A DNA stretch of 64,000 nucleotides from positions 17,191-81,190 of the forward strand of contig MZGQ01000019.1 of assembly GCA_002085115.1 (NCBI GenBank), in the 5' to 3' direction. This DNA is from Desulfococcus sp. 4484_241 (GTDB lineage Bacteria; Desulfobacterota; Desulfobacteria; Desulfobacterales; Desulfosudaceae). This document shows, piece after piece, positions 1 to 64,000 of this stretch (within the stretch, counting starts at the first letter, position 1; the number at the start of each line of letters is the position of its first letter). The position numbers were made by a program, and so were the translations under genes. Below the pieces are notes generated by a model that did no database searches, was not told the origin of the DNA, and saw nothing but the letters and a program-made list of their open reading frames with translations.

Positions 1-6
1 GTGACA

Positions 7-402
7 ATGAGGATTCTTATAGCCGAGGACGATTCAACTTCACGCAAAATGCTCAAGGCCGTGCTGGAAAAATCGGGATACGAGGTAGTCGAGGCTGCTG
101 ACGGTTCTGAGGCCTGGGAAATAAAGGTCGGCAGGCGTCTTGTCGAGGCAAGGGTAGCCCTGTCAGCCCGGATCAAGGAACTTGAACAGGCCCTCGAACA
201 TATAAAAACGCTCCAGGGCATACTCCCAATATGCTCCTACTGCAAAAAGATAAGGGATGACAAGGGCTACTGGGACCAGGTTGAGATCTACATCGGAAAA
301 CACTCTGATGCCATGTTCAGCCACAGCATATGCCCCGAATGCATGAAAAAGTTCTACCCCGAGCTGTGTGAAGAAAAAAATAATGATGATGAAAAAAAAT
401 GA
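7..402 (+). CDS. Response-regulator-like protein with internally deleted receiver domain, plus coiled coil and C-terminal LPICSYCKKIRDDKGYW cysteine motif
   Basis: N-terminus MRILIAEDDSTSRKML is receiver-like. The sequence then jumps from AWEI to KVGRRLVEAR, which normally follows the receiver, so the phosphoacceptor region is absent. ATG at 7 is preferred over GTG at 1. Confidence 0.75.
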   Translation: MRILIAEDDSTSRKMLKAVLEKSGYEVVEAADGSEAWEIKVGRRLVEARVALSARIKELEQALEHIKTLQGILPICSYCKKIRDDKGYWDQVEIYIGKHSDAMFSHSICPECMKKFYPELCEEKNNDDEKK

Positions 403-529
403 CGGGCCTGACAGGAAAATAGGGATATAGCTTTTGTGTTATGATTGACAATGGGGAGATCGCCTGTTATATTACACAAAAAAAATGTTAATGGCCCTAT
501 GATAAATTTAAAGACGGGAAAAGGGAAAG

Positions 530-1204
530 ATGCAGCGTTATAAATGGGCCGATCCACCATCCCGGACTGCATTTCCAATCGCCAGGCCGGGATATCCTTT
601 TATAGGGGCGGCGGCTTTTACAACAGCGGTTTTGGCGATAGCCGGGTTTTCGGCCGCAGCTGTCATAACACTTGTGATTACGGCGTTTGTCTGCTGGTTT
701 TTCAGGGATCCTGACCGTGTGACCCCTGACGAAAAAGGGGCTGTTGTCTCACCCGCAGACGGCAAGGTGGTGATCGCAGGCATAACCGGGGATAACCCGC
801 TTGGAGTTGAAAAATGCCTGAAGATAAGTGTGTTTATGTCTGTCCTCAACGTGCATGTAAACCGCGCGCCATGTTCCGGGGAAATAACAAAAATACTCTA
901 CTATCCCGGCAAATTTTTTTCTGCCAATCTTGACAAGGCGTCTGTTGAAAACGAGCACAACGCGGTTTTCATCCGTACGGCAGATGGAAAGGACGTATGT
1001 GTAGTCCAAATCGCAGGGCTTGTGGCAAGACGCATAATATGCAACGTTAACGAGGGAGACGAACTGGAACGGGGACAACGCTTCGGCATGATCTGTTTTG
1101 GCTCGAGGCTGGACCTTTACCTGCCGCCCGACGTCAGGCCAAATGTCTCGGTGGGAGACAGGGTGCGGGCCGGGTCATCTGTTCTGGCGTACATGGAAAT
1201 ATGA
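530..1204 (+). CDS. psd: Phosphatidylserine decarboxylase (short proenzyme type)
   Basis: PADGKVV, NVHVNR and FGSRLDLYLP motifs; adjacent to pssA. Confidence 0.92.
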   Translation: MQRYKWADPPSRTAFPIARPGYPFIGAAAFTTAVLAIAGFSAAAVITLVITAFVCWFFRDPDRVTPDEKGAVVSPADGKVVIAGITGDNPLGVEKCLKISVFMSVLNVHVNRAPCSGEITKILYYPGKFFSANLDKASVENEHNAVFIRTADGKDVCVVQIAGLVARRIICNVNEGDELERGQRFGMICFGSRLDLYLPPDVRPNVSVGDRVRAGSSVLAYMEI

Positions 1205-2052
1205 AAACAAGAAAAAGACACGACAAAGAACGTATGAGAAGGGGCGTGTATATACTGCCCAACCTGTTTACGACAATGAACCTGTTTGCAGGTTTTTTCG
1301 CCGTGCTGTCCGCGATAAACGGTAATTTTGAAAAAGCCTGCCTTTTTGTGATAGGCGGCATGGTGTGCGACATCCTGGACGGCAAAACAGCCAGATTAAC
1401 AAAAACAACAAGCCGGTTCGGGGTGGAGTATGATTCCCTGGCGGATCTCATCACATTCGGCCTTGCCCCTGGTATAATGGCATATCTTTGGACACTGAAA
1501 CAGTTCGGCAAACTCGGATGGCTGGCCGCCTTGCTGTTTTTGGCATGCGGCGCTCTCCGGCTGGCGCGGTTTAACACAAACGTGGACTCTGCAGACAGCG
1601 CGTTCTTCACAGGGCTTCCCATCCCAGGCGCGGCCGGCATGGTTGTTATGACGATTCTGTTTTCCATGCAACTGACCGGTGGCAACGCCCTTAACAGGGG
1701 CGTAGCAATAATCATATTGGTTGGCATGTTCACGCTTTCCTTTCTTATGGTAAGTTCGATACGCTACACCAGTTTCAAAAAAATGCCCTCTGTGCTGGTC
1801 AATGCAAGGCATTTCAACATCCTGGTGATCGCGGTTCTTTTAATGGTCCTGATAGTCCAGGAACCGGTTGTCACCCTGTTCATCCTTATACTGCTGTATG
1901 TTCTTTCCGGTCCGGTTATGTCTGTCCGGCTTTTCTTTGCCGGCAAAACACCGGCTGCGGAATACGATGAAGAAGAGGAAGAGATGGACGATCTGTCGCC
2001 AATTGGCTACGACCCGATGGACACGGATGAAGACAGAGTTTACCATACCTGA
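1201..2052 (+). CDS. pssA: CDP-diacylglycerol--serine O-phosphatidyltransferase
   Basis: PNLFTTMNLFAGFFAV start and CDP-alcohol phosphotransferase motif (CDILDGKTARLTKTTSRFGVEYDSLADLITFG); overlaps psd stop. Confidence 0.93.
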   Translation: MKTRKRHDKERMRRGVYILPNLFTTMNLFAGFFAVLSAINGNFEKACLFVIGGMVCDILDGKTARLTKTTSRFGVEYDSLADLITFGLAPGIMAYLWTLKQFGKLGWLAALLFLACGALRLARFNTNVDSADSAFFTGLPIPGAAGMVVMTILFSMQLTGGNALNRGVAIIILVGMFTLSFLMVSSIRYTSFKKMPSVLVNARHFNILVIAVLLMVLIVQEPVVTLFILILLYVLSGPVMSVRLFFAGKTPAAEYDEEEEEMDDLSPIGYDPMDTDEDRVYHT

Positions 2053-2162
2053 TCTCCAAGTAATATCCATCATATCCCAATAAAGTCCCTGCACCGGCCG
2101 AAATAACAGGCAGGTAACCGGACAACACTGTAAAATTCAAAATATGAAAAGAGAGGAGACCC

Positions 2163-3227
2163 ATGGGGAAAAGTTACAAAATAGCGGTAATACCGGGGGA
2201 CGGGACCGGCCCTGAAGTGATTGCAGAAGGGATAAAGGTCCTTGATGCCGCATCTGCAAAATTCGGCTTCACCCTGGAATACACCAATTACGACCTGGGA
2301 GGAAAACACTATAAGGCAACCGGCGAAATACTGGACGACGAAACGTTGGAAAAACTGAAAAAAGCCGATGCAATTTTTCTTGGGGCCATTGGTCACCCTG
2401 ATGTAAAACCGGGCATACTGGAAAAAGGGCTGCTGTTGAAGCTGCGATTTTCATGCGACCAGTATATCAATCTCAGGCCGGTCAGGCTATACGAGGGGGT
2501 AAACACTCCCCTCAAGGACAAGGGGCCTGATGATATAGATTTTACCGTCATAAGGGAAAACACGGAGGGGCTTTACGCGGGCGCCGGTGGGGTACTCAAA
2601 TACGGCACTCCTGACGAGGTCGCCATACAGGAATCGATTAACACCCGCAAGGGGGTTGAAAGGTGTATACGGTTTGCGTTTGAATATACCCGTCAACGCA
2701 ACAAACACAAAAAACTCACCCTGTGCGGCAAAACCAACGTGCTTACATATGCGTTCGACCTGTGGGAAAGAACGTTTAATGAGGTTGCCGGGGAATATCC
2801 TGATATTCAGACCGATTATGCTCACGTTGACGCTATTTGCATGTGGATGGTAAAAAACCCGGAATGGTTTGACGTTATAGTAACAGACAACATGTTCGGC
2901 GACATCATTACCGATCTTGGAGCCATGATCCAGGGTGGAATGGGCGTTGCCGCAGGAGGCAACATCAACCCTGAGGGGGTCTCCATGTTTGAACCGATAG
3001 GAGGATCAGCTCCGAAATATACCGGCAAGGGCGTCATAAACCCGATCGCTGCAATAATGGCCGGCAGCCTGATGCTTGCCCACATAGGTGAACAGGCCGG
3101 GGCAAAAGCCATAGAAGATGCTGTTATGAAAACCATTAAAAACGACATGAAAAGTGTGGAGGCCGGCAAGATGGGAATGAGTACAACCCAGGTAGGCGAT
3201 TGCGTGGCCTCATATATCAACGACTAA
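2163..3227 (+). CDS. leuB: 3-isopropylmalate dehydrogenase (isocitrate/isopropylmalate dehydrogenase family)
   Basis: [56 protein letters not shown]. Confidence 0.85.
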
Positions 3228-3246
3228 ACTTAAAGAGAGGAAACAA

Positions 3247-4269
3247 ATGGCGGAAAAATCTTACAGTGTTGCGGTAGCGGGGGCAACCGGGCTCGTTGGG
3301 AGCCAGATGCTTGCATGCCTTGCTGAAAGGGATTTTCCGATAAAATCTATAAAGATGCTTGCATCGGCCAGGTCGGCGGGGCGCACGATTCAATTCAGGG
3401 GAGAATCCTTCACGGTCGAGGAACTGACCGAAAAATCGTTCAAAAACGTTGATATAGCGTTTTTCTCAGCAGGTGGCGCGGTAAGCAAAAAATTTGCTCC
3501 AATAGCCGCGGCTGACGGGTGTGTTGTGATAGACAATTCGAAAACCTGGCGGATGGATCCCGATATACCCCTTGTCGTGCCTGAAGTAAATCCGCATGCG
3601 GTCGCAGGTTATTCCAAAAAAGGAATCATCGCAAACCCCAACTGCTCAACCATCCAGATGGTAGTGGCCCTGGCCCCCATACACAGGAAGGCGGGTATAA
3701 AGCGAATAGTGGTCTCGACATACCAGGCTGTTTCAGGAACCGGCAAGGCTGCTGTCGACGAACTGATGGAGCAAAGCAGGGCTATACTCGAGTCACAGCC
3801 CATTGAAAAAAAGGTCTACCCCCACCAGATAGCATTCAACTGTCTTCCCCACATAGGATCGTTCCTTGAAACCGGATACACAGACGAAGAGATGAAAATG
3901 GTAAACGAAACCAGGAAAATCCTGGAGGATGACGGGATAGCCGTAAGCCCGACAACCATAAGGGTCCCTGTTTTTTACGGCCATTCCGAATCTGTCAACG
4001 TGGAGACAGTTAATCCCATAACACCCGACGAGGTGCGTTCGGTGCTTGAAAAAGCGCCCGGTGTCAAGGTGGTTGACAATCCGTCATCGAACATCTACCC
4101 CCTTGCCGTTGAAGCCGCAGGCAGGGACGAGACCTTTGTCGGAAGAATCCGCAAGGACACTTCCGTTGAAAACGGAATCGACATGTGGATCGTGGCGGAT
4201 AACATACGCAAGGGTGCAGCGACAAACGCAATACAGATAGGCGAAATTCTCATAAGAGACTACCTTTGA
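3247..4269 (+). CDS. asd: Aspartate-semialdehyde dehydrogenase
   Basis: GATGLVGSQML, NPNCSTIQMVVAL active-site motif, VFYGHSESVNVE. Confidence 0.95.
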   Translation: MAEKSYSVAVAGATGLVGSQMLACLAERDFPIKSIKMLASARSAGRTIQFRGESFTVEELTEKSFKNVDIAFFSAGGAVSKKFAPIAAADGCVVIDNSKTWRMDPDIPLVVPEVNPHAVAGYSKKGIIANPNCSTIQMVVALAPIHRKAGIKRIVVSTYQAVSGTGKAAVDELMEQSRAILESQPIEKKVYPHQIAFNCLPHIGSFLETGYTDEEMKMVNETRKILEDDGIAVSPTTIRVPVFYGHSESVNVETVNPITPDEVRSVLEKAPGVKVVDNPSSNIYPLAVEAAGRDETFVGRIRKDTSVENGIDMWIVADNIRKGAATNAIQIGEILIRDYL

Positions 4270-4303
4270 TTAAAGCCAAACATACATATAGCCCAAGAGA
4301 AAG

Positions 4304-4786
4304 ATGAGGAAGATATTGACAGAAACGATCCCGATAACCCGCCAGGGATATGAAAAGCTCAAAAAGGAGCTCGAACGGCTGAAAACCATTGATCGGCCCA
4401 GGAATATAAAGGCTATCGAGGAGGCGCGTGCCCACGGGGACCTCTCCGAGAATGCTGAATTTCATGCTGCCAAGGAGAGGCAGTCCTTTATCGAAGGCCG
4501 TATTAACGAGCTGGAACACAAGCTGGCAAACGCCAACATAATCGATCCGGAAAAACAGCCGAAAGAAAAAGCGGTTTTCGGGTGCACCGTCCTGCTGGAA
4601 AGCATTGACACCGGTGAAGAAGTGGAGTATCAACTAGTCGGCCCGGATGAATCGGATATAGAAAAAGGCCTGATTTCCGTCACGTCTCCACTGGGCAAGG
4701 CGATACTTGGCAAGGCACCGGGAGACGAAGTCCTGCTTCAGGCGCCGGGCGGGAAACGAAGCTATGAACTTGTAGAAATCAAATAG
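4304..4786 (+). CDS. greA: Transcription elongation factor GreA
   Basis: EARAHGDLSENAEFHAAKERQSFIEGRI and SPLGKAILGK motifs. Confidence 0.95.
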   Translation: MRKILTETIPITRQGYEKLKKELERLKTIDRPRNIKAIEEARAHGDLSENAEFHAAKERQSFIEGRINELEHKLANANIIDPEKQPKEKAVFGCTVLLESIDTGEEVEYQLVGPDESDIEKGLISVTSPLGKAILGKAPGDEVLLQAPGGKRSYELVEIK

Positions 4787-4799
4787 AGGGAGGAGCAAG

Positions 4800-5162
4800 G
4801 TGGCACGCATTACTGTAGAGGACTGTCTGAAAAAAGTCCCGTCGCGTTTCGAACTGGTACATCTGGCGGCGCAAAGGGTCAGGCAGATACGCGAAGGATC
4901 TGAATACCTGGTAAGCGCCCCGAAAAACGAAGACATAGTCATCGCCCTGCGTGAAATAGCGGCCGGTAAAGTAACCAAAGAGAGCATGTCCGAGATGCCT
5001 GAGAGCGGATTCTTTGACGCCGAGATCGAGGGTGCAGAAACCATCAGCCAGGACATAATAGACGAGATGGCGAAAAACATGGACAGTGGCGCTGAATTTA
5101 CAGGTGACGGCGTAAAAGAGATGGGCGAAAACATCGGGATCGACGATGAGGGCAACGAGTAG
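4800..5162 (+). CDS. rpoZ: DNA-directed RNA polymerase omega subunit with extended acidic C-terminus
   Basis: MARITVEDCLKKVPSRFELVHLAAQRVRQI; GTG start at 4800; downstream of greA. Confidence 0.9.
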   Translation: MARITVEDCLKKVPSRFELVHLAAQRVRQIREGSEYLVSAPKNEDIVIALREIAAGKVTKESMSEMPESGFFDAEIEGAETISQDIIDEMAKNMDSGAEFTGDGVKEMGENIGIDDEGNE

Positions 5163-5910
5163 GGATAGGGTAAACCTTTCCGACCTCCATTCGATCCCGG
5201 GCTACAAGGCTATAAACAGGGCCGCAGGCAAGGCTCAACAAAAATATGGCATGATATCCGACGGTGACAGGATCTGCGTCGGAGTTTCAGGCGGAAAAGA
5301 CAGCCTCACACTGTTCTGCCTTCTTAACGAACGCCTTCGAAGAATCCCTATAAACTACAGGATTTTTGCATGCTACATAGACCCCGGTTTTGACAACGGC
5401 TTTGCCAATGACCTTGAGAGGTTTTTTGCAGAAAACGGGTGGGAACTCAAAATCGAGCACTCAAACTGCGGGGTGGTTGCCCACAGCGAGGAGAACCGGG
5501 AAAACCCGTGTTTCCTGTGTTCCAGGCTTCGCAGAAAACGGCTGTTCGAGGTTTGTGCCGAGCTGGGCTGCAACAAGCTTGCACTGGGGCATCACAAGGA
5601 TGACATAATCGAATCGATGTTTATCAGCATGTTTTACTCGGGTGAAATGAGCCTCATGAAGCCTTTTTTGCCCATGTTCGGCGGTAAAGTAACGATTATC
5701 AGGCCGCTTGCCTTTGCTGACGAAAGCGACATAATACGGTTTTCAAAACATTCCGGATTCCCGTCGTTTAAAAACCCATGTCCATCGGCGGAAAACTCCA
5801 AACGAAGCGAAATAAAGAAGATGCTTGCAACACTGTACAAGGACAACCGGAAAGTGCGTGGCAATATTTTCAGGGCACTTGGAAACATAAAAAAGGATTA
5901 CCTGTTGTAA
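5146..5910 (+). CDS. ttcA: PP-loop ATPase, TtcA-like tRNA 2-thiocytidine biosynthesis protein
   Basis: GVSGGKDSLTL PP-loop, CFLCSRLRRK, LGHHKDDIIE; overlaps rpoZ. Confidence 0.8.
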   Translation: MRATSRDRVNLSDLHSIPGYKAINRAAGKAQQKYGMISDGDRICVGVSGGKDSLTLFCLLNERLRRIPINYRIFACYIDPGFDNGFANDLERFFAENGWELKIEHSNCGVVAHSEENRENPCFLCSRLRRKRLFEVCAELGCNKLALGHHKDDIIESMFISMFYSGEMSLMKPFLPMFGGKVTIIRPLAFADESDIIRFSKHSGFPSFKNPCPSAENSKRSEIKKMLATLYKDNRKVRGNIFRALGNIKKDYLL

Positions 5911-5997
5911 TAAATGGGAAGCAGGCATATATAAAAGGCGTCAAAAACATCATGGCCATACAATTCTTTTTGCCTGTTTGAATCGGATGCAAATACA

Positions 5998-6780
5998 ATG
6001 AAAGATGTTCAAAAAGAGCGGGATAACAGAAACATGCCAATCGACAAGGTCGGAGTAAAAAATCTCAAATATCCCATAAAGGTGCTTGACCGCGAAAAAG
6101 GCTGCCAACACACCGTGGGCACAATAAACATGTATGTCGATCTGCCGCATGAAAGCAAGGGAACACACATGAGCCGTTTCGTGGAGATGCTTCACATGCT
6201 GCAACCCGAGATATCCCCCAAGAGCTTCTCCATGATTCTGGACCAGATGAAAAAAGACCTTGATGCGGCGTCCGCACACATGGAGGTCACCTTCCCGTAC
6301 TTCATCGAAAAGCAGGCACCGGTCAGCCATACAAAAGGCTACATGGAATATTCATGCCGCCTCATAGGAACCTCAAGAGCTGATGGAAGCGTGGACCTGA
6401 TATCAGAGGTTACCGTGCCCATATCATCGGTATGTCCCTGTTCAAAAGAGATAAGCGACTACGGAGCTCACAACCAGAGAGGAGAGGCAAAACTGGCCAT
6501 ACGCTCAAAAAGATTCGTGTGGATAGAAGATATAATAAAGGTGGTAGAGAATGCTGCTTCATGCGATCTCTACTCGGTGCTTAAAAGGGTGGATGAAAAA
6601 TGGGTTACCGAAAAAGGTTACCAAAACCCCAAGTTTGTTGAAGACATTGTCCGGGACATAGCTGTGGCCCTTGAAAAGGACCCAAACATAACCTGGTTTT
6701 CCATAAGTGTCGAAAACTTCGAATCGATCCACAACCACAGCGCGTACGCCATGATCACCCGAGGAAATCCCGATGTTTAA
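5998..6780 (+). CDS. folE2: GTP cyclohydrolase FolE2 (type IB)
   Basis: TVPISSVCPCSKEISDYGAHNQRGEA metal-site motif and NFESIHNHSAYA. Start may be 6034 (MPIDKVGVKN). Confidence 0.92.
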   Translation: MKDVQKERDNRNMPIDKVGVKNLKYPIKVLDREKGCQHTVGTINMYVDLPHESKGTHMSRFVEMLHMLQPEISPKSFSMILDQMKKDLDAASAHMEVTFPYFIEKQAPVSHTKGYMEYSCRLIGTSRADGSVDLISEVTVPISSVCPCSKEISDYGAHNQRGEAKLAIRSKRFVWIEDIIKVVENAASCDLYSVLKRVDEKWVTEKGYQNPKFVEDIVRDIAVALEKDPNITWFSISVENFESIHNHSAYAMITRGNPDV

Positions 6781-6794
6781 TTCTCGCAGTCTAC

Positions 6795-8054
6795 TCATCG
6801 TGCATCCTGTCTTACGATTTCTCTTAACATAGGCCGTAGAGAATCAGCTCTTTTACCCGGTGAGTTTATCATAACAACATAGGCGTATCCTCTCCCATCC
6901 TCCCCCATGAAATATCCGGCCCTTGTGCTGACACCTTTTAACGTCCCGGTTTTGTAATATTCGTTTTGCGAAAAGCGCATAAGCCTACGATACGGATAGA
7001 ATATGTCAAGGGCCTTTATCATCATCCGCGCAGAAACACGGTTCCCCCTGGAAAGCCCCGATCCCTCCTTGATATGCATTCCCCGGATGGCCAGCGTATC
7101 TTGTACGTAACCTTTAACTGCTTTCACGCCCTTTGCAAGGTCGGCCGGCGGGCCGTAAACCTTTGCCCCGCAGACAAGGAGCAGCTGGTTTGCCGTGAAA
7201 TTGTTCGAATACCGCAACATCTTCCGTATCACATCCGTCACTCTGTTGTCTGAAACATAGCTGAAAACAAGCCTGTCCACGCCCTGATCCAGAGTGCCCG
7301 CCACTACATCACCATTAACACTGCAACCATGTTTACCCAGGAACCACTTAAACAGATGCCCCGCGTACAGCGCACCATCCAAAGAATCATTTATGAACAT
7401 CACCCTGCCCTGGGAAGGCCCCAGTTTTTCGATTCTGCGCAACGCAAACGGCAGCAGAGGTGTCTGGGGCTCGGCGGTTTCATAATGGCCGTTCACCCGC
7501 ACTACATTTACCGTGTTATAATTGGCGCACAGGGCTCCGTTCGGTGCGTCATAGGGTTGAATGGATCCCCGGGCCCGGCCCGGTATTGCGACAGGATCGG
7601 CAAAAAAAGAGTTATCCACCACGATGTTACCCACACCATGAAGAAAAACAGCCAGACTCGCTGCGGCCTTGTCGATATCCTCCGATACAAGGCATGGATC
7701 GCCATATCCCTTTACCAGAAGGTCTCCATTGGGGCGCCTGTAAAACTCGGTAACAAACCGGAAATCATCACCAAGTATGCTCAAGGCCGCAAGGCTTGTA
7801 ATGATCTTGAAAACAGAAGCAGGGATTAACAGTTCGTCGATATTTTCAGAAAACAGGATACGTCCGTCACCAAGTCTCTGCACAGCCGCGCTGCCGTGAA
7901 CTCCCAGCACGTTCCGCAGCTCTGCCCCGGCCCGGTTCTCCGCTGCCCATGCCCTTGTCCCGAAAAACATGGCCGCGCACACAAACGGCACAATAACAGT
8001 CTTGTTCAAACGTGACGCTTTTATACTCAAAAAAAACCCCACTTTGCCTGGCAT
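6795..8054 (-). CDS. dacB: D-alanyl-D-alanine carboxypeptidase/endopeptidase, PBP4 (S13) family
   Basis: SVFKIITSLAAL (SxxK), YSNNFTANQLL (SxN), KTGTLKGVSTRAGYF (KTG). Confidence 0.88.
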   Translation of the reverse strand: MPGKVGFFLSIKASRLNKTVIVPFVCAAMFFGTRAWAAENRAGAELRNVLGVHGSAAVQRLGDGRILFSENIDELLIPASVFKIITSLAALSILGDDFRFVTEFYRRPNGDLLVKGYGDPCLVSEDIDKAAASLAVFLHGVGNIVVDNSFFADPVAIPGRARGSIQPYDAPNGALCANYNTVNVVRVNGHYETAEPQTPLLPFALRRIEKLGPSQGRVMFINDSLDGALYAGHLFKWFLGKHGCSVNGDVVAGTLDQGVDRLVFSYVSDNRVTDVIRKMLRYSNNFTANQLLLVCGAKVYGPPADLAKGVKAVKGYVQDTLAIRGMHIKEGSGLSRGNRVSARMMIKALDIFYPYRRLMRFSQNEYYKTGTLKGVSTRAGYFMGEDGRGYAYVVMINSPGKRADSLRPMLREIVRQDAR

Positions 8055-8085
8055 CAGGGGAGAAAATCCACATAACCAGCCGGGC

Positions 8086-8415
8086 TCACAGCCCGTTTAT
8101 AATCCTGTAATACTCCCTGATGTTTTGAATGGAATCGAGCATCATGCCGAAAAGAAACCAGCTTGAGATGAGAATGACTATGGTCAGTCCGACCTTCCAT
8201 GCCGGTGTCATTCTTGGATGCCACCAGATAAACGGAAGCGCAAGCGGTCCGATGGAACACAGGGCAATAATAATGAACGACTTTTTAAAATACCAGGGCA
8301 GATCATCCCCGCCGGTCCTGCGCAGGCGGATGGAGTCGTCCAGGAATTCACCGCAGTGCTTGCACTTTATCGCCTCGTCCTGTATCTCCTCAGCGCAGAA
8401 AGGACACTTTTTCAT
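8086..8415 (-). CDS. Zinc-ribbon membrane protein
   Basis: [22 protein letters not shown] double CxxC plus two hydrophobic segments. Confidence 0.75.
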
Positions 8416-8436
8416 GGCAGTTCTCCCGCATCTGCC

Positions 8437-9864
8437 CTATTCAGTAGAATTGTAAAAAGCCTCGTATGCCCTGGCGGTCATGTAGACATCTCCCTTGCTT
8501 GCTATCTCGAACGGCGAGTGCATAGAAAGCAGAGCCGGCCCGCAATCCACGACGTCCATCCCGTATTTTGCCAGGAACTTTGCTATGGTGCCGCCTCCGC
8601 CCTGGTCCACCTTTCCCAGTTCACCGGTCTGCCATACCACCCCTGCCTTGTTGAATATCCTGCGCACCTGGCCCACATACTCGGCACTGGCATCACTTGA
8701 GCCCGATTTTCCGCCTGAGCCGGTAAACTTGGTTATGCACACACCGTAGCCAAGCCTTGCGGCGTTCCGCTTCTCATGCACCTCCTGGTAATCGGGATCA
8801 AGGGCACCGTTTACATCAGCTGAAAGAGCCGCCGAAGCGGCGAGTGTTTTGCGAAGCGTTCTTTCATCAACCTTCCGGCCTGTCTTCTCAAAAAGATCGG
8901 CCACAAAATCCTCTATAAACCTTGATTTGGCACCGGTGTTGCCCTCGCTGCCTATCTCCTCCTTGTCGAAAAAAAGAGCTACAGCGGTTTTAGGCGGTTT
9001 TTTTGCGTCCGGCAAACTCTCAAGACTGGTATAGGCACAAACCCGGTCATCCTGGCCATAGGCTCCTATAAGGCTTTTGTCAAAACCGACATCCCTGGCC
9101 TTTCCGGCCGGCACCGCCTCAAACTCGGCACTGGCAAAATCCTCTTCAACAATGCCGTAACGGTCAAAAAGATATTTCAGAACAGCCAGCTTGAAACGGT
9201 CCCCGGTTTTCGGATCACAGGCAGGAAGAGTACCGGCGATGAGGTTAAGTTTCTCACCCTCAAACACCTCTGCAAGCCTCTTGTTGTTCTGAAGCTTTGC
9301 AGCAAGATGCGGAAGCAGATCGGCTATGGTTAAAACCGGGTCGGTATCGGCCTCTCCCATCTCGACATCTATCATCTTTCCATTGCTTGTGACCACCCGT
9401 CCGTATAAGGCCAGGGGCCTTGCCAGCCACTGGTACTTGCGTATCCCCCCATAGTAGTGGACCTTCAGCATTGCGATATCCACCTCTTCATAAAGTGGAT
9501 TTTGCTTGAGATCCAGCCTGGGCGAATCGATGTGGGATGCTATAATCCTGACCCCATCTTCAAGCGAATCCTTCCCTATTACTGCGGCGGCAATAACCTT
9601 GTTTCGGAAGACTTTGAAATATTTCCCCCTGCCGGCAGTTGCTCCGTCGATGTCGGAAAACCCCTTTTTTATAAGCCTGTCACGGATAAATTCCACAGCC
9701 CGGCGCTCTGTTTTCGCCGCATCCAGAAAAGCCATGTAACGGCGCGCGAAATCAAACGCCTTCTCCCAATCGGTCTGAGACAACCGGTCCCACACGAGAA
9801 CAGGCTCTTTTAAAACCTTTTTTGAAAAAGCCTTTGCCTCTTTTTGGGTCATCTTCTGTATCAT
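8437..9864 (-). CDS. M18 family aminopeptidase
   Basis: IIASHIDSPRLDLKQNPLYE, FFDKEEIGSEGNTGAKSRF, SMHSPFEIASKGDVYMTARAYEAF; ORF could start at 9897. Confidence 0.9.
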   Translation of the reverse strand: MIQKMTQKEAKAFSKKVLKEPVLVWDRLSQTDWEKAFDFARRYMAFLDAAKTERRAVEFIRDRLIKKGFSDIDGATAGRGKYFKVFRNKVIAAAVIGKDSLEDGVRIIASHIDSPRLDLKQNPLYEEVDIAMLKVHYYGGIRKYQWLARPLALYGRVVTSNGKMIDVEMGEADTDPVLTIADLLPHLAAKLQNNKRLAEVFEGEKLNLIAGTLPACDPKTGDRFKLAVLKYLFDRYGIVEEDFASAEFEAVPAGKARDVGFDKSLIGAYGQDDRVCAYTSLESLPDAKKPPKTAVALFFDKEEIGSEGNTGAKSRFIEDFVADLFEKTGRKVDERTLRKTLAASAALSADVNGALDPDYQEVHEKRNAARLGYGVCITKFTGSGGKSGSSDASAEYVGQVRRIFNKAGVVWQTGELGKVDQGGGGTIAKFLAKYGMDVVDCGPALLSMHSPFEIASKGDVYMTARAYEAFYNSTE

Positions 9865-9905
9865 CATTCTCTCCTTCAACCCGGTCAGATTAAACAAAGA
9901 ATATT

Positions 9906-10361
9906 CTATGAAGCATCAGATCCGGGACTGTCCACCACAAATGTCACAGGCCCGTCATTGACAAGCGCGACTTCCATCATTGCCCCGAACCTGCCGGTAG
10001 CAACACGGATCCCATGCCCCGAGACCGCGTTTACAAAATATTGGTAAAGTGTCTCGGCCTTATGCGGCTCTGCCGCACCGGTAAAGGAAGGACGCCTGCC
10101 TTTTCTGCAATCACCAAGCAGTGTAAACTGGGAAACGACCAGCATCTCTCCGCCTACGTCGATAAGCGAGCGGTTCATTTTGCCATCCCCGTCCTCGAAG
10201 ATCCTGAGGCCTGTGATCTTGTTGGCAAGAAAATCGGCGTCAGAAACATCGTCACCTTGCGCAACCCCGAGCAGCACAAGAAGACCGCGCCCTATTGCTC
10301 CTACCGTTTCTCCATCAACGGTTACGGAACTTTTCCTTACCCTCTGGATCACGGCACGCAT
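9906..10361 (-). CDS. dtd: D-aminoacyl-tRNA deacylase
   Basis: [45 protein letters not shown]-type and GPVTFVVDS motifs; upstream part of the ORF is not conserved-looking. Confidence 0.92.
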
Positions 10362-10443
10362 ACCATCTTCTCCGCAAGCAAAAATACAAACGTCAATGTG
10401 AACACAGCCAGCGTGACAGGTTTGTGTCAACGTGGGAAGTTTA

Positions 10444-10902
10444 TTACCCGTTTGAGACAAGCATCCCGATAGCCTGGAGGGCGAGGATGTAGCCGTTTTT
10501 GCCGAGCCCCGATATCTGCCCGGTAACAACTCCGCTTGTCAGGGATTTATGCCTGAATGGTTCACGCTTGTATATATTTGACAGGTGAACCTCGACCACA
10601 GGCAGCTCCAGCATAGCCAGAGCGTCCCTGATGGCTACGCTGGTATGGGTATAGGCTGCAGGATTTATCACAACACCGCTGTATTCTCCAAGGAGAGCAT
10701 CATGGATCTTTTCGACAATGGCTGATTCGCTGTTTGACTGAAAAGTTTCCACCTCGATACCACGGCTTTGGCCAAACTCGCGCAATTCACCGTCAATATC
10801 GGCAAGAGTCTCCCTGCCGTAAACCTCGGGCTCCCTTTTACCAAGCATGTCCAGGTTGGGACCATGTATCACAAGGACTTTAACGCCTGTTTCAACAGCC
10901 AT
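10444..10902 (-). CDS. aroQ: Type II 3-dehydroquinate dehydratase
   Basis: [56 protein letters not shown]. Confidence 0.94.
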
Positions 10903-10915
10903 TGCCGATCCCTCC

Positions 10916-11575
10916 TTATACCTTCTCTGCAAGCCGCCGGAGCGTTTCTATTGTGGCCTTGTAGTCACTGCTTCCAAAAACAGCAGACCCTGCCACGAAA
11001 ACATCCGCGCCTGCCGCTGACACACTTTCAACGGTTTTTGCATTCACTCCGCCATCCACCTGTATCAGGGTGTCAAGGCCTCTTTCCCTGATGGCCTGTT
11101 TCAGTCTCCTAACCTTGTCAAGGGTGTTCGTGATGAAACGCTGCCCCCCGAACCCCGGGTTTACGCTCATCACCACCACAAGGTCAAGCTCTTCCAAAAC
11201 CCACTCAAGAGCATCCAGCGGGGTTGAAGGATTTAAAGCAACACCGGCTTTTGCCCCGAGGTCTTTTATCAACTGCACCGTACGGTTCAGATGCACGCAC
11301 GCCTCGGCATGAACCGCCACAAAATCGGCTCCTGCCTTAACAAAATCCTCAACATACCTCTCCGGCTCAACTATCATCAAATGAGCATCTATCGGCAGAC
11401 TTGTAACCCGCCTCACCGCACCGGTAACCATAGGACCGATCGTTATGTTGGGGACGAAACGACCGTCCATTACGTCAACATGAACCCAGTCGGCACCGGC
11501 TTCCTCAACAGCCATTACCTCATCGCCAAGTCTTGCAAAATCGGCAGACAGTATCGACGGCGCAATAAGTTTCAT
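10916..11575 (-). CDS. rpe: Ribulose-phosphate 3-epimerase
   Basis: [53 protein letters not shown]. Confidence 0.95.
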
Positions 11576-11611
11576 ATTCAGACCCCTTAAAATGCGGCAG
11601 GGCCGCGTCTG

Positions 11612-12583
11612 TTACCATCCTTCAAACATCCGGGTCCCGACAAGCTCCCCGTCCTCGTACAGAAAAACCGTTGCATCCATATGGGCAGGGACAGCCACCC
11701 AAAGCTCTGTCCCGGGTTTCATGTATTCATCAACGACATCAAGGGAGCCCCCCATAAAGTTGAGCTTCACATTAATATGCCTGTTTAAAAACCCGTTTGC
11801 AACCCTGTAAGAAAAAAGCCTGACACCGCTATCCTGGCGAAGGATTCTGTCGATGCTTCCTTTCCTGCTGCGGTTTACCGTGAGGTCGACCCTGCTGCCT
11901 TCCACAGCCATGCAGCCAGGGCATGGCTGCTGCTCCGTAACCGTGTTTGCCAACGCCCCGTCCGTTGGCTTGTACCGTATCTTACCGGGCAACAGGCCAA
12001 GTCCATCCATCAGGGAAACGGCATCCTCAATTGTCATGCCACGCATATCAGGCATCACGTATGCAACGGGCCTTTTCCCAAGACTGACCAGCAGATCCAC
12101 CTGGCCGTCCCTTGCCACCATCCTCCCGGGGCGAGGATACTGCGCCACCACGGACCGGTTCTCATATTTATCCGAATATGTCTGTGACACGACACCCTGT
12201 GCAAGGCCGTTCTCCTCCAGCACCATACCAGCCTGCTCTATGGTCATGCCACGTATATCGGGCATCAGGATCTCCTCCTTGCCCTTTGAAATCACTATCT
12301 CAATATTTCTGCCCTTCTTTATACGCCCGCCCGGCTCAGGATGCTGCCAGATGACATGATGTTTGGGCACGGTCGGGCTGTATTCCGAGCCATCAACCTT
12401 GCAGCCAAGCCCAAGGTCCGTAAGCAGCTCCAGGCCGTCGGCCACATTTTGCCCCACTATGTCAGGAACAACAACCGTCTCTTCCGATCCCACCAAAAAC
12501 ACAAAAGTAAGGTAGACAGTAATGCCGGCTACAACGGTAACCAGTAAAAACAGCGCAAAGAGTCTTATGATTTTTTTAACCAT
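11612..12583 (-). CDS. PASTA-domain protein with N-terminal transmembrane anchor
   Basis: Three PASTA-like repeats (VPDIVGQNVADGLELL, MPDIRGMTIEQAGMVLEENGL, MPDMRGMTIEDAVSLMDGLGL); no kinase domain. Confidence 0.85.
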   Translation of the reverse strand: MVKKIIRLFALFLLVTVVAGITVYLTFVFLVGSEETVVVPDIVGQNVADGLELLTDLGLGCKVDGSEYSPTVPKHHVIWQHPEPGGRIKKGRNIEIVISKGKEEILMPDIRGMTIEQAGMVLEENGLAQGVVSQTYSDKYENRSVVAQYPRPGRMVARDGQVDLLVSLGKRPVAYVMPDMRGMTIEDAVSLMDGLGLLPGKIRYKPTDGALANTVTEQQPCPGCMAVEGSRVDLTVNRSRKGSIDRILRQDSGVRLFSYRVANGFLNRHINVKLNFMGGSLDVVDEYMKPGTELWVAVPAHMDATVFLYEDGELVGTRMFEGW

Positions 12584-13937
12584 CGGTCCTCTTCAAACGT
12601 GCCGCGAAAAAACCGTCAAGTTTATGTTCAAATGGCAATGTTTTAAAAAAACCGTTCTTATCGATAAACCCTGACACCTCAGCGGGAATAAGGGCTTTGT
12701 TGCCTTCTATATCAAACTCCCTGTGATTGTTCAAAAACGCACGTACAACTTCCTCGCACTCCTCGGGTTCTATGCTGCACACGGAATAGACCAGCACCCC
12801 TCCCCTCCTGACCATGCCGGCGAGGTTGTCAAGAATGGACAGCTGATCCATTGCGAAACGGCGCAAATTCTGGGCGGAAAGCCTCCACTTGGTATCCGGG
12901 TTTCGCCGTATAACCCCGGACCCTGAACAGGGGCAGTCGGCAAGAACCCTGTCAAACAAGCCCTCATTCTTTAAAACCGTTGAGGAAAGCAGATCTGACT
13001 TCAAAGTCCTTGTGTTTATGACACCCAGCCGCTCCATTTCAAACCGGAGTTTTTCCAGTTTCCGCCCGTCCCTGTCAACCGCAACGATCTCCCCTGTATT
13101 CTCCATGAGCTGGGCCATGTGGCCTGTTTTGCCGCCAAGCCCGGCGCAGGCATCCAGCACCCTCTCGCCGGGTCTTGGATCGGTAAGACGGCATATCATC
13201 TGGGCGGCCTCGTCCTGGACATGAAACCATCCACGCCCAAAAGCGGTCAATTCATGCACGGGAACAGATGGTGAAAAAAAGGAAAACGCGTTTTCAAGAC
13301 GACCCGAGCGTTCTATACGGCCCACTTCAGGAATCAGCGAGTCGGCCAACGTGTCAGGAACGGTCTTCAGGGTATTTACCCGTACCGTTATCGGCGGAAT
13401 GCTGTTCATTACGTCACACATCCTGCCGGTGTTTTCCAGCCCGAAACGTTCGATCCACCGCCTGAGAATCCAGCAAGGGAAAGATTTTGCAACAGACATC
13501 CCTTTTACGGGGTCCCCGGCCATATCGGATAAATCGGGCTGGCCCGGCATCCTTGCTATGCTTCGCAGCACGCCATTGACAAACCCGGAAAAACGTGGAT
13601 GGGAACGCTTCTTGGCCAGCTCTACAGACGCATTTACAGCGGCAAAAGCGGGTATCCTGTCCAAAAACCGCAACTGGAAAACGCCAAGCCTGAGGATATT
13701 CAAGATATCGGTATCCATGCGGTCTGGAGGCGTGCGGGAAAAATGGGCTATTATCCAGTCGATGGTATTTCGCCGGCGGAGCACGCCGTAAACAAGGGTT
13801 GTTACAAGCGCCCTGTCCCTTTTTTCCCGCAACCGGGCCGAACCCAGAATATCATCGACAAGAGTATCAAGTGTAAAAGACCCCTTTTCAAGGGAGCTTA
13901 ATATATCTAAAGCCGTTGCACGCGGATCGGGTTTCAT
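12576..13937 (-). CDS. rsmB: 16S rRNA (cytosine-C5) methyltransferase RsmB
   Basis: N-terminal NusB-like region, DACAGLGGKTGHMAQ, DCPCSGSGVIRRNPDTKWR, YSVCSIEPEE. Confidence 0.93.
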   Translation of the reverse strand: MKPDPRATALDILSSLEKGSFTLDTLVDDILGSARLREKRDRALVTTLVYGVLRRRNTIDWIIAHFSRTPPDRMDTDILNILRLGVFQLRFLDRIPAFAAVNASVELAKKRSHPRFSGFVNGVLRSIARMPGQPDLSDMAGDPVKGMSVAKSFPCWILRRWIERFGLENTGRMCDVMNSIPPITVRVNTLKTVPDTLADSLIPEVGRIERSGRLENAFSFFSPSVPVHELTAFGRGWFHVQDEAAQMICRLTDPRPGERVLDACAGLGGKTGHMAQLMENTGEIVAVDRDGRKLEKLRFEMERLGVINTRTLKSDLLSSTVLKNEGLFDRVLADCPCSGSGVIRRNPDTKWRLSAQNLRRFAMDQLSILDNLAGMVRRGGVLVYSVCSIEPEECEEVVRAFLNNHREFDIEGNKALIPAEVSGFIDKNGFFKTLPFEHKLDGFFAARLKRTDG

Positions 13938-13979
13938 TGGATATAGATTGAAATCCTGTATGTGACGGGACCGGATGGT

Positions 13980-14921
13980 TTATGAAAACACGGCTCCCTC
14001 TGGAATAGTATGCCCCCTCAAAAAATCCTCTATGGGTAGCGGCTTTGCGGACTCCGCCTGAATACGCTTTATTGATACGCCGCCTTCGGAAGCTGCTACA
14101 ACAAGCTCTCCCGGGAAAGCGCCCACAACAGTTCCGGGCCGGCTTGTCTTTGCCAGGGAGACAGGCTCGACCTCGAGAAGCCTGTAACGCCTGCCGTCCA
14201 GGAATGTATAGGCTCCCGGCCAGGGAGTCATTCCGTTTACAAACCTCCTCAGCTTTACTGCCGGCTGGTTCCAGTCGATTTTACCATGTTCCTTTTTCAG
14301 AAGCGGAGCAAATGTGGCTTTTGAATGATCCTGGGGGACCGCGTTGACCGTGTCATGCTCTATAAGCTCAAGAGTTCTCAACAGCAGGTCGGCTCCACGG
14401 AGGGCAAGCCTGTCATGCAGGTCTGCTGCAGTATCTGTCTCCGATATGGGCTCAGTGTATGAAAGGATGATATCCCCGGAGTCCATGCCCTCGTCCATGA
14501 AAATACTGGTAACGCCGGTTTCCTTTTCCATGTTTACAATGGCCCACTGGATCGGCGACGGGCCTCTGTACTTGGGTAAAAGCGAGGGATGTATGTTAAC
14601 GGCGCCGCGTTTGGGGATCGAGAGAATCCGGCCGGGCAGAATAAGTCCGTAAGCAACTACGACAAAAAGATCCGGGGCCGTCGACGCAAGCGTTTTGGCA
14701 ACCGTTTCATCCTTAAACGAAACAGGCTGAATGACATCAAGCCCCATCTCAACAGCCGCCTGCTTGACAGCTCCGGGGAGGACCTTTCTGCCACGTCCCT
14801 TTGGCCGGTCAGGCTGAGCCACGACCAGGGACAGTTCATGCCTGCTGTTATGCAACACCTTGAGGCACGGCACGGCAAACTCAGGCGTTCCCATGAATAC
14901 TATTCTCAGGGTTTCGGGCAT
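13980..14921 (-). CDS. fmt: Methionyl-tRNA formyltransferase
   Basis: RIVFMGTPEFAVPCLKVL, NIHPSLLPKYRGPSPIQWAI. Confidence 0.95.
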   Translation of the reverse strand: MPETLRIVFMGTPEFAVPCLKVLHNSRHELSLVVAQPDRPKGRGRKVLPGAVKQAAVEMGLDVIQPVSFKDETVAKTLASTAPDLFVVVAYGLILPGRILSIPKRGAVNIHPSLLPKYRGPSPIQWAIVNMEKETGVTSIFMDEGMDSGDIILSYTEPISETDTAADLHDRLALRGADLLLRTLELIEHDTVNAVPQDHSKATFAPLLKKEHGKIDWNQPAVKLRRFVNGMTPWPGAYTFLDGRRYRLLEVEPVSLAKTSRPGTVVGAFPGELVVAASEGGVSIKRIQAESAKPLPIEDFLRGHTIPEGAVFS

Positions 14922-15424
14922 TGTCTTATCTTTTTCAGCACCTTTCTTTTGTAAAGCTCTTTTTTAAGCCGGCTGATCCTGTCCAGGATCAACACTCCAT
15001 CCAGGTGGTCAATCTCATGCTGCAGCACGACAGCCTCAAGCCCGTCCGCCTCTATGACAACGGGTTGGCCTTCACGGTCCAATCCCTCCACCCTGACCCA
15101 TTCGGCACGCTTTATGTCGGCCCGCAACCCAGGGACACTCAGGCATCCCTCTTTTTCTGAGACACGCTCTCCCCTCAACTCAACCAGTTCAGGGTTTATG
15201 ATGGTCTTAAACTGCTTCTTCTCGCGCTCCTCGGAAATGTCATAAACTATTACCCGCCTGTCATCATTTACCTGAACAGAGGCAAGGCCAACACCCTGCC
15301 TGGCATACATGGTCTCGCCCATATCATCGATAAACCTGTTCAGCTCGGAATCGATCCTGTCGACAGGTCTGGCCCCTCTTTTTAAAATATCTGCCGGGTA
15401 TGTCACAATCTCTAAAACAGACAT
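14906..15424 (-). CDS. def: Peptide deformylase
   Basis: GVGLASVQV, EGCLSVPG, LQHEIDHLDGVL. Confidence 0.95.
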   Translation of the reverse strand: MSVLEIVTYPADILKRGARPVDRIDSELNRFIDDMGETMYARQGVGLASVQVNDDRRVIVYDISEEREKKQFKTIINPELVELRGERVSEKEGCLSVPGLRADIKRAEWVRVEGLDREGQPVVIEADGLEAVVLQHEIDHLDGVLILDRISRLKKELYKRKVLKKIRQCPKP

Positions 15425-15534
15425 AATTTCTTGACCCTGGTTGAAAAATTAAACTCTTATAAACATAAATATCTGCTTCACACACAGCTGTTATGACCAA
15501 ACCGGTCATATCATGCAATGCACAGCGATAAAGG

Positions 15535-16473
15535 CTATATAAAAACAATTTTTCTTGCTATTGCCACATCGTTTGCTATTCCGGCCTTTAGTTCTTCTAT
15601 TGTTTCAAACCGCTTTTCATCCCGCAGCCGTTTTATGAAGTTGACCCTTATAAAGCGGCCTCCAAGGTCACCTTCAAAATCCAGGATATGCACTTCCACC
15701 GTAAACTGGTGATCCTCGAACGTGGGGCTGAAACCGATATTGGCCACCCCCTTATAAATATTCGAGCCGTATTCAACACTTACCGCGTAAACCCCGATGC
15801 CGGGGCACAGCTCGTTTTTCAACTCCATATTCGCAGTAGGAAATCCAAGGATTTTTGCACCGCGTCCACGGCCAGGCACCACGGTCCCGCAAACCTGGTA
15901 TGGCCGTCCCAACAGTTCGGCGGCCGTCTCAACATCCCCCTCCATAACCTTTTCACGTATCACGGTACTGCTTATGCGCCGATTCTCCATGCCCGGGACA
16001 ACAACCCACTTTTCGCACAAAACCTCGAAACCCGCGTCTCCGGCATGTCTTTTCAAAAAATCCACGTCCCCTTCCCTGTTTCTGCCAAAAGCGTAATCAC
16101 CCCCAACCACGATGGCCTTCATACCGATTCTCTTTATCAGGATATCTTCAAGAAAGGTTTTTGCGTCAAGCTTTGCCAAACCGGGGGTAAAGGCCAGGCA
16201 GACAAGGGCATCCATTCCGGCTGAAGATATGAGCTCGACCTTTCTCTCATAAACGGTAATACGGGGCAACGGAGGCAGGTCGGGCCTGAGAACGCTGACA
16301 GGATGTGGCTCAAACGTCACCGCCACGGAAGTTCCGCCTATTTCCCGCGCTTTTTCGCGTACCCTGGCAAAAAGCGCCTGGTGCCCCTTGTGAACTCCAT
16401 CGAAGTTGCCTATTGTTACCACAGCATTTTTAAAAGGTTCGTTAAGCTTTTCAATATCCTCGACAACCCTCAT
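15535..16473 (-). CDS. ribF: Bifunctional riboflavin kinase/FAD synthetase
   Basis: TIGNFDGVHKGHQALF, GGDYAFGRNREGDVDFL, GRPYQVCGTVVPGRGRGAKILGFPTAN. Confidence 0.94.
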   Translation of the reverse strand: MRVVEDIEKLNEPFKNAVVTIGNFDGVHKGHQALFARVREKAREIGGTSVAVTFEPHPVSVLRPDLPPLPRITVYERKVELISSAGMDALVCLAFTPGLAKLDAKTFLEDILIKRIGMKAIVVGGDYAFGRNREGDVDFLKRHAGDAGFEVLCEKWVVVPGMENRRISSTVIREKVMEGDVETAAELLGRPYQVCGTVVPGRGRGAKILGFPTANMELKNELCPGIGVYAVSVEYGSNIYKGVANIGFSPTFEDHQFTVEVHILDFEGDLGGRFIRVNFIKRLRDEKRFETIEELKAGIANDVAIARKIVFI

Positions 16474-16603
16474 GAAACTTATCCTTTCGGTCCGCAAACC
16501 GGGTATCGATTTTGCTTGACACTTATATTAACCTTATATATATAGAAGTTTTTCACAGCGGGCGCAACGATTATATTCGCTTGGGCGCGCAAACGGTAAA
16601 AGT

Positions 16604-16690
16604 GCCGAAGTGGCGGAATTGGTAGACGCGCTAGGTTCAGGGTCTAGTGGGAGTCCTCCCGTGGGAGTTCAAGTCTCCCCTTCGGCACCA
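16604..16690 (+). tRNA. tRNA-Leu (anticodon CAG)
   Basis: Class II tRNA: acceptor GCCGAAG/CTTCGGC, anticodon loop TTCAGGG in stem CTAGG/TCTAG, long variable arm, encoded CCA. Confidence 0.95.
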
Positions 16691-16786
16691 GGTTATCCCT
16701 GTCTGAAAGATTTTCCATCTGGTGCCCGCCATCTGCTATACACGGCAGGGTTTTGATCTTTTGCTGCTTTTATGTGAAATCCCGGG

Positions 16787-17353
16787 TTAAATTATTGCGC
16801 TTTCTCTGTCTATAAGATCAGAGGGGGCGTGGGAGTCTGTGTTTATTACCATACCGGCGCCGTACTTTGCGGCAAGCTTTGCAACATGACCATTGGCAAG
16901 GCTGTGGCCGGCGCGTGCCGATATCTCAAGGAGCACGTTACGCGACCTGGCGGCTTTAACCTCATCCTCGTTTATAAGTCCGGGATGCGCCAGGATATCC
17001 GCCCCTGCTTCTATTGCAGCCATGTTTGTTCCTGCAGCTACAGGTTCGGCCAGTGTTTCGCCGTGTACGATAACGATTTTTGCGCCAAGGGAACGCGCCT
17101 TCTCAACAGTTCCGGCAATAAGCGGCACCGGCACATGAGTTATCTCTATGCCGGGAACAATTTTTATCTTTAAAACACTGTTTAACTCGTCCGCGACATT
17201 GGCAATCCTTGGAACGATAAAGTCTATATTGGAAGAATCGCCATGATCCGTAATCGCCAGGGCCTTCAGCCCCTTATGCTCCGCCCTTCTTGCAAGCTCG
17301 GAGGGGATCAGTACGCCGTCACTGAAAATCGAATGGGTGTGCAGATCTATCAT
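16787..17353 (-). CDS. PHP-domain phosphoesterase (histidinol-phosphatase-like)
   Basis: MIDLHTHSIFSDGVLIPSE, AITDHGDSSN, HGETLAEPV, ILAHPG, NTDSHAPSDL. Confidence 0.88.
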   Translation of the reverse strand: MIDLHTHSIFSDGVLIPSELARRAEHKGLKALAITDHGDSSNIDFIVPRIANVADELNSVLKIKIVPGIEITHVPVPLIAGTVEKARSLGAKIVIVHGETLAEPVAAGTNMAAIEAGADILAHPGLINEDEVKAARSRNVLLEISARAGHSLANGHVAKLAAKYGAGMVINTDSHAPSDLIDRESAII

Positions 17354-17357
17354 TGTT

Positions 17358-17864
17358 TTACACCTTGTATTTTCCAAAATCCTCGGGGGAAAGGCTCGCA
17401 AGGTACTCGGCCCACTTCTTGCCTTCCTCACTCTCATCTTTTATCTCGTAGTCGGTCTGCCCGCTGCTGCCGGCCTTGAGGGCGGCAATTACCTTATGAT
17501 CGACAAACACCGGTGCATTGAACCTGACTGAAATGGCTATGGCGTCGCTTGGCCTTGAGTCTATGGAAAACTCCTCTTGTCCCGAGGAAAAATATATCCT
17601 TGCGAAAAAGGTGTTATCCCTAAGGTCACACACCTCGACACGCTCTACATCAACCTTCATCATGGTGATGAAATTCTTAAACAGGTCATGGGTCATGGGC
17701 CGCTCGAATTGAACCGACTGAAGGGCGGAAGCTATGGAAGCAGCCTCGAGCAGGCCTATCCATATGGGTATTGTCTCGTTGGTATCAATGGTTTTCAATA
17801 CAATAATCGGGGATTTGTTGTCCTGGTCAAGGGCCAGGCCAAGAATATCAACCTTATGCAGCAT
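17358..17864 (-). CDS. Bifunctional nuclease (BFN/DUF151) domain protein
   Basis: LPIWIGLLEAASI-type motif (IPIWIGLLEAASIASAL), SIDSRPSDAIAISVRF; downstream of miaB. Confidence 0.87.
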   Translation of the reverse strand: MLHKVDILGLALDQDNKSPIIVLKTIDTNETIPIWIGLLEAASIASALQSVQFERPMTHDLFKNFITMMKVDVERVEVCDLRDNTFFARIYFSSGQEEFSIDSRPSDAIAISVRFNAPVFVDHKVIAALKAGSSGQTDYEIKDESEEGKKWAEYLASLSPEDFGKYKV

Positions 17865-17916
17865 CTGCATCACCTCCCTTAACCGAATATATAGTAAAAC
17901 AGCTAAAAAACAAGCG

Positions 17917-19296
17917 CTAAGCAACAGCGACATTAGCAAAAGCATCAGCAATCGCAACCGCCCTGCCTTTCAGGCTGTGGGCAAGCCCTGCCTCGATCCT
18001 GACCTGTGCCAGGCACCCCGGTCTTACAGCCGCCCCGCCGGGGCAATCACCCGGCACGGTAAAGTTCACCACCCTGTTAGTAGTGTCCCTGCCTGTCCAC
18101 TGTAACGCGGCGCCATTACCGGAACGGCCGCTTTTCCCCTCTACAAGCACCTCGATCACCCTTCCCTCGAACTCAATGTTTTTTCTTCTGCTTATACTGT
18201 TCTGCAGGGAAAGCAAGGTGTTTATCCGCCTGCGTTTTTCATCCTCGTCCACCTTATCGGAAAATTTCGACGCAGGCGCCAGTGGACGGTCGGAATAGAT
18301 AAACGCGAAGATGCTGTCAAACTCCACCTGCCGCACAAGGTCAAGCGTTTGCTGAAAATCCCGTTCAGACTCGCCTGGAAATCCAACGATGATATCACTT
18401 GACAGGGCAATACCTTCCCTCGCACTGCGAAGGGTTTCGAGCTTCTCAAGGTACTCCTCGCGAGTATACTTCCGGTTCATCCTCTCAAGGATTCTGTCTG
18501 AGCCGGACTGAACCGGGAGGTGAATGTGGGAGCAAAGCCTGTCCAGATTCCGAAATGCATCAACAAGCCCGGGCGAAAGGTCCTTTGGGTGTGATGTGGT
18601 AAAACGTATCCGCAAAAGCCCCTCGATCTCATTGACCATGCCCAGCAGCCGCGCAAAGGAACAACCGTTCTTATCCTTGCCGTAACTGTTGACGTTCTGT
18701 CCAAGCAGTGTTACCTCCCTGACACCACGGGCAACAAGAGACCGGATCTCTTCCACTATCCTTGACGGAGGCCGGCTGAATTCCCTGCCCCTGACATACG
18801 GAACCACACAATAGGTACAAAAGTTATCACAGCCCCTCATTATGGTTACAAAATGTGACACGCCGGTCACAGGCCCGGTGATGAGATCAAAATCCCCCCC
18901 GGCTGTCATGTCTGTATCAACAACCGGTCCACCTCCTGCCTCAATCCGGCGAAGATGTACAGGCATCCTCTCCAGGGCTGCCGTTCCCAGCACAATGTCA
19001 ACCTCCGGGAACATACGGATTATCCCCTCCCCCTCCTCCTGTGCCACGCATCCGCTCACACAGATAGTCAGGCCGGGATCGGAACGTTTCCTTGCCGCAA
19101 GCCTTCCGACAAGGCTCATGGCTTTCTGGCGGGCCTTGGCCCTTATGGTGCAGGTGTTCACCACAACAAGATCGGCGTCTCCAGTCTCAGAAGCAGGACT
19201 GTAGCCCAGGGATGAAAGCAGTCCGCATAGTTTTGATGAATCGGACACGTTCATCTGACAGCCGATCGTATGTATGTAGAACCGTTTCATTTTCAT
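17917..19296 (-). CDS. miaB: tRNA-2-methylthio-N6-dimethylallyladenosine synthase MiaB
   Basis: TIGCQMNVSDS, radical-SAM CDNFCTYC, VVPYVRGREFSR, TRAM-type C-terminus. Confidence 0.95.
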   Translation of the reverse strand: MKMKRFYIHTIGCQMNVSDSSKLCGLLSSLGYSPASETGDADLVVVNTCTIRAKARQKAMSLVGRLAARKRSDPGLTICVSGCVAQEEGEGIIRMFPEVDIVLGTAALERMPVHLRRIEAGGGPVVDTDMTAGGDFDLITGPVTGVSHFVTIMRGCDNFCTYCVVPYVRGREFSRPPSRIVEEIRSLVARGVREVTLLGQNVNSYGKDKNGCSFARLLGMVNEIEGLLRIRFTTSHPKDLSPGLVDAFRNLDRLCSHIHLPVQSGSDRILERMNRKYTREEYLEKLETLRSAREGIALSSDIIVGFPGESERDFQQTLDLVRQVEFDSIFAFIYSDRPLAPASKFSDKVDEDEKRRRINTLLSLQNSISRRKNIEFEGRVIEVLVEGKSGRSGNGAALQWTGRDTTNRVVNFTVPGDCPGGAAVRPGCLAQVRIEAGLAHSLKGRAVAIADAFANVAVA

Positions 19297-19355
19297 TGTG
19301 AAAAATAAAACACCAGATACAGCAACCTGTTCCGGAAATGCCGGCGCAACAAAAA

Positions 19356-19793
19356 TTATTTTCCTTTACGCTTTTTAAAAGGGGCACCGTGCATCTCTAT
19401 TTTTGCAATATCCGCAACATCTATTTTTATATCTGCCACCGAGGATGAACCGTAACAGGACATATCCTTCTTTATTGCAAGTGTCACTGTTTTCCCGTCT
19501 GCCAGATCTATCGTTGCAAGCACCTTTCCGGTATCGCCCCTGTTAAACTTTATACTTTTGATCTTATCAAAATCCACCGACGCTTCTGCCATTCCCAGCT
19601 TACCGTAAAAAAAAGTCTTTCCCTCGAATGAAAAATGGTCAAGATCTATCGAAAGACCGGAACGGTCAACCAGTGTGGCCGAATAGTTGCGGCTGGTTTT
19701 GGGAATCTCGACTCCTCCATCCCCCATTGTGCCCATTCCAAGGCACAGAAAAGCAGCCAGCAGTAAAAAAACCAGATATTTTTTATTTACCAT
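19356..19793 (-). CDS. Exported hypothetical protein
   Basis: Signal-peptide-like N-terminus (LVFLLLAAFLCLGMGTMG); no recognisable domain. Confidence 0.6.
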   Translation of the reverse strand: MVNKKYLVFLLLAAFLCLGMGTMGDGGVEIPKTSRNYSATLVDRSGLSIDLDHFSFEGKTFFYGKLGMAEASVDFDKIKSIKFNRGDTGKVLATIDLADGKTVTLAIKKDMSCYGSSSVADIKIDVADIAKIEMHGAPFKKRKGK

Positions 19794-20010
19794 CTTCCCC
19801 GTCTGCCTCCTCTATCATCATACCGGCCTTAAGATCGTTTAAAACTTCATCGACTTCATCCTCACAACCAGGAGCGATACAAAGCATAACATCACCCCGG
19901 GCGGCGTCAAGGGTTGTCAAAACGGCGATCCCGTCATATCCTTCAAGCACAAACCGAACAAAGGCTATCCCCGACCTGTCAACCCTCAAGTAGCGACGCG
20001 TGGTCTCCAT
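19783..20010 (-). CDS. DUF4911-like small protein
   Basis: YLRVDRSGIAFVRFVLEGYDGIAVLTTLDAARGDVMLCIAPGCEDEVDEVLNDLK. Confidence 0.7.
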   Translation of the reverse strand: METTRRYLRVDRSGIAFVRFVLEGYDGIAVLTTLDAARGDVMLCIAPGCEDEVDEVLNDLKAGMMIEEADGEDGK

Positions 20011-20013
20011 GTT

Positions 20014-20577
20014 TTACTGTTTCACCCGTTCCACGTAACTCTTGGTGCGTGTATCTATCTTCAAGACGTCTCCGGCCTCTATGAATGGCGGGACCTGCAA
20101 AACATAACCGGTTTCCACGGTTACGGGCTTGCTGCTGCCTGACGCAGTATCACCTTTGACCCACGGATCAGCCTCGACAACCTTAAGCTCCACGAAGTTT
20201 GGCAAAGACACTCCAATGGGCCTGTCATCAAAAAACAGTACGTCACAGACCGTGTTTTCCTTTAACAGATCAACAGCGTCACCAACCTGCTGTTCAGGGA
20301 CAAAGACCTGCTCATAATTTGAGGAGTCCATGAAACAGTAGCCATCACCGTCACAATAGAGGTACTCCATCTTGCGCTCCTCGAGGTTCGCCTCGTTTAT
20401 CTTGTCACCGCTCCTGTAAGTGTGGTCAAACTGCGCCCCGGTTATCATGTTTTTCAACTTGCACTTGTAAAGGGCCTGCCCCTTTCCCGGTTTTACAAAC
20501 TCAAATTCCACCACGACATGAGGATCACCGTCAATTTCAACCTTAAGACCTTTCCTTAAATCACACGCTTCATACAT
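20014..20577 (-). CDS. efp: Elongation factor P
   Basis: FVKPGKGQALYKCKLKNMITG, YCDGDGYCFMDSSNYEQ, C-terminal PPFIEAGDVLKIDTRTKSYVERV. Confidence 0.95.
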   Translation of the reverse strand: MYEACDLRKGLKVEIDGDPHVVVEFEFVKPGKGQALYKCKLKNMITGAQFDHTYRSGDKINEANLEERKMEYLYCDGDGYCFMDSSNYEQVFVPEQQVGDAVDLLKENTVCDVLFFDDRPIGVSLPNFVELKVVEADPWVKGDTASGSSKPVTVETGYVLQVPPFIEAGDVLKIDTRTKSYVERVKQ

Positions 20578-20735
20578 CAGTTACTCTCCAAGATGGTTAT
20601 ATTTTTTACCTTTATCTTTGAACTGCAATTATACTCAAATCATCACATACGTGCCAGCTCTAATATTTATCATGGTTCCGGGAACCAAAAGCGCTTATAA
20701 AAAAGCCGCATGGCAAAAAGACAGCCGGCATTTCA

Positions 20736-21518
20736 TCAAACCGCCCCGGCATCAGGCCGCAAACCGCTCAGAGCCGCCTCTGCCCGCCTTGCCTCCTTGA
20801 CAAAACGTTCCACCAGGTCAAAATCCTTTTTAAACCTTACCGGTCGGCCCTTGTTATCACGAGCATTTGTCAGGGTGCAACTGTCAACGCCGGCCGGCCT
20901 TGTATGCATGATACCGTCATACACATTTTCAGGCGACATGCCGCCAGCCAGGATAACAGGAACTTTCGCACGTTCAACCAGCTTTGCTGCAATATCCCAG
21001 TTTGAGGTCACTCCTGTTATGCCGATAAAACCTTCAACCGGGCGTTCATCCTCTGCCGGAAGCTCGGTGTCTGTTAAAAACCAGTCGCAAAGCGGCTCAA
21101 GCACCGGTAGTGCTGAAAAAAGCTCCTCCCCTTCATCATCTCCTGACGGGCCGACCGGGACAGAACGCATGCTGTCTATCTCGGGAAACCGCTGTTTTAC
21201 AATCCTTTGGACCGAAAGTATCCTGTCAAGCTCCTTGCGCCGCTCCCGCCCCAAAGGAAGGCGTTCACAAAAATGGATAATATCGGGCTGGTAAAAATCC
21301 AGCATCCGTGAGATCGTGTCAGCATCACAGAACAGCGGTATGATGCTGCTCTTTGCGCCTGCATCAGCAACCACCCGCACAACATCTTTCAATGCCGGCT
21401 GCTTCCATCTTTCCGGGTCAAGCACAACAGTTCCGACATGGTCAACACCAAGCTCAACTGCCTTCTCGGCTTCGCGTGGCTCCTGTATCTCGTAAATCTG
21501 CACAATCACCTTATTCAT
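20736..21518 (-). CDS. Phosphoribosylanthranilate-isomerase-like TIM-barrel protein lacking the canonical N-terminal KICG cysteine
   Basis: TrpF-like layout with VILAGGMSPENV and FIGITGVTSNWDIAAK, but N-terminus is VIVQIYEIQ. Confidence 0.65.
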   Translation of the reverse strand: MNKVIVQIYEIQEPREAEKAVELGVDHVGTVVLDPERWKQPALKDVVRVVADAGAKSSIIPLFCDADTISRMLDFYQPDIIHFCERLPLGRERRKELDRILSVQRIVKQRFPEIDSMRSVPVGPSGDDEGEELFSALPVLEPLCDWFLTDTELPAEDERPVEGFIGITGVTSNWDIAAKLVERAKVPVILAGGMSPENVYDGIMHTRPAGVDSCTLTNARDNKGRPVRFKKDFDLVERFVKEARRAEAALSGLRPDAGAV

Positions 21519-23575
21519 TCCGGTCTGCAGCCTCCTTGTGTAAACGGTCCGGAACGAAGAGTCCGGAAAGTGCCTCTTGGCAGAACGACAAACCTGTATC
21601 TGCGGCCGGGAACCGTTTCCGGGTTATACCAGCGGGCCTCGTACTCTCCCATGTTGTCACTGTTGATTCTCCCGCAGAATCTGACAGACAGGTCATAGCC
21701 GCCATCATCCACGGCCCTGCCGTCCGTGCTGTAAAGAGGACTCCAGGAATCCATATCTTTCGCACTTTCAATGCGCACCAGGGGCCTGTCAAAATCTATC
21801 ATGCATGGGGGCACGTCCAGCCACCTGAACCGGTAATAACTCTCATCGAGTTTGCCGGAAGAGGCATGGTAACTCACATTGCCCAATGCGGTACGGCTAC
21901 CCTGCGGCTCCAGCTTTTCGGGAAAAAAGGAGTTCGCTTTAAGGTCAACAGACCAGTGTTTTGGCAAATCGGTAAGCCCCTGGTCCATTTTGCCGGCCAG
22001 AAATGCAGCCTGACGGGCAAGAAACGGAACTGTTTCAGGCCCGTAAAGAGTATGCCCGCCCTCGTAGTTTTGCAGCCCATATTCGGCAGGCGTGGTTGCA
22101 TAGCCAAAATATCCGTTTGAACAGCTTACAACCACCACTTTTTGGGTATCGATGGCAAGCCTGTCCGCAACATGGCTTGATATCACTCTGCCGGCCTGGA
22201 AAGTTATCTCAAACGGCATGGGAACGAACACCCTGTCTCCAACCTGTATGAGCTGAAAAAACGCAACATGGGGGAAATCCCGCTTTTTCAGTATCAGCGG
22301 CTGAAAGATCCATCCCACATGGCGTTTTCGTCCCTGGCAGGAACCGGTAAAAAACCAGCGGGAGGTGCCCCATCCTTCGCGGAAAAAGGGAGTCCAGTAC
22401 AGGACAGGCGTCTTTCCGTCTTCGGCTCCGGCAGTCAGGGCGTTACCCACAACCGGCCTGCTGCACACAGAAATACCGTCGATGGCCGGATGCTCATACA
22501 GGTCAACCTCGCGGCAAACTGACCGTATTGCTATATCATCAGACAGGCCGCTGCCAAGCGACCAAAACAGGGATACGGCCCGTTTCCCAATGGCAACCCC
22601 TATCCGCCTTGCTTCTGAAAACCCCTGTCCGCCCTTAACGTAGTTGGGCGAATTGTCCGCATGCGTGCAGTTAACGGCCGCATGAACCATCGGCCAGGGT
22701 GTGGTGCCTTCCCTTTGTCTAAGGTCGGCTTCGAGTTCCCCTGAAATATACCCAAACACATCAGCGGTATAAAAGTCATTCCAGTATGGAACCACTGTTG
22801 GATGAATCGAAAAACTTGAAAAAGCGCCCGCAGGCCTGTAGTTGCCCTCATCATCCATAAGGTCGATCCTTACCATGGTCAGCACCGGGTTAACCGCCTT
22901 CAAAGGATCCCTGGAAACATCCCTGCCCGAATCCTCGAAGTTGGCCAGATACGGCTCAATGCTTCTGTTTCTCGTCATGCCGTAAATCTCAGTGGTGCCG
23001 GTGGCTATCTTTGCAGGGCGCCGGTTCCTGCAGGCATCGACAACCGCGTGGGCTATTTTGTTCGCAAGAAATTCGAACAGATCATGATCAAAACCGCTCT
23101 TGCCGGATGCAAAGGAGTTGTAAAAATTGCTGGAAAAGTAGTTGCCGGGAGCCGAATGTGTATGGGTACCGGAAAGCATCAGGCCGCGCGCGGATACATC
23201 GGTAACCGGGGCTATAAGTTCAGCGACACGGTGGTGAAGAAGACGTGACCCGGAAAGAAGGTCGCACTGTACCAGGGCCACGGCATTCCCCCTGCTGTCA
23301 CGCAGGTAGACAGCCCTTGCGTGCAGCCGGTTGCGGACCCCTTCCCCCTTGTGCGCCATCATGGAATACCCGGCCTTTGAAATTCCGGGCGGAGGCGTTA
23401 TATCAACTTTTGAAAGGCCGGCCACCAGGTGGCCTGTATTTGAAGGGGAAAGCGGCAATGGACGTTCTATTTCCAGGCGGCAAATCCGGGGTGAACATCC
23501 GGCCATCAGGATTGCGATAACCGCTACTGAGACAAAAGCCTTAAACCGTTCAATCGATTTCTTGGTCAACATCAT
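21515..23575 (-). CDS. Neutral/alkaline non-lysosomal ceramidase family lipoprotein
   Basis: Lipobox LMAGCSP, GLSKVDITPPPGISKAGYS, MLSGTHTHSAPGNYFSSNFYNSFASGKSGFD, SNGYFGYATTPAEYGLQNYEGGHTLYGP. Confidence 0.88.
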   Translation of the reverse strand: MMLTKKSIERFKAFVSVAVIAILMAGCSPRICRLEIERPLPLSPSNTGHLVAGLSKVDITPPPGISKAGYSMMAHKGEGVRNRLHARAVYLRDSRGNAVALVQCDLLSGSRLLHHRVAELIAPVTDVSARGLMLSGTHTHSAPGNYFSSNFYNSFASGKSGFDHDLFEFLANKIAHAVVDACRNRRPAKIATGTTEIYGMTRNRSIEPYLANFEDSGRDVSRDPLKAVNPVLTMVRIDLMDDEGNYRPAGAFSSFSIHPTVVPYWNDFYTADVFGYISGELEADLRQREGTTPWPMVHAAVNCTHADNSPNYVKGGQGFSEARRIGVAIGKRAVSLFWSLGSGLSDDIAIRSVCREVDLYEHPAIDGISVCSRPVVGNALTAGAEDGKTPVLYWTPFFREGWGTSRWFFTGSCQGRKRHVGWIFQPLILKKRDFPHVAFFQLIQVGDRVFVPMPFEITFQAGRVISSHVADRLAIDTQKVVVVSCSNGYFGYATTPAEYGLQNYEGGHTLYGPETVPFLARQAAFLAGKMDQGLTDLPKHWSVDLKANSFFPEKLEPQGSRTALGNVSYHASSGKLDESYYRFRWLDVPPCMIDFDRPLVRIESAKDMDSWSPLYSTDGRAVDDGGYDLSVRFCGRINSDNMGEYEARWYNPETVPGRRYRFVVLPRGTFRTLRSGPFTQGGCRPE

Positions 23576-24402
23576 TTCATGCTCCCCTTTGGAAGAACAA
23601 GAAGATTGACAAACCCCTGATTCTGGGGATCGGCATCCACATCGTCGACCCATGCAACAAGAGATTCCGCCTTAACCGGAACAACCTTACGGTTTATATG
23701 ATCAACCACGTTAAGGCTCATATCAAGAGAATCCAGAAGCTCCAGGAACCTTCTGCCTGAAGACCCTGCCCTGCGCAGGCCATGCGGCCAGAACTCCACC
23801 AGTATCACAAGATGTGTGCTGTTTGCCAGCATCAGTTTCCTCAGCCCCTCAACAACAGAGGCCTCATAGCCCTGCGTATCGATCTTGATAAAATCCAGCC
23901 GGTTCGTTATATTGCGCAGATGGTCTCCACAGTTAACGACCCGCACTTCCCTGCTGTACCTGGAACCTTTGTGGTTATACAGCCGGTGATCACCCATGTT
24001 TTCTTCTGAAAGATAGATCCTGCCGATGCCGTTGTAATCCGCGACAGCAGCCTGGAAGCACACGGCATTACGAAAACCGTTGTTTGTTTCCAGGTTCAGC
24101 ATAAGCAGCGTGTAGTTGTCCGGGTCCGGCTCATAAGCGATCACCAATCCCTTGCTGCCCACGATGGCCGATGCAAGAACAGCGTAATAACCGATATTAG
24201 CGCCGATATCCAGGAATACGCTGCCCGGCTTGAGATATTTCATCACCAGGGAGGTTTCATAAGGCTCCCATATCCTGTGCTCCCGTATGTAGCCGGAGAC
24301 ACACGCATCCCTCTCATCATGAAGATAGAGGCCAAGCGGTCTGTCAAAACCTGGTATTTCAAGTAAAACAGGGCCCATATTACCGGTTAAAGCTGAATGC
24401 AC
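23572..24402 (-). CDS. FkbM family methyltransferase
   Basis: VFLDIGANIGYYAVLAS SAM-binding motif and FIKIDTQGYEASVVEGL; alternative start 24378. Confidence 0.85.
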   Translation of the reverse strand: MHSALTGNMGPVLLEIPGFDRPLGLYLHDERDACVSGYIREHRIWEPYETSLVMKYLKPGSVFLDIGANIGYYAVLASAIVGSKGLVIAYEPDPDNYTLLMLNLETNNGFRNAVCFQAAVADYNGIGRIYLSEENMGDHRLYNHKGSRYSREVRVVNCGDHLRNITNRLDFIKIDTQGYEASVVEGLRKLMLANSTHLVILVEFWPHGLRRAGSSGRRFLELLDSLDMSLNVVDHINRKVVPVKAESLVAWVDDVDADPQNQGFVNLLVLPKGSMK

Positions 24403-25082
24403 TCAGGATACAGCTCCCATTCGAGCATAAGACCCTTTTCTTTCACGGTTTCGATGGTGTCATCCGGGGTTATCGAAAAACATCTCTGTCCAATGATAGG
24501 CCCTGTATCCTCACCGTAATCTATGAAATGGACCGTGCATCCACCGACCCTGCATCCATAACGAAAGGTATCGCCATAGCCGTCCGTGCCGGGGAATGAG
24601 GGGAGAATGGCCGGATGGATGTTCATTATGCGCGGGTGCAGAGGGTCGATATTGACCCTGTCGATAAAATAGGGAGTCAGCTTACGCATAAAACCGGCAA
24701 GGACAAGAAGATCAAAATCCCACTTTGCCATGTTTGCAAGCAGCCTGGCCTCGGCAATCGCTCTTGTGACAAGAAAAGCCCGGTCACGATCGGAAAAGGT
24801 GCCATCCCCTGGCAAACCCATCCTGGCCGCGATAACATCAATATCAAAATCTTGGGGCAAATCCGCAGAGTCCGGGTCTTTTTTATAGGACTCTATAATC
24901 TCTTTATAATTCACCACAAAAGTGGGCAGCCCCTTTTTGGCCGCCTTATCAAGGCCTGCGGCATCAGGCTTGTCGGAACCGACAAAAACAACTTTGCCGT
25001 CTATCCTGCCCTCATCGCAGGCCCGCATAATAGCGGCCAGGTTTGTCCCGCTTCCCGAAATCAAAGCGCCTATACGTATCAT
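24387..25082 (-). CDS. purN: Phosphoribosylglycinamide formyltransferase (with internal insertion)
   Basis: IGALISGSGTNLAAIM, VLAGFMRKL, NIHPAILPSFPGTDGYGDTFRYG, GCTVHFIDYGEDTGPII. Confidence 0.88.
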   Translation of the reverse strand: MIRIGALISGSGTNLAAIMRACDEGRIDGKVVFVGSDKPDAAGLDKAAKKGLPTFVVNYKEIIESYKKDPDSADLPQDFDIDVIAARMGLPGDGTFSDRDRAFLVTRAIAEARLLANMAKWDFDLLVLAGFMRKLTPYFIDRVNIDPLHPRIMNIHPAILPSFPGTDGYGDTFRYGCRVGGCTVHFIDYGEDTGPIIGQRCFSITPDDTIETVKEKGLMLEWELYPECIQL

Positions 25083-25541
25083 AACGTATCTTTCTCTAAA
25101 ACAGCAGCCAAATCAATGGCGTCTATTAAATGACACCCGGCCTCACCACAGTCGGGTCTGAACCTTTCCCGGACGGTACTGCATACTGCAAGTAAACCGC
25201 CTGTCCATAGTCCAAATATTTATACACCCGGGCATAGAGGTGTCAAGGAATGAACGCAGGCTTGCTGTACGCATATTACATGCCAGGCCCAATAGTCATA
25301 GTATATGCCCATGGAGGAGCACAGGCACAACGTGATATATCAGGTTCTGCGGCAAACAGGCCAGGGAGCTTGGCTGCCGAATCAGGCAGGCTGCCCCGAA
25401 AATAATTTAGCCAAGGCCATTTTGGCCATTACAAAGAACTGGATTTCAGGAATCAAATAGGGTATTGTAACGACCCGTGTTTTTGATGTAAGCATTAAAA
25501 AACAACAATACATATATATAACAGTTAGCAGGGAGAGTCGT

Positions 25542-26159
25542 ATGGCCATAATAACCATAGCACGCCAGTTCGGAGCAGGCGGTCGGACGCTGGGAGCAAT
25601 GATCGCCAAAAAACTTGACTACCAATTCCTTGACGACGCTCTCATTCAGGAACTTGCAAGAATAGCCAGGGTTACCCCAAACACGATAAAAAATATCGAA
25701 CGGTCAGGCGGAGGACTCATATCAAAGATGATATCCAGCATGATTAGTAAAGACTACATGGAACGCCTGACCGGGGATAAAATCGGCTACATGGATGAAG
25801 ACATCTATGTTGAGAAACTAAGGGAGGTTATAACCGGGTTTGCCAAAAAAGATAAAGTGGTAATTCTTGGCCGCGGTGGGCAGTATATCCTTTCAGATTG
25901 GGATAACGCCATTCATGTTTTGCTCATAGCCGACGAAAAGGACCGGATAAAATTTATGCAAAAGCATTACAACCTTTCGGACAAAAAAGCACTCCAGCTC
26001 GTTAAGGATGACGAAAAACGGAGGAAAAATCTCTATTCCAAATTCGGCAGGAAGGACTATGACAGCCCTGAGCTGTACCACGTAGTTATCAATACAAGCC
26101 GTGTTTCCCTCGACCAGGGTGTGGCTATAATATGCGACCTGCTCGACAAGCATAGCTGA
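25542..26159 (+). CDS. Cytidylate kinase-like family protein
   Basis: IITIARQFGAGGRTLGAMIAKKLDYQFLDDALIQELA. Confidence 0.85.
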   Translation: MAIITIARQFGAGGRTLGAMIAKKLDYQFLDDALIQELARIARVTPNTIKNIERSGGGLISKMISSMISKDYMERLTGDKIGYMDEDIYVEKLREVITGFAKKDKVVILGRGGQYILSDWDNAIHVLLIADEKDRIKFMQKHYNLSDKKALQLVKDDEKRRKNLYSKFGRKDYDSPELYHVVINTSRVSLDQGVAIICDLLDKHS

Positions 26160-26213
26160 ACCGGTCATTGCTTATTTCGGGACAAGTCGACAGGATTTCG
26201 ACAGTACTTCAGA

Positions 26214-26870
26214 TTAAATAAATTGGCGCATATTACGGGCACCGGTGCGATATGCCCTTGAATAGCGAATGGTCTCGCGAAACCAGACAGGAGCTGCCAC
26301 TGCCAGGAGAATATCCCTCTTAACAGCGTTTGCTTCCCATATATTCAACAGATCCGAACCGGTCATCAATTCAGCCATTTCTCCGGCAAGAGTGTTTTTG
26401 TCAGGCTGTTTGATATCTGCCACCAGGCGTTCCTGCTGCAGGATGGATGAAAAAAATTCTGCCAATTCACGTTCCGGCACAAAATGGTTGCGCCCTTCGC
26501 CTGGACGTGTAAGCCCACCGGACGAGCGAGTCCCGCTGGTTGTGACCAGCATGTTTTCCACTGGAATTCCTTTTGTGCGAAGTCTCTCCGCGATATCACC
26601 ATCCCCCTGCCTATGGCATAACACTATTTTGGGGCGTGCATTCACATCTTTTTTCGGCCGTCTGTCCTGGCTGAACACCCTTTTTCGTACGGTATATTCA
26701 GGGTTATCGTAAAGAGTTTCGACAGTTTCCACAATAACGGAAGGCTGAATCTCAAAGAGCTTTTTTATGCAATAGTGATTGCGGGCATTTTTCAGCCTTT
26801 TCCGGATTATGGCACACACAGCGTTTCGGCCGGGTGAAGCAGTATTTATACCAATGAAAAACAAATCCAC
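26214..26870 (-). CDS. Hypothetical protein
   Basis: 218-aa ORF, strand consistent with neighbours, no recognisable domain. Confidence 0.45.
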   Translation of the reverse strand: MDLFFIGINTASPGRNAVCAIIRKRLKNARNHYCIKKLFEIQPSVIVETVETLYDNPEYTVRKRVFSQDRRPKKDVNARPKIVLCHRQGDGDIAERLRTKGIPVENMLVTTSGTRSSGGLTRPGEGRNHFVPERELAEFFSSILQQERLVADIKQPDKNTLAGEMAELMTGSDLLNIWEANAVKRDILLAVAAPVWFRETIRYSRAYRTGARNMRQFI

Positions 26871-26906
26871 TCCTTGTCAAACGCTTGTTTTACGAATCAA
26901 CAAAAC

Positions 26907-27710
26907 CTATCCAGGCCGGAATTGTATGCCAATTCCAAACACGGCATAAACAGGAAAGTGATCGGATGGAAAGGTGCCGTCAAAGCTCTCCATTATGATA
27001 TTTCTCTCCACAGGGCCTTTCATGTTTCTCCACAATATCCAGTCGATCCTTTCAGAGAGCGGCTTTCCTGTAAAACCGTGATATGTCCCGGTTCTGCTGT
27101 CGGCAAAAACATCTGAAAAGGGAGGGCTTACCAGGGCAGGATCGGTGAAGGCGGTGTGACACCTGCTGCCAGGACCCGCGTTGAAATCGCCGGTGATAAC
27201 AGTCGGAGCCCCGGCAGATGCAAACGTCTCCAGCCGATCGAGCAGGATGGCAGCGCTTTTCACCTGGGCCCGGGTGTCAAAATCAAAATGGGTGTTCGTG
27301 CATACGACACGGGCGTTTCCCCTGGCAAACTCTCCCATTACGCACTGTCTCGGCCATTTGCTTTCCGGCATTCTGCTCGGGACATCCGGCGTGTCACTCA
27401 GGAAGAACCTCTGGTGGCGAAGGCATTTCCATCTTTTCTTATAGAAGATGAGCACGTCCTGCCACATGGCAGGTGCCGGCAGGCGTCTGCCAATGGAGCC
27501 ATATTCGGAGAGCAGGCAGGTGAAAAAATCAGCCTGAAACCCGTTTACTTCCTGCATGCATATAAAATCGGGCCTGTATTTTTCAAACAGCCCCACAAAG
27601 GCATCCTTTCGCCTTTCCCATGCGTTCTGACCATCACGGGCCAGGCCAAAACGAATATTTATGGTCATGACGGAAAAAATGGTTTGATCTTCAGGCTGCG
27701 TGTTTACCAT
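26907..27710 (-). CDS. Endonuclease/exonuclease/phosphatase family protein
   Basis: VMTINIRFG, DFICMQEVNGFQ, NTHFDFDTRAQ, VITGDFNAGPGS, SDHFPVYA. Confidence 0.9.
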   Translation of the reverse strand: MVNTQPEDQTIFSVMTINIRFGLARDGQNAWERRKDAFVGLFEKYRPDFICMQEVNGFQADFFTCLLSEYGSIGRRLPAPAMWQDVLIFYKKRWKCLRHQRFFLSDTPDVPSRMPESKWPRQCVMGEFARGNARVVCTNTHFDFDTRAQVKSAAILLDRLETFASAGAPTVITGDFNAGPGSRCHTAFTDPALVSPPFSDVFADSRTGTYHGFTGKPLSERIDWILWRNMKGPVERNIIMESFDGTFPSDHFPVYAVFGIGIQFRPG

Positions 27711-27831
27711 GTGGATACTATTACCCCGGGGTGACCGCATAAGTCAATACGGGAGAAAGTGCAGCAAATACTGTTTTTTTATGCTTGACACCGCCCGCAC
27801 CGCCGTTTAAATATAACGGTACTTGCTGCAT

Positions 27832-27908
27832 GGGCGCGTAGCTCAGTTGGTTGGAGCGCTGCCTCGACACGGCAGAGGTCACAAGTTCGAGTCTTGTCGC
27901 GCCCACCA
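27832..27908 (+). tRNA. tRNA-Val (anticodon GAC)
   Basis: Cloverleaf: GGGCGCG/CGCGCCC acceptor, CTGCC-TCGACAC-GGCAG anticodon arm, ACAAG-TTCGAGT-CTTGT T arm, encoded CCA. Confidence 0.94.
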
Positions 27909-28090
27909 CTTCCCTCTCCCCGGGTTTATAGCGAAAACCGACATGGCATAAACTTTTCATATGCAACAAAAGCAGGCAAACAGCCATTTATCCGACAGCA
28001 CATCCCTGTTTTGCCGGTTGACTTCATCAGTACTTGTCATTTATATAAAAGCAGGATGAATCCGATTTGGGATCGATAAGGGGAGGCAGC

Positions 28091-28399
28091 ATGTCAACTC
28101 TCAGAATACTCGGCATGATGGCAGGTATCATGCTTTTTCTTTTGAGTTTTCGCATCTTCCGCGGACAGAAATGGAACCGGTTCAATTTCATGCTTTTTGC
28201 CGGCTCAGGAATTTTTCTGACGGCCGTGTCATTGTCCCCGGCCCTGGTTGATGTTCTGCAGCGAATGTTTGCCCTTGAAGGAGCCGAGCGTGGAAGGCTC
28301 CTTGCCCTTCTCATACTGGCTGTGACGGTTCTATGGTTTGCGCTTATCCTCACAAGAGCTTCCTTTATTACCTTTCCGGCTGCCGCGCTGCGGTACTGA
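28091..28399 (+). CDS. DUF2304-like membrane protein
   Basis: Three hydrophobic segments; immediately upstream of and overlapping a GT2, a common arrangement for DUF2304. Confidence 0.6.
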   Translation: MSTLRILGMMAGIMLFLLSFRIFRGQKWNRFNFMLFAGSGIFLTAVSLSPALVDVLQRMFALEGAERGRLLALLILAVTVLWFALILTRASFITFPAAALRY

Positions 28400-29061
28400 T
28401 CCCCGCCTTGAACGAAGAGCATAACCTTAGGGAAGTGCTGCCCAAAATACCGAAAAAAATAGACGACTTAAAAATAGGCGTGGTGGTGGTTGACGACGGA
28501 AGCGATGATGACACCTACGGGTGCTCCGTGGCTGCCGGCGCTTTTGCAGTAAGAAGCCCGATAAACAGGGGGGGGGGCGCTGCCCTTCGGATAGGTTATG
28601 ATATTCTACAGAAAGCCGATGTGGAGATCTGTATTACTATGGATGCCGACGGACAGCACAACCCCGAAGAGATCCCGGTCCTGCTTGCGCCTCTGATGGA
28701 AGACAGGTGTGATATAGTTATCGGGTCCCGCATTCTGGGAGCGCGGGAAAAGGACAGCCTGTTCCGGCTGGCCGGCGTTTATTTCTTCAGCTTTATCATC
28801 AACCGGCTTACCGGCCTTAAGATTACGGATCCATCCAGCGGCTTTCGGGCATTTAAAATGGACGTGGTCCGGCGCATTCCCCTGGATGAGGACCAGTTCC
28901 ATACCAGCGAGTTGATCATCAATGCGGCCAAGGGCGGCTTTCGCATCTGCGAGGCGCCTGTAACCATATTAAAACGCAAATACGGCAAAAGCAAAAAGGG
29001 CAGAGACTGGCTTTACGGATTGAATTTTGCAAAAATCGTGATTCGAAGCTGGTGGAGATGA
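28333..29061 (+). CDS. Family 2 glycosyltransferase (dolichyl-phosphate mannosyltransferase-like)
   Basis: AVLIPALNEEHNLREVLPKI, VVVDDGSDDDT, GGGAALRIGYD, ITMDADGQHNPEEIP; start uncertain. Confidence 0.88.
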   Translation: MVCAYPHKSFLYYLSGCRAAVLIPALNEEHNLREVLPKIPKKIDDLKIGVVVVDDGSDDDTYGCSVAAGAFAVRSPINRGGGAALRIGYDILQKADVEICITMDADGQHNPEEIPVLLAPLMEDRCDIVIGSRILGAREKDSLFRLAGVYFFSFIINRLTGLKITDPSSGFRAFKMDVVRRIPLDEDQFHTSELIINAAKGGFRICEAPVTILKRKYGKSKKGRDWLYGLNFAKIVIRSWWR

Positions 29062-29113
29062 TAAGCGCAGGGATAAACCTGCGACAGATGTAACTGCCAC
29101 AGCCGGCCGGCAA

Positions 29114-30073
29114 TCATTTCTTTTCAAGCAGATACCTGGCGGCCCCCAGGCTCCATGTAAGCGGTTTCAGGAATGAAAGCAGAATTGTCAATGGCAACAG
29201 GCCGGGGTCGTTTTTTGCCATAAACCGGTAAAAAGCCATATTGGATAGCAGCAACAACCCGGCGCACAGAAAGATGCAGGTGATTCCGGTAACCGGCCAA
29301 AAGAACATGAGAAAAAATCCCAGGATAATCCCAGCCATCAGCGGTGGCTGCCACTTGACGCTTTTTTCAACATAATTATCGGAAACAGCGGTTTGTTTGT
29401 GCCGCAAGATGTTTCTGGTCCGGGTGACTCCCCGTTTGTATTGTTGTTTAAGATATTTGCTGATGCTGTCCGGGTGCTCATGATAGACAAAAATATTCGG
29501 GTCAAAATCCAGCTTGTAGCCTTTTTCAACCAGCCGGTAGCAAAAATCAAAATCTTCGCCTGAGGCATGTTTGAATACGGTATCGAAACCGCCGGCCGCA
29601 AGAAAAATCTTTTTTCTAAAAACACAGTTATAGGTACCAAAAGCTTTGGTTTGGCCAGGCCGGGCAAGCTGATGGCGGAACTGTATTTCCAGACCCACAT
29701 ATCTTGCCACAGGTCTGTCTGCGTTAAATGTCCTATACCCTCCCCCCATACCGGCAATGTCGCTGCTCATAAAGTGCGGAGCATACCTGGTGAGTATATC
29801 CGGCGGCACTATACAGTCTGCATCGGTAAAGAAAATCAGTTCTCCGCAAGCGGCTGCTGCCCCGTTATTTCTGGCAGCGGCAGGCCCCTGGTTTGGCTGC
29901 CTGATGTATTTGACCCATGGATATTGCCGGACCATAACGGCAGTATTGTCAGTGGAACCGTCGTCCACCACGATGGTTTCAAAGTCCTGATAATCGATAT
30001 TATTAATAGCCTCAAGGCATCGCTGTAACACTCGACAGGAATTGTAGGTGGGAATGACAATGGTGAATATCAT
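29114..30073 (-). CDS. Family 2 glycosyltransferase with C-terminal membrane segments
   Basis: FTIVIPTYNSCRVLQRCLEAI, VVDDGSTDNTA, FTDADCIVPPDIL, GEDFDFCYRLVEKGYKL. Confidence 0.9.
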   Translation of the reverse strand: MIFTIVIPTYNSCRVLQRCLEAINNIDYQDFETIVVDDGSTDNTAVMVRQYPWVKYIRQPNQGPAAARNNGAAAACGELIFFTDADCIVPPDILTRYAPHFMSSDIAGMGGGYRTFNADRPVARYVGLEIQFRHQLARPGQTKAFGTYNCVFRKKIFLAAGGFDTVFKHASGEDFDFCYRLVEKGYKLDFDPNIFVYHEHPDSISKYLKQQYKRGVTRTRNILRHKQTAVSDNYVEKSVKWQPPLMAGIILGFFLMFFWPVTGITCIFLCAGLLLLSNMAFYRFMAKNDPGLLPLTILLSFLKPLTWSLGAARYLLEKK

Positions 30074-30146
30074 ATAATCGTTGCCTTTCTCTCATGTATA
30101 GCCTAACATACCGTAAAAACACATCTTGAACAACAGATAATGAGAG

Positions 30147-30938
30147 GTGACCTTGAATACGTTGAGTCCCGACAACCATCCAGCAGTAAAAGAAGTCATA
30201 GTCATGTGCTATTCCAGTAGTGGATCATCCTGCGTAGCCGGCATTTTGCATCGGTTGGGAATCAATATGGGCATGAACTTAAAGCCCGCCCAGCAGTTAA
30301 ATCCTAAAGGATTTTATGAAGATGAAGATTTTTCAAAAGTTTGTGCAAAGATATGGACTTTGTATCATCTCCAGTCGCTAAATCATTGTACCTTGGATCA
30401 TTCTTGTTTGCTCAGTATAGGAGAAAAATATAAGTGGGATTTTGAAACACTGATTCGCCACCGACAAAACCAGGGAAACCATTGGGGAGTCAAGGAACCA
30501 TTGTTAAGCCTGTTGGTGCCGGTCTTTCAGCAATTTTTATCTAATCCCTTTTTTATTGTGGTGAAAAGAAATATTGAACGTCATGTTGATTCCCGATACA
30601 ACAAAATCAATGAACGATTCTCCAGACAGCGCTTTGCTGCAATGTTCTATTATTTAAAAAAAGGTTATCTTTTCAACTTATTGGCGCATGTATTAAACAA
30701 CTTAAAAAGCATTGGCATGACAAAAGAAGACATGAAACATCTGGTTACATCATTTTATATTCTGGTCGACTCGGTCGTCATGAATCAACCGCATATGTAC
30801 GTCAACTTCGATACATTACTGGCTCAGCCCAAGCATACGATAAATGGGATCATCGCTTTCCTCTCACTTGCCCCCACCCGGGAACAGGTCGAGGGAGCGC
30901 TCTCCTTTATTGATCCTAACTTAAGGCACTACACATGA
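30147..30938 (+). CDS. Sulfotransferase family protein
   Basis: N-terminal PAPS-loop-like CYSSSGSSCVAGILHRLGINMG and FFIVVKRNIERHVDSRYNKI (3'-phosphate-binding-like R-x7-S). Confidence 0.7.
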   Translation: MTLNTLSPDNHPAVKEVIVMCYSSSGSSCVAGILHRLGINMGMNLKPAQQLNPKGFYEDEDFSKVCAKIWTLYHLQSLNHCTLDHSCLLSIGEKYKWDFETLIRHRQNQGNHWGVKEPLLSLLVPVFQQFLSNPFFIVVKRNIERHVDSRYNKINERFSRQRFAAMFYYLKKGYLFNLLAHVLNNLKSIGMTKEDMKHLVTSFYILVDSVVMNQPHMYVNFDTLLAQPKHTINGIIAFLSLAPTREQVEGALSFIDPNLRHYT

Positions 30939-31420
30939 GAAGGGCTTTTAAGGGCAATCCCGTAGTCGGACTGATCTGTTCACCAGGCGGGCACCTTACG
31001 GAAATGCAATTGTTAAAGGATGCCTACCAGGATATGACGCATTTTTTTATAACACACAGGGCTGAAAATACCAGCGGTCTTCCAGGTGTTTCTTTTTTGC
31101 CCAAATACAGCAGTGATCATTCGTTGTTGCAGCATGTACAATGGTTTCTGCAAAGCATTGTAAGTGCCTATCGTATTCTTCGAAACCGGAAACCGACCCT
31201 GCTTATTTCCACCGGTGGTGGAGATTTGGCCATTCCCGTCTTTATTGTGGGGAAACTATTACGGATCAAGCTGTTGTATATCGAACATATCGGGCGGTTT
31301 AACAGCCCCTCTTCAACCGGAAAAATTTTGTATTTGCTGTCCGACCGGTTTTTTGTCCAAAGCAGAGAACTGTTGAATTCTTACGGGAAAAAAGCGGAAT
31401 ACCATGGAGCCGTTATATGA
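30935..31420 (+). CDS. ALG14/PssD-like glycosyltransferase membrane-associated subunit
   Basis: VGLICSPGGHLTEMQLL, FFITHRAENT, LISTGGGDLAIPVFIVGKLLRIKLLYIEHIGRF. Confidence 0.85.
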   Translation: MRRAFKGNPVVGLICSPGGHLTEMQLLKDAYQDMTHFFITHRAENTSGLPGVSFLPKYSSDHSLLQHVQWFLQSIVSAYRILRNRKPTLLISTGGGDLAIPVFIVGKLLRIKLLYIEHIGRFNSPSSTGKILYLLSDRFFVQSRELLNSYGKKAEYHGAVI

Positions 31421-31890
31421 TCTTTGTGACTGTTGGTGTTTCCAAACCGTTTGACCGCCTGATAAAAAAAATGGATCAGCTCGCGGCCAGCTACAGGGAA
31501 CCGATTATTATGCAAACAGGCTGCCAGGGCTACAAACCCAGAAATGCCCGATACTTTGAGACGCTAAATCATAAAGATTATCTGGCCTATCTTCAGCAGG
31601 CCGATCTGGTGATCAGTCATGCAGGCACCGGAACCACCATGGACCTGATCCTGCATCAGAAACGCTGTATACTGGTTCCGCGGATGGCGAAATATGGCGA
31701 ACATATCAATGACCATCAGCTTGAACATGTTGAGGGATGGGGAGATAAGCTGAGCATAAAAATCGTGTTCGACGTCAATGAACTTGACGTGCTTATTCAC
31801 CATATAGAGGATATTCCTGTACCATCACCAAGAAAATATACACGGGACAGCCTTATTCAAGCAATCCGTGACATGATGCAAATCACATGA
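31417..31890 (+). CDS. ALG13/PssE-like glycosyltransferase catalytic subunit
   Basis: MIFVTVGVSKPFDRLIKKMD, ADLVISHAGTGTTMDLI, KRCILVPRMAKYGEHINDHQLE. Confidence 0.87.
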   Translation: MIFVTVGVSKPFDRLIKKMDQLAASYREPIIMQTGCQGYKPRNARYFETLNHKDYLAYLQQADLVISHAGTGTTMDLILHQKRCILVPRMAKYGEHINDHQLEHVEGWGDKLSIKIVFDVNELDVLIHHIEDIPVPSPRKYTRDSLIQAIRDMMQIT

Positions 31891-32879
31891 AAATAAACTG
31901 TAAAACTATTTTTAAAGCAGCGATCGGCGTTTTATTGCTGGGTATTGCCCTAACCAAAATAGATTTAAATAAAACCTGGTCCAACCTTCAAGGATGCGAC
32001 TATATATTCCTATTACTGGCAGCTTCTGTCTCCTTTGGCAGTGTGCTCTGGGTGATTTGGGTGAGAAAAGGGCTTTTAAGTCTTCTTGAAAAAACATTAT
32101 ACGTGGAGATGCTAAAAGCTTTTTTTGTAAGCAATTATATAGCGAACTTCACACCCGCTAACATAGGGGGATTGCTGGGAGAACCATGGGGGCTTTATAG
32201 CTTCAGTCAGGGCCGTATCCCTGTGGAAAAAGGGCTCGCGTTTGTTATTCTGACGGCAATAACCCAGAATATACGTCGTATTTTATTAACGCTTTTAGGA
32301 GTGGTATTTTTTTCTTCCTTGCTGCCCAAGGGCTATATAGGTGTAATTCTTCTGGCTGTGCTGGCTTATGTGGTGTATTCTATTGCGGTTTTAATATTGA
32401 TTTTTCCTCATTTGAAAATGGCTTTCATTTTAAAGCCCGTGTTGTTGTTCCTCGACCGATTTTCAAAAACTTTTTCGAAAAAACTAAAAATATTCGCAGG
32501 CAAAGTTGGAGACCATTTTCGACTGTTACTTAGCAAAAAAAAATCTTATTTTATCCTGACCGTGCTGGTAATCTCGAATGTTGTTCTGGAGAGCCTGCGG
32601 TTGTGGTTGCTGCTTTTGGCGTTCGGCGTGTCTTTTAATTTTTTTTCACTGTTGCTGATACCAAGCCTGGCCTATTCAGTTACGGTTCTTCCGATAAGTC
32701 TGGGCGGCCTTGGGGTTACCGAGATAAGCGGGATGATTGTTTTTCAAAGTTTCGGGATTGCCCCTGAAGTCGCTTTCCCCGTGGTTTTTTTGGATCGTTT
32801 TTTGTTTACATACTGGGGATTTGTTATGGGCGCCTTTCTTGTCCCTTTTATGAAAGTGCCTTATCGGTTGAATGGATAG
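31887..32879 (+). CDS. Lysylphosphatidylglycerol synthase TM-region (UPF0104) flippase-like membrane protein
   Basis: Multiple hydrophobic segments; FTPANIGGLLGEPWGLYSF and PISLGGLGVTEISGMIVFQSFGI motifs. Confidence 0.85.
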   Translation: MKINCKTIFKAAIGVLLLGIALTKIDLNKTWSNLQGCDYIFLLLAASVSFGSVLWVIWVRKGLLSLLEKTLYVEMLKAFFVSNYIANFTPANIGGLLGEPWGLYSFSQGRIPVEKGLAFVILTAITQNIRRILLTLLGVVFFSSLLPKGYIGVILLAVLAYVVYSIAVLILIFPHLKMAFILKPVLLFLDRFSKTFSKKLKIFAGKVGDHFRLLLSKKKSYFILTVLVISNVVLESLRLWLLLLAFGVSFNFFSLLLIPSLAYSVTVLPISLGGLGVTEISGMIVFQSFGIAPEVAFPVVFLDRFLFTYWGFVMGAFLVPFMKVPYRLNG

Positions 32880-33555
32880 AATGAGTTTCTGGTTGTTTTT
32901 GTGCCACCACAATAAAATGTGCTGAAATTGTTGGTAGATAGTCGCCAAGCCAACTAAATATTTTTGCCCAGTTAGCATACCATGGACCAACCAGAACATG
33001 TGAACCGAAAACTTTCAATATAGCAAAACGTTTTTCCAGCCTTTGCTTCAGGTCCTTCCAAACAAACATGCGGACATGGTAATCCTCATAACAGATTTTA
33101 GGCTTTTGCCCGAAAAACATTAATAAACGATTTATCCAGAATAAGAGGTTCGGTGTGGACAATATTAGCACCCCACCGGGCTTCAGTCCGTCAGCCATAT
33201 TCTCAAGAAAAGTATCCGTATCAACAAGATGCTCGATAACCTCCAAGGCAACAATACAATCAAACTTTTCAGGGAAAGGTAATGGCTCGGTTGCATCATG
33301 CTGAACGATCAGTTCTGAAGTATTTTCTGAAAGATCAAGACCAACAACATCCCACCCCATTTTTTGACATTCTTTGAGCAGTAAATCATTACAGGCTCCG
33401 ATTTCCAACAATTTCCCTGGGTGTTTTCTTCTGAGGATTCGTAAAACCTTTGCATGAATAGCTCGTTGACTCAAGGGGCGTTGATAATGGCTCCATTCCG
33501 CCCATTTTACGTTCTTGTTTATTTCTTGAATGGTTTTACAGTTAGAATCTGACAT
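32848..33555 (-). CDS. Class I SAM-dependent methyltransferase
   Basis: GKLLEIGACNDLLLKECQKMGWDVVGLDLSE, FDCIVALEVIEHLVDTDTFLENMADGLKPGGVLILSTPN. Confidence 0.88.
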   Translation of the reverse strand: MSDSNCKTIQEINKNVKWAEWSHYQRPLSQRAIHAKVLRILRRKHPGKLLEIGACNDLLLKECQKMGWDVVGLDLSENTSELIVQHDATEPLPFPEKFDCIVALEVIEHLVDTDTFLENMADGLKPGGVLILSTPNLLFWINRLLMFFGQKPKICYEDYHVRMFVWKDLKQRLEKRFAILKVFGSHVLVGPWYANWAKIFSWLGDYLPTISAHFIVVAQKQPETHSIHSTDKALS

Positions 33556-33622
33556 AAAACGATACCACTCTTGACTCAGGTATTGAAATTCATTGCTCTC
33601 TCAACTGCCTTGGTATCATTTA

Positions 33623-35053
33623 TTATGGTGAAGGAGACTTCCCGGTGGTATAATCCAGAAATTTCAAAAAACCATAAAACTTGGATTTAACATCTCCCCA
33701 GGTGCGAATGCCCTTGGCAATTCGCCATATTTGAGAGGGACGCAGGTAAAACTCCTTTAGCCCTTTGTCCACCAACTCGTTTATTTCCTCTGTGGTCAGG
33801 TTCTCATACCTTAAATTTGTTATCTGTTCCTTGGCCGGATTAAGCCATTCGGTCCAGTCTTTGGTGATCAGGCAGCCTTCCTGTTTAGCCTGTTCATACA
33901 TCTCCGTTCCCGGGTAAACAGTGATACCGGTAAACTGGACTGTATCCATGGGTATACTTTTGGCAAACGCAATGGTTTTTAAGGCGCTTTCCCTGGTCTC
34001 GCCAGGAGCGCCGATCATAAAACATCCATGGACCTTCAACCCGGCCTTTTTGGCCGCGATGGCGAAACGCCTTGCCTGCTCTATTGTGGTGCCTTTTTTC
34101 ACCGCTTTCAACTGCTCGTTTGTTCCAAATTCAAAACCAACATTCAACCACCGAAAACCGGCTTTTTTCATCAAAGGAAACAGCTCAACCTTGCAGTCGA
34201 CACGTGCGTTTGTGGAGAGGCTGATCTTTAGATTGCGTCGGAGTATCTCTTCGCATACCCCTTGTACATGTTTTGGGGAGGCGGTAAACGTATCGGTTTC
34301 AATCATTATCTCCGCCAGGTCGGGAAAAAGCTTGTAATCGTATTCGATTTCATCCACCACCAGCCTGGGATCACGGGTTCTCAGTTTACGGCCATACATT
34401 ATCTGGGGATCCCGGCAGAAGGTGCAGCGGTTGTTGCACCCCCGTCCGGAGATAAGTGTCAGATAGGGGGAGCGTTTGCCAAAGGCGGGGTACCATTCCG
34501 GTTTTATATGGTGCCACGCAGGAAAAGGCAACTCGTTGACATCAATTAAAGGGGCATCCGGATTGTGACATATTTCGTTGTTTTGCAGATAGGAAAGACC
34601 TTTAATCTCCGTAAGGGGACGGTTATCGGCAAGCTCTTTTAACTGGTAGTCATACTCTCTTCTTGCTATTACATCCACTGCGCCGTTGCTTATTTCAAAA
34701 CTGTTTTCCACTGCAGCACTGACATGCTGGCCCACCAGTACAGTCAGGCATCCGGTTTTTTCTTTTATCTTTCCGGCCCACTCGATATCATTATAGATAC
34801 TGGGGGTTGTCGCCAGTATAACCAACATATCCGGCGCAAAATCCTTCGCCTGAGCAATTATTTCATCCTCAGGAATATTCAGCGCTGTCCCTTCTATATA
34901 CTTAACATCGTGTCCGCCCGCCTCAACCACTGCGGCAGCGGTAAGCAGATAATCAGGATGCCGCTGTACCCTCCCCCGGGATTTTGCCGCCCATCGGGCA
35001 TTTCTGGTGAAGCCTTCAACAAAGGGGGGGCTCAAGAACAAGACACGACTCAT
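33623..35053 (-). CDS. B12-binding-domain radical SAM protein
   Basis: SRVLFLSPPFVEGF start; ISGRGCNNRCTFCRDPQIMYGRKLR radical-SAM cluster motif; KVHGCFMIGAPGETRESAL. Confidence 0.9.
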   Translation of the reverse strand: MSRVLFLSPPFVEGFTRNARWAAKSRGRVQRHPDYLLTAAAVVEAGGHDVKYIEGTALNIPEDEIIAQAKDFAPDMLVILATTPSIYNDIEWAGKIKEKTGCLTVLVGQHVSAAVENSFEISNGAVDVIARREYDYQLKELADNRPLTEIKGLSYLQNNEICHNPDAPLIDVNELPFPAWHHIKPEWYPAFGKRSPYLTLISGRGCNNRCTFCRDPQIMYGRKLRTRDPRLVVDEIEYDYKLFPDLAEIMIETDTFTASPKHVQGVCEEILRRNLKISLSTNARVDCKVELFPLMKKAGFRWLNVGFEFGTNEQLKAVKKGTTIEQARRFAIAAKKAGLKVHGCFMIGAPGETRESALKTIAFAKSIPMDTVQFTGITVYPGTEMYEQAKQEGCLITKDWTEWLNPAKEQITNLRYENLTTEEINELVDKGLKEFYLRPSQIWRIAKGIRTWGDVKSKFYGFLKFLDYTTGKSPSP

Positions 35054-35247
35054 GACAGGACGACTCCTTTGAATGTTTTTGATTTTGGGATATAATTTTC
35101 GGAAAGGGATGATATAAGAGTCCAACATTTTTTTCAATCTCAAAATCACCGGCCTCTTTTGTATGGTGCACAATTTATCGTTGTGTTAATGAAAAGGTTT
35201 GTTGCCGGGAAGATTGTTTTATGAAACAAAGACAGGAGAGAAGATCA

Positions 35248-35973
35248 ATGGAACAGCCGGTATTGTTCGAATGTGAAGATGACGTGGCGCTTATCACTCT
35301 TAACAGGCCGGAACGGCGCAACGCGATAAACGAGGCATTGCTAAAAGGGTTGTACGACGCCATCGACCGGGTTGCGGAAGACAGTGCCATAAAGGTGGCG
35401 ATAATTACCGGCAACGGAAAAGCGTTTTGCTCCGGTCTGGACCTTGACTGCCTTGCCACGGACAACCTGATCGACCCAAGAGGCGACGGCCGGGATATGG
35501 TGGACGTGATGGGGGCCTGTGAGAAACCCATAATCGGAGCGGTAAACGGATACGCCATAACCGGCGGATTCGAGCTGGCCTTAAACTGCGATTTTTTGAT
35601 AGCCTCGGAAAATGCGGCCTTTGCCGATACCCACGCCAAGGTGGGAATAAGGCCGGGCTGGGGCATGACACAGCTGCTGCAGCAGGCTGTTGGACAGCGC
35701 ATGGCAAAACAGTTTTCCCTGACATGCCGGTTCATATCGGCAGACCTTGCCCTGCGATGCGGTCTTGTTAATGAAGTGGTGGCGCCGGATAAGCTCATGC
35801 CAAGGGCGAAAGAGATCGCGCGGCAGATATGCTCGGTCAATTATGATGTTGCCATGGATATAAAGAAGCTCATCGAATACAGGAACTCCTCTGTCTTAAC
35901 CGATGCCCTGGCAAATGAACGCAAGGGGTTAAAGGAGATAGTCAGACAGAGTACTGATAAAAGCGGTTCGTAA
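35248..35973 (+). CDS. Enoyl-CoA hydratase/isomerase family protein
   Basis: ALITLNRPERRNAINEAL, AIITGNGKAFCSGLDLDCL, GAVNGYAITGGFELALNCDFLIA; Shine-Dalgarno-like ggag upstream of 35248. Confidence 0.9.
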   Translation: MEQPVLFECEDDVALITLNRPERRNAINEALLKGLYDAIDRVAEDSAIKVAIITGNGKAFCSGLDLDCLATDNLIDPRGDGRDMVDVMGACEKPIIGAVNGYAITGGFELALNCDFLIASENAAFADTHAKVGIRPGWGMTQLLQQAVGQRMAKQFSLTCRFISADLALRCGLVNEVVAPDKLMPRAKEIARQICSVNYDVAMDIKKLIEYRNSSVLTDALANERKGLKEIVRQSTDKSGS

Positions 35974-36028
35974 AAATTTGATGTTTTTTTGATTCGGGGT
36001 TGTTTTTTAATCTCAGGAGGGAACAATT

Positions 36029-37177
36029 ATGGCACGGCCGGTTTTGCGTACACCCCTGTGTGACATGCTTGGAATCGAGTATCCTATCATCAGTGCCGGC
36101 ATGGGGCCGACCCTGATCGGCGAGCCTAACGGCGCTCCGGTTGAGCTGGTTGTGGCGGTTTCAGAGGCCGGCGGGTTGGGGGTTCTTGGAGGAGCCGGTT
36201 TTACCTTAAATGAATTGCGGACAGCTATCAGGCAGATAAAATCAAAAACCGACAAGCCTTTTGGCGTTGACCTGCTTTTGCCCAAAAATCTTCCCGGAGC
36301 AGGCATGTCAGCCGGCGAGCGTCTGACGCTTGCCCAGGTAATTGAAATGCTTCCTGAGAAACACAAGGCGTGGTACCGGAAAATTGCAAAAGAGATGAAT
36401 TTCCCTTCTCTGGATGATGTGGAAGTGCCTACAGATACGACCACCATGAATCCCAGGGCAGCTGTTGATATCTGCATCGAGGAAAAGGTGCCTCTGTTTG
36501 CGTCTGGTTTGGGCAACCCGGAATTCATGGTTGAAAAGGCGCATGCCGCGGGCATGAAGGTATTGGCCGTAGTCGGTAACGCTAAAAACGCCGGACGGGT
36601 CGCAAGATCCGGCGTTGACCTCGTGGCTGCCCAGGGGCATGAGGGCGGCGGGCACACCGGCAGGATCGGTACCATGGCCCTTTTGCCCCAGGCAATTGAT
36701 GCCGCCCACCCGGTTCCGGTGCTTGCGGCTGGCGGCATAGGCGACGGCCGGGGACTGGCCGCTGCCCTGGCAATGGGATGCATAGGGGTATGGGTCGGAA
36801 CGCGGTTCCTTGCGACCAACGAGGGCGGCGCAATGGAACTGTGTAAAAAACGCATACTCTCCTCTACAGACGAGGATACCCGCGTAAGCAAACTGTTTAC
36901 CGGTAAAACATCACGGGCCAACGTTACCAGGTTCCACGACCTGTGGGATGCTTCAGGCCTTGAGCCGCTGCCCTTTCCGTTCCAGGTACTGCTGTCATCA
37001 GCCCTGCTTCTTGGGTTTATCCGTTCAGGTAATGATGAATATGTCAGCGGATTCGCAGGCCAGGTTTCCGGCCTTATCCATGATATAAAGCCGGCTGCAA
37101 AGGTGGTTGAAGAGATGGTGGAAACCGCCGTGGAGATCCTGTCAAGGAGACTTCCTGAAACGGTGAGGCTTAAGTAG
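36029..37177 (+). CDS. Nitronate monooxygenase (2-nitropropane dioxygenase family)
   Basis: YPIISAGMGPT, GVDLVAAQGHEGGGHTGRIGTMALLPQ, VLAAGGIGDGRGLAAALAMGCIGVWVGTRFLAT. Confidence 0.9.
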   Translation: MARPVLRTPLCDMLGIEYPIISAGMGPTLIGEPNGAPVELVVAVSEAGGLGVLGGAGFTLNELRTAIRQIKSKTDKPFGVDLLLPKNLPGAGMSAGERLTLAQVIEMLPEKHKAWYRKIAKEMNFPSLDDVEVPTDTTTMNPRAAVDICIEEKVPLFASGLGNPEFMVEKAHAAGMKVLAVVGNAKNAGRVARSGVDLVAAQGHEGGGHTGRIGTMALLPQAIDAAHPVPVLAAGGIGDGRGLAAALAMGCIGVWVGTRFLATNEGGAMELCKKRILSSTDEDTRVSKLFTGKTSRANVTRFHDLWDASGLEPLPFPFQVLLSSALLLGFIRSGNDEYVSGFAGQVSGLIHDIKPAAKVVEEMVETAVEILSRRLPETVRLK

Positions 37178-37363
37178 TTCCCATCCATAAATGGCCTTTT
37201 TCCACAATCCTGGGTGTCAAACTGCGGGCTTCCCTGCCTGCCTGTGCGTTGCATGCAGACAGGTGCGGCATACAACAGTACGCTTGGAGCGGAAACCGAT
37301 TTTTGAATACTAATGACACTAAGCAGTTCCCAATACAGGCGGAAACAGTAACCAGTCGTAATG

Positions 37364-38347
37364 TCAGGTCGTAAGATTCAGCAAAGTGCGTTTGAACCGG
37401 TAAAGAAGGTTTGAATCTGAAGGCTCCTTGTGTATCGTGGTTTTCACAAAAGGCCGTTTATCTGCCTGTTTTTCCGCACTTTCGACATACTCGGCGATCA
37501 TCGCAAACAGGTTGTGCCTGTCCAACACTTTCTCCCTGGATTCATATATCAACCGCCTTGAGTTTTCATACCTGTTCTCTTTTATGCATGATTCTATCGC
37601 GGCTATCGCCTCTTCTGGCCTGTTTATATCTATCGTTGTAAGAGAGCCAGGGTCAAAATAGCGAGAGATATTAGGGCACCCGTAATATATGGGATAACAC
37701 CCGGCCAGAAAGGCGTCAGCCAGCTTTTCCGTCCAGTAATCATCCACCAGGCAATTTTCAACAGCTACATGGTAGCGGTACGGTGCAAGTGCATCCCACT
37801 TGTCCTCTATCTCGTTTATCCCCCGGCCGAAAAGATCGATGTCGTCCCCGAAATATTCCTTTAACAGTTTTGCAAACTCAAACCTCTTGCGGTGGCCCTC
37901 GCTGACCAACTTGGCCGATGTTATCACAGAGAGCATTTTGGTCTTTTGGATCTCATTCATCCCCTTTAGTTCGTCATAGTCTTTTGAAAATGAGAGGTTC
38001 ACATGGTTTTTCTGCCTTCTTCCCACATGCCACGGCAGGCCTGACTGCTGAAAAACCGGGTTGGGATGATCGATATCCCTGTGGCATGTAATTACGGCGC
38101 CAAACTGCCGCAGAAAGTCGGTCTTGTATGTTTTCAACGTGGGGGGTTCACATGTTATAAGCACGGTGTGCCCTTTCGGGCACAGCGTGGTCTCTTTTTT
38201 TCCTTCTATTCCTTCCAGAACAAACCAGTAATCGCAACGTTCAACAGGAGTATTACAGAAAAAACGGCAGTTTCCCCACACTCCGCTACTGCCTGGCGTC
38301 TGTCTTGCAAGAGGCCACTGTGGATGGGACAGCTTTATGTTTATCAT
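37364..38347 (-). CDS. GT10 (alpha-1,3-fucosyltransferase-like) glycosyltransferase
   Basis: HVAVENCLVDDYWTEKLADAFLAGCYPIYYGCPNISRYFDPGSLTTIDINRPEEA. Confidence 0.85.
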   Translation of the reverse strand: MINIKLSHPQWPLARQTPGSSGVWGNCRFFCNTPVERCDYWFVLEGIEGKKETTLCPKGHTVLITCEPPTLKTYKTDFLRQFGAVITCHRDIDHPNPVFQQSGLPWHVGRRQKNHVNLSFSKDYDELKGMNEIQKTKMLSVITSAKLVSEGHRKRFEFAKLLKEYFGDDIDLFGRGINEIEDKWDALAPYRYHVAVENCLVDDYWTEKLADAFLAGCYPIYYGCPNISRYFDPGSLTTIDINRPEEAIAAIESCIKENRYENSRRLIYESREKVLDRHNLFAMIAEYVESAEKQADKRPFVKTTIHKEPSDSNLLYRFKRTLLNLTT

Positions 38348-38391
38348 ATCCGTTCCAATCTTTTTAAAGACCGGCCATTGGGCCTGACTTA

Positions 38392-40182
38392 TTATTTGCG
38401 CTGTATCAGCGGCAGAGGCATATCCTGGTGTGCGCTTTCGTTCACAAACCCGTACAGCTTTTCATAATCGATCCGGTAACCCTGCTGCCACCGTTCCAGC
38501 AGCATGTCAGGATCAAGCTCTCCTGAAAGATTTTCCCTCTCCTTCTGCACCCGGTTGCAGGGAATGTTTATAATTTTTGATTTTTCGTATCCAACCCCGA
38601 AACGGTTGTCAAACCAGGGCCTGAAAACCTGCAATGCGTCTTCAAAGGTGTTGGGCGCGTTAAAACTCACCAGGGCGGCCATTGCAGCAATTTCACGCCG
38701 CGAAAAAAAGTGGCCGTCAACCGAAAGTGGATACCCCCAGTCCAGGTCCCCCTGATTCCATTTCCAGACTATAGTTCCTTTCTCCTGGTCAGGAAGAGTT
38801 AAAAACTGCGGAAGCGGCTGCGGGGACTGGAGAACATAACAGCGGGAAAGATTCCGGCCCATCCGAAGCGTAGGGACAAACCGATCCGGATCGTAACGCA
38901 ACAGTTCGCCAAGGTCCACCGGTTCGGTAAACAGGATGTCGTCAACCAGGAAAAAGATCAAATCGCATTTCATGGCAAAGAGAATCTCAAGCAGATCACG
39001 CCTGAATGAGCCGGGGGTTTCCTGTCGGATGAAGCGTATGTCATCCTTTCCTGCCATTTCAGCCAATTCCCGGTATGCCGCATGGTGGGCATCGGATGAC
39101 GCGGTGTAAAGCACGTGAACAGGCACCGCCGGCCGAACCTTTTCTCTTAATGTGGCTAACAGGCCGTGAAGCTGAAGGGCCCTGTCCTTGGAAAACACCA
39201 CGCATTCGATGGTTGACCGGTTTTGCTGTTTCGGCCACCGTGCCTTACACGCGGCAAAAGCTCTCAAGGCTCTCCTGCTAAGCCCGGACTTTGTGGGCGG
39301 AAAACAGAATGTATCTGCCAGGGAAGACCATATTCTGTGCCGCATCCTGCCAAGGAACCGTGGGCCTGCGGCGTGGAACATCATCTCCCGGAGGCATAAC
39401 CGGTACTGGCGGTCATGTTCCGGAAAAAACAAAGGGCTCGGCATATCGCCCACACCGTTCATGGCCGAGCTGTAAATTTTAAACCTTACATGGTAGGCAT
39501 CACTGCGCCGCCTTGAACGGCTTGCATTGGAAGCGGAACTCTTTGTGGCAAACTCCCTGTAAACGACAAGCGGACTGTCCATCAGCCACATCTCACCAAG
39601 GGCCCCTGCCCTTAGCCACAGATCGTAATCTTCACCATCCGGCCCCTTGTGAAGACGTTCGTTCTGAAGCCCTGCAAATTTAAGCGCAGACCGTCTCATC
39701 ACCACGGATGAATTTATAAAATAATCGTCCCTTACATGTTTCTTATAAGGCACCTTGCCAAAAGGCGCTTTTTTGAAATACAGGGGGAGCCGGTCTTTTT
39801 GGTGATCCTGCCCATCCTTCATTATGAAGGCGTTAGAGCCAAGCAGCACACAATCCGGGTGGGCGCTCATGAATGCGACCTGTTTTTCAAGCTTTTCAGG
39901 GAGCCAGATGTCATCGTCGTCCAGGAACGCTATAAGCGGGGCCCTGCCGGCTTCTATTGCCCTGTTGCGCGGAGCAGCAGGTGTTCCCACGTGCGGCCCC
40001 GGCAGATAGTGAAATCGCCTGTCCTTTAAAAACGGCTCAACCACTCCCCTGGTCTCTTCACTTTTCCCGTCTTCGGCTATCCAGCATTCCCAGTCGGAAT
40101 AGGTCTGGGAACAAACGCTTTCCAGGGTTTCGGCCAGCAGCTCATATCTATGGTAAGTCGGGATAATTATGTCTACGGTCAC
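38392..40182 (-). CDS. Two-domain protein: N-terminal GT2 glycosyltransferase plus second glycosyltransferase-like C-terminal domain
   Basis: VDIIIPTYHRYELLAETLESV, FLDDDDIWLPEKLEKQ; C-terminal ECVVFSKDRALQLHGLLATL ... LIFFLVDDILFTEPV. Confidence 0.8.
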   Translation of the reverse strand: MTVDIIIPTYHRYELLAETLESVCSQTYSDWECWIAEDGKSEETRGVVEPFLKDRRFHYLPGPHVGTPAAPRNRAIEAGRAPLIAFLDDDDIWLPEKLEKQVAFMSAHPDCVLLGSNAFIMKDGQDHQKDRLPLYFKKAPFGKVPYKKHVRDDYFINSSVVMRRSALKFAGLQNERLHKGPDGEDYDLWLRAGALGEMWLMDSPLVVYREFATKSSASNASRSRRRSDAYHVRFKIYSSAMNGVGDMPSPLFFPEHDRQYRLCLREMMFHAAGPRFLGRMRHRIWSSLADTFCFPPTKSGLSRRALRAFAACKARWPKQQNRSTIECVVFSKDRALQLHGLLATLREKVRPAVPVHVLYTASSDAHHAAYRELAEMAGKDDIRFIRQETPGSFRRDLLEILFAMKCDLIFFLVDDILFTEPVDLGELLRYDPDRFVPTLRMGRNLSRCYVLQSPQPLPQFLTLPDQEKGTIVWKWNQGDLDWGYPLSVDGHFFSRREIAAMAALVSFNAPNTFEDALQVFRPWFDNRFGVGYEKSKIINIPCNRVQKERENLSGELDPDMLLERWQQGYRIDYEKLYGFVNESAHQDMPLPLIQRK

Positions 40183-40452
40183 GGCATGACCCGCTGCATT
40201 ACAATGGTTCTTTTTAGGATATTTTTTTAAAACCTTTTTAAAGCCCGTTTATGCTTGAATGTGTATCCATCCTTGAAATGTTCGGGTTAACTAAAAAAGA
40301 CATCATACCTGTTTTTACCTTTTTTTCAATACCCGGTTGAAGTGTAAAAGGCATAATAGTAAATTGATCTTTATGTCCACCTGCAATATGGCAACAGGAT
40401 GTGCCAGGGCAATGACAATTTTACACAACAAAGCCCACCCATCGACGGGACT

Positions 40453-41601
40453 ATGAAACCACTCAAAATAGCAGTAGTCATACCGAAATACGGACTGCTC
40501 GGCGGCGCCGAAGGGTTTGCCTCCGAACTTACCAAACGGCTGTCTGTTCGCGATGAGTTCGATATGCACGTTTTTGCCAACCGTTGGAAGTCCGGGGATG
40601 AGCCGATAGCTTTCCACCATGTACCGATTATCCGGTTTCCGCGCTGGTTGGAACCGATCAGTTTTGCCTGGTTTGCCGCAAGGCTTTTGAAAAAATGGAA
40701 TTTTGACGTGGTGCACAGCCATGAAAGGATATTTGCGATGGATATCCTCTCCTTTCATGGCATACCCCACCTGGCATGGCGCCGCAACGTAAGGCGTAAG
40801 GCCCCTGGGTTGTTTGACCTGGCAACTGCATGGGTAGAAAAAAAAGGTGTTACCTGCCATCGCTTAAAAAAAATAATGCCCGTCTCTTCTCTTGTGGCAA
40901 GGGAGCTTGAAAGACTTTACAATGTGCCAAAGGGAAAAATAAGGTTGGCCTATCCCGGTGTTTCTTTGGAACGTTTTGATCGATATGACCGGGAACGATG
41001 CCGCATGGAAATCCGGGCCATGCATGGTTTTTCCGGAGATGATCTTGTGCTTCTGTTTGTTGGCATGAATTTCGAAGTAAAAAGGCTTGACCTTGTTGTA
41101 AGGGGTATAGCCGAATTGAAACAAAACGGAAAAACCGGTAAAGTTCCTGGTCTTCTGGTTGTCGGCAAAGGGGATGCAAAAAAATACAGCCGGCTGGCTG
41201 AGAATTGCGGGATAGGCGGCCTTGTTAAGTTTGCCGGTGAGCAGCAGGATGTGGTGCCCTATTATCTGGCTTGCGACGCACTTGCCATGCCCTCGGTATA
41301 CGACACTTTCGGCATGGTAGTGCTGGAAGCCATGGCTGCATGTTTGCCGGTTATTATTTCTGAAAACGTTGGCGCAAAGGATATCGTAGAACCGGGCATA
41401 CATGGATATGTTTTGCCAAACGATGCCCGGCCGGGTAATATGGCAAAGGTTCTGACAAAACTCGCAGACACCGGTAAACGTACAAGGATGGCCACAGAGT
41501 GCAGAAAAAGGGCGGAGCGTTTTTCATGGGAACGGTTGGCCGATGACCTTGCATCCCTGTACCTCGATATCGGTTTGGATAAATCAGGACCTACCCCTTA
41601 A
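40453..41601 (+). CDS. GT4 family glycosyltransferase
   Basis: VIPKYGLLGGAEGFASELTKRL, LAMPSVYDTFGMVVLEAMAACLPVIISENVGAKDIV; ORF could start at 40399. Confidence 0.9.
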   Translation: MKPLKIAVVIPKYGLLGGAEGFASELTKRLSVRDEFDMHVFANRWKSGDEPIAFHHVPIIRFPRWLEPISFAWFAARLLKKWNFDVVHSHERIFAMDILSFHGIPHLAWRRNVRRKAPGLFDLATAWVEKKGVTCHRLKKIMPVSSLVARELERLYNVPKGKIRLAYPGVSLERFDRYDRERCRMEIRAMHGFSGDDLVLLFVGMNFEVKRLDLVVRGIAELKQNGKTGKVPGLLVVGKGDAKKYSRLAENCGIGGLVKFAGEQQDVVPYYLACDALAMPSVYDTFGMVVLEAMAACLPVIISENVGAKDIVEPGIHGYVLPNDARPGNMAKVLTKLADTGKRTRMATECRKRAERFSWERLADDLASLYLDIGLDKSGPTP

Positions 41602-41809
41602 CCGAACTTTCTCTTTCCATACAAGACTGTTTAAGCGCTGATGCGGCTTGAGGTAAAGACAGATTAAGCAAAGCTGGAAAGTTTGTCAAAAACCTTGTTT
41701 TTACCCATTGTTAATTGTAATATGATTCTGTTTTACAGCCATAAGGTTTGGCCCGTTATAAGATGAGGGGCTTGTTAAATTCAAAACAGAGGGAGATGTT
41801 GTGCAGGGC

Positions 41810-42679
41810 ATGAAAAAGGCGATCTTTTTCCCGGCCATTGTCTGCATGGTGGCACTCCTTGCCTCATGTGCTGACAGAAAACCTGCGCCTACGCAAAATT
41901 ACATAACCAACAGACTGAAAATGCAGTTTGTGTATGTGCCGCCCGGCAGTTTCCTCATGGGCAGCCCATCGAATGCAACAGGACGGTTTGATGATGAGAC
42001 TCTTCACAAGGTGAAAATCACGAAGGGGTTTTACATGCAGACAACCGAGGTTACCCAGAGACAGTGGGAAACTGTAATGCATGCCAACCCATCAAGATTC
42101 AAATCGTGCGGTTATAACTGCCCTGTGGAAAACGTCTCCTGGAACGATGTGCAGCAGTTCATCAGAAAACTGAACAAGCTGGAGCCGGGCAAAAGATACA
42201 GGCTGCCGACGGAAGCAGAGTGGGAATATGCCTGCAGGCTTGGTGCTGAAAAGAATAATATAGTTGTTGACAGCATCAACATAGTGCGCTCTGCACTTTT
42301 CCCGAAAACCGATTGTCTTCCAACCGATATCGCCAACTATGATGGAAACTTTCCGCTTAAAGGCTGCCCAGCGGGAAAATTCAGGGGAACAACCACGCCA
42401 GCAGGCAGTTTTCCGCCAAGCGACATCGGGTTATATGACATGGATGGGAATGTCTATGAGTGGTGCAACGATATTTACGGCCCATACCCGGATTGCACGG
42501 TGACGGACCCAAAAGGCGCGCCTGCTGGAAAAACCGGAAACAAAGGAGATATTTACAGAGTGTTTAAAGGGGGAAGCTGGTATTCCAGCGCAAGGTATTG
42601 CCGCGCCGCATACCGGGGGAAAGAAAAACCGGATTACAGGTACTGCAATATAGGTTTCAGGCTTGTAATGGAACCTTAA
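41810..42679 (+). CDS. Formylglycine-generating-enzyme (FGE/SUMF1)-fold lipoprotein
   Basis: Lipobox LLASCAD; FVYVPPGSFLMGSPSN, TEVTQRQWETVM, PVENVSWNDVQQFIRKLN, YRLPTEAEWEYACR, GSWYSSARYCRAAYR. Confidence 0.87.
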   Translation: MKKAIFFPAIVCMVALLASCADRKPAPTQNYITNRLKMQFVYVPPGSFLMGSPSNATGRFDDETLHKVKITKGFYMQTTEVTQRQWETVMHANPSRFKSCGYNCPVENVSWNDVQQFIRKLNKLEPGKRYRLPTEAEWEYACRLGAEKNNIVVDSINIVRSALFPKTDCLPTDIANYDGNFPLKGCPAGKFRGTTTPAGSFPPSDIGLYDMDGNVYEWCNDIYGPYPDCTVTDPKGAPAGKTGNKGDIYRVFKGGSWYSSARYCRAAYRGKEKPDYRYCNIGFRLVMEP

Positions 42680-42724
42680 GCTGTCTGCAATCCCGTGTTA
42701 ACCATATAACAGTAGGGGGAGCGT

Positions 42725-44215
42725 ATGTCTTTAGAACTTAAAAACAGGTATCGCACAACAACAGCAATTTTTGTATTTACGGCTCTTTTTTTATCTTTGG
42801 TTTTGTCCGCATGCGCCCCTTGGTATGAAAAGTACAACATCAGGTCGGATGAGGACCTGACGGACATTGCTGCAATTCCTGAGCTATGCAAAGCCCTCAA
42901 GGACAGTGATCCCGAAATAAGAATAAAAGCGGCCGCAGCACTTGGGAATATTGGGCCTGACGCACTGTCTGCCGTTCCGGACCTTAAAAAAGCGATGGGG
43001 GATGGTCTCTATCCTGTAAGGTCTGAAGCGGCCAACGCAATGGAAAAGATAGTTGGGAAGCTCGTCGACAAGGATAAGAAATATAGAGAGTTAATGATAT
43101 CGGTGTACATGGTCAGGCTTGAATCCAGGGACTGGATGGAACGCAGGGATGCTGCAGATAAGCTTGGAGAGATGGGACCGGTTGCGGCCAGGGCAGTCCC
43201 TGCCCTGATCAAGGCTTTGCTGGATGATAGCATATACAGCGAACATTACTATGAGGTCAGAAGATCGGCCGCCAGGGCGCTCGGGAAAATGGGGTTCAAG
43301 GCAAGGGCAGCCAATCCTGCATTGATAAAAGCCCTGGATTCCCATGACTATGATGTCCGGATAGAGGCCGCCAGGGCCCTTGGGAAAATAGGACCAAAAT
43401 CGGATAAAGCGGTTATCAGGGCGCTTAAAAAAGCTTTGGATGATCCCGATTTTGACGTGAGAAGGGAAGCTGCCATATCCCTTGGAGCCTTCGAGTCATA
43501 CGGTTCTGTCGCTACCGATGACCTGGTCAAGGCTCTTTCAGACCAGGATTTTGACGTGAAGCGTGAAGCAGCAAAGGCTCTTGGGAAAATCGGCCCAAAA
43601 ACCGACCCTGTCGTAAACGCGCTTCTTTACGCACTGCTAAATGATACAGATGAAGATGTGCGCCTGGCAGCCGTACTTGCGCTTGGAAATGTGGCTCCAC
43701 AATACAGGGCAAAGGTACTGCCCGCTGTTATTGCAGCGTTGAACGACGAGAATTCAAGGGTGAGACTTGGTGCCATTCACACAATATCGGGCTTCGGAAT
43801 ATATAATGATGAAGTTGGACAGGCCCTTGAAAGGACAGGGCACGAGGATAAATCGACAGAAGTGAAAAAAGCGGCTCTTGATACTCTTATAGAACTGAAA
43901 AGCGGCTCGACCAGGAAAGCAACCCGGAATAAAACTCAAAAAAATAAAGCCTCGGGAAAATCCTTGCCAAAAGGCATAACAGAGACGGCCATCCCGGCAG
44001 CAGGGGCGGCCGCTGCAACGGCTGTCCCGGGCAAGGGGGCGGCCGTTGGAAAAACAGTACCACCAAAAATAGTAAAAATATCCGGACCCGGACTCGCTTA
44101 TAAAAAGCTCGGAAAGCTTTTTCCAAACGAAACACCGAAAGTCCTCGAGGTGGGCGAAAAGTGGATCAAGGTCCAGAAATCAAACGGGTTGACCGGCTTT
44201 GTATCAAAAGATTAA
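42725..44215 (+). CDS. HEAT-repeat lipoprotein with C-terminal SH3b-like domain
   Basis: LVLSACAPWYE lipobox; many repeats of DxDVRxEAAxALGKIGPK; C-terminal VLEVGEKWIKVQKSNGLTGFVSKD. Confidence 0.87.
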   Translation: MSLELKNRYRTTTAIFVFTALFLSLVLSACAPWYEKYNIRSDEDLTDIAAIPELCKALKDSDPEIRIKAAAALGNIGPDALSAVPDLKKAMGDGLYPVRSEAANAMEKIVGKLVDKDKKYRELMISVYMVRLESRDWMERRDAADKLGEMGPVAARAVPALIKALLDDSIYSEHYYEVRRSAARALGKMGFKARAANPALIKALDSHDYDVRIEAARALGKIGPKSDKAVIRALKKALDDPDFDVRREAAISLGAFESYGSVATDDLVKALSDQDFDVKREAAKALGKIGPKTDPVVNALLYALLNDTDEDVRLAAVLALGNVAPQYRAKVLPAVIAALNDENSRVRLGAIHTISGFGIYNDEVGQALERTGHEDKSTEVKKAALDTLIELKSGSTRKATRNKTQKNKASGKSLPKGITETAIPAAGAAAATAVPGKGAAVGKTVPPKIVKISGPGLAYKKLGKLFPNETPKVLEVGEKWIKVQKSNGLTGFVSKD

Positions 44216-44368
44216 AGATTATGTTGTTTTAGGCAAATAAATAGAGCCCAAGACTTTTTGGGCCTTGTGCCTTGACATTACGGTATTGGAACGGCTGTCT
44301 GGGACGCGACAAACAGTATCGCAAAAACGAAAGACAATCTTTTTATAGAAACAGGCCGGCAGTTGCCT

Positions 44369-45568
44369 ATGGGTAACATAAAACTCCTTGACAACACCAT
44401 CCAGCATTACGCCTGGGGCTCACGCACGGCTATTCCAGCACTGCTTGGTTTGGCAACGCCCTCCACAGAGCCTTGCGCCGAACTTTGGATGGGTGCGCAC
44501 CCTAAGGCACCTTCCATGATAAAAGAGGACGGTGCTTTTGTGTCTCTTGCAAAAGCAATAGAGAAACAGCCGTTGAAGATGCTGGGGGAAAGCACTGCCG
44601 CCAGGTTTAACAACACCCTTCCCTTCCTTTTCAAGGTCCTTGCTTCTGAAAAACCGCTATCCATACAGGCGCACCCGGACAAGGAAACGGCGGCGCGTGG
44701 CTTTGAGCGTGAAAACAGGGCAGGCATACCTCTTGATTCTCCGGCAAGAAATTACAAGGACCCGAACCATAAACCTGAATGCCTCTGCGCCCTTACACGG
44801 TTCCATGCACTTTGCGGGTTCAGGGCGGCTGATGATCTGGCAAGGCTGTTTGATGTTCTGCTTCCACATGATGGTGAAAAACTGTGCAGGGATCTGGATA
44901 GTCCTGACGGATCCGGCCTGAGCTCTTTTTTTACAAACCTGATACAACTTTCTGAAGACCGCAGGACAGTGCTTATTAAAACAGCCGTAAAAAACGCAAG
45001 ACTGCATTCAGGCGAGGACCCCGCTTTTGAATGGATTTTAAGGCTGCATGAAGAATATCCTGCAGACATAGGGATCCTTGCGCCCGCCTTTTTAAACCTC
45101 CTGGTTCTTCAGCCCGGCGATGCTGTTTTTCTTTCTGCCGGCATACTTCATTCCTATCTTGGCGGAACAGGTATAGAGATAATGGCAAATTCCGACAACG
45201 TCCTTCGGGGAGGGCTGACCCAAAAGCATGTTGATCCGGAAGAGCTGTCAAGGGTCGTGGTGTTCAGAGAAACAGAACCACATATAGTCAAGCCGGTTTC
45301 AAGAAACGGTTGTGAAACGGTTTATCCGCTACCGGTTGAGGAGTTTGGCCTGTCTGTGCTCAGGGTGTCAAGCGGGATTGAATGCCGGACAGAACGCACA
45401 GGAGTGCCGCAGATACTTCTTTGCATCGAGGGCGAGGCGACCGTGCACGAGCATGGCGGGGATGATACCCTGCTGAAAAAAGGGAATTCAGCATTTGTTC
45501 CTGCCTGTAGCGGGCATCTCCGGGTAACAGGCGATGCCGTCATCTACTGCGCTTTTGTGCCTGCCTGA
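44369..45568 (+). CDS. manA: Mannose-6-phosphate isomerase, class I
   Basis: IQHYAWGSRTAIPALLG, AELWMGAHPKAPS, SIQAHPDKETA, GILHSYLGGTGIEIMANSDNVLRGGLTQKH. Confidence 0.94.
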   Translation: MGNIKLLDNTIQHYAWGSRTAIPALLGLATPSTEPCAELWMGAHPKAPSMIKEDGAFVSLAKAIEKQPLKMLGESTAARFNNTLPFLFKVLASEKPLSIQAHPDKETAARGFERENRAGIPLDSPARNYKDPNHKPECLCALTRFHALCGFRAADDLARLFDVLLPHDGEKLCRDLDSPDGSGLSSFFTNLIQLSEDRRTVLIKTAVKNARLHSGEDPAFEWILRLHEEYPADIGILAPAFLNLLVLQPGDAVFLSAGILHSYLGGTGIEIMANSDNVLRGGLTQKHVDPEELSRVVVFRETEPHIVKPVSRNGCETVYPLPVEEFGLSVLRVSSGIECRTERTGVPQILLCIEGEATVHEHGGDDTLLKKGNSAFVPACSGHLRVTGDAVIYCAFVPA

Positions 45569-45577
45569 ACAACCGTA

Positions 45578-46810
45578 TTAGCAGGCAAAAACCCCATTTT
45601 CGTAAATAGTCTTCTTTTTACCGCTCTTCAGAATGGCTGTCACTCTTTTCTTTTCAGTATTGACTATGTCCCAGTGGATGGCGGACTCGTTGAACCCGAG
45701 CTTTCTTTTGTCTGTTTTTTTAAGGTCAGAAGGATTCCCCGCAAAGGTGTCAAGGTAGGAGGCACCGAGCGCAACGTGACAGTTGCCGTACCTGCCACCG
45801 AAATTTTCATCAAACAGGGTGTTTGCCATGAATCTGTTGATCCTTGAAAAACGTTTGTCGGTAAGCGAAAACTCCCCAAGCCTTGCAGCGCCGTCATCCG
45901 TTGCTGTCAGGGTTCGCGCAAACGACTCCCCCTTTTCAGCACGAATTTTTACCGCCACTCCGTTTTTAAATTCAACCTTTAGCTTTGAAACAAGATTCCC
46001 GTTTCGGTAAGACGGCATATCGGCAAAATAAACTCCCTGTGTTCCACGCCAGTCAGGAGAAAGAAAGATCTCGAAACTTGGGATGTTGTGACCTGAAATG
46101 CCGATCCACTTTCTTTTTTCGCCAGGCGTTATTTCAAGGTCAATGCTATCCGACTCTATATGCAATTTTTCAATCTTCAGGCTGTTTAGCCATTTTTTGA
46201 CCGACAGTGCCTGCTGGAAGATTGTTTCCCACCTGCCAACAGCATCTCTTTTATCCAGGAAACAGGCCCGTATAATCTGCCGCGCATACTCGGCCCTGGA
46301 AATACGCGCATGCCTGGCAAGCACTGCCGTAGGATAAATGCAGAGAGTCCAGGAAAATTCCCCGCTGTTTTCACGTTTGTCAAGTATGTCACGCAGTGCT
46401 TTGCGGGACATTGCAACCTTGCCTATTTTTGCAGGATCCACGCTGCCAAGGTGGGTCAAAGAACCGGGCGCAAGCAGTGTTATATTGCCGTTTATTTTCT
46501 TTATGAGTTCCTTTTCTCCGGGAGGCACAAACAGAAGCTGTTCGTCATCAGCAAACCTGTAAAACAGCTTTTCCATTGTTGGAGTCAGGCCTGCCCTGAC
46601 CACGACCTGTTTCCCGGAAGCCACAAGTTTATGGTATACAATCTCAGCGAGCGGCAATGCGTCAAGATCGTACCGCACAACAATTATGTCATGAATTTCA
46701 AACGGGCGTGTGCGTGCCTTGAAAAGGCCCCAAAGCAATACATCGGCGTATCTTTCAAGCTGTTTTTGCGTAAACATGTCAGGCCTCTTTTGATGTAAGC
46801 GTTCCGGCAT
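45578..46810 (-). CDS. M29 family aminopeptidase (thermophilic metalloprotease type)
   Basis: LPLAEIVYHKLVASGKQVVVR, GISGHNIPSFEIFLSPDWRGTQGVYFADMPSYRNG, CHVALGASY, ESAIHWDIV. Confidence 0.87.
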   Translation of the reverse strand: MPERLHQKRPDMFTQKQLERYADVLLWGLFKARTRPFEIHDIIVVRYDLDALPLAEIVYHKLVASGKQVVVRAGLTPTMEKLFYRFADDEQLLFVPPGEKELIKKINGNITLLAPGSLTHLGSVDPAKIGKVAMSRKALRDILDKRENSGEFSWTLCIYPTAVLARHARISRAEYARQIIRACFLDKRDAVGRWETIFQQALSVKKWLNSLKIEKLHIESDSIDLEITPGEKRKWIGISGHNIPSFEIFLSPDWRGTQGVYFADMPSYRNGNLVSKLKVEFKNGVAVKIRAEKGESFARTLTATDDGAARLGEFSLTDKRFSRINRFMANTLFDENFGGRYGNCHVALGASYLDTFAGNPSDLKKTDKRKLGFNESAIHWDIVNTEKKRVTAILKSGKKKTIYENGVFAC

Positions 46811-47056
46811 TGCGCCTTGACAGTTTGTAAGAAAAATTTATATAGTTCTATCGATCAGCCAGGCTATGCGGTGATTTAGCCGTATCCTTTGCATGACTGT
46901 GTGCATCGCATCTGACAGCCTTATACCAGAAACCGGCCTGTCATCGCAACTGCTCTGTGGCTCTATGGTTTTTGCAGCGTGTGCCAGGTGTTTGACATAC
47001 TGCCCTGAACCCTGGGGGTGGACGATTTTATCTTTAACTATTCAAAGGGGGCCGCA

Positions 47057-47497
47057 ATGAAAAATGGAAAAAACGTTCTGCTCATCACAGGAGTATCCGC
47101 TGTTTTTATCTTGCTGGTAATAATGATCCTGGTAATGGCTGGGAAGAACACCGGGCCGGATAATGAAATGAATGCTGTTTTGCAGCGGATTTCCGCACTT
47201 GAGGCAAGGCTGGATAAAGTGGCCGCTGATATTAACAATCTGAAACAGGCCATGGTCAACCGGGATGAGTTTGAAAAGTTTACCACCGACTACAATAAAC
47301 GAAATACCGATATAATATTCAGGATAACCGATATCGAGGCAAAGCTTGGTATTACTCCTTCTTCAGCTTCGACCGAAGAGAAGAAACAGGCTCAAATAAG
47401 CCGGAGATTCGGCATGAAAGTCGAGCAGCTTCTTAAAATCAACGGCCTTAAATCACCCACAATATATCCGGGGCAGAAACTGAAGGTGACACAGTAG
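47057..47497 (+). CDS. Membrane-anchored coiled-coil LysM-domain protein
   Basis: N-terminal TM segment, coiled coil, C-terminal SRRFGMKVEQLLKINGLKSPTIYPGQKLKV. Confidence 0.82.
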   Translation: MKNGKNVLLITGVSAVFILLVIMILVMAGKNTGPDNEMNAVLQRISALEARLDKVAADINNLKQAMVNRDEFEKFTTDYNKRNTDIIFRITDIEAKLGITPSSASTEEKKQAQISRRFGMKVEQLLKINGLKSPTIYPGQKLKVTQ

Positions 47498-47533
47498 AAG
47501 GCGCCGGAGGCAAGGTTAAAAACCCGTCAAACA

Positions 47534-48547
47534 TTACTCAATGAACGTGCCATCGTAGTTCTCAAGCCACTGGGCAAGCCGGCTTAACCCCTCCTTTATG
47601 GTCAGGGATGGTGCATACCCCAAATCCCTCTTTGCGGCGCTTATGTCGAACCAGTGGGCAGTGGAAAGCTCCTTTGCCACAAACCTGGTCATTGGCGGTT
47701 CCTTCTTTATGCCCATGATCCTGTATCCGGCTTCAAGAGCTGCACCTACAAACCAGACGACTCCCGCGGGCAGGCTTTTTGTTACAGGAGGCAGGCCGGC
47801 CGCATCCAGGATCCCGTTTATCATATCCCACATCGGTATTGGCTCATCCTGGCTTATGAAATATATGTTACCGGAGAGGGAAGGTTTTTCAGCCAGCTTG
47901 TCGGCAGCCAGTATGTGGGCTCTTGCCGCGTCATCTATATAGATGGTATCAACAGGGTTGTCCCGCTTGGATATTCTAACCAGCCTTTTTGCCCTTGCTA
48001 TAACCCTGGGCACGAGGTGGGGATCACCCGGCCCCCATATAAGATGGGGCCTCAATATGACAGCGCACAGTTCTCCACTGACTGCCTTTTGCCTGACAAA
48101 CTGTTCGGCCTCGGCCTTTGTGCGTGTGTAGTGGGTAGGAAACCGCTTGGGATAGGGATATGACTCATCCACACCTTCCATGTCTGTCCCATCGAATATG
48201 ACGCTTGGAGAGCTTGTGTGGATCAATACCGGTACATCATGCCTCCGGCAGGCAGCAACAATATTCCTGGTCCCAAGAACGTTGGGCTTATAATATTCCA
48301 TGAAACTGCCCCAAACCCCTGGCTTTGCAGCGGTGTGAAAAACAGCATCCACACCTTTACATGCCTTTTCAACAGGGCCCGGGTCGCTTATATCGCACTG
48401 TATCTGTTCAACCCCAAGAGCGTCAAGTTCCGGGTGGAAAGATCTGGACAGGGAACAAACCGTGTCGCCACGTTTAACAAGACGTTTTACTATTGCAGAG
48501 CCCAGAAAACCGCCCCCCCCACTTACAAGGATCTTTTTTGCCATCAC
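47534..48547 (-). CDS. oleD: OleD-like NAD(P)-dependent 2-alkyl-3-ketoalkanoate reductase (3beta-HSD/epimerase family)
   Basis: VSGGGGFLGSAIVKRLVKRGD, HTAAKPGVWGSFMEYYKPNVLGTRNIV, YTRTKAEAEQFV; fourth gene after oleA-B-C. Confidence 0.9.
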   Translation of the reverse strand: MMAKKILVSGGGGFLGSAIVKRLVKRGDTVCSLSRSFHPELDALGVEQIQCDISDPGPVEKACKGVDAVFHTAAKPGVWGSFMEYYKPNVLGTRNIVAACRRHDVPVLIHTSSPSVIFDGTDMEGVDESYPYPKRFPTHYTRTKAEAEQFVRQKAVSGELCAVILRPHLIWGPGDPHLVPRVIARAKRLVRISKRDNPVDTIYIDDAARAHILAADKLAEKPSLSGNIYFISQDEPIPMWDMINGILDAAGLPPVTKSLPAGVVWFVGAALEAGYRIMGIKKEPPMTRFVAKELSTAHWFDISAAKRDLGYAPSLTIKEGLSRLAQWLENYDGTFIE

Positions 48548-48557
48548 GTCCTCATGG

Positions 48558-50240
48558 CTAAACAGAGTATTTGGTCAACTTCTGCCTCGCTGCCCATACC
48601 GCCAACTTTTCCCTGAAGATTTTTGAATTATGCCTTATATCCACAGGGAAATTATCGTGGAAAAGAATAACCTTTATATTTTTGGTAAGGTCGTGGGTTC
48701 GGGCCAGATCATAAAGCTCGGATGCCAGCTCTTTTTTGTCTATCCGTTTTCCCTTGACCACTTCGATACAGATAACCGGTGTCTGTTTCCCGCGAGGCCC
48801 AACCCCCACGAGTGCGCTTCGCGCAACATCAGGATGATTGTTGAAAATAGCTTCGCAGGGTATGGTAAAAAGCACCCTGTCTTCACAGACAACCCTATGG
48901 CTTTTTCTGCCGCAGTACCAGAACCGCCCATGATTATCCATCCAGGCAAGATCGCCCATGCGGTGCCAGAATCCGTCACCGTCCCTTATTTTTGCCGCCG
49001 CTGTATCTCTTGGGCGGTTGTAGTATTCCCTGGTAACGAGACCTCCCTTTACAACGATTTCGCCGACCTCTCCAGGGCCTACGAGAAGGTCGTCGGACCA
49101 CTCCCCGATCGGGTCATCCGTTATTACTATCAGCCTTACCATTGTACCTTCCAATGGACGACCCACGCAATTTCCAAACCCCTGTTCCGTCATCTGCCTG
49201 GTTTCCGTCAGTATTTCCCTGCTGCCGATAGATATAATCGGGACAGCTTCAGAAGCTCCGTAAGGCGTATGGACCTGAGCTTCACCTTCAAGAGCGTGGG
49301 AAAACTGCTCGATATTTGCAGGATGGACCGGCGCGCCAGCAGAGACTACACGCCTTAACGATGGAAGTTTTATGTTGCGCTTACGGCAGTAGGCTCCAAC
49401 ACGGTTCAACAGGGCAGGAGATGCGAACATGTTTGTAACACCGTGGTTTGTGATCCCTTCTATTATTCTTTCAGGATTTACAAACGCCGGTTTCGTTGGA
49501 TCCATATCCGGAATAACCGCAGTCATGCCAAGTGCAGGATCGAAAAGTGCGAACAGCGGGAAGGTGGGAAGATCCACCTCGTCCGGCCCTATCTGAAAAT
49601 GATTTTGTATCTGCTGTATCTGGGCATCGAAATTCCCATGGGTATAAACGACTCCTTTGGCAGGCCCTGTACTTCCGGTCGTGAAAAGAACGGCGGCTGT
49701 TTCATGGGCCAAAGTTTCAGATGTCCTGTAATCTTCCGAGCCCGACTGCCGTATCTGTTCAAGAGTCGGGCCTCCCCAGAACCATCGTCGCCCTACAGTC
49801 ACCCATGTTTTAACGGTTTTGAAAAATCGCGGATAGATTTTGCGAAGAACATGGGCCTCGGGAATGCCTATAAACGCCTGCGGATTCGTCTCTGCAAAAC
49901 AGCTTACCATACGCTTTATCCCCATTCCGGGATCGACAACAACCGGAACAATACCGGCCTTAAACAGTGCGAAAACCAGGGAAAAAAAGTCCAGGCTCGG
50001 CCTTACCATCAATATTGTGCGTGTTCCCCTGTGTATGCCTGCCTTTTCAAGCCCGCTTGCAAGCCGGTTGGAATCCGCATCAAGCTGGGCAAAGGTTAAA
50101 TGGGTATACGAGACACGACCCTCCCTGTCTCTTGAATGTGGATATATAACGGCCTTCTTGTATGGATGCCGTTCAACCATCGCAGCAAGACGGTGAGCAA
50201 TATTCAAAACGTTTCTTTGCCGGTTTTTATCCATGAGCAA
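48558..50240 (-). CDS. oleC: OleC-like beta-lactone synthetase (AMP-binding family)
   Basis: AVLFTTGSTGPAKGVVYTHGNF, FPLFALFDPALGMTAVIPDMDPTKPA, TPYGASEAVP, RMGDLAWMDNHGRFWYCGRKSH. Confidence 0.92.
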   Translation of the reverse strand: MLMDKNRQRNVLNIAHRLAAMVERHPYKKAVIYPHSRDREGRVSYTHLTFAQLDADSNRLASGLEKAGIHRGTRTILMVRPSLDFFSLVFALFKAGIVPVVVDPGMGIKRMVSCFAETNPQAFIGIPEAHVLRKIYPRFFKTVKTWVTVGRRWFWGGPTLEQIRQSGSEDYRTSETLAHETAAVLFTTGSTGPAKGVVYTHGNFDAQIQQIQNHFQIGPDEVDLPTFPLFALFDPALGMTAVIPDMDPTKPAFVNPERIIEGITNHGVTNMFASPALLNRVGAYCRKRNIKLPSLRRVVSAGAPVHPANIEQFSHALEGEAQVHTPYGASEAVPIISIGSREILTETRQMTEQGFGNCVGRPLEGTMVRLIVITDDPIGEWSDDLLVGPGEVGEIVVKGGLVTREYYNRPRDTAAAKIRDGDGFWHRMGDLAWMDNHGRFWYCGRKSHRVVCEDRVLFTIPCEAIFNNHPDVARSALVGVGPRGKQTPVICIEVVKGKRIDKKELASELYDLARTHDLTKNIKVILFHDNFPVDIRHNSKIFREKLAVWAARQKLTKYSV

Positions 50241-50251
50241 CTTAAAAAAAT

Positions 50252-51160
50252 TTAAGGATTGTTCTTTAAAAAAGTTTCTATTGCGTCGCCTACCGCCCCT
50301 GCTTCATCCTCAAGCAGGTAATGCCCTGCCCTGTGAAACTCGATATGCTCCGCTTCAGGGAATCTCCGCCGCCACTCCATGTAGTAGTCCCGGTCAAAAA
50401 CAAAATCACGCATGCCCCAGCAGATCAACATTGGAAAACGGGAAAGCTTATGCAGATTTTCATCAAGAAACATCCCCATCTCGTAGCTTGGGTCCTTTTT
50501 TGTCAGTGCTATGTCCTGCACAAATTTCAAAGTGGCTATCCTGTTTTTCCAGCTGTTATAAGGAGCGATCAATCCTGCCTTGACATCCTTTGGAAGTTTT
50601 TTAGCCGGGGCCATGTAGAGAGCCGCGCGCGCGAACAGGTTTGCTCCAAGCACCGCCGGGACGGCAAAAAAAGAGAGGCGCCGTACAAGCCAAAGCCTTA
50701 ACGGTATAGGTTTTTCGGCCAATTTCAGAAAAGCGGCGGTGTTGGTAATCACCACGCGTTTTATTTTTTCCAGGTTTCGAAGGGCAAAAGCACATCCTAT
50801 GAACCCACCCCAGTCATGCACAATGAGTGTTATTCCCTCTTTTATACCAAGGTTGTCAATAAAGTTTTCAAGGTCTGTCACCCTGTTTTCCAGCCTGTAT
50901 GGATAACGATCCGGGGACGGTTTTTCAGAAAAGCCGCAACCGATATGGTCGGGACACAACACCCTGAAAGATGGAGAAAACCTTTTTATAAGCCCGCGGT
51001 AGTAAAACGACCAGGTCGGGTTACCGTGAAGCATCAGCAACGGTTCGCCTTCACCTTCATCGACATAATGGTATGCAAGGCCGCCTATATCCATAAAGTT
51101 GGAACGAAACGGATAAAGATGCGCAAAGGGCGATATGTCAATCTCGGGAGGAATCACCAT
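50252..51160 (-). CDS. oleB: OleB-like beta-lactone decarboxylase (haloalkane-dehalogenase-type alpha/beta hydrolase)
   Basis: LLMLHGNPTWSFYYRGLIKRF, VLCPDHIGCGFSEKP, LIVHDWGGFIGCAFAL (Asp nucleophile). Confidence 0.9.
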   Translation of the reverse strand: MVIPPEIDISPFAHLYPFRSNFMDIGGLAYHYVDEGEGEPLLMLHGNPTWSFYYRGLIKRFSPSFRVLCPDHIGCGFSEKPSPDRYPYRLENRVTDLENFIDNLGIKEGITLIVHDWGGFIGCAFALRNLEKIKRVVITNTAAFLKLAEKPIPLRLWLVRRLSFFAVPAVLGANLFARAALYMAPAKKLPKDVKAGLIAPYNSWKNRIATLKFVQDIALTKKDPSYEMGMFLDENLHKLSRFPMLICWGMRDFVFDRDYYMEWRRRFPEAEHIEFHRAGHYLLEDEAGAVGDAIETFLKNNP

Positions 51161-52200
51161 TCAACCCCCAGCATCAGGCAGTTCAGGCCGCTGCCTATAC
51201 CAAGGAAACCCACAACATCCCCGGGAACAAGGAACTCCCTGTCGTCGGCGATCGCCGCAGTCATTGGGAGGGATACCGTTCCCATGTTGGCCAGGTACTG
51301 GTAGGTGGGAAAATCCTTCTCCTGCGGCACACCTATAGCCTTCAGTATCGCTTTCTGGTTTGCTTCTCCGACCTGGTGGCATATCACCTTGTCGGGCTGG
51401 GATTCGGAAAGGTTAAGCTCTTTTTTGAACGCTTTAAAGGTCTCAACACCCAGGGCCACCCCGTTTTTCAGCACACCGACCGCATCGGTTTCCATCTTGT
51501 AAAATTGGCTTGATGCTCCGGTATCAGGCCCCCAAATGCAGAGCCGGTGATGTTCCGAGGCGTTTCTCACCACACCTCCCATCAGGCGATGGCGCCGGTA
51601 ATCCCCGGTTGGATACGTCTTTCCGGTCAGAATCATGGCCACCGCCCCTGACCCTCCGGTTAAAACCGCCATCGATTTTTTAAACGATTCCATGTCGCAT
51701 TCACTGTTCATGCGGTCTATGGTAAGATCCACTATCTGACGGGCCGATTCGCATGAAACAACCATTCCGGCCTTTATCTGCCCCAGCTCAATGGCGTTGG
51801 CAACTTCTATGATTCCGGTCATGACACCAAGGCACGCGTTGGAGATGTCAAAAATAACCGTACGGCTGTTCAACCCCAGTCCATTAGCAACAGAGCATGC
51901 TGTTGCAGGTTCAAGGTTATCCCTGCAAACCCCGCAATAAACCAGCATCCCTATATCATCCGTGGCAACATCCGAAGATGCCAGAGCCTTGATGCCGGCC
52001 TTTATCGCACCGGTATACATGGGCTCGCCAGAATCCCAGAAGCGGCGCTCCTGTATCCCGGTAAGTGCCCTGAGCTGACCTTTTTTAAGGTTCAGCCTGG
52101 AATATAGAGGGGAAAGGCGCTCTTCCAGTTCTTCTGAAGTGATGACATTGGGGGCGAGCTCGTAGCCAAACGAGTCTATGTAAACGGTGCTGTAAAGCAT
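51154..52200 (-). CDS. oleA: OleA-like thiolase-superfamily condensing enzyme (KAS III type)
   Basis: FDISNACLGVMTGIIEVANAIELGQ active-site Cys, VICHQVGEANQKAILKAIGV, GIGSGLNCLMLGVEW; first gene of ole operon. Confidence 0.92.
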   Translation of the reverse strand: MLYSTVYIDSFGYELAPNVITSEELEERLSPLYSRLNLKKGQLRALTGIQERRFWDSGEPMYTGAIKAGIKALASSDVATDDIGMLVYCGVCRDNLEPATACSVANGLGLNSRTVIFDISNACLGVMTGIIEVANAIELGQIKAGMVVSCESARQIVDLTIDRMNSECDMESFKKSMAVLTGGSGAVAMILTGKTYPTGDYRRHRLMGGVVRNASEHHRLCIWGPDTGASSQFYKMETDAVGVLKNGVALGVETFKAFKKELNLSESQPDKVICHQVGEANQKAILKAIGVPQEKDFPTYQYLANMGTVSLPMTAAIADDREFLVPGDVVGFLGIGSGLNCLMLGVEW

Positions 52201-52370
52201 ACTGACTGGATGCTCCCTGTGTTATGTGGCTTCAGGCCGGGGCTTTTTAAAATGGAAAACAATGCCATCATGCCATCGGCCGTGCACCTGGGTTTATGTG
52301 TAATTCCGGCATAGAATACGGGAAAGCTATAATCTGTCAGAGCCTCTTGTCAAGCCCTTTCCAGCCGGAG

Positions 52371-53375
52371 TTACTGCGGCACTGCCGTCTTTTCAGGTGC
52401 CCCGGAAAGACGGTCAAGTGCGATAACTATTAAGAACCCGGTTACCGCAAGAGTAATGGCAGCCATCACCTCCATGCTCATACCTTCTTTTGGGATGATG
52501 TTGCGTTCGTACAACACATGCGGTTTCCCCATTATGACTGCGACCTCGACCGGTTCCTTCCATGGCCATATCTTTTTCATCGAACCGGCCATAAGGCCAG
52601 TTAAAACAGCGAGTGTTATATCATGCCATCTTGAAAGCATATAGCTCAACAGCCTGGAAAATGAAAGTATACCGGCCAGGCATCCTGCACAAAATACAAA
52701 TAGTATAATGACGTTTTGCACCAGAAACGGATTCTTAAGTGCACCTATTATAAAAGCGTATTTACCGAGTATAAGCAGGATAAAGGCGCCGCTTATCCCG
52801 GGCAGTATCATGGCACAGATCGCTATAAACCCCGAAAGAAAAACAAACCACATATCTTCAGGCGTAGTGACCGGGACAAGGCTCACGATCTCCCATGCCG
52901 CTGCAACGCCCAGCATGCAGGCTGGCAGGGTGGTTTTGTCCCAGCTGGTAACCTTCCGTCCAACAACCAGCACGGACGCTGCTATGAGGCCGAAAAACAG
53001 GCTCCATGTCGGCACCGGGTGGTGTATGAGCAGGTAGTTCATCAGTTTTGCCGTGCTGATTATGGCGGTGGCTATACCACCTAAAAGAAAAACCAGGAAC
53101 CTGACATGGACGGCTGCAACAGCACCCTTTAGATCGAGCGACAGAATGCGCCTGACAGCAGTGGAATCAAACGATTTTACAGCTTCAAGGAGCTGCTCAT
53201 ATATACCCGTTATAAGCGCTATAGTGCCGCCGGAAACGCCGGGAATTACATCCGCAGAACCCATGCACAAGCCCTTTACATATAAAATGAAAGATTCTTT
53301 GGCCGTGCGCGGGCCCGGACTTTTGCAGAACGCCTCTTTCCATGTCATAATACGGTTTTCTCCCATAGAGATCAC
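52371..53375 (-). CDS. DUF368 membrane protein (PopT-type polyprenyl-phosphate translocase family)
   Basis: GLCMGSADVIPGVSGGTIALITGIYEQLLEAVKSF and LPGISGAFILLILGKY paired motifs. Confidence 0.9.
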   Translation of the reverse strand: MISMGENRIMTWKEAFCKSPGPRTAKESFILYVKGLCMGSADVIPGVSGGTIALITGIYEQLLEAVKSFDSTAVRRILSLDLKGAVAAVHVRFLVFLLGGIATAIISTAKLMNYLLIHHPVPTWSLFFGLIAASVLVVGRKVTSWDKTTLPACMLGVAAAWEIVSLVPVTTPEDMWFVFLSGFIAICAMILPGISGAFILLILGKYAFIIGALKNPFLVQNVIILFVFCAGCLAGILSFSRLLSYMLSRWHDITLAVLTGLMAGSMKKIWPWKEPVEVAVIMGKPHVLYERNIIPKEGMSMEVMAAITLAVTGFLIVIALDRLSGAPEKTAVPQ

Positions 53376-53380
53376 TCTTC

Positions 53381-54493
53381 TTATTCGTTTCGTTGGCCGG
53401 GAATCGTCGAAAGCGCAGAATTTTCCTCCGAGGCTTTCCTTGCCTTTATATATCTAATCCATGTTTTCAAAACCGAATGTACCAGCGTGGCAAGGGGAAT
53501 TGCAAAAAAAAGCCCCCATGCTCCCCAGATTCCTCCAAATATAAGAAGGGCAACAATAGTAGCCACGGGATGAAGATTAACCACTCCTGACAGCAGCAGC
53601 GGAGCCAGCAGGTTACCATCCAGGGCCTGGAGAACAAGATAAGAGACTACAAGCCAAGTAAACTCCGGAGAGAATCCCCACTGGAAGAAGGCAACAAGGG
53701 CAACCGGAAAAAACATTACCGTAGCGCCTATATAGGGAGCAATCACCGACAATCCTACTGCAAGGGATATAAGCGCCGTAAATTTAAGCCCAAGGAAAGT
53801 AAAAAGCAGGTAACTCGCTGTCCATACTATTGCAATCTCCCATATCTTACCACGCATGTAGTTGGCTATCTGCCGGTTTACATCCTGCCATACCTCTGAT
53901 GCCAAGCCGGTGTTTGCAGGCAGAAGGCGTTTGAACCATTCGATGATTCCCTGCTTGTCCTTCAAAAAAAAGAAAACCAGCAATGGCACAAGGACCAGGT
54001 AAACCACCAGCGTTATTATCCCCCGAACCGAGGCGAGCGAGATCGATAAAATGTACTGGCCCAAAAGGGTGATCTCGGTTTTAAGAAAATTTACGAATTG
54101 GCTGACCTGCTGCTGTGATATAATTTCAGGATAGCGTCCAGGAAGCTGCATCAGCTGTTTTTGTCCATTTGCAAGCAGCATGGGAAGTTCCTGCAGCATG
54201 GTTACAAACTGTTTTGAAAGCATTGGCAGCAAAAAGATAAAAAAGGAAAGAAGTGCTGCAACAAACAGGGAAAACACTGCAACAAGCGCGATATTTCTTG
54301 TAACCCTGAACCGTTCAAGTCCGCTTATCAGGCCTTCGAGAATATAGGCAATTACAATAGCCGCTATGACAGGGGCCAGCATCTTGCCGATCGTTGCCAC
54401 CAGCACAAAACCTGCCAGAAGAAACGCAAACAGGATTACAACCTGCGGATCGGTTCCATATTTTTTATACCAGTTTTTGATTATCTCTATCAT
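53381..54493 (-). CDS. AI-2E family transporter (PerM/YdiK-like)
   Basis: Multi-TM; VLVPLLVFFFLKDKQGI, GLSVIAPYIGATVMFFPVALVAFFQWG, LHPVATIVALLIFGGIWGAWGLFFAIPLAT. Confidence 0.9.
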   Translation of the reverse strand: MIEIIKNWYKKYGTDPQVVILFAFLLAGFVLVATIGKMLAPVIAAIVIAYILEGLISGLERFRVTRNIALVAVFSLFVAALLSFFIFLLPMLSKQFVTMLQELPMLLANGQKQLMQLPGRYPEIISQQQVSQFVNFLKTEITLLGQYILSISLASVRGIITLVVYLVLVPLLVFFFLKDKQGIIEWFKRLLPANTGLASEVWQDVNRQIANYMRGKIWEIAIVWTASYLLFTFLGLKFTALISLAVGLSVIAPYIGATVMFFPVALVAFFQWGFSPEFTWLVVSYLVLQALDGNLLAPLLLSGVVNLHPVATIVALLIFGGIWGAWGLFFAIPLATLVHSVLKTWIRYIKARKASEENSALSTIPGQRNE

Positions 54494-54686
54494 ACGCCCC
54501 CCATATCTTGAGGATCGTCTTAACGCACACGCCCCGTATTAACAATCAGTGCATCATATACCATATCCTGGTAAAATAAATATGCAAAACTTATTGTTCT
54601 CCATAGCGAACCATGTTAACAAGATTATCATCAGTATATAACTCAAATCGTTAAGCCAACCGAATACAACACAAAGGATATATATC

Positions 54687-55301
54687 ATGAAAAAAAGAAG
54701 TTTATTTAAAAACCTTCGTCAAAACGAGCGGGAGCTGAGGAAAACCATTATACTCGATGCCGCAGTAAAACTTTTCAGGGATAACGTGTTCAACGGAGTG
54801 GGCATGCGTGACATAGCTGCCGAAGCAGGCATATCCCCGGCAACGATATACCGCTATTTTCCCAGCAGGGACGACATCCTTGCAGAGGCGCTGCTGCAGG
54901 ACATAAACAAAATAGAAGACCGTCTTGACAATATGTTGAAAAACCGGCAGATAACCGCAAAGGATCTTGCCATAGCGGTGGTTGATTATTTTCTTGACAA
55001 TGAGCCGACCTTTCACATGATGTGCCACTTTCTTACAAGCGGAACAGTAACTCCTGAGGCAAAAAATAAATTCAATCTTATCCAGGAATACTTCATAAAC
55101 ATGTTTAACATGAAAATTAAAATGATCGCGGGAAAGAACCATGATGTTGTTCACACTCACGCCTTTTTCGCATCCATTGCCGGGGTTGTTCTCACCTTTC
55201 TTCACTACCCGGGCCTTAACAAACAGAAAAAGCGGGAATACATGCACAGGCTCGCTCTATCCATAATAACAGAAGGCGGCCGTCTGCCCATGCCTGATTA
55301 G
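54687..55301 (+). CDS. TetR family transcriptional regulator
   Basis: N-terminal HTH: ILDAAVKLFRDNVFNGVGMRDIAAEAGISPATIYRYFPSRDDILAEAL. Confidence 0.92.
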   Translation: MKKRSLFKNLRQNERELRKTIILDAAVKLFRDNVFNGVGMRDIAAEAGISPATIYRYFPSRDDILAEALLQDINKIEDRLDNMLKNRQITAKDLAIAVVDYFLDNEPTFHMMCHFLTSGTVTPEAKNKFNLIQEYFINMFNMKIKMIAGKNHDVVHTHAFFASIAGVVLTFLHYPGLNKQKKREYMHRLALSIITEGGRLPMPD

Positions 55302-55430
55302 TCAGACAGAATTCCCCTGCAACATTTTCCAGTGTTGTATAAATGTTTTGATTAAATCGGTCTTATTCCATAATATCTGTTTTAAAACCATTGTCCGCAA
55401 CTTTCGGTATTCCACGGTTGGAGGTGCTTC

Positions 55431-57296
55431 ATGAAAAAAGAGCTTGCAGGCCCCTCAGAGAGGGTGCTGGTGGTCGATCTTTCCGGCAAAAAGTTTGAAG
55501 TCTATGATGTTCCCAGGCAGCTTAGGAAAATGTACCTCGGCGGCAAGGGACTTGGATTGAAACTCATTTTTGACCGGATGGATCCTGGCACGGATCCACT
55601 TGGCAGTGAAAATATTATTGCTTTTATGCCCGGAGTACTGATGGGAACGGGCGCTCCATGCACAGGCAGATTCGCTGCTGTCACAAAGTCCCCCCTTACC
55701 GGAATAATGGTCACATCTTCATGCGGCGGGCCTTTTGGCATGCAGCTAAAGACTGCCGGATGGGATGGACTGCTGATTACCGGCAAAGCGGACTCTCCAG
55801 TATACATAGAAGTTACTTCCGAAGGTGTACTGTTCATGGATGCCGCCAGCCTGTGGGGCGCAACTACCGATGAAACCCAGCAAAGGCTTGCAAGCGACAA
55901 GCGCACCGGCGTGCTTGCCATAGGCCCGGCAGGCGAAAACATGGTCAGGTTCGCAAATATTGCGTCCGGCCACAGGTTCTTGGGCAGAGGGGGCATGGGG
56001 GCTGTTATGGGCTCCAAAAACCTGAAGGCTGTTGTGGCCAGGGGCAGGGATTACAGGATAAGGCCCATGGATGCCGAATTGTTTAACCGCGTTAAGCAGA
56101 GGGCATTGAAGTATATCAACAGCAATGAAATGACATCTGCCACTTACAGGAATTACGGCACAAGAGCCAATGTCAATCCCTGCAACAAAGCCAACATACT
56201 GCCAGTCAACAATTTTTCAGACGGAAGCCACGATATGGCGACAAATATCTCGGGCGAGGAGATAAATAAAAACCACGACACAAGCCACAGCACCTGCAAA
56301 CCATGTTCAATACTGTGCGGCCAGAAAGGAAATTTTGGCGGACGCGAACTTCCTGTGCCGGAGTTTGAAACCGTAGGGCTGCTTGGCTCCAACCTCGGCA
56401 TTTTCGACCCGGTCCAAATCGCTGAGTTCAACAGGATTTGCGGAGAAATGGGCATGGACACTATATCCGCAGGCGGTACAATTGCGTGGGTAATGGAAGC
56501 GTCAGAGAAGGGATTGGTTGATACGCCCCTGCGATTTGGGGACCCGAAGAGTGTGGAAAAGGCCCTGATGGATATCGCCAACATGGAAGGGTTTGGGAAA
56601 GAGATGGCAATGGGTACAAGGGCCCTTTCTGAAAAATATGGAGGAAAGGAGTTCGCGATACAGGTCAAGGGGCTCGAGATGGCGGCCTATGATCCGCGTG
56701 GTTCCTTTGGCCAGGGCCTTGCCTACGCAGTTGCAAACCGTGGAGCCTGCCACCTGTCCGCCTATCTTATCGCCCAGGAGATATACTTTAAAATGCTAAA
56801 TCCGCGACGAACGTATGGCAAGCCCGAGTTTGTAAAGTTTTTCGAAAGCCTTACCTGTTGCGTAAACTCCCTGCATACATGCCAGTTTACCATGTTTGCC
56901 TATCTGCTTGAACCGCCTGCCGTCAAAAAATCACCGGACCGGCTGCTTGCTTTTTTCATGCAAAACACGCCGGGTATCGCCGTAAAGCTGACCGACTTCG
57001 GCATCTACACCAAACTCTGGCAATCCGTTACAGGTATCCCCATGTCAAACAGCGAGTTTCTCAGGGCCGGTGACCGGATCCACGTGCTGGAAAGATACAT
57101 GAACACACAAATGGGAATATCCCGCAAGGACGATACACTGCCTGAACGTTTGTTAAAGGAGGGCAGAAAGTCGGATCCTGAAAACCTGGTTGTGCCCCTT
57201 GAATCGATGCTTGATAAATATTACAGGCTGAGAGGTTATGACAGCAACGGCATCCCGACAAAGGAAACATTAAAAAAACTGAAAATAATAGATTAG
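55431..57296 (+). CDS. Aldehyde:ferredoxin oxidoreductase family tungsten enzyme
   Basis: YLGGKGLGLKLIFDRM, HSTCKPCSILCGQKG Fe-S cysteines and later CCVNSLHTC, AYDPRGSFGQGLAYAVANRGACHL. Confidence 0.92.
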   Translation: MKKELAGPSERVLVVDLSGKKFEVYDVPRQLRKMYLGGKGLGLKLIFDRMDPGTDPLGSENIIAFMPGVLMGTGAPCTGRFAAVTKSPLTGIMVTSSCGGPFGMQLKTAGWDGLLITGKADSPVYIEVTSEGVLFMDAASLWGATTDETQQRLASDKRTGVLAIGPAGENMVRFANIASGHRFLGRGGMGAVMGSKNLKAVVARGRDYRIRPMDAELFNRVKQRALKYINSNEMTSATYRNYGTRANVNPCNKANILPVNNFSDGSHDMATNISGEEINKNHDTSHSTCKPCSILCGQKGNFGGRELPVPEFETVGLLGSNLGIFDPVQIAEFNRICGEMGMDTISAGGTIAWVMEASEKGLVDTPLRFGDPKSVEKALMDIANMEGFGKEMAMGTRALSEKYGGKEFAIQVKGLEMAAYDPRGSFGQGLAYAVANRGACHLSAYLIAQEIYFKMLNPRRTYGKPEFVKFFESLTCCVNSLHTCQFTMFAYLLEPPAVKKSPDRLLAFFMQNTPGIAVKLTDFGIYTKLWQSVTGIPMSNSEFLRAGDRIHVLERYMNTQMGISRKDDTLPERLLKEGRKSDPENLVVPLESMLDKYYRLRGYDSNGIPTKETLKKLKIID

Positions 57297-57376
57297 CCGG
57301 AGCATTTTCATGAAATACCCGGGTTAAGAGAGGCATAACTTTCCCGGACATTTATCTCAATCGCTGTTTTATCGGA

Positions 57377-58363
57377 TTGGAGAAGACAAGTCTTATGACG
57401 GTAAGAGGGCGTTTGACAGGATATCTTGTTTTATTGGCAATTTTTGTATTGCTGCTGTCCGGCTGTACCACTCTGGGAATAAAATCGATCCCGCTTGAGG
57501 ATTTAAAAAAGAAATACGCCAACGAAAATTCGAGATTCCTGGAGTTGGACGGTATGAATATCCACTACAGGGATGAGGGCTCCGGTCCGGTGCTTGTCCT
57601 TATACATGGAGTTTGTGCATCTCTCCATACATGGGACGGATGGGTAATGGACCTCAAGGATCACTACCGTATTATACGCATGGATCTTCCCGGTTTCGGA
57701 CTGACACCGCTTAAGGATAAAAATGTGTATGACCGGGATCAGGGAGTCAGGCTGATGGATGAATTTGCAGCAAAGCTGGGGCTTGACCATTTCTACCTTG
57801 CCGGCAATTCACTGGGTGGGTACCTGGCCTGGATATATACATATGCACACCCCGAAAAGGTGGACAAGCTTATACTCATCGATTCAGCGGGCTTTCCATC
57901 TAAAACACCGTTTGTGCTGAGGTTCGCCTCTTTTCCGCTTATCAGGCCATTTGCACGGCGCATGATGCCAAAATTCATGTTTGACAATGCAGTCAGGCAG
58001 GTTTACGGAGATGACTCGCGCATAACAAAGGAGACAAGGGACCGATATTTTGAACTTGCCATGCGGAAAGGCGCCAAAAGCGATTATGTGGATATATTCA
58101 CCGTGCTGAAAAGGGAACTTTCAAAGCCGGAGGTTTCTTACGGAATAGACAGGATAACCGTTCCAACCCTTGTGATGTGGGGCGACAAGGATATATGGCT
58201 CCCCTACAAAGAGAATATAGTCAAATGGAGACAGGCCCTTCCAAATGCAAAGTTTATTATATACAAAGGCGTTGGGCACATTCCAATGGAAGAGAGCCCC
58301 GATCTGACTGCTCACGACGCGGACCTGTTTCTTTCGGGAAAAACATCACCGCAAGCAAAGTAA
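57377..58363 (+). CDS. Alpha/beta hydrolase lipoprotein
   Basis: LLLSGCTT lipobox; VLVLIHGVCASLHTWDGW, YLAGNSLGGYLAW nucleophile elbow, C-terminal GVGHIPMEESP. Confidence 0.9.
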   Translation: MEKTSLMTVRGRLTGYLVLLAIFVLLLSGCTTLGIKSIPLEDLKKKYANENSRFLELDGMNIHYRDEGSGPVLVLIHGVCASLHTWDGWVMDLKDHYRIIRMDLPGFGLTPLKDKNVYDRDQGVRLMDEFAAKLGLDHFYLAGNSLGGYLAWIYTYAHPEKVDKLILIDSAGFPSKTPFVLRFASFPLIRPFARRMMPKFMFDNAVRQVYGDDSRITKETRDRYFELAMRKGAKSDYVDIFTVLKRELSKPEVSYGIDRITVPTLVMWGDKDIWLPYKENIVKWRQALPNAKFIIYKGVGHIPMEESPDLTAHDADLFLSGKTSPQAK

Positions 58364-58599
58364 CCGGGGATAAACAAGGCCGTGGTTTCACATTCCCAAG
58401 CCGATATTACTCCATTGGGAAAACTACCGTAATTTGTGCCGTCCAAATCGAATATAAATGGCTATTTGCATAGCCTGGATATTTCACGAGTTGATTTGGC
58501 AGCAAGATTGCTGTGCGCATCACATGAAGATGTGAACATCACCTGTGATTACTGCGGCGGGCTCTCCCCCTGCCTTCGCAGGGTTGACGGATTTGGCGA

Positions 58600-59676
58600 T
58601 TATTTGCCGACGCATAAAATATAGTATAACCCAATGCCGATAAAAAAAGCAAGATACCCAAAAAGAAGAAACTGGATTGTAAACTGCATGGAATTATCCG
58701 TATCTTCATGATCAAGGTAAAGTTTATAAGCGATCAGATTTGCAAAGGAGCCGAAAAGGGATCCGAATCCGCCCACGCTGACACCCCAGAGCAGCGCCTT
58801 CCATTGTGTCGTAAACCTTGCAAAAAGCAGAGCGGTGGGAACATTGCTCATGACCTGGCTCGTCATGCTTGAAAGCAGAAAGACATGGCCTGAAGATTCA
58901 ATGGCGGGTGCCAGCAATGTTTTTATATTCGTCGCCAGGCCGAGAAAACAGAAAAAACAGAGCAGCAGGCTGTAATCTATGCGCAGGCTTTTCCGGTCCA
59001 TTAAAAGTGCATAGATAACAACCACAATCCCGGCAGAAGCAGGTAAAACGTGAAGCGCCGTTAAAATAACGATAACCAGCAGCGACAGATAGATATAAGA
59101 AAAATATCGAACCCTGCCCGTACTGCGGGCTGATTTTTGCTCTTTTCCACTCCTGATCATAATGGAAAAAATAATAAGCAGAACCATAAAAACAAACGAA
59201 AACGGTGCGATCGTTAAAATAAATTTTTCAGGATCAAGTTTGTAAATCCAGTAGATGAAAAGGTTCTGCGGGTTTCCGAAAGGTGTGAGGGCTGAACCGG
59301 CATTGGCGGCAAGCGCCTCAAGAATTACAATAATATCTTTTCTTTTTGTGCGAAGAGAAAGGGTTAACGGCACGATCACGATCAGGGCGGCATCGTTTGT
59401 AAGGAACATGGAGGAAAAAAAGGTGGCAAGAACCAGCTTGAGGGGGATGAAGCCACCCATTTCAAGGCGTCGCGAAATACGGAGCATCAGCCCGCTGTTT
59501 TCAACGCCTTTAACAGCTACGAAAAAGGCAAAGAGGATAAAAAGGACTTTAAGTTCGGTGATGGACCATGATGGTATCTGATTGAGATAAACCGATGTAA
59601 ACACAAGCCCTGATGCAGAAAGAAGCAGCAGCCACTGCTTTAAGATAAAATCGAATAATCCGGCTTGTGTTTTCAT
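58600..59676 (-). CDS. SLC13/ArsB-type anion permease
   Basis: About 10 hydrophobic segments; LTNDAALIVIVPLTLSL, NAGSALTPFGNPQNLFIYWIY, SNVPTALLFA. Confidence 0.85.
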   Translation of the reverse strand: MKTQAGLFDFILKQWLLLLSASGLVFTSVYLNQIPSWSITELKVLFILFAFFVAVKGVENSGLMLRISRRLEMGGFIPLKLVLATFFSSMFLTNDAALIVIVPLTLSLRTKRKDIIVILEALAANAGSALTPFGNPQNLFIYWIYKLDPEKFILTIAPFSFVFMVLLIIFSIMIRSGKEQKSARSTGRVRYFSYIYLSLLVIVILTALHVLPASAGIVVVIYALLMDRKSLRIDYSLLLCFFCFLGLATNIKTLLAPAIESSGHVFLLSSMTSQVMSNVPTALLFARFTTQWKALLWGVSVGGFGSLFGSFANLIAYKLYLDHEDTDNSMQFTIQFLLFGYLAFFIGIGLYYILCVGK

Positions 59677-59700
59677 CGTGCCTTCGGTTTGTGTACTATT

Positions 59701-59970
59701 TTACCGATCGGTCTCTTTTGTTAGAATTCGGTCCAGCTTTTCATACAACCTGTCAAATTTCTTTTCTAATTGTTTATCCTCTGTATGGTTTGCCACTGCT
59801 GCTATAAAGCCTAACAAATCGTCAAGCTCATCAATTGAATATCTTGCAATTAGATATTTCCCCCTGACCTGTGCAATTTTCAATGCTTTTGTGAGCTCCA
59901 AATCGGCAAAGGGGTGATCAACAATCAAATCTCTTTCTTGAGGTGTAAATTTTATTTCGATTTTCTTCAT
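59701..59970 (-). CDS. Small conserved-looking hypothetical protein (89 aa)
   Basis: ERDLIVDHPFADLELTKALKIAQVRGKYLIARYSIDELDDLLGFIAAVANHTEDKQLEKKFDRLYEKLD; good composition and short spacing to neighbours. Confidence 0.6.
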   Translation of the reverse strand: MKKIEIKFTPQERDLIVDHPFADLELTKALKIAQVRGKYLIARYSIDELDDLLGFIAAVANHTEDKQLEKKFDRLYEKLDRILTKETDR

Positions 59971-59983
59971 TTTTTATTTTGCA

Positions 59984-60095
59984 GATAATGGTTTAGCTCA
60001 CCAGGCGCAGGAGCTGCCAGAAGACTAAGGCTTTTAACAACAATGCATTTCAAAAATGTCACAACTCCTATGCTCTGGTGGAACTGATGGTTATC
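59984..60095. repeat. Large imperfect inverted repeat, attC-like or other folded element
   Basis: GATAATggtttagctCACCAGg...ctCTGGTGgaactgatggTTATC, with inner pairing of GCAGGAG with CTCCTATGC; fills the gap between the 59701 and 60105 ORFs. Confidence 0.55.
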
Positions 60096-60104
60096 ATCGC
60101 CGCC

Positions 60105-60866
60105 TTATATCAATTCAGGGGCATATTGACGAAGAGCTTTTTTAACTTTTGGATTTCGTTGAATGATCATCTCATACAAATAGCTCCAATATTCAGAAAC
60201 CAAAAGGTTACCTTGCATATTTCGTCGAACGAAGTATGATGTTTTCAAAATTCTATGATTTCTTAAATCATCAAGAAAAATCGGGCTGTCAAGATTACAC
60301 ACACGTTCAATTTTCCCAAAATAGCATTTACCATCACGCCATTGTGCATCCCCACGTTCAAGTTCGCCTGTGAAGCGAAATATTTCAGAGATACTTTTTT
60401 CAGGTACACAGCGATACATAAGCAACAGATCACCAGGTGTAACCTGTTTTGATAAGGCCCAATTCAACTTGTCATTTTCATCTAAATGAAACCACTGATC
60501 TTTAATTGCTGGTTGAATCCATATTTTTACACCAACTCCGAAATACCTCTTTAATTCTATGATTTCTAATTTCTTCGGGGCTTCAGGCCAGTCGTGATGC
60601 CAACAGACAATGCAATCACAATCATCTGGATCATGTCGATGAGCTTTAAAATTTGACGATTTGAATTCAAATTCAATCCTTACTTTCTTTTCAACATTGC
60701 CGGACCTTCGGTATGCGATACAATCAGGAAATTGTGGCCTTATCTTTTCAACCTTGAATCGGAGCTTTTTAGCCACATGGGAAAAAAGAAAGACAACACC
60801 AAGCTCATTTTCTGGAGCATATTGAAGAGGTGAATTTTGCAATGTTATGGGTCGAGTTTTTTTCAT
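60105..60866 (-). CDS. Predicted PD-(D/E)XK nuclease-like protein with EVE-like C-terminal domain
   Basis: FPDCIAYRR...VRIEFEFKSSNFKAHRHDPDDCDCIVCWHHDW; C-terminal LNWALSKQVTPGDLLLMYRCVPEKSISEIFRFTGELERGD resembles EVE. ORF opens at 60953, but MKKTRPITL at 60866 is the likelier start. Confidence 0.6.
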   Translation of the reverse strand: MKKTRPITLQNSPLQYAPENELGVVFLFSHVAKKLRFKVEKIRPQFPDCIAYRRSGNVEKKVRIEFEFKSSNFKAHRHDPDDCDCIVCWHHDWPEAPKKLEIIELKRYFGVGVKIWIQPAIKDQWFHLDENDKLNWALSKQVTPGDLLLMYRCVPEKSISEIFRFTGELERGDAQWRDGKCYFGKIERVCNLDSPIFLDDLRNHRILKTSYFVRRNMQGNLLVSEYWSYLYEMIIQRNPKVKKALRQYAPELI

Positions 60867-60871
60867 ATTAT

Positions 60872-60942
60872 GATAACGCCCCGCATAACCCTCTGGCAAT
60901 GAATCGCAGCGGAATTGCCAGGCCAAGTTGATGCGGTTGTTC
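60872..60942. repeat. Imperfect hairpin resembling an integron attC site
   Basis: gataacgccCCGCATAACcctCTGGCAATgaatcgcagcggaATTGCCAGgccaaGTTgATGCGGttgttc: nested R/L-box-like complementary arms with a perfect 8-bp inner stem. Confidence 0.55.
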
Positions 60943-60984
60943 AAGTAAGCCACTCCGCGGCAGGGAAGCGGCGTCCCGTTGTTT

Positions 60985-61168
60985 AAGGAAGACCTTCAAT
61001 TATCAGGTTATGCCAAACGAAGCATTGAATCATACGTTGGCTCCGTTTTGCGGCTTCAGCGCTTTTACAATCAACCCATTGGAAAATATCACCGAAAAAC
61101 AGCTTCGTCAATACCGGCAGTGCTGTCAAAGTGACTTTGGCTGGAGTGCCGCGACGTTGCCGCCTTGA
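60985..61168 (+). pseudogene. Remnant of a tyrosine recombinase N-terminal SAM-like domain, frameshifted
   Basis: Frame 1: FKEDLQLSGYAKRSIESYVGSVLRLQRFYNQ; continues in another frame as NPLENITEKQLRQYRQCCQSDFGWSAATL, then stop. Confidence 0.65.
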
Positions 61169-61606
61169 CCGTCATACCCCTGGTTATGCCCAGGGCCTTT
61201 GCCGGGGTGGTCAGGTCCGCGACAGGCGCTGCCAGGGCGGCATCAAAGGTCTTGGGCGCAAAATTTTTTGAAGATGACGGCTGTCACCCTGCGCTTTTCC
61301 ATTGCCTTTATGTTGAAACTGCCGCACAGGGCAAAACGATGCAGGCATTTAATGACAAACGCCAGGGGCTGGTCGTCTGTCCGCATGATTTTCAACCCTG
61401 CGGCAGTACCATTGTCAAGCGCGATCTGCGTTATTTCATAAAGGCTCGATATACCGATTGCCTCGTCTCCTCCTGCGTGACAGAGACCCGGCAGTTGCAG
61501 GGATATCGCAAGAGCCATGAAAAGGCAAACAAGGATCTGTATTTTACTGATTTCATGTTACATCCTCACATTTTAAAAATAAAAAAACATGGTATTGTGT
61601 TTAACT

Positions 61607-63964
61607 CTATTCCCGTTCCTCCGGATGCTCTTCCGCCTTTTCCGCTTTTGGCATTCGGCCGTGCATCCACATCAGGGAACCGGGAAACCGGCCGGGCCGA
61701 AAATGGATGTTGTAAATATGCCAGATGAAAATTGCGGCAACCGCCAGAAGGGCTTCATGGGCGTGGGCTTCCTTGAACGCATCGAACCCATGAGCAGTGA
61801 TGCCTGGGATCAACCACGTAACAACTTCCGGGAACCACATGGCAAGTCCCGTCCCCACCATAACAATACACCCCCAGAAAACCGCCCAGTAGTCGAATTT
61901 TTCAAAATAGGAAAATCGTCCGAACCGTGGACGTTCTTTGGACAGCCCCACAAACCAAGCCAGGTTTTTGAAAAAATCGGTAAAGTCCTTTGCCCGGGGA
62001 AGCATCAAGACAAAGTCCCGACGTCCTTCCGGATGCACGATACAGTAAATAATGTGATAGAAACAGGTAAAGGTTAAAACAAGTCCGCCGGCCCTGTGGA
62101 CCAGCCGCCAGAAGTCGATGCCACCCGCCGCGCCGGTAAGAAATGCGGCCCAGTGGGCACCGGGGTAGCGCAACCCCCACAGGAAAATTCCCGACACAGT
62201 CAAAAGGATGACGCTTACAGCCAAAAGCAAGTGCTGGGCCAGGAAATTCGGGTTAAATCGCTGGTACTCCCCTTCCGGACCCTGCGTGTATTTTTCTTTC
62301 CTGTTTTTGATATCACGGCGTCTTGCGCAAAAATCGAGCAGGATATGAATAAAGAGTCCGGCAAGCACGATGATGGCCAGCCACTTGAAAAATGCCGCCG
62401 TAGTAGCGGCAACACCGGCATATCGGCGGGAATGGCCATCATACCCCATGAGCTTATACTGCGGCTCATAGGTCGGTTTTCCATTTGCATCAAAGGGATG
62501 TTTCATTACTTGCGCAAAAAAGAAATCCGATTTATCGCTGTGACACTCCGTGCAGCCTTTGGCGCCCAGGGCGTTTTTCGCCGGGCAGATATCATGGGAG
62601 TATTTGAACACCGATCCGTATGGGGAGTATTCATACGGTTTTTTTGGAATGGTCGTCCAGGTGTTTCCGTCCGGTGTGTAACGGTCGCCGTCCACGAACA
62701 CAACCTGGCGGCCGTTTAAGGTTTCCCCCTTTTTCTTAAGCATGGCGCTCACAGATGCCACAAGCGCCCGGATCTCATCAGGCCGGTTGACTTCGGGAAA
62801 CCCGTCCCGGTTATCATCTTTTATTGCTGAAAGAAGCGGATAGTTTTTATCCGGAGCATCCATGTGGGTCTTCCACATCATGAAGATATCCTTCATGTGG
62901 GGCATGCCGATTCCCGCCTTGCCAGCGGTTTTTATACCGACCCACCGGGTGTAGACCCGGTTTAAGGGATAGATCTTCCCCTTGTACAACCCGTGCACCG
63001 GACGGTACTGGGTGAGAGGCTGAAGACCTTCGGGATACCCCAGGGCAAATCCGTAGTAGTTCCACGGCTTCATGTCAGGCCCGTAAAAGGACCAAATCCT
63101 CTTGGGCGGAGGCGAAATCCTGGGACTCTTGTTGAACACGGAGGCATCCTGTACCAGAGCGGCTTTGACCTGGTGCCACGGCATGTGACAGGTCTGGCAG
63201 GCGATGTGCTCAAAATGTGCCGGCGGAAACCCCTTGTGCTTGGGAATCGGCGCATTTAAGATGCCTTTTTCATGGCAGTCCTCGCAGGTGCGCATGGTGT
63301 TATCCAGGTCGTCCCGGACAAAATCGCCCGGATCGTCGCCTTTGCCGATCTGGTGTTCCTCCCTGCCGTAGATCCTTGGATCGGTTGCGTCCCGTCCGGT
63401 CACGTGACAGTCAACGCACAAAAGACCTGCCCGCATGTGCACGTCGGTCCGTTTTGAAAACGACTGGCCCCGCTTTTTCCACCCCGGCTCATGATGGCAG
63501 AACAGGCAGTTTTCGTTTGCCGGCTTTTTCATCACGGGAAGGGTTACCTTGCCGTCGGGGCCGAACCGGGAAAGATCGTAGGTCACGGTCGGAGTATCGC
63601 CCCTTGCCACGCTCCCGGAAATCCTGCCAAAACCGGCCCCGGCGGTCGCCGCCCACCTGAAATTCAAGGCGCTTATCTGCTTTTTACGCAAGCCATTGTT
63701 GTAATCCTTCAGGTGGCACATCAGGCAATCCGCCTCCAGTACCCCGCTTTTTGCCCAGTTGGCCTTGAAGTAGTCACCGTCCAGGCCGTTTATCCCGCCC
63801 GGAGTAATATTGTTCTTAGGGTCTTTGGCAAACAGGTCATACCGGTTGCCGGCCCGGTCATATTCGAGGCTGCCGCCACCCGGGTGACAGACACCGCACA
63901 TCTTAGCAAATGTATAGGAGGTAAAATCAATCTTTAAGGGAGAGTCGTTATGCTTTTCCGCCAA
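61607..63964 (-). CDS. Multihaem cytochrome c fused to cytochrome b561-like membrane domain
   Basis: Seven CxxCH motifs (CGVCH, CLMCH, CLFCH, CVDCH, CEDCH, CQTCH, CTECH) followed by a multi-TM region with conserved His (FWRLVHRAGGLVLTFTCFYHIIY, IFIWHIYNIHF); 5' end near window edge, TTG start uncertain. Confidence 0.85.
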   Translation of the reverse strand: MAEKHNDSPLKIDFTSYTFAKMCGVCHPGGGSLEYDRAGNRYDLFAKDPKNNITPGGINGLDGDYFKANWAKSGVLEADCLMCHLKDYNNGLRKKQISALNFRWAATAGAGFGRISGSVARGDTPTVTYDLSRFGPDGKVTLPVMKKPANENCLFCHHEPGWKKRGQSFSKRTDVHMRAGLLCVDCHVTGRDATDPRIYGREEHQIGKGDDPGDFVRDDLDNTMRTCEDCHEKGILNAPIPKHKGFPPAHFEHIACQTCHMPWHQVKAALVQDASVFNKSPRISPPPKRIWSFYGPDMKPWNYYGFALGYPEGLQPLTQYRPVHGLYKGKIYPLNRVYTRWVGIKTAGKAGIGMPHMKDIFMMWKTHMDAPDKNYPLLSAIKDDNRDGFPEVNRPDEIRALVASVSAMLKKKGETLNGRQVVFVDGDRYTPDGNTWTTIPKKPYEYSPYGSVFKYSHDICPAKNALGAKGCTECHSDKSDFFFAQVMKHPFDANGKPTYEPQYKLMGYDGHSRRYAGVAATTAAFFKWLAIIVLAGLFIHILLDFCARRRDIKNRKEKYTQGPEGEYQRFNPNFLAQHLLLAVSVILLTVSGIFLWGLRYPGAHWAAFLTGAAGGIDFWRLVHRAGGLVLTFTCFYHIIYCIVHPEGRRDFVLMLPRAKDFTDFFKNLAWFVGLSKERPRFGRFSYFEKFDYWAVFWGCIVMVGTGLAMWFPEVVTWLIPGITAHGFDAFKEAHAHEALLAVAAIFIWHIYNIHFRPGRFPGSLMWMHGRMPKAEKAEEHPEERE

Positions 63965-64000
63965 CTGCGGAAAGATCGGCCCCGGACTTCACCACCTGCC

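Follow-up and report, generated by a model that had tools for sequence, protein, structure and literature searches.

A gene for a putative nuclease with an EVE domain lies between two large hairpins in this genome. The question raised by the locus is whether this compact unit is an integron gene cassette, as an earlier note on the stretch analysed here (64 kb, hereafter the window) had suggested, and whether the hairpins are attC recombination sites. The open reading frame of 253 amino acids (60105-60866, minus strand) and both hairpins were found where that note had placed them. The hairpin upstream of the gene is called attC1 (60871-60945, minus strand) and the downstream one attC2 (59983-60096, minus strand).

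Anatomy and statistical support of the attC sites

The two hairpins share one plan. Read on the minus strand, each is composed of an R'' box (AAC), a 5-nt spacer, an L'' box with an extra base, an L' box, a 6-nt spacer and an R' box. In both, the extra base of L'' is at position 4, after three pairs. The same plan was found in class 1 integron reference sites from plasmids and in an integrase-linked array of the class (L060). Site attC1 reads CTTGAAC-AACCG-CAT(c)AAC ... GTTATG-CGGGGC-GTTATCA from 60945 to 60871. Its R boxes are GAAC (60942-60939) and GTTATCA (60877-60871), its L'' is CAT-c-AAC and its L' is GTTATG, with the stem CTGGCAAT/ATTGCCAG. The spacers are AACCG on the R'' side and CGGGGC on the R' side, and the CTTG part of its R'' (CTTGAAC) belongs to the terminus of a neighbouring IS91-family element. 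Site attC2 reads TGATAAC-CATCA-GTT(c)CACCAG ... CTGGTGAGC-TAAACC-ATTATCT from 60096 to 59983, with R'' TGATAAC, L'' GTT-c-CACCAG, L' CTGGTGAGC and R' ATTATCT. All box and spacer features of an attC are present in attC1, and all but the core G, replaced by A at 59989, in attC2. Sequences related to attC1 occur in 61 of the 291 genomes of the class.

The imperfect core boxes already described in the earlier note are evident here, both sites being degenerate. Boxes of the AAC/GTT type also exist, as R boxes, but the pair taken for the outer one, CCGCATAAC/GTTgATGCGG, corresponds to the L boxes, and the R boxes lie further out. The orientation had been considered ambiguous; it is not, since both exact sites are on the minus strand.

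What sets both hairpins apart is attC-specific geometry and not folding energy, which is unremarkable (z of about -1.4 and of -0.7 to -0.9 for the two hairpins). A fixed-geometry descriptor, designed with both sites already known and accepting A at the core G, gave exactly two matches of at least 20 in the window, attC1 and attC2, against 0.2 per shuffled window. Because this descriptor is post hoc and tolerant at the core G, a learned log-odds model is the fairer test. It is loop-free, was trained on 23 other attC sites and was applied to every position, length and both strands of the window, where attC2 ranked first (23.6) and attC1 second (20.4). In 300 shuffled windows, matches of at least 20.4 had a mean of 0.08, and a single shuffle had two. 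Both sites are weak compared with the reference sites, which scored 28-58, except for one, evidently mis-registered, that scored lower than the sites in the window. A model match within the gene (60455-60349, 19.3) was rejected as an attC, lacking AAC/GTT. The loop-free score was adopted because our home-made short-loop covariance model (R1), which had no match in the window and does detect the sites of two other loci (L012 and L013), misses long-loop sites. An Rfam scan gave nothing beyond one non-significant match.

Ordinary folding energies, the silence of R1 in the window and the loss of the core G in attC2 are what would be expected if the hairpins were ordinary terminators or REP-like palindromes, standing by chance beside a horizontally acquired gene. 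Against this, the attC-specific geometry is rare, and a REP-like repeat would not pair varied inner stems with constant spacing of the R and L boxes. The comparison with other genomes bears on the same point.

The cassette, its relatives and its cluster

The cassette extends from the G^TT of attC1 through the last base of attC2 ahead of TT (59989-60876, minus strand). Nine homologues of the gene were found in other genomes. The closest, L009, shares with the window a block (60878-60089) with 98% DNA identity and none beyond, which begins at the core GTTATCA and stops at the core TGATAAC. The upstream flank in L009 is a different attC-like hairpin, and downstream an IS91-family element starts directly after the TGATAAC of the same cassette, which is why the identity ends there. 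The L012 homologue has a strong attC site on either side, in L011 the gene is framed by GTTAGGC and GCCTAAC, and three attC sites are present on the contig of L013. Terminators or palindromes placed by chance are hardly credible in view of an identity that ends at both cores and of homologues flanked by strong attC sites. With its G^TT, its own attC, flanks that differ between the window and L009 and an attC-flanked homologue in L012, the EVE-nuclease gene is a real mobile gene cassette, with two worn attC sites at its borders.

No attC was detected with the homologues L010 and L014-L017, so that the gene family is not exclusively cassette-borne. Plasmid, phage and viral-contig collections had no homologues of the gene, and among 58 relatives just two others match it, partially. 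For the transporter downstream, the family's two other genomes contain no close relative, and hence no empty site could be demonstrated. Two small overlapping genes, toxin-antitoxin-like and with no family match, are found behind an attC in L009 (3981-4501).

An ORF of 89 amino acids downstream (59701-59970, minus strand) is probably a second cassette gene. This is suggested by the cassette start TTATCTG at 59988-59982, by the starts of its homologues, present in seven other genomes (GTTATCTG in L138 and L142, CTATCTGC in L139), and by the attC-like hairpin upstream of the homologue in L138 and L139. The order of the cluster would then be attC1, the EVE-nuclease cassette, attC2 and the 89-aa cassette. 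Further attC sites occur in the same genome, on contigs C47 and C3 and, next to ends of the IS91-family element, on C51 and C68. The loci on C3 and C47 (L071 1-1600 and L070) contain more attC cassettes, including a gene for a HigA-like antitoxin, preceded by a toxin-like gene.

No integron integrase (TIGR02249) above the cut-off was detected in the genome, the assembly being 87% complete, and neither the window nor the assembly has a complete integron, with intI and attI by the array. Pfam rve is also absent from the genome. Integron integrases were found in 139 of the 291 genomes of the class. The neighbourhoods of 20 TIGR02249 genes of the class (L050-L069) mostly have few or zero attC sites; L060, with seven, is a clear exception among the high-scoring loci.

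Integron integrases recombine the folded single strand of attC at G^TT. Judging from the attC anatomy and from the block common to a second genome, the cassette would have arrived as a circle, recombined at this point by an integron integrase. Whether it can still move is doubtful, given the degeneracy of both sites and the lack of a detected integrase. Clusters of two or more attC sites lacking an integron integrase are termed CALIN (IntegronFinder 2.0, PMC9024848). With its two attC sites and no integrase found nearby, the cassette cluster is CALIN-like, and it resembles a CALIN also in its attC geometry, gene-attC spacing and co-directional genes, as does the source genome in having toxin-antitoxin cassettes at other places. 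It differs in that there are just two sites, both degenerate and one without its core G, and in that an IS91-family end adjoins the first site. The idea of an integrase-less cluster carrying a nuclease/EVE gene is thus borne out by the attC geometry, the core-to-core block of L009, the attC-flanked homologues and the further attC sites of the genome.

Predicted function of the cassette protein

The protein has a C-terminal EVE domain by predicted fold. This part matched EVE structures in Foldseek (E 8e-7, about 1e-6), and the VcaM4I restriction enzyme was among the matches. Pfam EVE reached up to 4.5e-5 within the family and was under the cut-off for the window protein, whose sequence does not match any solved structure significantly. 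The N-terminal part is PD-(D/E)XK-like and a putative nuclease. Its fold matches were all non-significant, and the modification-dependent restriction enzymes MspJI and AspBHI led them. The family alignment covers the whole protein length, and in ten aligned homologues E21, D48, E65 and E67 are invariant, with K/R at 69. In structure models, the conserved residues lie on a helix and strands, ordered as a PD-(D/E)XK core would be; this is the order of elements expected for that core fold.

The invariant nuclease-like residues, the EVE fold, the fold match to VcaM4I and the non-significant ones to MspJI and AspBHI make modification-dependent restriction the likeliest function, one that we consider reasonably probable. 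A role as an RNA- or nucleotide-processing enzyme or as a toxin is rather unlikely. EVE does resemble the YTH and ASCH domains, which bind modified RNA or act on nucleosides, and half of the ten homologues in the alignment have R in place of the motif lysine (K69 in the window protein). However, four acidic residues are invariant in all ten, and VcaM4I, the nearest structurally solved EVE-nuclease, restricts 5hmC and 5mC DNA (PMC12707154). As a modification-dependent restriction enzyme, the protein would act as a single chain, in which EVE may serve to bind a modified base and the other, PD-(D/E)XK-like domain to cut. VcaM4I is an EVE-domain enzyme of this type (PDB 6YEX; PMC12707154), and the window protein, by fold, likewise combines EVE and nuclease in one chain, although with a PD-(D/E)XK-like nuclease part at the N-terminus.

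An IS91-family element beside attC sites

An IS91-family element, of which a decayed end is left (60946-61163, plus strand), adjoins attC1 at the AAC of R''. The remnant has 86% identity to copies on contigs C51 and C68. This end consists of a terminal hairpin GCCGCggaGTGGC, followed by a 5' fragment of a tyrosine recombinase gene from about 60979, and is found in many genomes of the class. The element contains genes for an IS91-family transposase and a XerD-like tyrosine recombinase. The transposase (NF033538, 359 bits) was identified in the L009 copy (1297-3851); the window keeps the element's other end only. Further loci are L119, L130, L133-L136, L120 and L129. The recombinase was rejected as an IntI: the IntI-specific insertion of about 30 amino acids is missing in comparison with IntI1 and one IntI of the class, and it scored 177 bits against an integron-integrase cut-off of 265. 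Locus L111 has two tandem copies of the hairpin that forms the left end of the element, with AAC before each.

One-ended transposition could have moved the gene as a passenger of this element and not as an integron cassette, considering that element ends lie next to it in both the window and L009 and that IS91-like elements are able to carry flanking DNA (PMC9330008). This is very unlikely, since the 5' boundary of the gene is the attC G^TT in both loci, with differing DNA beyond, and no element is seen alongside the L011 and L012 cassettes. With the gene as an integron cassette, the element would have joined afterwards at the AAC of the attC1 R'' and would then have been largely deleted, the remnant being the evidence of this step.

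Six copies in genome G089, nearly identical to one another, delimit the element: it follows ...NNNNAAC, begins with the hairpin, ends with GCCGCGTAGCGGCTTACTTG and is followed by AAC. The junction site may be chosen by the transposase, the target of IS91 transposases being of the GAAC type, or by the recombinase. To the left of the element, most flanks resemble R'' (AGATAAC, ACACAAC, GTACAAC, GCATAAC, ATATAAC; elsewhere GTCTAAC and GGCTAAC), and the right flanks are often the remainder of an attC. Of the distinct right junctions in the class, 18 of 44 scored at least 14 as attC, compared with 7 of 1077 GAAC sites of other kinds; some of the junctions had been sampled with a GAACAA-containing probe. 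Among the junctions reached via the recombinase alone, 8/22 had such a score and 15/22 were attC-like by eye. Insertions outside attC are also seen. The element appears to home on attC sites, and this preference for R'' is described in none of the titles and abstracts that open-access literature searches on IS91 and attC retrieved.

Tentatively, and at somewhat less than even confidence, we propose that this IS91-family element, equipped with a tyrosine recombinase of its own, parasitises integron arrays as a specialist, joining at the R'' AAC and leaving a hybrid attC on either side, so that cassette genes could exchange attC bodies. A candidate case is given by the window (59983-60096) and L009 (1290-1300 and 3852-3924), where one gene with an identical R'' (TGATAAC) has different downstream attC bodies. 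In L009, the element is positioned at the joint between R'' and the differing body. Insertion sequences of the IS1111-attC group and group IIC-attC introns likewise target attC sites, at a fixed position (PMC11187229, PMC7923331). The element beside the window cassette is similar in this respect, but it has an IS91-family transposase and a XerD-like recombinase and joins at the R'' AAC.

Overall, it is highly probable that an integron gene cassette (59989-60876), encoding a putative restriction enzyme, lies in a short, decayed cluster without an integrase, which the element joined later. Integron cassettes and CALINs are already known, and the greater novelty lies with the element and its apparent attC homing. 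With this cassette, a widely shared, uncharacterised EVE-nuclease family is added to integron cargo, in a class where integrases are common. These arrays are also linked to a mobile element with an apparent preference for attC, which would join IS1111-attC insertion sequences and group IIC-attC introns as one more kind of element that targets attC.
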